From assembly GCA_013139635.1 (NCBI GenBank), contig WTAL01000270.1, forward strand, positions 1-32,299: DNA of 32,299 bases. The letters are read 5' to 3'. The notes beneath the pieces were generated by a model that had not been told where the DNA came from, made no database searches, and worked only from the letters and a program-made list of their open reading frames with translations. Origin of the DNA: Paracoccaceae bacterium. Lineage in GTDB: Bacteria; Pseudomonadota; Alphaproteobacteria; Rhodobacterales; Rhodobacteraceae. Within the stretch, counting starts at the first letter, position 1. Each line of letters opens with the position of its first letter. The position numbers were made by a program, and so were the translations under genes. This document shows positions 1 through 32,299 of the stretch, one piece after another.

Positions 1-32
1 GCATTTACATTTGCTTTTTTGGCTCTGGCCAT
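1..32 (-). CDS. pdhA: Pyruvate dehydrogenase E1 alpha subunit, first codons only (probable)
   Basis: A gene on the minus strand begins with ATG at 32 and runs off the window edge; the visible residues are MARAKKANVN. A strong Shine-Dalgarno AGGAGG lies about five bases upstream of the ATG. The basic, Lys/Ala-rich N-terminus fits the disordered start of alphaproteobacterial E1 alpha. In Rhodobacterales the gene after the FtsB-like division protein is normally pdhA, and ftsB ends 118 bases upstream here. The identity therefore rests mostly on context, and any gene with a short basic leader would look the same over ten codons. Confidence 0.55.
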   Translation of the reverse strand, partial: MARAKKANVN

Positions 33-47
33 GCGGGCCTCCTACGG

Positions 48-67
48 GTAGTTTATCGTTAAACTAC
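48..67. promoter_or_regulatory. Dyad in the ftsB-pdhA gap, possible operator
   Basis: Arms GTAGTTTA (48-55) and TAAACTAC (60-67) flank TCGT, so the dyad is centred on CG, the usual geometry of LacI-family operators. It lies 15 bases upstream of the probable pdhA start. A near-identical core, GTTTA-GCGT-TAAAC, occurs at 2907-2920 by the tkt stop codon. Function is inference; as RNA it would form only a small hairpin with no T-run, so a terminator is unlikely. Confidence 0.35.
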
Positions 68-149
68 AGTATACAGCAGGCGGACAGGTTGTCACATGCA
101 TTTTTTGCATAGAGCCATGCAAAACAATAAAGCTGCGAAAAGGGCAGGG

Positions 150-452
150 CTACTGAACGATTATTTCGTCACCACGAATAAGGCCAAGCACCTTACGGGC
201 CTGCTCATCCAGCAAGTCGAGGTCCAGGTATTCGTCCGAAAGCCGGTAGGCGCGGTTCTCAGCGACAGTGCGCTCGCGTTCCAAAGCCTCAAGCTGTAAA
301 TGCAACTGCGCCTCTTTTGTCTCGATTTTAAAGAGGGTAAGCATACCGTAAGGGCCTTGAATAGCCGAGTATGAGAAATAGGCGACCAAGGCCACAACAC
401 TGACAGATGTCAGGTAGCCGATCACATGCCGAGATTTACCGGAGTCATTCAT
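150..452 (-). CDS. ftsB: Cell division protein FtsB/DivIC (septum formation initiator family)
   Basis: A 100-residue single-pass inner-membrane protein of the divisome. Residues 1-9 are a short cytoplasmic tail, about 10-31 form one hydrophobic segment, and about 37-75 are a charged heptad-like coiled coil rich in Glu, Leu and Arg, the FtsB/DivIC layout. In the family the coiled coil pairs with FtsL and joins FtsQ in the periplasm to activate septal wall synthesis. GAGG lies seven bases before the ATG. The next gene on the strand is the probable pdhA, the usual Rhodobacterales order. The upstream region carries four GANTC sites (493-532), suggesting cell-cycle-linked methylation control. Confidence 0.85.
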   Translation of the reverse strand: MNDSGKSRHVIGYLTSVSVVALVAYFSYSAIQGPYGMLTLFKIETKEAQLHLQLEALERERTVAENRAYRLSDEYLDLDLLDEQARKVLGLIRGDEIIVQ

Positions 453-492
453 TACACTGCCTCAAAAAGCCCGATCTAGCGCCGGATAAGCT

Positions 493-532
493 GAATCATG
501 GCACAAGTGATTCGATTTGTGAATCCCGAATC
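493..532. promoter_or_regulatory. Cluster of four GANTC (CcrM methylation) sites
   Basis: GANTC occurs at 493-497, 509-513, 521-525 and 528-532, four times in 40 bases, whereas about one per 256 bases is expected by chance at balanced composition. The cluster lies in the 100-base divergent region between ftsB and the jelly-roll gene. In Alphaproteobacteria CcrM methylates GANTC and GcrA reads methylated sites at cell-cycle promoters. The sites are seen directly; the regulatory role is inference. Confidence 0.5.
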
Positions 533-552
533 GTATCGGAGTGGCAAAAAAT

Positions 553-1476
553 ATGTTAAATTCGGCCGCACAGTGGAGGAAAACAAATTTGCTATTAAAC
601 TTACGGAATAGAAAAGCGGTGATTATCAGCCTGTCCGTGGCACTATTTGTTGCCATTTCCTTTTCTTTAACACAGGTTTCAAAAGGCGAAACCCTGGACT
701 TTGTAACCATAATTGAAGAAACCGACGACTATGTTTCTGTGCGCGCAAGAGAGCAAACGGGGCGGCTTTATAAACATTTTTCCTTTGGGTTTGAGGATCC
801 GGATTTCCGCAACTGGTTTGGTGAAAGGCGCTGGAAGCAGATGACCCTACAATCTCCAGCAACGCCCAAGGTCGCAGATTATATCGCGCTTGGCCGGGCG
901 GTAATTCACGAGGGGGCGGATTTCATTGATAACCAAGTGTTGGCTGAGCGTGAAAACGTAGCCGTGGGGCAGGGGGCTGCGCGTTTTGTTGCGGTTCAGC
1001 CGTCTGTGGGCATGGTGACCAGCAAGGCGGATATCCTAACGGGTCAGATGTGGTTTGTAAGCGGCGACGATCTGTGGTTTCGCGGGCGATTTCTGTTTGA
1101 AAACGGGGTGCCATATTCGCTGGTGGATTTCGAAGATAATAACGTGCGCGGTAGCCCGGGTATTCGAGTCGTGATTGATGGGCAGCGCTATTTCGGGGTT
1201 GAACTAAAGGCGGGTAGCAAACCGCGCTTACGCCAGCAGGTGGCCGAAATTCCCTTGGGTCGTTGGTTTGAACTGGTGGTGCACATTGGTTTAGATGAGG
1301 TCCGTGGACCGGTGCAGGTATGGCAAGATGGGGTTCTAGTGCTGGATGGTGAAATGCAGACGTTGCCTTCTGTCGGGTCGCTGCTTAACAGCTTTGAGTT
1401 GGGCATTACCGCCACCGATATGGCGGCGGTAATGTTGCTGGATGATGTGGAATTGGGCCATCACCGGCCGGATTAG
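553..1476 (+). CDS. Membrane-anchored jelly-roll (polysaccharide-lyase/LamG-like) protein
   Basis: A 307-residue protein with a basic N-terminus, one hydrophobic segment at about 22-40, and a large beta-rich extracytoplasmic part. The C-terminal half (an LW-RGRF strand, then [21 protein letters not shown] and a closing LLDDVEL strand) resembles the concanavalin-like jelly roll of heparin-lyase-type (Polysacc_lyase) and LamG proteins. I see no certain catalytic residues, so binding rather than cleavage of glycans is possible. The ATG at 553 is preferred over a GTG at 541, because the GGAG motif sits on the GTG itself but 11 bases before the ATG. The gene is divergent from ftsB and convergent with pgk, sharing four bases at the stop codons. 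Confidence 0.6.
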
Positions 1477-2663
1477 CCTTCGAGCGCGGCAACGCCGGGC
1501 AAGGTTTTGCCTTCTAGCCATTCAAGGAAAGCCCCGCCAGCGGTGGAAATATACGTGAAGTCTTTCGCGGCGCCTGAGTTGTTCAGCGCGGCCACGGTGT
1601 CACCGCCACCAGCAACAGAGCTAAGAGTGCCTGCGCGGGTTAGCTCGGCGGCCTTTAGGGCGGCGGCATCGGTGGCCATGTTGAAAGGCTCGATTTCAAA
1701 TGCGCCTAGCGGGCCATTCCATACAAGGGTTTTGGCAGCGGCAAAAACCTTGCCAACTTCCTCGACCGATTTTGGGCCGGCGTCCAAGATCATCGCATCC
1801 GCAGGGCAGGCATCCGCGGCCACGGTTTCTGATTTGGTATTGGCGGCAAATTCCCAAGCCACTACCACATCGACGGGTAAAATAAGCTCGCAATTTGCAG
1901 CTTTGGCCCGCGCAATAATATCCCGAGCAGTGTCCGCAAGGTCATGTTCGCAAAGGGATTTACCTACGTCTATGCCTTGGGCCGCAAGGAAGGTGTTGGC
2001 CATGCCGCCGCCAATAACAATCTGGTCAACCTTCGGAATGAGGTTGCCCAAAAGGTCGAGCTTGGTGGAAACCTTTGCGCCACCAACCACGGCCACCACA
2101 GGGTGCTCAGGCTTGGAAAGTGCGGCTTCAAGGGCGCTCAGCTCAGCTTGCATCAGGCGGCCAGCACAGGCGGGCAGCAGGCGGGCGAGCGCCTCAGTTG
2201 AGGCATGTGCGCGGTGCGCGGCTGAGAAAGCGTCGTTGCAGTAAACATCGCCAAGGGCGGCGAGGGACGCGGCAAAGTCAGTGTCGTTGCTGGTTTCGCC
2301 TGCATTAAAACGGGTGTTTTCCAGCAGCAGAACTGTGCCAGCGGGCAGGGCAGCAATGGCGGCAGCGGCTTTATCGCCGATGGTCTCATCGCAGAACTCT
2401 ACTGGGTGGCCGAGGGTGTTGGCAACGGCCTCACGCAATTGCCCCAGGCTAAACTCAGCCACAGGCTTGCCGCCGGGGCGGCCAAAGTGGGCCATTAGCA
2501 CAGGCTTGCCGCCTGCGGCCAAAATATCGTCAATCGTGGGTTTGATCCGCTCAATGCGCGTTGCATCTGTTACGCGACCATTTTCGACCGGCACGTTGAT
2601 ATCCACGCGGGTCAGCACAGTTTTGCCGCTTAGCGACATATCATCCAAAGTTTTCCAGCTCAT
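1473..2663 (-). CDS. pgk: Phosphoglycerate kinase
   Basis: A complete 396-residue cytosolic enzyme that interconverts 1,3-bisphosphoglycerate plus ADP with 3-phosphoglycerate plus ATP in glycolysis, gluconeogenesis and the Calvin cycle. Family landmarks in order are DINVP (21-25), HFGRPGG (59-65), LLENTRF (113-119), GGAKVSTK (194-201) and the phosphate loop GGGDT (352-356). A GGGAGTG Shine-Dalgarno precedes the ATG. The 47-residue membrane-protein gene lies 27 bases upstream on the same strand and is probably co-transcribed. tkt is further upstream but separated by a strong terminator. The stop codon overlaps that of the convergent jelly-roll gene. Confidence 0.97.
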
Positions 2664-2690
2664 TTTTTCACTCCCGTTTTGCCTGCGGGA

Positions 2691-2834
2691 TTATCGCCAG
2701 ATGGCCATCCACTCAAGGACGCGCACCAGCTGGGTTCCCAAAACTACAGGCAGGTTCCATTCCAGATAGAAATGGTCTAGCGCAAAAATGCCTATAATTA
2801 AAAGGAATATACCGAGTGCCCAGCGTGTGTTCAT
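2691..2834 (-). CDS. Small conserved membrane protein (47 aa)
   Basis: A short frame with ATG at 2834 preceded by GGGGGTG. The product has a hydrophobic helix at about residues 6-18, a polar middle, and the C-terminal motif VLEWMAIWR. I recall small proteins with this shape (one membrane helix and a C-terminal E-W-x-A-x-W-R) beside glycolytic genes in Roseobacters, which supports a real gene, but that recollection was not checked. It sits between tkt and pgk on the same strand, 27 bases before pgk, so it probably leads the pgk transcript. Function unknown; a short inner-membrane protein is all the sequence supports. Confidence 0.7.
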   Translation of the reverse strand: MNTRWALGIFLLIIGIFALDHFYLEWNLPVVLGTQLVRVLEWMAIWR

Positions 2835-2865
2835 GTCGCACCCCCATTAGGTGTGTGGTCGAATT

Positions 2866-2903
2866 ATGGAAAATCCCCCCGCGCGCGGCAAGGCGCGCGG
2901 GGG
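2866..2903 (-). terminator. Rho-independent terminator of tkt
   Basis: An 11-bp GC-only stem (2876-2886 with 2893-2903) closes a six-base loop, and on the minus strand it is followed by ATTTTCC. It begins 17 bases after the tkt stop codon, so tkt should end here and the 47-aa/pgk unit should have its own promoter. Confidence 0.8.
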
Positions 2904-2906
2904 AAG

Positions 2907-2920
2907 GTTTAGCGTTAAAC
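2907..2920. promoter_or_regulatory. Second copy of the GTTTA-N-CGT-TAAAC dyad
   Basis: GTTTA (2907-2911), GCGT, then TAAAC (2916-2920). It differs at one position from the core of the dyad upstream of the probable pdhA (50s). It touches the tkt stop codon and lies 73 bases upstream of the 47-aa gene that precedes pgk. It could be an operator shared by central-carbon genes; function not shown. Confidence 0.25.
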
Positions 2921-4938
2921 TATAGCAATGCCTCAGCTTGGGCTGCTACATTTTCAGCGGTAATGCCAAACATTTCGTAAAGCTCTTTAATCGGAGCCGA
3001 AGCGCCAAAGCTCTCCATCCCGACAAACGCCGCTTTGTTGTGCTTGCCGCGCTCGCCGCATAGCCAACGATCCCAACCGAGTCGGCCACCAGCTTCAACA
3101 GCCACGCGCACAGGTCCAGCAGGCAGCACGCGCTTGCGGTACTTCTCGTCTTGCGCCTCAAACAGCTCCCAGCACGGCATGGAAACCACGCGGGTGCCGA
3201 TGCCCTTAGCTTGCAGAATATCCCGTGCGGCCAGAGCGATTTCAACTTCAGAACCAGAGGCCATAAGGATGACTTGCCGCTTGCCTTCCGCATCAGCTAG
3301 CACATAAGCGCCTTGTGCCGTCAGGTTTTTAGTTTTGTGCGTGGTGCGCACGGTTGGCAGCCCTTGGCGGGTGAGTGCCAGCGCTGAAGGCGTGGTTTTG
3401 CTGGTCATGGCAATTTCCCATGCCTCAGCAGTTTCCACTGTATCTGCGGGGCGGAAAACGTTGAGGTTTGGCGTTGCGCGCATCATGGCGAGGTGCTCCA
3501 CCGGCTGGTGGGTCGGGCCGTCTTCCCCAAGGCCGATGCTGTCATGCGTCAGCACATAAGGCACGCGCAGCCCCATCAGGGAGCTGAGTCGCATTGCGCC
3601 GCGCATGTAATCAGAGAACACCATAAAGGTGCCGCCATATGGCGCGCAACCGCCGTGCAGCGCGAGGCCGTTCATGGCCGCGGCCATGCCGTGCTCTCGG
3701 ATGCCGTAATTGATATAGCGGCCCTTGCGGTTGCTATCGTCAAACACGCCGAGACCCTCGGTATAGGTGTTATTGGAGCCGGTCAGGTCTGCCGAGCCGC
3801 CGATGGTTTCGGGCATCACTTTGTTGATGACAGCCAGCACGGCCTCAGAAGATTTACGGGTGGCCATTTTAGGGGCTTCTTCGGAAATCTGCTTTTTAAA
3901 CGCCTTGATGGCCGCCGAAAGCTTCTTAGGCGCATCACCTGCGATAATCCGGTCAAACTCTGCTTGCTTCGAGGCCGATAGCGCGGCCCGACGCTCAGCC
4001 CATGCTGAAGCATCGCTCTGGCCGCGCGCGCCAGTTTCGCGCCAGTCTGAGAGCACGTCAGCGGGGATTTCAAAGGCCGCGTGTGGCCAGCTAAACGCCG
4101 CGCGGATTTTCTTGATTTCCTCAACACCCATTGGCGCGCCGTGGGCGGCAGAGGTGTCTTGCTTGCTGGGCGAGCCAAAGCCAATATGGGTTTTGCAGTC
4201 AATCAGCGAGGGCTTGGGGGATTGCTTGGCTTGGGTGATGGCGCGGTCAATCGCGTCTGGGTCATGGCCGTCGCAGGAGAACACGCTCCAGCCGGAGGCC
4301 TCAAAACGAGTGAGCTGGTCGGTGGTGTCAGAAAGGGACACGGCGCCGTCAATTGTGATGCCGTTATCATCCCAGAGCACAATCAACTTGCCGAGGCGCT
4401 GCATACCGGCCAGCGCGATGGCTTCTTGGGAAATGCCTTCCATCAGGCAGCCGTCTCCGGCGATTACATAGGTGTGGTGGTCCACGATTTTTTTGCCGTA
4501 GCGGGCCTGCATTGAGGCCTCGCCCATGGCCATGCCAACGGCAGTGGCTAGGCCTGCGCCGAGGGGGCCGGTGGTGGTTTCAATACCCTCTGCATGGCCA
4601 TATTCGGGATGGCCCGCCGTGCGCGCGCCCTTTTGGCGGAAATTCTTGATTTCTTCGATCGTCATCTGCTGATAGCCCGTAAGGTGCAGCAGCCCGTAGA
4701 TCAGCATGGAGCCATGGCCTGCGGACAGCACAAAACGGTCGCGGTCTGGCCAGTTTGGCTGGCTGGCGTCAAACTTCAGGTGGTTGCTGAAAAGCACCGT
4801 GGCAACGTCGGCCATGCCCATTGGCATGCCAGGGTGGCCGGAATTGGCGGCTTGCACGGCGTCAACCGCCAGCATCCGCAGAGCGGTGGCTTTGGCGAAG
4901 TGGTTGGGGTGACGGGATTTTAGATCAGCTATTTCCAC
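2920..4938 (-). CDS. tkt: Transketolase
   Basis: A complete 672-residue thiamine-diphosphate enzyme that transfers two-carbon ketol units between sugar phosphates in the pentose-phosphate and Calvin pathways. The N-terminal domain shows [13 protein letters not shown] (32-44) and the TPP/Mg motif from GDG (161-163) to DN (191-192). The middle domain has the [13 protein letters not shown] signature, and a C-terminal transketolase domain follows. The start is GTG at 4938 with GGAGAG upstream; no ATG fits the conserved N-terminus. The gene is divergent from the zauP-like/zapA pair, and a 12-bp palindrome (4961-4972) sits in its promoter region. A strong terminator follows. Confidence 0.96.
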
Positions 4939-4960
4939 GGGACTCTCCGGATTATGATTG

Positions 4961-4972
4961 AGGCTTAAGCCT
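4961..4972. promoter_or_regulatory. Perfect 12-bp palindrome upstream of tkt
   Basis: AGGCTTAAGCCT is its own reverse complement and lies 23 bases upstream of the tkt start codon in the divergent tkt/zauP-like region. Its position suits an operator or a promoter-overlapping site. No factor is identified and chance occurrence is possible. Confidence 0.2.
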
Positions 4973-5095
4973 TGTTAGCAGGCCGTTTGGGCGCGTCAAG
5001 CAGTTGGCTGGTGGTAAATCGCAAATTAAGGCGGCAAATCCTGAAATTAACGCTATTATAGCGCGATTACACGATTCGGGTTGAGGGAGGCGCGC

Positions 5096-5299
5096 ATGGA
5101 TGATCTGGAAACACTGGCGAAACGGCTGGAAACGGCAGTGGATACGCTAGCTTTGCAATGCAAGGCCGACGCGCGGGAGATCCTTGATTTGAGGGCTGAG
5201 CTGGAAATGCTGAAGGAAAAGCGCAAGGCCGATATGGCGGAGCTGGATACCTTGCTGGCGCACCTGAAACCGCTGATGGAGGCCGAAGAAAATGCCTGA
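5096..5299 (+). CDS. ZauP-like coiled-coil partner of ZapA (DUF4164-like)
   Basis: A 67-residue, almost entirely helical, charged protein with heptad-like Leu spacing throughout, so a short coiled coil. The ATG at 5096 has the strong Shine-Dalgarno GAGGGAGG at 5083-5090, better than an upstream in-frame start. The stop codon overlaps the zapA start by eight bases, implying coupled translation. In Caulobacter a coiled-coil protein encoded directly upstream of zapA, ZauP, works with ZapA to focus the Z-ring. Size, coiled coil and position match; direct homology is not proven because coiled coils align poorly. One GANTC site lies at 5073-5077. Confidence 0.65.
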   Translation: MDDLETLAKRLETAVDTLALQCKADAREILDLRAELEMLKEKRKADMAELDTLLAHLKPLMEAEENA

Positions 5300-5699
5300 G
5301 ATAATACTCGAAATTGGCGGGCGGAGCTTTACGCTGGCCTGTGACCCCGGCGAAGAGGCCAGCCTGAAAATGGCCGCTGAAATGCTGGCCGTGGAGGCGC
5401 GGCGGCTGGAAGATGCTATCGGGCGGGTGCCTGAATCTCGGATGCTGCTTATGGCTGGGTTAATGCTAGCTGACCGCACTAAAGAGATGGAGACGGCCTG
5501 CCAGCTGAGCGATACACGCCTGAAAACGCTAGAAGACCGGCTGCTGGAAAGTGAGGCCAAACTGGCCGAAATGACCGTTGAAATGAATAAGCAGCCCGAA
5601 CCAGCGGAAGAGGACCTGTTTAGCAATAGCGAAGAGGTTTCGGCAAGCTTAGGCAAAAGCGTGGCCAGAATTGAAGCGATGATTGATACATCGGCTTAA
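5292..5699 (+). CDS. zapA: Cell division protein ZapA
   Basis: A 135-residue cytoplasmic FtsZ-associated protein. The N-terminal half holds the ZapA fold: beta strands with an I-x-G-R-S-F-T-L pattern at about 6-16, then helices with MAAEMLAVEARRLED and MLLMAGLMLADR. The C-terminal half is a charged, coiled-coil-like tail. ZapA tetramers bundle FtsZ filaments. The gene overlaps the ZauP-like gene upstream and is divergent from tkt. In many Alphaproteobacteria 6S RNA or 5-formyltetrahydrofolate cyclo-ligase follows zapA; here the B12 riboswitch begins about 58 bases later and neither is present. Confidence 0.85.
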   Translation: MPEIILEIGGRSFTLACDPGEEASLKMAAEMLAVEARRLEDAIGRVPESRMLLMAGLMLADRTKEMETACQLSDTRLKTLEDRLLESEAKLAEMTVEMNKQPEPAEEDLFSNSEEVSASLGKSVARIEAMIDTSA

Positions 5700-5756
5700 A
5701 TACGGCAAAGCAGAGTTCTTGACACAAAGCCAACCCTACCGTAACCCTTATATATC

Positions 5757-5940
5757 CACTTGGTGCCTGTTCGGGATACCCGCTCAGGTGAAACGGGAAG
5801 ATCGGTGAGCCTTTATGGCAAATCCGACGCTGCCCCCGCAACGGTAGATGCGTAAAACTGGCCATATGTCACTGTGCTGCAAGCACGGGAAGGCGGCCAA
5901 GTAGGTGTAAGCCACGCATAAGCCCGGAGACCGGCCATAT
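5757..5940 (+). promoter_or_regulatory. Cobalamin (B12) riboswitch
   Basis: The conserved landmarks occur in order: GGTGCC near 5762, CAGGTGAAACGGGAA, GATCGGTGAG, then the B12 box GACGCTGCCCCCGC with AACGGTA near 5827-5846, a variable arm, and the closing AGCCCGGAGACCGGCC at 5921-5936. Adenosylcobalamin binding to this aptamer normally represses the downstream gene. The region 5700-6045 has no gene; the riboswitch fills most of it, and about 105 bases of leader carry the expression platform before the CbiM-like start. A TTGACA at 5719-5724 may be the -35 element, but no well-spaced -10 is evident. Confidence 0.93.
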
Positions 5941-6045
5941 GGTAAAACGGCACTGCGGCGGGCGGTTCCTATGGCTTTGGCCATCCGCTCCCGCATGCTT
6001 CTCTCAATCGGCGCGCGGGGTCGTGCGCCAAAGAAAGGACATATC

Positions 6046-6723
6046 ATGCATATTGAACCGGGCGTCGTAGACGGCGCAAAAATGGCGCTAGGGGCCGCAA
6101 CAGCAGCTGGGGCGGCTGGCCTTACGGCAAAGCTGGCAGCGGATACTGCCAAAGAAGGCGGCCTTGCTTCACTGGTCACGCGGAGCGTAATCAGCACCGC
6201 CGCTGTGTTTAGCTTTTTTCAGGTTTTGCCACACCATCCGGTTGGCGTATCTGAAGTGCACCTCATCCTCGGCTCCACTCTGTTTTTGCTGTTTGGCCGC
6301 GCGCCAGCCATGATCGGCCTTGCGGCCGGGCTTTTGCTGCAAGGGCTGCTTTTTGCGCCAACAGATCTGCCGCAATACGGCATTAACCTCACCACGCTGC
6401 TGGTGCCGCTCTATGCCATGAGCCTTCTGGCTGCACGGATTATCCCTAAAGGCACGGCCTACAAGGATATTTCCTATATGCAGGCGCTTAAGCTTTCGAC
6501 CACCTTTCAGGCGGGCATTGTGAGCTGGGTGGCCTTTTGGGCGCTTTATGGTCAAGGGTTTGGGGTGGAAAACCTCGCATCGGTTGCCTCGTTTGGTGCG
6601 GCTTACATGCTGGTTGTTTTGCTAGAACCATTGGCAGACCTTGCCATTCTGGCCGCTGCTAAAACACTGCACGGGTATAAAGACAGCGGGCTATTTACGC
6701 CGCGCTTGTTTACAGCTGCTTAA
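6046..6723 (+). CDS. CbiM-like cobalt transporter substrate-binding permease
   Basis: A 225-residue polytopic membrane protein. It begins MHIEPGVVDGAK, the CbiM/NikM N-terminus in which Met1-His2 helps bind the metal ion, and contains HHPVGVSEVHLILG at about residues 64-77, the second conserved metal-site loop, followed by several hydrophobic helices. The ATG at 6046 is fixed by AAGGAC upstream and by the need for a free N-terminus; the frame is open further upstream but that part lies over the riboswitch leader. The B12 riboswitch supports cobalt uptake for cobalamin. No CbiN, CbiQ or CbiO gene is adjacent, so its energising partners are elsewhere or it works alone. A terminator follows. Confidence 0.85.
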   Translation: MHIEPGVVDGAKMALGAATAAGAAGLTAKLAADTAKEGGLASLVTRSVISTAAVFSFFQVLPHHPVGVSEVHLILGSTLFLLFGRAPAMIGLAAGLLLQGLLFAPTDLPQYGINLTTLLVPLYAMSLLAARIIPKGTAYKDISYMQALKLSTTFQAGIVSWVAFWALYGQGFGVENLASVASFGAAYMLVVLLEPLADLAILAAAKTLHGYKDSGLFTPRLFTAA

Positions 6724-6730
6724 AAGCTAA

Positions 6731-6760
6731 AGGCCGCACATAGGTGTGCGGCCTCCTTTC
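6731..6760 (+). terminator. Rho-independent terminator of the CbiM-like gene
   Basis: AGGCCGCAC (6731-6739) pairs perfectly with GTGCGGCCT (6746-6754) around a six-base loop and is followed by CCTTTC. It starts eight bases after the stop codon. The U-tract is weak, but the stem is strong and correctly placed. Confidence 0.75.
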
Positions 6761-6771
6761 ACATACTTTCC

Positions 6772-7025
6772 ACCGAGGCGAAGCCGAGGCCATGGCCCGT
6801 TAGGGCAAAGGTTTTTGCTTGCAAAAACACGCCTTTGCTGAGCGGGGGGATGGGCGGCTACTTGCCCCCCATAACCAATCTAAGTGGCCTCCCCGAAGCA
6901 AAGGCGCACCTAGCTTGTGGCTGGGTGCGTTGCCCGTAGGTCAGCGGGGAACCCTCCGTCCATGCCCTGTTGCTTCGCAACAGAACAAAGACGTTTGGGC
7001 GGTGGCCTCGCTACGCTCGGCGGCC
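6772..7025. repeat. Hairpin-rich intergenic element, copy A (about 254 bp)
   Basis: This stretch holds no gene. Its ends are imperfect inverted repeats: 6772-6798 (ACCGAGGCGAAGCCGAGGCC and on) and 6997-7025, whose complement reads GGCCGCCGAGCGTAGCGAGG and on. Inside are GTTTTTGC/GCAAAAAC (6811-6828), GGGGGG/CCCCCC (6844-6870), CGCACC/GGTGCG (6905-6929) and CTGTTGC/GCAACAG (6967-6983). The right end abuts the grxD stop codon. Copy B (16499-16717) has the same order of ends and first hairpins; copy C (23775 on) matches the right end. The family identity is inferred from these shared parts. Confidence 0.7.
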
Positions 7026-7388
7026 TTAGCCGTTGGCTTCGCGCACTTTGTCAGCAGCTTCTTTACTAAACGCGATGCCATTTTCTTCCAAAAGCGTGTC
7101 TAGCTCGCCTGAAAGCACCATCTCAGTAACGATATCACAGCCGCCTACAAACTCGCCTTTTACATAAAGCTGCGGTATGGTTGGCCAGTCAGAAAACTCC
7201 TTGATGCCTTGGCGAATGCCCTCATCAGCAAGTACGTTTACGTCTTTATATTCGATGCCCATGAAGTTTAGCACGCCGGCAATACGGCTAGAAAAGCCAC
7301 ATTGTGGGGCTTCAGAGGTGCCTTTCATAAAAAACACAACGGCATTATCTGTAATGTCGGCTTGGATTTGTTCGGCTGGAGTTGTCAT
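7026..7388 (-). CDS. grxD: Monothiol glutaredoxin, Grx4 family
   Basis: A complete 120-residue cytosolic protein with the monothiol active site CGFS at residues 30-33, preceded by [11 protein letters not shown], and the GSH-binding WPTIPQLY and GGCD segments. CGFS glutaredoxins bind a glutathione-ligated [2Fe-2S] cluster and, with BolA proteins, handle iron-sulfur delivery and iron sensing. bolA is two genes upstream on the same strand, which fits the known Grx-BolA partnership. The ATG follows GGAAG. Element A begins immediately after the stop codon. Confidence 0.95.
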
Positions 7389-7407
7389 TTGGTCTTCCTT
7401 TTCGGTT

Positions 7408-7653
7408 CTATTTGAATCTTACATTCATGCTTTTCAGCGCGGAAATCTCGTTGAGCTTTTGCGCTTTTTCTACGCTTTCAAGGTCTGTGGCTTCCATGCC
7501 AAGTGGTTTTTCGGTATCTGGTCTGTCTTTCATGCCGCTGCGCATCCGTTCGGCCAAGGGCCGTGGGGCCTTGCCTCGTTTGAGCCAAAGCTCAACCAAT
7601 AGGGCAAGGCCGATAACAACGGCGATGCCGCCAAATACTTGCAGCGCCAGCAT
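7408..7653 (-). CDS. Small single-pass membrane protein between bolA and grxD
   Basis: An 81-residue protein with one hydrophobic helix at about 3-22, a basic stretch after it, and a polar tail with some heptad-like character. The ATG overlaps the bolA stop codon by one base (TAATG), indicating translational coupling, and grxD follows 19 bases after the stop. A small unnamed gene occupies this place in related Rhodobacterales as far as I recall. Nothing in the sequence gives a function; the position suggests an iron-sulfur-linked or merely co-transcribed role. Confidence 0.75.
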
Positions 7654-7895
7654 TATGTGGGCGCTTTTGTGGTGAGCGCGAGGGCATGAAGCTCGCCCGA
7701 CGGACCGTCCATTTTGCCTTTAAGCGCTTTATACACCAGCTGATGCTGTTTTACGCGGTTCAGGCCTTTGAACTCCTCCGCCACCACGCTGGCCGCATAA
7801 TGCGCGCCGTCTCCGGCGAGGTCATCAATACGCACTTCGGCGGTGGGGAAGGCTTCTTTTATCAGCGCTTCGATTTTATCGGCTGCAATCGCCAT
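7653..7895 (-). CDS. bolA: BolA/IbaG family protein
   Basis: An 80-residue protein of the BolA fold: an N-terminal helix (KIEALIKEAFP), strands EVRIDDLAGDGAHYAASVVA, and the helix-turn with LNRVKQHQLVYKAL. BolA proteins bind monothiol glutaredoxins through a shared [2Fe-2S] cluster, and a CGFS glutaredoxin is encoded two genes downstream. GGAG precedes the ATG; that Shine-Dalgarno joins the 3' arm of a hairpin (7905-7921), so initiation could be structure-dependent. The gene lies 75 bases after purL on the same strand. Confidence 0.9.
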   Translation of the reverse strand: MAIAADKIEALIKEAFPTAEVRIDDLAGDGAHYAASVVAEEFKGLNRVKQHQLVYKALKGKMDGPSGELHALALTTKAPT

Positions 7896-7904
7896 TTGGA
7901 TACT

Positions 7905-7921
7905 CCTACTAATTTAGTAGG
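7905..7921 (-). promoter_or_regulatory. Hairpin overlapping the bolA ribosome-binding site
   Basis: CCTACTAA and TTAGTAGG form a perfect 8-bp stem around one base. On the minus-strand mRNA the 3' arm runs directly into the bolA Shine-Dalgarno (TAGGAG), so the stem would sequester part of it. As DNA it could equally be an operator dyad. It lies in the purL-bolA gap. Confidence 0.35.
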
Positions 7922-7970
7922 TTATTTAGTCCAATTTGGCACGCGGTTCAAGGGGCGGTTTGGCGCAGTT

Positions 7971-10163
7971 TCAGGCGACCAAGGCTGGCAGCCCGCTTTC
8001 AAACGCGTCTTTCACCGCCGTAAGCGGAATAAAGGCATCGGCCAACGCAACAAAATCTCCGCCAAATTGGCCGAGGCTTTGTATTGGTACGCCTGCTTTT
8101 CCGGCGGCTTCCAAAAGCACTTCAAGCTTTGCGTCCGGCACGCTCACAAGATACCGCGCTTGATCCTCGGCAAAGAGGAACTGAATCGCGGGCAGGGTGC
8201 TTGGATTCGCAACTTCCACGCCCGTATTTCCAGCGAGGCACATTTCAGTCACTGCTAGCGCAATGCCGCCGTCCGATACATCATGCACCGCTGAAAGCAG
8301 CCCAGCTTTATGCAGGCTGCGCACCAACTCTCCGGCTTTACGCTCGGCGCCTAAATCCACTTTTGGCGCGTCACCTATCTCTTGGTTAAACACGTCAGCC
8401 AGCAAAGCTGACTGGCCCAAATGCCCATGGGTTTCCCCGAGCAATACAAGCTTTTCACCGCTTTGCGGCTTCATGCGGATAATTTCGTCAGGGCTGCTCA
8501 ACAGCCCGACCGCGCCGATGGTCGGGGTCGGGTGAATGCCCGTGCCATCGGTTTCATTGTATAGCGAAACATTGCCGGAAACGATGGGCATATCAAGCGC
8601 GAGACAGGCCTCACCAATACCTTTGATACAGCCCACAAGCTGGCCCATGATTTCAGGCTTCTCAGGGTTGCCAAAGTTGAGATTATCGGTTGTGGCCAAG
8701 GGCTTGGCCCCTGTGGCGCACAGGTTGCGATAAGCTTCCGCCACGGCCTGCTTGCCGCCTTCAACAGGGTTGGCAAAGCAAAAACGCGGGTTTACGTCGC
8801 TCGTGAATGCTAGCGCTTTCGCGGTGCCATGCACCCGCACAACACCCGCATCAGAACCAGGGCGGATAACGGTATCGGCCAGCACCATGTGGTCATATTG
8901 CTCCCAAATCCACGCTCTGCTGCCATGATTAGCCGAGCCAACCAGCGCCAACAGCGCTTCGGCGGGGGAAATATCGGGCACATCGGTATAGGGCGCAGGT
9001 GTGGGGGTTTCCACCCATGGGCGGTCATATTCGGGGGCTTCGCCCGAGAGCGCTTTCAGCGGCAGGTCGGCCTTAATCTCGCCATGCAGGCGCACCAGAA
9101 AACGGTCCTCCGCAATGGTCTCGCCAACGATGGCAAAATCGAGGTCCCATTTATCAAACACTGCCTTGGCTTCGGCTTCTTTTTCAGGGCGCAGCACCAT
9201 CAGCATCCGCTCTTGGCTCTCGCTAAGCATCATCTCATAGGCGGTCATTTCTTCCTCGCGGCACGGCACCTTTTCAAGGTCCAAAATTACGCCTAGCCCG
9301 CCTTTATCTCCCATTTCAACTGCCGAGCAGGTAAGCCCTGCCGCGCCCATATCCTGAATCGAAATCACCGCGCCGGTTTGCATAAGCTCCAGCGTGGCCT
9401 CCATCAGGCGCTTTTCGGTGAAGGGGTCGCCCACCTGCACGGTGGGGCGTTTTTCCTCGATGGTGTCATCAAATTCAGCGCTGGCCATAGTGGCACCGCC
9501 CACGCCGTCTCGGCCCGTTTTGGCGCCGAGGTAAACCACGGGCATGCCAACACCAGAAGCGGCGGAATAGAAAATCTCGTCGGTATTCGCGAGGCCCGCC
9601 GCAAAGGCATTCACCAAGCAATTACCGTTATAGCTTTTGTGAAACCGCGTTTCGCCGCCCACATTTGGCACGCCAAAGCAATTGCCATAGCCGCCAATGC
9701 CTTCCACCACGCCATGCACAAGCTGGCGGGTTTTAGGGTGGGATGGCTCACCAAAACTCAGCGCATTCATGGCTGCAATCGGCCGCGCGCCCATGGTAAA
9801 CACATCACGCAAAATGCCGCCAATGCCGGTGGCTGCACCTTGGTAGGGCTCGATATAGCTCGGGTGGTTATGGCTTTCCATTTTAAAAACCACGCACTGG
9901 CCGTCGCCAATATCAACGATGCCCGCGTTTTCCCCCGGGCCGCAAATAACCTGAGGGCCCTCAACCGGCAGAGTTTTCAGCCACAGCTTGGACGACTTGT
10001 AGGAGCAATGCTCATTCCACATCGCACTAAAAATGCCCAGCTCGGTCCATGTAGGCTCTCGGCCAATTAGCTCCCGAATAAGCTGGAATTCAGCCTGATT
10101 CAGCCCGTGCTTACGGATAATTTCGGTGGTGATAGCCGGCTCGGCGGCGGTCTCGGTGGGCAT
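7971..10163 (-). CDS. purL: Phosphoribosylformylglycinamidine synthase, large subunit PurL (small type)
   Basis: A 730-residue cytosolic enzyme of purine synthesis that makes formylglycinamidine ribonucleotide from FGAR, ATP and ammonia supplied by PurQ, with PurS as third subunit. The size and the early [11 protein letters not shown] motif (49-59) identify the Bacillus-type PurL without a fused glutaminase. Two AIRS-like halves are visible: ESHNHPS and GAAGL in the first, [16 protein letters not shown] and HDVSDGG in the second. The ATG at 10163 is chosen over an upstream in-frame start because AGGAG lies six bases before it and the conserved sequence begins soon after. purS and purQ are not in this window. 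Confidence 0.96.
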
Positions 10164-10262
10164 GGACATCTCCTGCGCTTTGGATTTGCGCCCTTTTAGG
10201 CAGGATTGCCCGTAATTCATAGCCCTTTTATGCGGCTTTACTGCGACACAGGGCGCAGAGCG

Positions 10263-10280
10263 CCTTACCTTAAGGTAAGG
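10263..10280. promoter_or_regulatory. Perfect 18-bp palindrome, candidate operator
   Basis: CCTTACCTT followed directly by AAGGTAAGG, with no spacer, in the divergent region between purL (start 10163) and the KAS III-like gene (start 10349). Lack of a loop favours a DNA-binding site over an RNA hairpin. A TTGACC (10295-10300) and GGTCAA (10316-10321) pair follows. Which gene it controls is unknown. Confidence 0.4.
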
Positions 10281-10348
10281 GCGGCCTTGATTGCTTGACC
10301 GCTGGGCCGATACGGGGTCAAATAGGGGGGAGCAATCAGGAGCCTGCC

Positions 10349-11476
10349 ATGCACCAGCCCGTTATTTCCGGCACCGGAGTTTTTACTCCTGAAGAGGTGA
10401 TTACCAATGACGAATTGGTGGTGGCCTTTAATGCCTATGCCGACAAGTTTAACGCCGCACATGCCGATGAAATTGCGGCGGGAGAGGTGGCGGAAGTGCC
10501 ACAATCCTCCAGCGCATTTATTTTTGCGGCCAGCGGCATTGAGCGGCGGCATGTGATGAATAAATCCGGCATTCTGGACCCTGACCGGATGTATCCGACC
10601 CTAAGGCAGCGCAGTGATGATGAGCCGGGGATAATGGCCGAAATGGCCTTGGATGCTTGCCATAAGGCGCTGGCGCAGGCGGGGAAAACCGCCGCCGATG
10701 TGGATGCCGTGATCGTTGCGGCCTCCAATCTGGAGCGGGCCTATCCGGCGATTGCGATCGAGGTGCAAGACCTGCTTGGCATTGAAGGCTTTGGGTTTGA
10801 TCTGAATGTCGCCTGCTCGTCGGCTACCTTTGGTATTCAAGCTGCCAGTGATATGGTCCGCGCGGGCTCGGCAAAGGCCATTTTGGTGGTGAACCCCGAG
10901 GTGACGTCTGGCCATTTGGAGTGGCGCGACCGAGATTGCCACTTCATTTTTGGTGATGTGTGCACGGCGACGTTGATTGAGCGGAAAGAGGATGTGTCGG
11001 GGCCGCATTTTGAAGTTGTTTCGACGAAGTGCCTTACGAAGTTCTCCAATAACATCCGTAATAATAACGGATTTTTGCGCCGCAACCGGCCTGATGGCGT
11101 GGCGGACCGCCGGGATATGCAGTTTATGCAAAATGGCCGGAAGGTGTTTAAAGAAGTGCTGCCGATTGTATCCAAGCACATTCTAAGCCATTTGGAAGAT
11201 GCGGGACACAGTGCGGATGAGCTAAAGCGCCTTTGGCTGCATCAGGCCAACAAAGCGATGAACGATTTTATTGGAAAGAAAGTGTTGGGGCGGGTGCCGG
11301 AAGCGGGGGAGCAGCCCAATATTTTGCAGGAATATGCCAATACCTCTTCGGCAGGCTCCATCATCGCGTTTTCGCAATACTCAGAAGATATCGAAGATGG
11401 TGAGCTGGGGCTGATTTGCTCGTTTGGGGCTGGGTATTCAGTGGGGTCAGTGCTGTTGCGCAGAGTTGCACCATAG
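10349..11476 (+). CDS. 3-oxoacyl-ACP synthase III-like condensing enzyme
   Basis: A 375-residue thiolase-fold enzyme. The FabH catalytic triad is complete: Cys156 in NVACSSA, His298 in WLHQANKAM, and Asn331 in YANTSSAGS. It is longer than the usual FabH of about 320 residues, with an insertion near residues 25-55 and another after 220, as in the FabH-like group that condenses unusual acyl starters. It is not next to plsX, where housekeeping fabH normally lies, so it may be a second KAS III or one for a specific product. The ATG at 10349 is chosen for CAGGAG upstream; an 18-bp palindrome sits in its promoter region. Confidence 0.85.
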
Positions 11477-11515
11477 TGGCGCGGTGAGGTTTCTGTTTGT
11501 TGCAGCATTGCGTAC

Positions 11516-11540
11516 GCGCCGCGCTGCGAACTTTGCGCTT
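11516..11540. repeat. Degenerate copy of the GC-rich short repeat (E)
   Basis: GCGCCGCGCTG followed by TTTGCGCTT resembles, at 20 of 25 positions by eye, the repeats at 19557-19588 and 23904-23935. It lies in the gap between two convergent genes, and a GCGCCGC/GCGGCGC pair here could act as a weak bidirectional terminator. Confidence 0.3.
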
Positions 11541-11564
11541 ACCAAGGGTGCTGCGGCGCGCCGC

Positions 11565-12005
11565 CTAGCTTTTCGCCGCGTGTTGCCGAGCCATAGCGCT
11601 ATCCACATCATTCACCCCAACCAGCTTTGCCACCAAGCGCAAAAATTGGTTCTCAGTGTGATCACGGGTGCCATCGGCCAGCACAAGGCGCCACAGATCA
11701 ACCACAAGCGCCTTTCTATCCTCATAGGGGATGGCCGCTTTAATAAGCCGGGTTAAGTGCACGGTATCTCCAGCCGTCGCCTCCACGTCTTCTGCACCTG
11801 TGCGCAGGGTTTCCGCTTCTGTGGGCGAAAGATCATATCTGTTAGCCAGAAGCTCTTCGATTTTTGTCTTTTCGCTTTCAGCGTAATCATGATCTGTGTG
11901 GGCAAGACGCACCAATAGGGCCGCGAGGGCAAGGCGGGCATCATTGGCCTCCAAAGGGTCGGGAGCGGGTTCGGCGCGCAGGCGCTTGAAGAGCGTATCA
12001 AACAT
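11565..12005 (-). CDS. TerB-like (tellurite-resistance TerB family) protein
   Basis: A 146-residue helical protein. The segment LALAALLVRLAHTDHDYAESEK with the downstream VDLWRLVLADGTRDHTENQFLRLVAKLVGV is the repeated acidic-helix pattern of TerB domains, which bind divalent metal. There is no signal peptide or membrane segment. TerB-domain proteins act in stress sensing; a lone copy without terC/D/E neighbours, as here, is common in Rhodobacterales and need not mean tellurite resistance. No clear Shine-Dalgarno precedes the ATG. phzF-like is 28 bases upstream on the same strand and is probably co-transcribed. Confidence 0.8.
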   Translation of the reverse strand: MFDTLFKRLRAEPAPDPLEANDARLALAALLVRLAHTDHDYAESEKTKIEELLANRYDLSPTEAETLRTGAEDVEATAGDTVHLTRLIKAAIPYEDRKALVVDLWRLVLADGTRDHTENQFLRLVAKLVGVNDVDSAMARQHAAKS

Positions 12006-12033
12006 AGGAGAAACTTAGCGGGTTTTGGCGCAG

Positions 12034-12927
12034 TTACAAGGGCAAGGCCGTGATTTGGCCGTGATGCACCCGCACGGCAGCGCCTTTTATGCGAATGCGC
12101 TGCAAAGCTCCGTTTTGGACATCAGCGGTAAGGCCGATGGCGCTTGGGCGCCCCATGTCTTTGCCTTGTGCTAATGGAATGCGGGTAATGCCTTCTGGCA
12201 AGGCCCCCGAGGCCAACAGCTGAGCCGCTAGAATAGCGCTGGCCGAGCCGGTCGCCGGGTCTTCGGGCATGCCATGCTGGGGCGCAAACATGCGCGCGGC
12301 ATAGCCCTCGTCCTCACGGCAATAAATATAAACCGACTGGGTTTTGGATTTTGCGGTCATTTCAAGCCAACTGGCACTCGGCGCGGCCTTGCGGAGTGCT
12401 GCGCGAGACGCGATAGGGATGTACAGAAAATCTGGTCCACCTTGCCAATGCATTGGCAAATGCTGCGCAAAGCCAATGTCTTCAGGCCGTAGCCCAAGCG
12501 CGCGCGCCGCACTCTCGGGGCTTGGCGGTGTGCCGCTCGCAAGCAAGGGCAGCACGGGCGCGGTAAATTCGGCTTGAATATCATCTCCTACGCGGGAAAC
12601 ATTCACAGGCACTAAACCCGAAACTTCCTCTAAAGTGATTTCGCACTCAAAATCACCTTCATGCGCGCGCTCGGCTAACAGAATTGCGCAGCCAATCGTT
12701 GGATGCCCCGCAAAGGGCAGCTCATAGGCCGGGCAGAAAATACGCACTTTTGCGGTGTGCGAGGGGTCATCTGGCGTTTGCACAAAAATGGTTTCTGAGA
12801 GGTTGAACTCGCGGGTGATGGTCTGCATTTGGGCATCCGACAAGCCATCAGCCGCCAACACCACCGCAAGGGGGTTTCCGGAAAAGGGAGCCTTCGTGAA
12901 CACGTCTAAAACATGGAAACTGAGCAT
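12034..12927 (-). CDS. PhzF family isomerase-like protein
   Basis: A 297-residue protein of the diaminopimelate-epimerase fold. The N-terminus (VLDVFTKAPFSGNPLAVVL) and NLSETIFVQ with Glu45, the position of the PhzF catalytic acid, are diagnostic; a second-domain PATGSASA motif near residue 225 marks the substrate loop. PhzF of pseudomonads isomerises a phenazine precursor, but most family members, including those in Rhodobacterales, have no known substrate and no other phenazine genes are nearby. AGGAGG precedes the ATG. The TerB-like gene follows. Confidence 0.9.
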   Translation of the reverse strand: MLSFHVLDVFTKAPFSGNPLAVVLAADGLSDAQMQTITREFNLSETIFVQTPDDPSHTAKVRIFCPAYELPFAGHPTIGCAILLAERAHEGDFECEITLEEVSGLVPVNVSRVGDDIQAEFTAPVLPLLASGTPPSPESAARALGLRPEDIGFAQHLPMHWQGGPDFLYIPIASRAALRKAAPSASWLEMTAKSKTQSVYIYCREDEGYAARMFAPQHGMPEDPATGSASAILAAQLLASGALPEGITRIPLAQGKDMGRPSAIGLTADVQNGALQRIRIKGAAVRVHHGQITALPL

Positions 12928-12984
12928 TGAATACCTCCTGAAAGGCTGTGCGCTTTGAAAATTAGGGAAAACGATGTTTGCGCT

Positions 12985-13650
12985 TTAACGCGCGCTGAGC
13001 CACGCCTGATTGCAGGCCACCAAAGCTTGCGGTTGCGCCGCCCAGGATTGCAATACCAGCGTATTGGCCACGCGCTGATCTTCCGGTAAAATTTGCAGCC
13101 ATGTTTTAAGGGCCAGCGTGAGTGGCGCGCTATATTGCGCAAAACTTTCGGCCTGTTGCGCCTCTGGAAGCTGAGAGGTTTGCGAAACAACCTGCACAAG
13201 CCCGACAAAATAATTGGTCAGTTGCGGGGGCGATTTATCGGTTAAGCAAGCCTGCATTGCTGTGTGCATATGTGCCGCAGAGGCGATCGGATCTGCCTGA
13301 AGGGCGCTCGAAATTGCGGCCATTTGCCCCGCATACGTGCTTAAGTCAGGGGTATCGATTGCGCTGAGAATTTGGGAGCCTTCATGGCTTTCTGTCGCTT
13401 CAATATCGGATTTCGCAACCGCAGCTACAATGGTAGGGGCCGAATCATCAGGTTCAGTTGTGAATAAATCAAACATGTCCGCACCAATTTCGCCGATCTT
13501 TGCAAAGTCAAAGTTGGCGCCGCCAGTCTCGTTACGCGTAACTTGCCCGCCCGTCGAAAGCTCAAATTTCTTTTTCCCCCCAAAGGCTTGAGGGTTGGAT
13601 ATGTAAAATGCTACGCCTATTAGCGCGAATGCCAATAAAATAAAACGCAT
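12985..13650 (-). CDS. Hypothetical protein with N-terminal membrane anchor
   Basis: A 221-residue protein with one hydrophobic segment at about residues 3-20 (signal anchor or uncleaved signal), a polar linker with GGKKK, and a mostly helical Ala/Gln-rich remainder from about residue 90. Two Cys in the C-terminal part (in MQACLTD and VACNQAW) could form a periplasmic disulfide. I do not recognise a family. GAGG precedes the ATG. It lies 57 bases upstream of phzF-like on the same strand. Confidence 0.65.
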   Translation of the reverse strand: MRFILLAFALIGVAFYISNPQAFGGKKKFELSTGGQVTRNETGGANFDFAKIGEIGADMFDLFTTEPDDSAPTIVAAVAKSDIEATESHEGSQILSAIDTPDLSTYAGQMAAISSALQADPIASAAHMHTAMQACLTDKSPPQLTNYFVGLVQVVSQTSQLPEAQQAESFAQYSAPLTLALKTWLQILPEDQRVANTLVLQSWAAQPQALVACNQAWLSAR

Positions 13651-13755
13651 GTGATAACCTCAACAATTAGCCGCCTTAGATAATAGTATCATAAAACTTA
13701 GGAAAATATTTAGGAAATTTTTATTTCGGTTAATTGGGCGGGTGAAATGAGGGTT

Positions 13756-14697
13756 TCATGAGGTGTAAAAAGAGCAAAGGTCAACATTTAGCGGGTTGTC
13801 GGTAGACTGGACTTTATCCGGCTGGGAAAGCGGCCCCTCATCAGGCAATGAATTTGGCACAGCAAGCGGCACGCCAAAAATAAAATCGTCAAATGCGAGG
13901 CCTGTTGAGGATGAATTAGTTATTTGAATACCTGCAATATCAACGGCTCCTCCGCATCGTGCAAATGCTATTGTTCCGCGCCCATTAAGGGGGAAAGAAA
14001 TTTGAGAAATTAGCGTGCCATTTTGGCGGAAAAATTTGACTTGGACCGTCGTTCCTTGCGTAGATGAATTAACCCAATGCTGCTGGTTAGTCAGATGCAA
14101 GTCAACAATAGAAAAACCAACCGCAGTTTGGTTGTCGTCAAATAGTAGGGCGACGGGCTCAATACCTATTACTGAATTATCTGACCAATCTCCGGATTGA
14201 TAAATTTGAATGCGAGGGCTCATGCTTGTTAGGTGTTTATTGCGGTTCGCACCTGCCCAACCAGTTAACATATTGGCTGGATCGCGATTATTTCCACCAA
14301 TGAAAATGGTTTGAAAGATTGAACCTTTGGAAGCCCTTCCCCCTTGCGAACTGTCAAATGTATTTCCGCTTCGGAGGCTTTCATATGCAAAATTTAGATC
14401 GAGATACACTAGCGGAGTAAGAGCCAGCGGGTCAGCAACCTGGGTTCCACTAATTTGTCCATTGATTACCTGACCTACAAAGGCGGTTGCGAAGCTTGCA
14501 CCGTTTTCGTCAAGAGTTTCGTGAATAGAAACTGCTTGATTTGACCATCTTAAGTGCTCTTCAAAGTTGATAATAGTATTTGCCTGAGACCGTAACAATT
14601 CATAAGGGATTGTTTGCAACTCCCCATTTGTATCCTGTCCGAATGCAGTTGAGGCGAAAAGGCAAGCAGCCGCAATCCCTTGGAATACCCTAAACAA
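13756..14697 (-). CDS. Secreted jelly-roll-like protein, AT-rich, overlapping pyrG
   Basis: A 313-residue protein with a classic signal peptide (hydrophobic core around residues 8-19, cleavage after AFG or AFGQ). The rest is polar, Ser/Asn/Gln-rich and beta-like; the ending [22 protein letters not shown] resembles the last strands of PEP-CTERM-type and related extracellular jelly-roll domains, but no sorting tail follows. Cys in RCGG and DLCSF may pair. The start appears to be TTG at 14697, eight bases inside the end of pyrG, so translation is probably coupled to pyrG. It is visibly more AT-rich than its neighbours, a sign of transfer. No function is assigned. Confidence 0.65.
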
Positions 14698-16333
14698 ACC
14701 GGCTTTGCTTTACGGCGGCCTCAATAAAGCTGGCAAAAAGCGGGTGCGGCTCAAACGGGCGAGATTTTAGCTCGGGGTGGAATTGCACACCGATATACCA
14801 AGGGTGGTCTTTAATCTCGATGGTTTCCGGCAGCTTGCCATCGGGGGAAATGCCCGAAAAAATCAGCCCGCCAGCTTCCAGCTTGTCGCGATAGCTCATA
14901 TCCACTTCATAACGGTGGCGGTGGCGCTCGGAAATCTCGGTGCTGCCGTAGATTTCGGCAATTTTTGTGCCTTCTTTCAGCACAGCGTCATAGGCGCCTA
15001 GGCGCATAGTGCCGCCCTTGTCGTCACCCTCTTCGCGCTGAATAGTGCGGTTGCCTTCCAGCCACTCTTTCAAGTGATAAACAATCGGCGTAAAGCGCTT
15101 TTCACCGGCTTCGTGGTCAAACTCCTCCGAGCCAGCGTTACCAATGCCCGCAAGGTTACGCGCGGCTTCGGTGACGGCCATTTGCATACCTAGGCAAATG
15201 CCAAAATACGGCACATTATGGGTGCGAGCATAAGTGGCGGCATTTATCATACCTTCGGTGCCACGCTCGCCAAAGCCGCCGGGCACCAGAATGGCGTCAA
15301 AGCCCTCAAGGTGGGGCGTCACGTCGTCCTCGCCTTCAAAAAGTTCCGAGTCGATCCACTCGGCCTTTACCTTTACGTGGTTTTTAATGCCACCATGGGT
15401 CAGGGCCTCGGCGATGCTTTTATACGCGTCGCCAAGCTGGGTGTATTTACCCACAATGGCAATTTTCACCTCACCCTCGGGAAGCTTAATGGCATCCATC
15501 ACTTCGTCCCACTTGGCCATATCAGGCGCGGGCGCATCGGTGATGTGGAAGGCTTCCAGCACAGCGCGGTCCATGCCTTCACGGTGATAAGCCAGCGGGG
15601 CTTCATAGATTGATTTCAGGTCCAGTGCCGGAATAACCGCCTCTGGCCGCACGTTGCAAAACAGGGCCAGCTTGGCGCGCTCTTTTTCCGGAATGGGCCG
15701 CTCGGCGCGGCACATCAGGATGTCGGGCGCAATGCCGATAGAGCGTAGCTCCTTCACCGAGTGCTGGGTGGGCTTGGTTTTAAGCTCGCCCGCCGCGGCG
15801 ATATAAGGCACCAAAGTGAGGTGCATAAAAATGCACTCGCCAAAACGTTCTTGGGAGAACTGCCGGATGGCCTCAAAAAAGGGCAGGGCTTCAATGTCAC
15901 CAACCGTGCCGCCGATTTCGCAAAGCATAAAGTCAACTTCATCATCACCGATTTCGATGAAATCTTTGATCTCGTTGGTGACGTGCGGAATAACCTGAAT
16001 GGTTTTGCCGAGGTAATCCCCACGGCGCTCTTTTTCCAGCACAGTGGAGTAAATACGGCCTGAAGAGACGGAATCAGTTTTTCGGGCCGAAACACCAGTG
16101 AAGCGCTCATAGTGGCCTAGGTCGAGATCGGTTTCAGCACCGTCATCAGTTACAAACACTTCGCCATGCTCAAAGGGGGACATGGTGCCGGGATCAACAT
16201 TAAGATAGGGGTCCAGCTTGCGGAGGCGAACGGTGTAACCACGTGCTTGCAAAAGGGAACCTAGAGCCGCTGAAGCCAGCCCTTTGCCAAGGGAGGAAAC
16301 CACGCCGCCAGTAATAAAAATATATCGTGCCAT
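14690..16333 (-). CDS. pyrG: CTP synthase
   Basis: A complete 547-residue enzyme that converts UTP to CTP with ATP and glutamine. The synthetase domain starts with the P-loop-like [10 protein letters not shown] (9-18) and has the conserved [11 protein letters not shown] (138-148). The class I glutaminase domain has Cys380 in FGICLGMQ and His519/Glu521 in VQFHPEL. In Rhodobacterales pyrG usually directly follows secG; here a WYL regulator and a GST-like gene lie between, so it needs its own promoter. A candidate structured leader is at 16345-16404. Confidence 0.97.
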
Positions 16334-16344
16334 GCCTGATTGGC

Positions 16345-16404
16345 CCCCGTGAGAATCGTTTAAAAGGTGAACGCGCCTTTGCGGCTTTTCGCTCTATCAC
16401 GGGG
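16345..16404 (-). promoter_or_regulatory. Candidate structured 5' leader of pyrG
   Basis: CCCCGTGA (16345-16352) and TCACGGGG (16397-16404) are perfect 8-base complements that would close a loop of 44 bases ending 11 bases before the pyrG ATG. Inside, AAAGG (16363-16367) and CCTTT (16376-16380) form a further hairpin. A possible promoter, TTGCCT (16433-16438) and TAAGAC (16410-16415) with a 17-base spacer on the minus strand, would start transcription near 16404, placing the outer stem at the 5' end of the RNA. Confidence 0.4.
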
Positions 16405-16498
16405 TTAAAGTCTTACAGATGATTAGCGGGGCAGGCAAGGGGGCAACGGCAATATCTTGTGGATAACCTCGGGTAATTTCGCAAACCTTGCGGTTAGC

Positions 16499-16717
16499 GC
16501 CGCCGAGCGTAGCGAGGCCACGGCCAGCGGCAGGCGTTTTTCAGTTTACTGAAAAATGTGCTTTTTCGACGGGGGGCTTGTCCCCCCAGGGAGAAAAAGC
16601 AAACGCGGAGCTGCCGGACAGTCCCGAGCGCGCGCCGCCTCGAGGAGCCTAAAGGCCCCCCTCGTTGGCGCGGGCCGTGCAAGCACGGCCGTGCTCGCCA
16701 GCCGCCTCGCGCTCAGC
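16499..16717. repeat. Hairpin-rich intergenic element, copy B (about 219 bp)
   Basis: Left end 16499-16525 (GCCGCCGAGCGTAGCGAGGC and on); right end 16701-16717 is an imperfect inverted copy. Inside are TTTTTCAG/CTGAAAAA (16537-16556), a nested stem GCTTTTTC/GAAAAAGC (16560-16600) around GGGGGG/CCCCCC (16571-16587), and the 18-base palindrome GGCCGTGC-AA-GCACGGCC (16673-16690). The order matches copy A while stem sequences and loops differ. The WYL regulator's last codons and stop lie inside it. With 16334-16498 (pyrG leader and promoter) this accounts for the 315-base gene-free stretch. Confidence 0.7.
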
Positions 16718-17392
16718 TTTAAACTTTGCAAATATCTCGCGCAGAAGCGGGACGCGTTTTGGGCGGAAGCTTTGGCGGGTTTCTGTGAATCTCACGATCC
16801 GGTCCAACCGGAAAGTGCGAAAATCCTGTCGCAGGCAACACCAGCTTGCCAGCACGAGAGTGCTTTCCAGAAATACGATGCCAAGCGGATAGACATCTCG
16901 TTCACTCGGCGCATTATGCTGATCATTATAGTGGATATGAATTACCGTTTCTGCCCGAATACACCCGCGCAATTTTGCAATATCTATGATGATTTCGGGC
17001 CGTTGGTGAAAGCGCCTAGCGTGCAGGCTGGCATGTTCGAGTTGGTGTCTTTGAGACTCGGGCAAGCTCGCGCGAAGTTTTGCCAGTGCATTTTGTGCAG
17101 CCTTAGAAAGCACCGAGTCTGCCACGGCCTGCACTTCACGCAGCCCTAGCACCAAGGCTTCAATCTCGTCTTGTGAAAAGCTCATCGGGGGCAGGGCCGG
17201 GTCATCTATCAGCGTATAGCCATAGCCCGCTGCCCCGTCTATTACCGCCCCCATACTGCGCAGGGCTTCGATATCGCGATATAATGATCGTAGCGAAACG
17301 CCGGTTTCGTCGGCCAGAGATTGCGCCCGCACCGGGGGCGGCAGGCTTCGAAACAATTGCATCAGCTGCATCAGGCGGTGGCTTCTGGACAT
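16649..17392 (-). CDS. HTH-WYL transcriptional regulator (YafY-like)
   Basis: A 247-residue cytoplasmic regulator. Residues 1-55 are a winged helix-turn-helix of the HTH_11 type (LADETGVSLRSLYRDIEALR), and about 125-215 form a WYL domain (YPLGIVF ... FRTFRLDRI). WYL domains sense ligands, often nucleic-acid or metabolite molecules. The ATG at 17392 starts the conserved sequence. It is divergent from the GST-like gene 83 bases away, the usual place of its target. The last 20 or so residues (after FAKFKAEREAAGE) come from element B and look unlike the family, so the natural C-terminus was probably extended or replaced by the repeat. Confidence 0.85.
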   Translation of the reverse strand: MSRSHRLMQLMQLFRSLPPPVRAQSLADETGVSLRSLYRDIEALRSMGAVIDGAAGYGYTLIDDPALPPMSFSQDEIEALVLGLREVQAVADSVLSKAAQNALAKLRASLPESQRHQLEHASLHARRFHQRPEIIIDIAKLRGCIRAETVIHIHYNDQHNAPSERDVYPLGIVFLESTLVLASWCCLRQDFRTFRLDRIVRFTETRQSFRPKRVPLLREIFAKFKAEREAAGEHGRACTARANEGGL

Positions 17393-17475
17393 TCTAATCT
17401 CATAACGATGGCTGCTGACAGAAAGTGACAGCAACCCCTTGTAACACTTCGGTATCATATTCACAGGAGAATCGA

Positions 17476-18174
17476 ATGCTAAAACTCATCACCTATCCGG
17501 CGGCCTTTGGTGCGCCCTCTGCCAGCCCTTTTGGCGTGAAGGCTATGTGCTTTCTTAAAATGGCGGGGGCCGAGTGGGAAATGGGGCGCAGTTCTGACCC
17601 GCGCAAGGCGCCAAAGGCCAAATTGCCGGTGTTGATTGATGGGGATGTAAAAATACCGGACAGCGAAGATATCCGCAGCTTTCTAGAGCAAAAGTACAGC
17701 GTGGATTTTGACGAAGGCTTGAGTGCGGAGCAACGTGCTGTATCACGCGCGATCATCCGCATGTGTGATGAGCACCTCTATTTTGCGCTGGTTTGTGACC
17801 GGTGGCTAAACGACGCTAACTGGGGTGTTTTACGGGAAGAGTTTTTTGGTATGATCCCCAAGCTGGTGCGCGGGTTTGTGACCAACAAGATCCGGCAACA
17901 GGTGCGGATGAGCATGCATGCCCAAGGCATGGGGCGGCACTCGGTTGCGGAGCGTTTGGCGAGGGCGGATATGGATATTCGTGCGATTACGGCGCTGGTC
18001 GGCGACAAGCCGTTTTTGTTTGGAGAGGCACCGACGGCGGCAGATGCCTCAGCGGCGCCGGTGTTGGCGGCCATGGCAGGCTCGCCGACGGAAACTTTGT
18101 TGAGCAAGCGCTTAAATGCGGATGCGCCGCTAATGGCGTATCTAGGGCGCGTGCAGGGCGCTCTTTACCCTTAG
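17476..18174 (+). CDS. Glutathione S-transferase family protein (FAXC/metaxin-like)
   Basis: A 232-residue soluble protein. The N-terminal thioredoxin-like half (SPFGVKAMCFLKMAGAEW, then KLPVLIDGDVKIPDSEDIRSFL) has the cis-Pro and the P-D-S/E-D glutathione motif; the C-terminal half is helical and ends with the LVGDKPFLFGE-PTAADA pattern. The arrangement suits the GST_N_4/GST_C_6 (FAXC-like) group rather than classical detoxifying GSTs. AGGAGA precedes the ATG at 17476. The gene is divergent from the WYL regulator, which probably controls it. A candidate terminator follows at 18189. Confidence 0.85.
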   Translation: MLKLITYPAAFGAPSASPFGVKAMCFLKMAGAEWEMGRSSDPRKAPKAKLPVLIDGDVKIPDSEDIRSFLEQKYSVDFDEGLSAEQRAVSRAIIRMCDEHLYFALVCDRWLNDANWGVLREEFFGMIPKLVRGFVTNKIRQQVRMSMHAQGMGRHSVAERLARADMDIRAITALVGDKPFLFGEAPTAADASAAPVLAAMAGSPTETLLSKRLNADAPLMAYLGRVQGALYP

Positions 18175-18184
18175 GCGCAATGGC

Positions 18185-18439
18185 CTATCCGTTACAGGTA
18201 TATGTAACGGTTACTCTTTGGCCGATATAATTACGAATTGATTGAAGCGCACCCGTGCTGGAATAGCTGCGTGTCTGCATAGGCTCGCGTACACCCTTTT
18301 CTATGTTCTGAATGCTCCAACCATTGGAGCAGGTGCGTTTCATATTGCCTTCGCAAGAATAGTAGGGCGAGAATATTTCGCCTGAGCCAAATAGCCCGTA
18401 TTCTAAATGTGAAAGCCTGCCTGGAAGGAAAATTGACAT
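18185..18439 (-). CDS. Hypothetical protein (84 aa), possible remnant
   Basis: A frame downstream of secG on the same strand, with an ATG at 18439 placed only two bases after GGAGG. The product is polar and Cys-containing (YYSCEGN, RTCSNGW, VTYTCNG), with a composition like a real secreted domain, but without a signal peptide. The same frame stays open upstream into secG, so this could be the intact tail of a broken gene. Its last codons form a perfect hairpin (18189-18210), which argues that at least the end is a terminator. I do not recognise a family. Confidence 0.3.
   Translation of the reverse strand: MSIFLPGRLSHLEYGLFGSGEIFSPYYSCEGNMKRTCSNGWSIQNIEKGVREPMQTRSYSSTGALQSIRNYIGQRVTVTYTCNG
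18189..18218 (+). terminator. Candidate terminator of the GST-like gene
   Basis: CCGTTACA (18189-18196) pairs perfectly with TGTAACGG (18203-18210) around GGTATA and is followed by TTACTCTTT. It begins 15 bases after the GST-like stop codon. The T-tract is interrupted, so efficiency is uncertain. Confidence 0.45.
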
Positions 18440-18509
18440 AACCTCCAGGGCCGGAGCAGCGGGTTGATACTGCTGCCGGGCCGAGAGGAAGGCGATATAC
18501 GAAGGTTGA

Positions 18510-18929
18510 TTATTCTGAGGCAGGCGGGGTTGCCGGCGCATCAGGGCTAACGGCAGGTGTTGCTGTGCCGGTTGCCTCATTTGCGGGTGTCGCCAAATTA
18601 CCAAGATCAGGGATCAAAATTGCGTTGGGGTCTACCACTGGCACGTCTGCGGCAGGGGCGCTGGCATTACTGCCTGGCAGGTCTAGCACTGAGCCACCGC
18701 CTGCATTTTGGGCAGCAATAACCGTAAGCGTAAGCGAGGTGATCAAAAAACCGATAGCCAGAACCCATGTGACTTTTGCCAGCGCTGTTGCTGCCGAACG
18801 GCCGCTCATGGCACCGCCACCACCGCCACCACCAATGCCAAGCCCGCCGCCTTCTGAGCGTTGGAGGAGCACAACCCCGATGAGGCCAAGGGCCAGAATT
18901 AGGTGGATGGTGAGAACGATATTTTCCAT
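18510..18929 (-). CDS. secG: Preprotein translocase subunit SecG
   Basis: A 139-residue inner-membrane subunit of the SecYEG channel. Two transmembrane helices (about residues 3-22 and 53-72) flank the glycine-rich cytoplasmic loop QRSEGGGLGIGGGGGGG, the SecG signature. The C-terminal tail is long, low-complexity and Ala/Pro-rich, as in many Alphaproteobacteria. In related genomes pyrG follows directly; here the GST-like gene and the WYL regulator intervene. No strong Shine-Dalgarno precedes the ATG. Confidence 0.93.
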   Translation of the reverse strand: MENIVLTIHLILALGLIGVVLLQRSEGGGLGIGGGGGGGAMSGRSAATALAKVTWVLAIGFLITSLTLTVIAAQNAGGGSVLDLPGSNASAPAADVPVVDPNAILIPDLGNLATPANEATGTATPAVSPDAPATPPASE

Positions 18930-19004
18930 ATTTCGGTCTTTCGGTCTTTAAAGGGTCGGGGCTATCTAACGGTTAATTTGGGGGATGTCGAATAGAAATC
19001 AAGC

Positions 19005-19424
19005 CTAATGGTCAACATCGTCATGCACATCGGATTCGCGGACATCAAGCTGGCCGGAAATACGGCGGCGGATGATGCTCCAGCTTAGGCCAAGCCCAAG
19101 GATGAACGACAGCGCAATAAGGCCGATCCATGTCATAATAGTGGCATTGGCGGGGTCGAGCAGGCCTTTGTCATATAGCACCCAGAGCAGCACAGCGATC
19201 ACGGTTAGGACAAGGCCAATGCCGATTCTGCCGATGGATTGCAGGGTGGCGCGCACGAAAATTACGTAGGCCACAAACAGGATCAGCCCGAGCAAGATAA
19301 CCACCGAAAGGTTGGTTGTGTAACTGTCCATCGCCCAGCGAACATAGTTGAGGCTGGTGGGATTATAGGTGATGAATACCAGAATGAGGGCGGCGGCCCA
19401 GCGGATCAGCATTTTTTTAAGCAT
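19005..19424 (-). CDS. Four-helix membrane protein, DUF6524-like
   Basis: A 139-residue protein with about four hydrophobic helices (roughly 5-20, 31-50, 58-77 and 93-115) and a short acidic, His-containing tail. The start MLKKMLIRWAAALILVFITYNP and the YNPT turn match, as I recall them, the DUF6524 family of proteobacterial membrane proteins, whose function is unknown. The ATG at 19424 follows GAGGG. It lies 75 bases upstream of secG on the same strand. Confidence 0.75.
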   Translation of the reverse strand: MLKKMLIRWAAALILVFITYNPTSLNYVRWAMDSYTTNLSVVILLGLILFVAYVIFVRATLQSIGRIGIGLVLTVIAVLLWVLYDKGLLDPANATIMTWIGLIALSFILGLGLSWSIIRRRISGQLDVRESDVHDDVDH

Positions 19425-19511
19425 TTTGGCCCTCGTTATGGTTGATGGTTTATAAATCGGGGTTTTGGGCGGGGAAATCAAGGGGAAAGCGGATGTGTGC
19501 GAAAGACGCAA

Positions 19512-19588
19512 GGTGGCGGCGCGTCAACCTTTGCGCTTTTTGGCAGGTGTGCGCCCGCGCCGCGCTGAGGCCTTGGCGCTTGTGGCGA
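19512..19588 (+). repeat. GC-rich short repeat, copy D
   Basis: Begins GGTGGCGGCGCG (19512-19523) and ends with a 32-base segment (19557-19588; GCGCCGCGCTGAGG and on to TTGTGGCGA) that matches 23904-23935 with one mismatch. The start also matches 23860-23871. The middle is diverged. It lies just downstream of the GNAT gene (minus strand) in a 167-base gap. Confidence 0.6.
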
Positions 19589-19591
19589 GGG

Positions 19592-20101
19592 CTAAAGGGG
19601 CTTGTGGAAAGGCTCCAACCATATTTGCTGGCCGTTTAGCGACACCTGTTGTGCGGGCGCATGAGTTTTGGCAAAACCGCTGTTTAGCAACACTTGTTGC
19701 GAGGCTAGATTGCAGCGGGCAGCTTGGGCGCTGAGGCTGGAAATTCCATGAGCCTTGGGCGCGAGCTTGCAGATTTGCTTGATCGCAGCCGTGGCCAGCC
19801 CTTTTCCGCTTTGCGCTTGGGCGATGCGATACCCGAGGCTGGCAATGCCGGATTTAGAAATCGTAAGATTTATTCGCCCAATTATCTGGCCAGCATTGCT
19901 GGTTAAAACATACATCTGGAAGGCCCCCTCAGCCTGCTCTTGTAGAAGGGATTCCATATGGCTGATGTAGCGGGTGTTGTCTGTGAAAAACCAAGCGGGG
20001 CGGGGTGGCACCCATTGCTCAAAGTAAGCGCGATTTTTGCGCTCAAACGCAAGCAAAGCGTTAAGATCGGCGTGGGTGAGGGGGCGGAGGGCGGTGTCCA
20101 T
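19592..20101 (-). CDS. GNAT-family N-acetyltransferase (RimJ/RimL-like)
   Basis: A 169-residue cytosolic enzyme. The N-terminus (LRPLTHADLNALLAFERKN) is typical of RimJ/RimL proteins; the acetyl-CoA motif is LGYRIAQAQSGKGLATAAI, with Q-x-G-K-G/A, near residues 89-107, and CNLASQQVLLNSGF is the closing motif. The family acetylates N-termini of ribosomal proteins, amino acids or small amines; the substrate cannot be read from sequence. It is on the minus strand, with repeat copy D directly after its stop codon. Confidence 0.85.
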   Translation of the reverse strand: MDTALRPLTHADLNALLAFERKNRAYFEQWVPPRPAWFFTDNTRYISHMESLLQEQAEGAFQMYVLTSNAGQIIGRINLTISKSGIASLGYRIAQAQSGKGLATAAIKQICKLAPKAHGISSLSAQAARCNLASQQVLLNSGFAKTHAPAQQVSLNGQQIWLEPFHKPL

Positions 20102-20130
20102 ACTGAAGTGTAGCCGCTAACCTAGGCTTT

Positions 20131-21576
20131 TTAAAGCGTTGGCGGCTCCCAGCCGTTAAACCCGCCAAAGGGCGCGGTGCCACTTGGGGTCCAATCCTCG
20201 GGGTGGTGGGTGCGGCCAAAGCCGTTATTCGTAAACCATGTTGGGTCATAATCAGCGCGCTCGTCTTCAGAGGCGAGGATGGTATGGCCATCGGGATAGC
20301 CGCCGATATAGATGTTTTGGTTAAACGTGCCGCCAGAGCTGGCATCAACCTCGATATTCACGATCGAGAGCGATGACGCTGAGGCACCAGCGTTCAGGGC
20401 CATCAGGATGTTGCCACTCAGCGTATTTCCGCTGGCATTGTTTATAAGCTGGAGGAGGTGGTCATTATCGCCCACAAACAGGTTCTCTTCAATTATATTG
20501 CCCGATGAGCCAAGATCTGCGTTGCTGGTTTCTTGCCAAAAAGAAGTGTTGTGGCGGGTGTAGGGGCCAAAGATATTGTGGGAGACCTCGGAGTTGCGCA
20601 TTGATGTGAAATTGGGGCCGATGTTGCCGTGGTGGCCGAAATTCTCGGTCACCAGAAAGAACTCGGAAACCCCTTGGCCTTGGCCGGCATTGGCAGAGCC
20701 ATCGCAGGCATTGGACGTGTAGGAAATGCCCACATCTTGGCAGGTTGAAATCGGGTCGGCATTGATTTGTAGATCGGAAGATGCATTTTGGTAAAGCTCG
20801 TTTTGCCGCACGATGCCCCAATCGCTGCCGTTGGAAAGGTAAATGCCGTGGCCATCGCCCGTGCCGGCATTATAGGCCTCGTTGCCTTCAACTACGCTCC
20901 AATCAGACTGGCCGGTGAATATCGGATCTTTTGATTGGTCATGAATGACATTGTTAAGCACCGCAATGCCGACCTGATGCTCGGTGGAGGTGTAGGAAAG
21001 CCCAACAGCGCGGACGCCGTAATTGCCACCCGACATTTCAAAGCCACTAATGGCGATGTAATTTGCGCCCTCAAGGTTAAAGCAGCTGGCGGCGGCGTTG
21101 CTGCCGCCCGTGCTGCACTGCAAGTGCACGGCATTGCCACTGGCGGATACAAAAACGATTGGGTCTTGGTATGTGCCGCCTTTTTCTTGCGGGATCTGGA
21201 TGTTTACGTTGCTGTAAGCGCCGCCGCCGTCCAGAAATATCACCATATCTCCGGGGAGGATTATATCAGCGATTTGGGTGGTTGAGGCGGGGTCTTGGGC
21301 GGAGTTGCTGCCCGCGTCTGCGTTGGTGCCAGTGCGGCCCACATAAAGCGTGCGAAGCGGGGTCCAGTTTGACTCGGTGTAGTAGCGGTTAAATTTTTCA
21401 GTTGAGCCAAAAAACGAGCTGCCACGGCTGGCGGCGGGGTCCGAGGGGGAGGGCGTAGGATTTGGGTTTGGATCAGGGTCTGGATCGGGGGGCGGTGGGA
21501 GGCTCCCGCCACAGGCTGCGAGGGTGAACAGCAATAATAGGGCGTGTTTGAATTCGGATTTTCCGATGAAGGCCAT
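20131..21576 (-). CDS. Parallel beta-helix lipoprotein
   Basis: A 481-residue exported lipoprotein. The signal peptide ends in the lipobox LAAC (Cys22), followed by GG and not Asp at +2, so outer-membrane sorting is expected. A Pro/Asp/Asn linker with repeating DP and NP units (about 27-47) precedes a right-handed beta-helix with NNVIHDQS, GNEAYNAGTGDGHGIYL, NELYQN and NILMA rungs, as in PbH1 proteins of polysaccharide lyase/epimerase type. I see no certain catalytic site. A 12-bp palindrome (21634-21645) lies upstream. A surface glycan-binding or -degrading role is inference. Confidence 0.8.
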   Translation of the reverse strand: MAFIGKSEFKHALLLLFTLAACGGSLPPPPDPDPDPNPNPTPSPSDPAASRGSSFFGSTEKFNRYYTESNWTPLRTLYVGRTGTNADAGSNSAQDPASTTQIADIILPGDMVIFLDGGGAYSNVNIQIPQEKGGTYQDPIVFVSASGNAVHLQCSTGGSNAAASCFNLEGANYIAISGFEMSGGNYGVRAVGLSYTSTEHQVGIAVLNNVIHDQSKDPIFTGQSDWSVVEGNEAYNAGTGDGHGIYLSNGSDWGIVRQNELYQNASSDLQINADPISTCQDVGISYTSNACDGSANAGQGQGVSEFFLVTENFGHHGNIGPNFTSMRNSEVSHNIFGPYTRHNTSFWQETSNADLGSSGNIIEENLFVGDNDHLLQLINNASGNTLSGNILMALNAGASASSLSIVNIEVDASSGGTFNQNIYIGGYPDGHTILASEDERADYDPTWFTNNGFGRTHHPEDWTPSGTAPFGGFNGWEPPTL

Positions 21577-21633
21577 GCGTTTTCCTGATCATTTTCGGTA
21601 AAAACACTGCAAAACAATAATCAGTACTGCCAT

Positions 21634-21645
21634 TTGCCTAGGCAA
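21634..21645. promoter_or_regulatory. 12-bp palindrome upstream of the beta-helix lipoprotein
   Basis: TTGCCTAGGCAA is perfectly self-complementary and lies 58 bases before the lipoprotein start, between it and the ilvC terminator. A transcription-factor site is possible; chance is not excluded. Confidence 0.2.
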
Positions 21646-21660
21646 TAACGTGCGTAATAG

Positions 21661-21695
21661 CAACAAAAATAGGCTCCGGAAATTCCGGAGCCTAT
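21661..21695 (-). terminator. Rho-independent terminator of ilvC
   Basis: ATAGGCTCCGGAA pairs with TTCCGGAGCCTAT around one base (21669-21695); on the minus strand the stem is followed by TTTTTGTTG. It begins 24 bases after the ilvC stop codon. Strong stem and T-run. Confidence 0.9.
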
Positions 21696-21718
21696 ATAAG
21701 AAGCTAAAGGTCTGGGCC

Positions 21719-22858
<1,140 letters not shown>

Positions 22859-22871
22859 TTACGGAATAATT

Positions 22872-23330
22872 ATGCAAGTAGATAGTGTCGACCGCCGCCT
22901 GCTGCGGCACCTGCAAGATGATGGTGGCCTTACCATGGCCGCATTGGCCGAGCGCGCGGGGCTTAGCGCAGGGGTCTGCTGGCGGCGGGTGGAAAAGCTG
23001 GAGGCCTCGGGGGTGATTGAGGGGCGCGAGGTTATAATTGACCACCGCGCCATGGGGTATGCCGTTGAGGTGTTTTTGCGCATAACGTTGGATAAAACCC
23101 AAGGCAATGCGTTTGATGAGTTCACGAGGGCTGCGCGGGAAATTCCTGAGGTTGGCGGCATCCAGACCCTGCTCGGGCGGGTCGATATCCGCATGGATGT
23201 GCGGGCGCGCGACTTGGCGCATTATCAAGAGATATATAAGGAGAGGATATTAGCGCTGCCGCATATTAACGATGTGGAGGCCCTGATGCTGATTTCCGAA
23301 GTGAAAAACACCGAGGCGCTGCCGATATGA
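22872..23330 (+). CDS. Lrp/AsnC family transcriptional regulator (first of tandem pair)
   Basis: A 152-residue regulator. Residues 3-60 are the AsnC-type winged helix-turn-helix (DRRLLRHLQDDGGLTMAALAERAGL ... WRRVEKLEASGVIEG) and about 65-145 the RAM ligand-binding domain. It is divergent from ilvC across 130 bases, which suggests it controls ilvC and itself. Its stop overlaps the next regulator's start (ATGA), so the pair is translationally coupled. It ends with a short polar tail. Confidence 0.9.
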   Translation: MQVDSVDRRLLRHLQDDGGLTMAALAERAGLSAGVCWRRVEKLEASGVIEGREVIIDHRAMGYAVEVFLRITLDKTQGNAFDEFTRAAREIPEVGGIQTLLGRVDIRMDVRARDLAHYQEIYKERILALPHINDVEALMLISEVKNTEALPI

Positions 23331-23767
23331 TGGAGTTGGACGAAAAAGACCACGGCATCATTCGGGCGCTGAGGCGAGACGGCAGCTTAAACGCGGGGGA
23401 GGTTGGAAAGTCCGTAGGCCTGACCCAGCCCTCGGCGTGGCGGCGGATAAAACGGCTGGAAGAGGGTGGCGTGATTGTGGGCCGCAGGGTGCGGCTGAAC
23501 AAAGCCGCGTTGGGCTTTGAGGTGGTGGTTTATCTGGGAGTTAAACTGGCAGCCAAGGGGCGGGTCAGCCTAGAGGATTTTGAACGCGCTGTATGTGCGG
23601 TGCCTGAGGTGCAACTGGTGCAGCACGTGCTTGGCGTGTATGATTACCGACTGAAAGTGGTGGCGCGAGATTTAAGCGATTTTGAGCGTATCCTGCGGCG
23701 GCGGATTATGACTCTGCCCGGCGTAGGTGAAGTGGAAAGCAACGTGATGCTTTCAGAAATCGGCTAA
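23327..23767 (+). CDS. Lrp/AsnC family transcriptional regulator (second of tandem pair)
   Basis: A 146-residue regulator with the same order of domains: winged helix (DEKDHGIIRALRRDG ... WRRIKRLEEGGVIVG) and RAM domain (VVVYLGVKL ... RRRIMTLPGVGEVES). It overlaps the upstream paralogue by four bases and is clearly related to it but diverged. Lrp proteins form dimers and octamers, so mixed oligomers are possible. Two Met codons are adjacent (23327 and 23330); either could start. Element C begins eight bases after its stop codon. Confidence 0.9.
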   Translation: MMELDEKDHGIIRALRRDGSLNAGEVGKSVGLTQPSAWRRIKRLEEGGVIVGRRVRLNKAALGFEVVVYLGVKLAAKGRVSLEDFERAVCAVPEVQLVQHVLGVYDYRLKVVARDLSDFERILRRRIMTLPGVGEVESNVMLSEIG

Positions 23768-23774
23768 GGCAAGC

Positions 23775-23859
23775 GCCGCCGAGCGCAGCGAGGCCACCGC
23801 CCAATGGCGAGGGATTATTTGCGCAGCAAATGATCTCGAGCCGAGGGTTCCACGCTGGC
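23775..23859 (+). repeat. Hairpin-rich intergenic element, copy C (partial)
   Basis: Starts GCCGCCGAGCGCAGCGAGGC and on (23775-23803), the same as the complement of the right end of copy A apart from one base. It then has a hairpin ATTTGC-GCA-GCAAAT (23817-23831) where A has CTGTTGC-GAA-GCAACAG, and the shared GAGGGTTCC-CGCTG near 23843-23856. Stem bases differ yet stay paired. It runs into the second repeat family at 23860. Confidence 0.65.
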
Positions 23860-23935
23860 GGTGGCGGCGCGGCGAGGGTTGTGTGCTTGGCGAGGTTGCA
23901 CGCGCGCCGCGCTGAGGCATTGGCGCTTGTGGCGA
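23860..23935 (+). repeat. GC-rich short repeat, copy fused to element C
   Basis: Begins GGTGGCGGCGCG and ends with the 32-base segment 23904-23935 that matches 19557-19588 with one mismatch. It lies between the second Lrp gene and the LysE gene, directly after element C. The 217-base gap 23768-23984 is almost wholly repeat sequence. Confidence 0.6.
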
Positions 23936-23984
23936 AGCGCTATTCGGGTCAGAGTTCGTGAAGCAAAGGCGTTAGGGGTGATAA

Positions 23985-24590
23985 ATGGATATTCAGGTTT
24001 GGTTGGCTTTTGTGTCGGCGACATTCGTTTTATCGGTTGTTCCGGGGCCAAGTGTGCTGGTTGTTACGGCGCAAGCCGTTGCCAATGGCTGGCGTTTGGC
24101 GCTCCTATGTATCGTTGGAGAAATACTCGGCGGGGTTTGCTTGATGATTGTTTCTCTAATGGGGGTTGGTGCGCTTTTGGCGGCGTCACCAGCGGCCTTT
24201 CTGGCGTTAAAGTGGTTCGGCGTGGCGTTTTTGGTTTACCTCGGGCTTAAGGCGCTTTTGGCGGCGGTTCTCCCACCCAAAGGGGAGGCGGCGCCACTGG
24301 GCGGCAGTTTTAGGGCCGGTTTCTATACGGCGGTGCTGAACCCTAAATCGCTGGTGTTTTACTTGGCGTTTCTTACCCAGTTTGTGGATGTCTCTCAGCC
24401 GTTGGCACTGCAATACACCGTTCTTATCCTCACAGCGGCCAGCGTCGCGGGCTTGGTGCTAAGCGGGTACGCTTTAGGGGCTAGCCGGCTTAAGCGCCAT
24501 ATTTCGTCGCCGTTGGCGCAGCGCAAAGTTTCGGGGGTTAGCGGGGTGCTTTACCTTGCGGGCGGCACCTATGTGGCGATTGCGCGCTAG
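23985..24590 (+). CDS. LysE/RhtB family amino-acid exporter
   Basis: A 201-residue inner-membrane protein with about six helices. The N-terminus SVVPGPSVLVVTAQA carries the family PGP motif, and TAVLNPKSLVFYLAF is the second conserved NPK loop. LysE/RhtB proteins export amino acids or their analogues by proton exchange. It lies downstream of two Lrp regulators on the same strand, and Lrp/AsnC proteins often control such exporters. Its TAG stop shares three bases with the tsaD stop in the convergent arrangement (CTAG). Confidence 0.9.
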   Translation: MDIQVWLAFVSATFVLSVVPGPSVLVVTAQAVANGWRLALLCIVGEILGGVCLMIVSLMGVGALLAASPAAFLALKWFGVAFLVYLGLKALLAAVLPPKGEAAPLGGSFRAGFYTAVLNPKSLVFYLAFLTQFVDVSQPLALQYTVLILTAASVAGLVLSGYALGASRLKRHISSPLAQRKVSGVSGVLYLAGGTYVAIAR

Positions 24591-25570
24591 AGCGTGCCAA
24601 TTGGCAGGTTCGGGTTCACTTCCATATCGGGCGTGGTGCCGAGGTAATCAAGCGTTGCCATCGCGATCATCGCGCCATTATCGGTGGACCATTGCTGCGG
24701 GGGCAGGGCGAGGTGAACGCCTTTGCTAGCACAAAGCGTGGCCATGCCTGCGCGCAATTGCGGGCTGGCAGAAACACCGCCGACAACGATCAGGCTGGCC
24801 GGGCGGTATTGCTCAATAGCCGCTTTGCACTTGCCTATCAGCACATCCATGCAGGCGGCTACGAATGAAGCCGCAACGTCGGGCACGTGCGCCTCGGGGT
24901 TTTGCTCCAGATGGCGGCGGACAGATGACTTGAGGCCGGAAAACGAAAACTCAAAACCCTTGCCCAGCATCGGGCGCGGGAAGCGGGTGGTGGCTTTGCC
25001 AGTTTTGGCAACTTGATCAATGATCGGCCCACCGGGAAAACCCAAGTTGAGCATCCGCGCGACCTTATCATAGGCCTCGCCCACTGAATCATCCCGCGTC
25101 GTCCCGACCAGTTCCATACTGGCTGCGTCTTTCATATAGGCGAGCAGCGTATGCCCGCCGGAAGCCAGCAGCACAATCGCGGGGTAGTTAACTTTGCCGC
25201 CTTCCAGCAGCGCCGAGCGCAGGTGGCCGCGCAGGTGATTAATGCCATAAGTCGGCAGCCCCCAACCTACTCCTAGCCCGCTGGCGGTGTGGATGCCCAC
25301 CAAAAGCGAGCCAATAAGGCCGGGGCCTCGGGTAACGCCAATGGCGCTGAGCTGGTCTGGCGTTACACTTGCGGCCTTCAGTGTGGCTTCAAGCGTCGGA
25401 ATAATAGCGGCCACATGGGCGCGGCTGGCGAATTCGGGGTAGATACCGCCGTAACCCTCATGCACTTCCACCTGCGAGGCGGTTTTGCAGGCCAGCACGT
25501 GGCCGTGTTCGTCTACCACAGCAATTGAAGTGTCATCGCAGGAGGTTTCTATGCCTAGAATCAAAGTCAT
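24587..25570 (-). CDS. tsaD: tRNA N6-adenosine threonylcarbamoyltransferase TsaD
   Basis: A complete 327-residue ASKHA-fold enzyme that, with TsaB and TsaE, transfers threonylcarbamoyl to A37 of ANN-decoding tRNAs. Motifs: ILGIETSCDDTS (4-15), metal-binding His112 and His116 in NHLRGHL, LASGGHTLL, GGPIID, GGVSASPQLR, and TDNGAMIA near the end. It is slightly shorter than the usual 335-365 residues. It is last of a four-gene minus-strand cluster; its ATG overlaps the tsaC stop by four bases. Confidence 0.95.
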   Translation of the reverse strand: MTLILGIETSCDDTSIAVVDEHGHVLACKTASQVEVHEGYGGIYPEFASRAHVAAIIPTLEATLKAASVTPDQLSAIGVTRGPGLIGSLLVGIHTASGLGVGWGLPTYGINHLRGHLRSALLEGGKVNYPAIVLLASGGHTLLAYMKDAASMELVGTTRDDSVGEAYDKVARMLNLGFPGGPIIDQVAKTGKATTRFPRPMLGKGFEFSFSGLKSSVRRHLEQNPEAHVPDVAASFVAACMDVLIGKCKAAIEQYRPASLIVVGGVSASPQLRAGMATLCASKGVHLALPPQQWSTDNGAMIAMATLDYLGTTPDMEVNPNLPIGTL

Positions 25571-26145
25571 AGCGCCAATATCTCCTTGAGGTCGGCTTCG
25601 CTTAGAGCGCCTCGGCGCAGTACCGTGAAGGGCGAGGTTTGGCAGTCGATCAGCGTTGAGGGTTGGCTTTGGCGGGGGCCGTCGTTGACTACGATATCAG
25701 GCACGCCGGAAAGCTGAGAAAGGATGCTTGTTACGTCTGCCGGTGTTTCTTGCCCGCTGGCATTGGCGCTGGTGGCGAGGAGGGGGCCAGTTTGCGCCAG
25801 AAGCTGACGCAGGGCGGAGTCATTTGGAATGCGGAGAGCAATTTCTTGCCGCCCTATTAGCCAGTTGGGTGCTTCGCCTAGGGGCAGCACCATAGTGAGT
25901 GCGCCAGGGATGAAGCGTGACGCGAGCAGGGCTTCGGTGCGGCTACCTAGCTGCACGCCAAGTGCGGATATCTGGGCGCTGTCTGCCACCAAAATGGGCA
26001 AGTTTTTGGCCTCGGGCCGGTTTTTGAGTGCAAATATTTGTGCCACGGCGGCGGGGTGCAGCGGGCTGGCCATTAGCCCGTAAACCGTATCGGTTGGCAA
26101 AAGGGCCACGCCGCCACCCAATATGATTTTGGCTACGTTATCCAT
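25567..26145 (-). CDS. tsaC: L-threonylcarbamoyladenylate synthase TsaC (YrdC type)
   Basis: A 192-residue YrdC-fold protein that makes threonylcarbamoyl-AMP from threonine, bicarbonate and ATP, the first step of t6A. Motifs are LLPTDTVYGL (15-24), KNRPEAKNLPILV, the SANASGQETP loop, and a final PSTLIDC. There is no C-terminal Sua5 domain, whereas many Alphaproteobacteria carry a long Sua5. It overlaps tsaB upstream by eight bases and tsaD downstream by four, so the genes are tightly coupled. Confidence 0.93.
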   Translation of the reverse strand: MDNVAKIILGGGVALLPTDTVYGLMASPLHPAAVAQIFALKNRPEAKNLPILVADSAQISALGVQLGSRTEALLASRFIPGALTMVLPLGEAPNWLIGRQEIALRIPNDSALRQLLAQTGPLLATSANASGQETPADVTSILSQLSGVPDIVVNDGPRQSQPSTLIDCQTSPFTVLRRGALSEADLKEILAL

Positions 26146-26746
26146 GGGTTAGCCCCGCGGTATCGGTAAGGGGCACAACGGGGCCGGACGCGGGCATAAG
26201 GAGGGGTTGCAAAACATTGAGCGCAGCGCCCGGCACGGCATTCAGGTTCAGCCATTCAGCGTCTGGCGCGCTGGCGTGCTCGGGGGTGGCATCTCCGGCG
26301 ACGGAAAGCGGGCCTTTATAGCGGGGGGAGATCACGCCATCCGGCGCAAATCCGGTTTCGGTTAGCTTGCCAGCCTGAACCAACCCCCAGTGATACTGCT
26401 TGCGCGCAGCACTGCGCAGGATCAGGCAGGGCTTGCCAAAGGAGGCCTCGGCGTAAGCGCCTAGCATTATGAATGAATTTAGCGGCACGATAGGCAGGCC
26501 GCGCGCATAGCCTAGGCCGTTGGCAAAAGCGACAGCCGTGCGGGTGGAGCCGAGCCGCCCCGGGCCGATATCGACGATGATCTCGGAGATATCCGAGAGC
26601 GTGCGGCTAGCGCTTTCCAGCGCTTTTCCAAGCTCAGTGCCGTAGTCCAACCGCCGCATTTGGCCGTAGTTTACCTCGAAAATTACGCGGTTTTCCCATA
26701 GCACCAGTGAGGGCTGGCCGGAGGAGGATTGCAAGAAGAGCTTCAT
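26138..26746 (-). CDS. tsaB: TsaB-like t6A protein, divergent
   Basis: A 202-residue protein of the TsaB fold, the partner that dimerises with TsaD. The family signature GPGSFTGLR is replaced by GPGRLGSTR (61-69), though the following AVAFANGLGYARGLPIVPLNSF is in line. The N-terminal phosphate-binding pattern is also altered (MKLFLQSSSG instead of an I-D-T-S motif). Identification relies on fold-like pattern plus position between tsaE and tsaC. It overlaps tsaE by four bases and tsaC by eight. Whether it binds TsaD normally is an open point. Confidence 0.8.
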   Translation of the reverse strand: MKLFLQSSSGQPSLVLWENRVIFEVNYGQMRRLDYGTELGKALESASRTLSDISEIIVDIGPGRLGSTRTAVAFANGLGYARGLPIVPLNSFIMLGAYAEASFGKPCLILRSAARKQYHWGLVQAGKLTETGFAPDGVISPRYKGPLSVAGDATPEHASAPDAEWLNLNAVPGAALNVLQPLLMPASGPVVPLTDTAGLTHG

Positions 26747-27231
26747 GTGGAGAAATCCTTTAGCACGTGTGCCAGCAGTTCAGCCCCACGTGGGCCTTCG
26801 CTTGTAAAGCTCGCTACGCGGGCGTGCTCAGACGATGGGAGCAAGGACAGCTCTAGGCCAACGTAATCGTCAAATTCACCCGCCAGCATGGCGCCCCATT
26901 CTATAAACGCAAGCCCGCGCGCAAATTCGTCTTCCAGCGCTAAATCTGCGAAATCGGCTGGGCTTTCAAGCCGGTAGGCATCCATATGCACCACGGGGCC
27001 CTTGGGGCAGGCATAGATATTGGCGAGCGTGTAGGTGGGGCTGCTCACAGCATCAGCTGAGCCAAGAGCCGCCACGGCGGCGCGCACAAAAAAGGTTTTT
27101 CCAGCGGCCAAGCCTCCGCTTAGCAGCAGCACATCTCCGGCACGCATATGGCGGGCAAAGGTTGCAGCCAGCCGTGTAGTATCGGCCTCGGTTTCGAGGC
27201 GGTGCTGCGGGGGAGGGGAGGATTTGGTCAT
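26743..27231 (-). CDS. tsaE: tRNA threonylcarbamoyladenosine biosynthesis ATPase TsaE
   Basis: A 162-residue P-loop ATPase that regenerates the TsaB-TsaD complex in t6A synthesis. Walker A is GGLAAGKT (39-46; the usual form is GDLGAGKT), followed by SPTYTLANIY and HMDAYRLESPADF, and EWGAML near 120. The ATG at 27231 is preferred; a GTG at 27270 would add 13 basic residues that look non-family. First gene of the tsa cluster, divergent from hemA across 214 bases. Confidence 0.9.
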   Translation of the reverse strand: MTKSSPPPQHRLETEADTTRLAATFARHMRAGDVLLLSGGLAAGKTFFVRAAVAALGSADAVSSPTYTLANIYACPKGPVVHMDAYRLESPADFADLALEDEFARGLAFIEWGAMLAGEFDDYVGLELSLLPSSEHARVASFTSEGPRGAELLAHVLKDFST

Positions 27232-27445
27232 TGCTAGCCTAGCGCGCTTGGGTTTCGCCTGTCTTTTCACACCCCTTGCTGCCAGTCAATATGAAGAAAA
27301 AGCGCAAAAAAAGCGTGTTTCACTGAATTGTTAGGTGGAATTTTGTAATAAATCCGTTATCAAGGCCTGATGCGGCATTTTGCGGGGTGATTATCTGGTC
27401 ACTTCTTGCTTAATAAAGCCGAACCTATTCTGTTGGAGACCACGC

Positions 27446-28669
27446 ATGGACTATAACGCTCATTTGGACACAGCGCTTGACGCGTTGCATGCCGAAGACC
27501 GCTATCGCGTGTTTATGGATATTGTCCGTAAGCAAGGCCAGTTTCCGCGCGCTAAATGGAACCGCCCTGACGGCACCGTGCAAGATATTTCGGTGTGGTG
27601 CGGTAATGATTACCTCGGCATGGGGCAAAACGATGTTGTGCTTTCGGCTATGCACGAAGCTATTGAGGTCGCAGGCGCTGGCTCTGGTGGTACGCGCAAT
27701 ATTTCCGGCACTACGGCTTATCACAATGCGCTAGAGGCAGAGATTGCCGATTTGCACCAGAAAGAAGACGCGCTGGTGTTTACCTCGGCCTATATTGCCA
27801 ATGACGCTACGCTTTCCACGCTGCCAAAGCTCTTTCCGGGTCTTGTAATTTTTTCTGACGAGCTGAACCACGCTTCGATGATCGAAGGGCTTCGGCGCTC
27901 CAAGGGTGAAAAGCACATTTGGCGGCATAATGACGTGGCGCATTTGCGGGAGCTACTTGAGGCCGCCGATCCGGCTGCGCCCAAGCTTATCGCTTTTGAG
28001 TCGGTTTACTCAATGGATGGCGATTTTGGGCCACTGCAAGAGGTGGTTGATCTCGCCAAGGAATTTGGCGCGCTGACGTATTTGGACGAAGTGCACGCGG
28101 TGGGCATGTATGGCCCGCGCGGTGGTGGTGTTTCCGAGCAGCTGGGGCTGACGGGCGAAATTGATATTATTAACGGCACGCTGGGCAAGGCTTATGGCGT
28201 GATGGGCGGCTATATTGCCGCTTCGCGCAAAATGGTTGACGCCGTGCGCTCCTATGCGCCGGGGTTCATTTTTACCACGTCTTTGCCGCCGGCTATTCTG
28301 GCGGGGGCCACGGCCTCTATCCGCTATGTAAAAGAGCATCAGGAGCTGCGCGACCAGCAGCAAGAAGCTGCTAAGGTGCTGAAGTTGCGTCTTAAAGCGA
28401 TGGGCTTGCCTGTGCTTGACAGCCCGAGCCACATTGTGCCGGTGCATGTAGGCAACCCCGCCAAGTGCAAAATGCTTTCAGATTCACTGCTCAATGACTT
28501 TGGTATTTACGTGCAGCCGATCAACTATCCAACCGTGCCACGCGGCACTGAGCGGCTGCGTTTTACGCCTTCACCTGTGCATGATAGCGGCATGATGGAT
28601 GAGCTTGTAAATGCACTTGATAGCTTATGGCAGCAGTGCGAACTCGCCCGTAAGCCGATTGCTTGTTAA
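27446..28669 (+). CDS. hemA: 5-aminolevulinate synthase
   Basis: A complete 407-residue PLP enzyme that condenses glycine with succinyl-CoA to 5-aminolevulinate, the first step of the C4 heme route used by Alphaproteobacteria. The PLP lysine is Lys248 in [12 protein letters not shown]; other landmarks are WCGNDYLGM (51-59), [11 protein letters not shown] (79-89), DEVHAVG (214-220) and the terminal RFTPSP. Length and lysine number match Rhodobacter ALAS. The ATG at 27446 follows TTGGAG. Confidence 0.96.
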
Positions 28670-28815
28670 GCGTGCGCGTAAAACCGCTTAAGCCACTGGA
28701 CAGCCAGTAAAAAAACGCCTAAATACGGTCAATAAAGTGTTACTAGCGAAGTAAGACTTCGGTAAGAAGTGATTCGTTTTATGAGTTGGCGCAATGCGAA
28801 CACAAGGGCAGTACA

Positions 28816-29976
28816 GTGAATACCACTGAAGCAGACACCGCAGATTTGCAGGGCTTTGACTCATTCGAGTTGCGCCTTGGTGATGAGCTGCGTGGCGAGC
28901 GCGCCACGCTCGGCAAGTCTTTGCTTGATGTTCAGCGTGACCTTCGCATTAAAGCTTCCTACATTGCCGCGATCGAGAATTGTGACCTTTCAGTCTTTGA
29001 AAATACAGGGTTTTTAGCCGGTTACGTGCGGTCTTATGCGCGCTATCTGGAGCTGGACCCCGAGGGTACTTACGCCCGCTTTTGTGCTGAATCCAACTTT
29101 AAAGGCGCCCATGCAGATTTGGGCCGCCGCCGTGAGGGTGGCAGCAATGCCCGCGTTGCGGCCATTAGCGCCTCGGCTGTTAATGATATTAATCCGATCT
29201 TTGGGCGCGCCGCTGTTGGCAATGCACGCATGTCCGATTTCTCCGCACTTGGCCCGTTGTTTGTGATCGTCGCGCTTATTGCAGGCTTGATCTTTGGCGG
29301 CTGGACCTTGCTAAAAGATATTCAGCGGGTTGATATCGCGCCGGTTGAGCAATCCCCTGTGGTGCTGGATACCGTTGAATTTGCCGGTTTTGCTGATGCT
29401 GCCGATAGCGCCTTTACCGAAAGTGCAGCAGGCGAAGCGATGGACTTGAACCGGCTTTACTCCAACCGCGCGCTGAGCGTGCCGGTTGTAACGCCGCGTG
29501 ATGGCCCTATTGGCGCGATTGATCCGCAAGTGGCAAGCGCTGCGCTGGAAGAAACACCACAAGCGGCCATAGTTGCCGCCGTGGAAACACTGGCCGAAAT
29601 TGGAAGCCCACAAGTGACCGTGGCCGACAAAGCCCCGCTCATTAGCCTGTTTGCCCAACAAGAAGCGTGGGTGCGGGTGAGCGCTGCCGATGGCTCTATT
29701 CTTTTTGAGAAGGTTCTGAGCGCAGGTGAGGAATATACGCTACCTGAACGGGCCGAAGTTTCCAGCCTACGCGCGGGCAATGCCGGCCACCTCTTTTTGA
29801 TGGTTGACGGGCAGGTGTTTGGGCCAGTGAATGGCACCAACGGTGTGGCGCGCGATGTGTCGCTTGCCGCGGCGGATATTGTTGAAAGCTATGCACCGCT
29901 TGGCACACTGACCGCAGAAATGCGCACCGTATCCGAAGAGCTAACGCGCGCCGCAACGCTTAGCGATGAATACTAG
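28816..29976 (+). CDS. RodZ-like helix-turn-helix membrane protein
   Basis: A 386-residue protein: an HTH_25 domain at about 20-80 (RATLGKSLLDVQRDLRIKA ... FLAGYVRSYARYL), a membrane helix at about 146-166 (FVIVALIAGLIFGG), a Pro/Ala-rich periplasmic region, and a C-terminal DUF4115 domain with WVRVSAADGSILFEKVL at about 288. This is the RodZ layout, in which the cytoplasmic domain binds MreB and helps set cell shape. A GTG at 28816 with AAGGG upstream is preferred over a TTG at 28786. ispG follows, as in many Proteobacteria. A GANTC site lies at 28771. Confidence 0.87.
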   Translation: MNTTEADTADLQGFDSFELRLGDELRGERATLGKSLLDVQRDLRIKASYIAAIENCDLSVFENTGFLAGYVRSYARYLELDPEGTYARFCAESNFKGAHADLGRRREGGSNARVAAISASAVNDINPIFGRAAVGNARMSDFSALGPLFVIVALIAGLIFGGWTLLKDIQRVDIAPVEQSPVVLDTVEFAGFADAADSAFTESAAGEAMDLNRLYSNRALSVPVVTPRDGPIGAIDPQVASAALEETPQAAIVAAVETLAEIGSPQVTVADKAPLISLFAQQEAWVRVSAADGSILFEKVLSAGEEYTLPERAEVSSLRAGNAGHLFLMVDGQVFGPVNGTNGVARDVSLAAADIVESYAPLGTLTAEMRTVSEELTRAATLSDEY

Positions 29977-30067
29977 CAAACCTTCCGCAATGGGTATGGT
30001 GACAAGGTGCGCTATACAGGATACATCTACCCCTTAGGTATAATTTGAAGAGTGGCCAAGCCCCCTT

Positions 30068-31177
30068 ATGACACATAACCCCATTCGCCCATGGCGCGAC
30101 ATCGAGCGCCGGAAAAGCCGCCAAATTATGGTCGGCAATGTGCCTGTTGGCGGCGATGCGCCGATTACAGTGCAAACCATGACCAACACCATTACCTCTG
30201 ACGTGGCCGCCACCGTGGCCCAAGTGCAGGAATGCGCTGATGCTGGCGCTGACATTGTGCGGGTGTCTTGCCCGGATGAGGCGTCTACTAAAGCGTTTAA
30301 GGATATCGTGGCCGAAAGCCCCGTGCCTTTGGTGGCGGATATCCATTTTCACTATAAGCGCGGCATTGAAGCCGCTGAGGCGGGCGCGGCCTGCTTGCGC
30401 ATTAACCCCGGCAACATTGGCTCGGCTGATCGCGTGCGCGAGGTGATTGCCGCCGCTAAAGATAACGGTTGCTCTATCCGTATCGGCGTAAATGCTGGCA
30501 GCCTTGAGCGGCACTTGCTTGAGAAATACGGCGAGCCTTGCCCTGATGCGATGATCGAAAGCGGCTTGGACCACATCCGCATTCTGCTCGACAACAATTT
30601 TGATAACTTCAAAATCAGCGTTAAGGCCTCAGATGTGTTTATGTCTGCTGCCGCCTATCAGGGCCTGGCGGAGGCCACCGATGCGCCTATTCACCTAGGG
30701 ATTACCGAGGCGGGCGGGCTGGTTTCTGGCACAGTTAAAAGCGCCATCGGCCTTGGCTCGCTTTTGTGGGCAGGCATCGGAGATACCATTCGGGTTTCGC
30801 TTTCGGCTGACCCTGTGCGCGAGGTTAAGGCTGGGTTTGAAATTCTGAAATCGCTTGGGCTACGGCATCGCGGCGTTAACATTATTTCCTGCCCATCCTG
30901 TGCGCGCCAAGGGTTTGATGTGATCAAAACCGTGGAAACGCTGGAAGACCGGCTAGAGCATATCCGCACACCGATTAGCCTGAGCATAATTGGCTGCGTG
31001 GTGAATGGCCCCGGAGAGGCCTTGATGACCGATGTTGGCTTTACCGGTGGTGGCGCGGGCGCGGGCATGGTTTATGTAGCTGGTAAGCAAGACCATAAAT
31101 TAAGTAACAGGTCGATGATCGACCATATTGTTGATCTGGTAGAGGCGCGGGCCGCGCTGATTGAGGAGGGGAAATAG
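30068..31177 (+). CDS. ispG: 4-hydroxy-3-methylbut-2-enyl diphosphate synthase
   Basis: A complete 369-residue enzyme of the MEP isoprenoid pathway that converts MEcPP to HMBPP. The N-terminal TIM barrel starts with [20 protein letters not shown] (20 residues from 22). The [4Fe-4S] domain carries Cys275 and Cys278 in SCPSCARQG and Cys310 in [10 protein letters not shown], with Glu317 completing the site. The upstream gap is 91 bases; the Shine-Dalgarno is weak. The DUF1499 gene starts immediately after the stop codon, so they form one unit. Confidence 0.97.
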
Positions 31178-31666
31178 ATGCAACGCATGGCTATCTATAT
31201 GGTTTTAGCAATCCTTTTGGTGATCGGCGCTTTTTATGTGCGCGCGGTTACGGCAAGCCATGACCCCGCTGAGTGGCACATAGACCCGCTGGTGGTAGAA
31301 CTACCAAGCTCGCCCAACACCTATTATGTGGCGCCGCAAAGTATGGCGGAAGCCGAAGTGGCGCTCGAAGCACCTATTTATGCGGTTCCGGCTGCAATTA
31401 TGGCGAATGCCTTTAATGATTATGTGCTTACGCAACCCAATACACTGGCCATTTCAACAAGCGCTGACGAGCTTTGGACCACCTATGTGCAGCGCACGCC
31501 AACGCTCAAAATGCCAGATTATATCACAGTTAAATTTCTTGAGCTTGAAGGCGGGAGGTCCACATTGGTGATCTATTCCCGCTCTCGCTTCGGCTATGGC
31601 GATATGGGTGTGAATAAGGCGCGCGTTGATCTCTGGCTGCTTTCCCTCGCCTCATTTGAAGAATAA
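31178..31666 (+). CDS. DUF1499 family membrane-anchored protein
   Basis: A 162-residue protein with one hydrophobic helix at about 4-23 and a periplasmic domain whose C-terminal part (TLVIYSRSRFGYGDMGVNKARV, shortened here) matches DUF1499. The ATG is directly after the ispG stop, and prfA begins three bases after this stop, so the three are co-transcribed. Function is unknown for the family. A role in envelope maintenance is only a guess from location. Confidence 0.8.
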   Translation: MQRMAIYMVLAILLVIGAFYVRAVTASHDPAEWHIDPLVVELPSSPNTYYVAPQSMAEAEVALEAPIYAVPAAIMANAFNDYVLTQPNTLAISTSADELWTTYVQRTPTLKMPDYITVKFLELEGGRSTLVIYSRSRFGYGDMGVNKARVDLWLLSLASFEE

Positions 31667-31669
31667 ATC

Positions 31670-32299
31670 ATGATACCTGAAGAGAAACTGGAGCAGATCC
31701 GCCAGCGCTTTGCCTTTGTGGAAGCCAAGCTGAATGAGGGCGCCGCTGTGTCTGAGTTGGCGTCACTGTCTAAAGAGTATTCCGACCTAAAGTCAGTGGT
31801 CGAGCAAATTGATGCCTATCGCCAGATGCTGGCGGATAAAGCCGAAGCCGAAGAAATGCTGAGCGACCCCGAGATGAAAGAGCTGGCTGAGGAAGAGCTT
31901 GCTGGCCTGCGCGATGCGCTGCCAAAAGCCGAGCATAACGTGATGCTGTCGCTCCTGCCAAAAGATAAAGACGACGCAAAGCCCGCGATTATGGAATTGC
32001 GGGCCGGTACGGGCGGCGATGAGGCCGCGCTTTTTGTGGCTGATCTACTGCGCATGTATCAACGCTTCGCCGAGAATAACGGCTGGAAGCTGGAGATTGT
32101 GGAAGAGTCGAAAACCGAGATTGGCGGCTATAAAGAAGTGATTGCCAATGTGACCGGCAAAGACGTGTATGCGCGGCTGAAATTTGAAAGCGGTGTGCAC
32201 CGCGTGCAGCGGGTGCCAACGACTGAAAGTGGGGGCAGGGTGCATACATCTGCCGCTACGGTGGCTGTGCTGCCGGAGGCCGAAGAAGTTGATATTGAT
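31670..32299 (+). CDS. prfA: Peptide chain release factor 1 (partial, 5' part)
   Basis: The first 210 residues, running off the window end. The N-terminal helical domain, the strand [15 protein letters not shown] with [12 protein letters not shown], and [13 protein letters not shown] with [15 protein letters not shown] are the RF1 landmarks. The GGQ tripeptide and the PxT codon-recognition motif lie near or beyond the cut and cannot be checked. RF1 terminates translation at UAA and UAG. The ATG at 31670 is three bases after the DUF1499 stop; in related genomes prmC/hemK follows. Confidence 0.95.

Follow-up and report, generated by a model that had tools for sequence, protein, structure and literature searches.

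A probable REPIN-like family of mosaic repeats with covarying hairpins in Rhodobacterales

Introduction

How can intergenic elements change the sequence of their stems and keep the fold? The question is raised by three stretches, A, B, and C, in a window of 32,299 nucleotides from a Rhodobacterales genome, the whole stretch of DNA analyzed here. An earlier note had grouped them by a common end sequence and by stems that differ between copies yet remain complementary, and had considered 3′ RNA structures or terminators, a MITE-like mobile element, and repeated inversion of stem arms. Its observation and its interpretation each hold in part. The results described below suggest that A, B, and C are probably copies of a Rhodobacterales repeat family that is mosaic, non-autonomous, and REPIN-like, with hairpin modules joined at an end hairpin, H0.

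Modular anatomy of the three copies

The end sequence is indeed common to all three stretches (Table 1). H0 can fold as GCC-GA-GC-GNA-GC-GA-GGC, in which a loop of three bases caps a stem of two pairs, followed outward by a tandem G·A mismatch and an outer stem. Its 82 contexts in the source genome are mosaic arrangements. In the alpha module, H0 is followed by a short hairpin, then a T-run/A-run hairpin, then one of the form CTTT..GA..GGGG/CCCC..GA..AAAG. In the beta module, H0 is followed by GCCCAA, then a variable hairpin, then a G-rich end; in the beta unit of A, the variable hairpin carries CTGTTGC/GCAACAG and is followed by GGAGGG. Copy A joins alpha to an inverted beta, copy B joins alpha to three further hairpins, and copy C joins beta to epsilon, a block with CGCGCCGCGCTG (window 11515, 19556, and 23903). 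The left, alpha half of A is homologous to the left part of B, and the right, beta half of A, on the minus strand, to the left part of C.

Table 1. Positions of the repeat copies and their parts in the window
Feature	Position	Strand	Remarks
Copy A, composite	6772..7025	+	alpha half (left) and inverted beta half (right)
A left-end hairpin	6773..6789	+	H0 variant with GGC/GCC inside, CC-GA-GGC-GAA-GCC-GA-GG (tandem G·A, GNA loop)
A alpha core	6772..6907	+	covariance model R2, E 4.8e-10
A beta unit, class 2	6948..7021	-	also L117:2478-2551
A end hairpin H0	7005..7021	-	GCC-GA-GC-GTA-GC-GA-GGC
Copy B, one-ended	16499..16691	+	alpha core and three more hairpins
B end hairpin H0	16502..16518	+	
B alpha core	16502..16602	+	model R2, E 1.6e-25
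B terminal hairpin	16673..16690	+	GGCCGTG-CAAG-CACGGCC
Copy C, beta unit, class 2-like	23778..23851	+	hairpin ATTTGC-GCA-GCAAAT
C end motif	23778..23794	+	
Epsilon module joined to C	about 23857..23935	+	
Further epsilon copy	11477..11564	+	longer in G150, different repeat in G154
Further epsilon copy	19512..19588	+	

Some of the boundaries had to be redrawn. The inverted right end once attributed to both A and B has no counterpart at the right side of B, whose other hairpins end near 16691; the stretch formerly extended to 16717 runs, at 16700–16717, into what by eye is coding sequence of the neighboring gene in orthologues. Copy C extends further right than had been drawn, through the epsilon module. 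The stem contrasts quoted in the earlier note belong to different modules: CTGTTGC/GCAACAG versus ATTTGC/GCAAAT compares the beta units of A and C, and GTTTTTGC/GCAAAAAC versus TTTTTCAG/CTGAAAAA compares the alpha modules of A and B. Fifteen composite copies with inverted H0 ends, measuring 183–281 bp end to end, were found in source-genome loci (L041 is entered twice in this list), and copies with one H0 end, such as B, C, and others, also exist.

A set of 160 beta units, obtained by an exact-pattern scan (GNA loop and GCCCAA fixed) together with loci already collected, comprised class 1 (n = 79; GCCCAACGGGAGG ... GACGGGCGGGAG or near), class 2 (n = 37; GCCCAA ... GGAGGG), and others (n = 44). 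A has a class 2 unit and C a class 2-like one. Homology of the classes is judged from the first hairpin, GCCCAA, and the layout that they have in common. H0, its loop, and GA/GA lean to the search pattern, because the scan fixes the GNA loop and GCCCAA. When the GA positions were left open, 174 units gave GA/GA in 160, GC/GC in 7, GG/CC in 6, and GA/TC in 1, in a set that leans to GA through how it was collected. The invariance of the class 1 internal sequence is likewise partly by construction, since the 70 rows aligned for this class were picked by a pattern requiring the conserved internal sequence.

Other genera have, before GCCCAACGGGAGG, a hairpin of unrelated sequence. Among 122 class 1 cores, the first hairpin was H0 in 89 and another hairpin of at least five pairs in 30, and 3 were unplaced (by eye, two of these are variants of H0, and the third has a longer loop). 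In beta, the first hairpin looks like a slot defined by folding.

Copy number and distribution

The source genome (G000; 3.42 Mb in 271 contigs) contains 82 matches to the end motif GCCGAGCGNAGCGAGGC at up to one mismatch, 50 of them exact, compared to none for the reversed-pattern control; the recurrence of the motif elsewhere in the genome, on which the earlier note had made its claim depend, was thus observed. The motif is present in all 13 genomes of the genus, with 3 to 122 copies each (≤1 mismatch). Among 149 genomes of the family, one from each genus, 22 carry the exact motif, which is abundant only in the source genome (50) and G073 (38), the other carriers having 1 to 6. Inspection by eye of 20 loci (L070–L089) indicated that many lone matches resemble chance occurrences in coding sequence or other GC-rich repeats; beta is present in L072 and L074.

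A beta-pattern scan covering 84,980 species, each represented by a single genome, returned at least 109 stretches. Among the matches listed, 80 of 80 titles are Rhodobacterales genera or MAGs; the genera include Tropicibacter, Falsiruegeria, Shimia, Aliiroseovarius, and Halocynthiibacter, and the MAG titles read Rhodobacteraceae, Rhodobacterales, or Alphaproteobacteria bacterium. A covariance model of class 1 beta (R1, 70 units) matched 19 of the 149 family genomes at E ≤ 1e-4, with 1 to 33 matches each, where up to 33 candidates per genome were scored and E-values are rough. Thirteen of these one-per-genus genomes had two or more matches and six had a single one. The distribution of class 1 beta in the family is patchy. 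The alpha model matched the source genome, and G073, which shares H0, only weakly. In the source genome alone it gave 57 matches, 48 of them at E < 1e-8; the 57 include weak matches that are beta units sharing H0 (C200:26523, C240:6419, and C43:14300). No match was found by blastn for copy A among plasmids or for copy B among plasmids and phages.

Covariation and folding

Strong covariation was seen in the stems of alpha and of both aligned beta classes. In class 1 (70 rows), 93.5% of cells pair compared to 85.5% after shuffling, with a score of 0.283 versus 0.144 and 113 double-change cells versus 42.8. In class 2, to which the beta units of A and C were assigned (36 rows; L240 and L319 were dropped from the 37 units and window copy C was added), the values are 94.4% versus 84.1%, 0.324 versus 0.133, and 84 versus 28.3. 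In alpha (42 rows), they are 97.9% versus 88.3%, 0.255 versus 0.092, and 62 versus 23.5. None of 500 shuffles reached the observed value of any of these three measures in any of the three alignments; the shuffles leave relatedness in place, and related sequences can exceed them without structure. When the partner was slid by one to three columns, pairing fell to 38–56% in class 1, 33–57% in class 2, and 31–55% in alpha; the class 2 control leans towards the assigned structure, because this structure was named from the A copy. Weaker measures were less decisive: in class 1, class 2, and alpha, respectively, 5, 17, and 36 of the 500 shuffles had at least as many pairs with a double change, and 1, 0, and 19 at least as many further pair types.

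An alignment-free comparison gave a similar picture. The mean longest perfect stem of 151 beta cores, which carry 98 distinct 5′ arms, was 7.98 compared to 4.65 for mononucleotide shuffles and 5.39 when arms were swapped between copies. Copies A, B, and C fold more stably than dinucleotide shuffles (z −5.58, −4.08, and −2.64), with 0, 0, and 1 of 200 shuffles, respectively, folding as well as the native sequence. The claim that stems vary yet stay complementary is therefore extended to further copies of beta class 1, class 2, and alpha, in which the pairing is kept.

Covarying stems could also arise if the pairing were kept by a mutational process, such as template-switch palindrome correction or copying between repeats, and not by selection. 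Some stem types do recur in several copies, and at one orthologous pair (L259/L312), the first hairpins show a symmetric change in both arms, by which both G·A mismatches became G–C pairs (A to C). However, template correction would erase the conserved G·A mismatches and G·T pairs, and the strand asymmetry described below is not expected from such a process. Copying between sites was rejected as an origin for the matching stems: within the sample from any one genome, different sites seldom have an exact hairpin core in common (4/15, 2/17, and 0/7). Each sample is part of the copies of its genome, and old or partial exchange may have occurred. A purely mutational origin of the pairing is thus quite improbable. 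The proposal that stem arms were repeatedly inverted is not supported either, as conserved G·A mismatches and G·T pairs persist and the excess of G·T over A·C points to a structural constraint on one strand.

A probable constraint on one strand

With hairpin centers set from Watson–Crick pairs only, mismatches on the written strand show a pronounced asymmetry. The ratio of G·T to A·C was 56:4 in class 1 (105 of 108 hairpins placed), 51:6 in class 2 (34 of 37 placed), and 17:1 in the third hairpin of alpha (24 of 53 placed). The other mismatches comprised 12 G·A and 15 others in class 1, 24 G·A and 27 others in class 2, and 5 in alpha. In a slightly larger class 1 set, the ratio was 59:4, compared to 1.45:1 (at most 1.74) with the 3′ letters shuffled. 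Equal mutation of both DNA strands would be expected to give a ratio of about 1:1. Therefore, one strand seems to be constrained in single-stranded form, as RNA or as single-stranded DNA. G·T is tolerated better than A·C in RNA and in single-stranded DNA alike, so the excess does not discriminate between the two.

The loops offer a further comparison. The RNA tetraloop rule is GNRA, and GNA loops and tandem sheared G·A pairs are unusually stable in DNA, a property for which a literature search gave no direct source. Class 1 has 82 tetraloops, 65 of them GNNA, of which 20 are GNRA and 45 have a pyrimidine at position 3; among 37 triloops, 12 are GNA.

These features bear on the view that beta is a structured noncoding RNA motif, either a multi-copy sRNA or a 3′-UTR element, whose purine-rich internal sequence, with CCUCC on the opposite strand, might bind RNA or a protein. 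The strand-specific G·T excess, an internal sequence that is unchanged after unrelated first hairpins in other genera, and the retention of sites between genomes are all consistent with this view. Against it are the position-3 pyrimidines in 45 of 65 GNNA tetraloops, the patchy presence, the lack of gene-strand bias in tandem gaps, and the lack of an Rfam match at the elements tested. A search with Rfam 15 of the whole window and, at E ≤ 1, of 20 loci found that only cobalamin riboswitches reach the gathering score; in the element A region, nothing reached it and three sub-threshold matches were seen, and those in the 20 loci were CcsR1 (in L074, away from the beta unit) and Thr_leader. On balance, such an RNA motif is unlikely.

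A cobalamin riboswitch (100 bits) lies in the window at 5744–5953 on the plus strand, upstream of gene 5971–6723.

Genomic placement

Placement was scored with codon-based gene calls at 109 named loci holding 104 beta units, of which 87 lie between two called genes; one unit overlapping a gene and 16 at edges were set aside. The 87 units are found in convergent (53), tandem (29; 11 sense and 18 antisense), and divergent (5) gaps, compared to 97, 222, and 99 of 418 background gaps, in which the element gaps are included. A cruder placement of all 160 units gave 58 convergent, 40 tandem (16 sense and 24 antisense), 12 divergent, 30 inside an ORF, and 20 at an edge. Beta favors convergent gene ends, without clear gene-strand or replication-strand bias. 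For replication, GC skew in 20 samples of contig 1 of G073 stays above zero over about the first 1.9 Mb and varies in sign thereafter (0.0000, −0.0070, −0.0577, 0.0007, and −0.0759). Beta matches on this contig lie on the plus and minus strands in numbers of 7 and 6 before 2.0 Mb and 3 and 3 after, and no leading or lagging bias is seen (10 versus 9 of 19 matches, a small number). Collectively, these results support the earlier expectation of a genome-wide family with covarying stems that favors gene 3′ ends.

Copies A and C adjoin stop codons, as had been claimed: the end motif of A is four bases from the stop of the minus-strand gene 7026–7388, and that of C is ten bases from the stop at 23767. 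A role as bidirectional transcription terminators between converging genes would account for the convergent enrichment and for the very stable folds. However, no U-run was recognized by eye after the hairpins in the copies read, and 29 of the 87 units are in tandem gaps and 5 in divergent ones. Furthermore, the gene upstream of A has a terminator-like hairpin of its own (6730–6759), separate from the element, which by eye is also present at the empty site in G156. Termination is accordingly a highly improbable function of the family, and the 3′ RNA or terminator role once suggested for A and C is not supported, given that hairpin and the 11 sense and 18 antisense units in tandem gaps.

Orthologous sites

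Comparison of related genomes showed vertical inheritance at many sites and some occupied/empty differences. Site A is common to G000, G154, and G159, which have the same flanks there; G150 and G153 have an element close to the A-site gene but with another neighbor, and no H0-like motif was found at the site in G156 and G157. Site B carries alpha in G000, G150, G152, G154, and G156. No alpha was found there in G155 or in the gap of G160, which has a beta-like unit with a GGC-type end hairpin (L184:52-127). Site C is occupied in six of ten genomes compared, and four are without H0-like motifs. The site at 11477–11564 has epsilon in G000 and G150. In 18 of 24 comparisons between loci on different contigs, with flank identity of 0.76–0.92, the beta site is common to both loci; the other six, with flank identity ≤0.69, were set aside. 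Recent mobility is not demonstrated, since many of the compared sites are common to different species.

The stems at orthologous sites have followed different courses. The variable hairpin is rewritten yet paired at several sites (e.g., L228/L300 and L256/L307) and nearly unchanged at others (e.g., L262/L335). At site B, the third hairpin folds in five of five orthologues although the stems differ, the second folds as expected in four of five (the one in G150 does not), and by eye the terminal-hairpin slot holds other paired sequences in orthologues.

These sites also bear on whether the family could be a MITE, a non-autonomous element with terminal inverted repeats that derives from a classical insertion sequence. 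The 15 composites that, like A, end in inverted H0 motifs resemble such an element. However, other copies, B and C among them, are one-ended for H0, covarying stems are not required of a MITE, and no target duplication was recognized by eye at site A, where one occupied/empty pair was compared. The MITE-like element proposed earlier is very unlikely on this evidence, in which the search for an autonomous relative covered PF01797.

In the source genome, the regulator gene at 16649–17464 (minus strand) reads through copy B and has the C-terminus GEHGRACTARANEGGL; by eye, its orthologues stop at the element border. At site C in G156 (L150), an extra gene of roughly 130 codons separates the regulator gene at that site from the C element, as seen by eye.

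Search for a mover and comparison with known families

A Y1 transposase (PF01797) was not found in the source genome, nor in any of five further genomes picked for H0 matches; some of the genomes are incomplete. Three of these five (G073, G096, and G100) carry beta as judged by model R1, and G070 and G052 have no beta-model match; the search covered genomes other than beta carriers such as G007, G037, and G038. PF01797 is present in 3 of 13 congeners. None of seven PF01797 loci, which represent six places because L337 and L341 overlap, has H0 at up to two mismatches in the flank examined, and PF01797 does not track copy number: two such places occur in G160, with 3 H0 copies, and none in G153, with 122. 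A RAYT carrier is therefore not supported in the genomes searched, as PF01797 is absent from the source genome, has no H0 in the flanks examined in congeners, and does not follow copy number.

The known tags are also scarce. Within 8 nt upstream of the 160 beta units, GTAG, GGAG, and CGTC were never found, and TGTC and CCTC were found once each. At the other end, GTAG and GGAG occur on the other strand in 7 and 16 units, and CGTC, TGTC, and CCTC occur in 1, 3, and 2. Thus, the family shares with REPs and REPINs the many short palindromic intergenic copies and the inverted pairs enclosing compensated hairpins; the 5′ tag (GTAG/GGAG), a RAYT flanked by repeats, and the CGTC (TGTC, CCTC) tag at one end of CGTC REPs were not seen. 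The family behaves like a REPIN or mosaic REP but is not classed as a REP, because the tag and RAYT features fail.

Compared to other repeat families, the family shows several similarities and differences. First, REPINs are, according to PMC3116915, pairs of inverted REPs around a spacer that must have a certain length and be able to form a hairpin, with compensatory changes common; as in those of Pseudomonas, inverted end motifs surround a hairpin-forming spacer with compensatory changes in many copies (PMC3116915). Unlike REPINs, the present family forms modular mosaics, has no GTAG tag, and has no Y1 transposase in the source or five other genomes. Second, CGTC REPs, as outlined in PMC3733652 (partial text), are palindromic repeats that predominate in alphaproteobacteria, apparently without a dedicated transposase, in which the two families are alike. 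However, the present family has no upstream CGTC in the 160 units and has a two-hairpin unit with conserved internal sequence. Third, BIMEs are similarly mosaics of palindromic units in alternating orientation (cf. PMC2817692), but the units differ and no RAYT was found in the source genome. Fourth, the E. coli intrastrand triplex motif TMECO likewise consists of intergenic purine-rich repeats without strand bias or a link to mobile elements, but its sequence differs, and its copies are nearly identical where the stems here covary (PMC4666352, partial text).

Rhodobacter, Roseobacter, and Ruegeria are absent from the main text of PMC3733652, PMC4666352, and PMC12306157. The available part of PMC8632094 describes two Rhodobacterales motifs, at fixed gene locations. 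No published description of this family was found among titles and abstract openings, a corpus mostly outside the subscription literature, and a text search with family sequence words returned one unrelated virus paper.

Proposed explanation

The REPIN-like reading can be put as follows. One strand would matter to the cell in folded single-stranded form, either as RNA or as single-stranded DNA handled in trans by a mobilizing enzyme or a replication or repair enzyme. The ability to fold would be kept by selection and the stem sequence would drift. Old insertions would persist mainly at the least harmful places, beside stops between converging genes, and the enzyme that spread them may be lost from present-day hosts. 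Against this reading, no mover, clear target duplication, or REP tags were found, and a structured RNA would also be consistent with the G·U tolerance and the conserved internal sequence.

A bolder and rather unlikely proposal is that beta is a mobile structured nucleic acid with two sequence-free hairpin slots and short conserved flanking strands, spread by a route other than RAYT, for example as RNA copied back to DNA or as a folded single-stranded DNA substrate of an enzyme. If true, beta would be a structure-defined, nearly sequence-free selfish element.

Repeats that keep their fold and lose their sequence are hard to detect through sequence search. What is new here is a set of structure-defined mosaic repeats of Rhodobacterales with no mover found where one was sought. 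The family provides a large natural set in which the asymmetry of G·T and A·C tells which strand is folded. With it, what spreads REP-like repeats without a RAYT becomes testable, a question that is also open for CGTC REPs (PMC3733652, partial text).

Other repeats at the same sites

Two other repeats were observed among the copies. A 21-nt AT-rich palindrome, GCAATTTTGCATACAAATTGC, lies like a nested insert inside several copies (L002, L009, L021, L027, L053, and L060); among 389 loci, it matched 7 times, in 6 of them. The other is a second REP-like repeat. It reads GGGGGC..GCCCCC followed by CTCACCCCGGGATATTT or similar, occupies similar stop-adjacent slots, and in some copies abuts H0; it was seen at the G154 site matching window 11477–11564, in L025, L034, L041, and L042, and in L154 near 1920.
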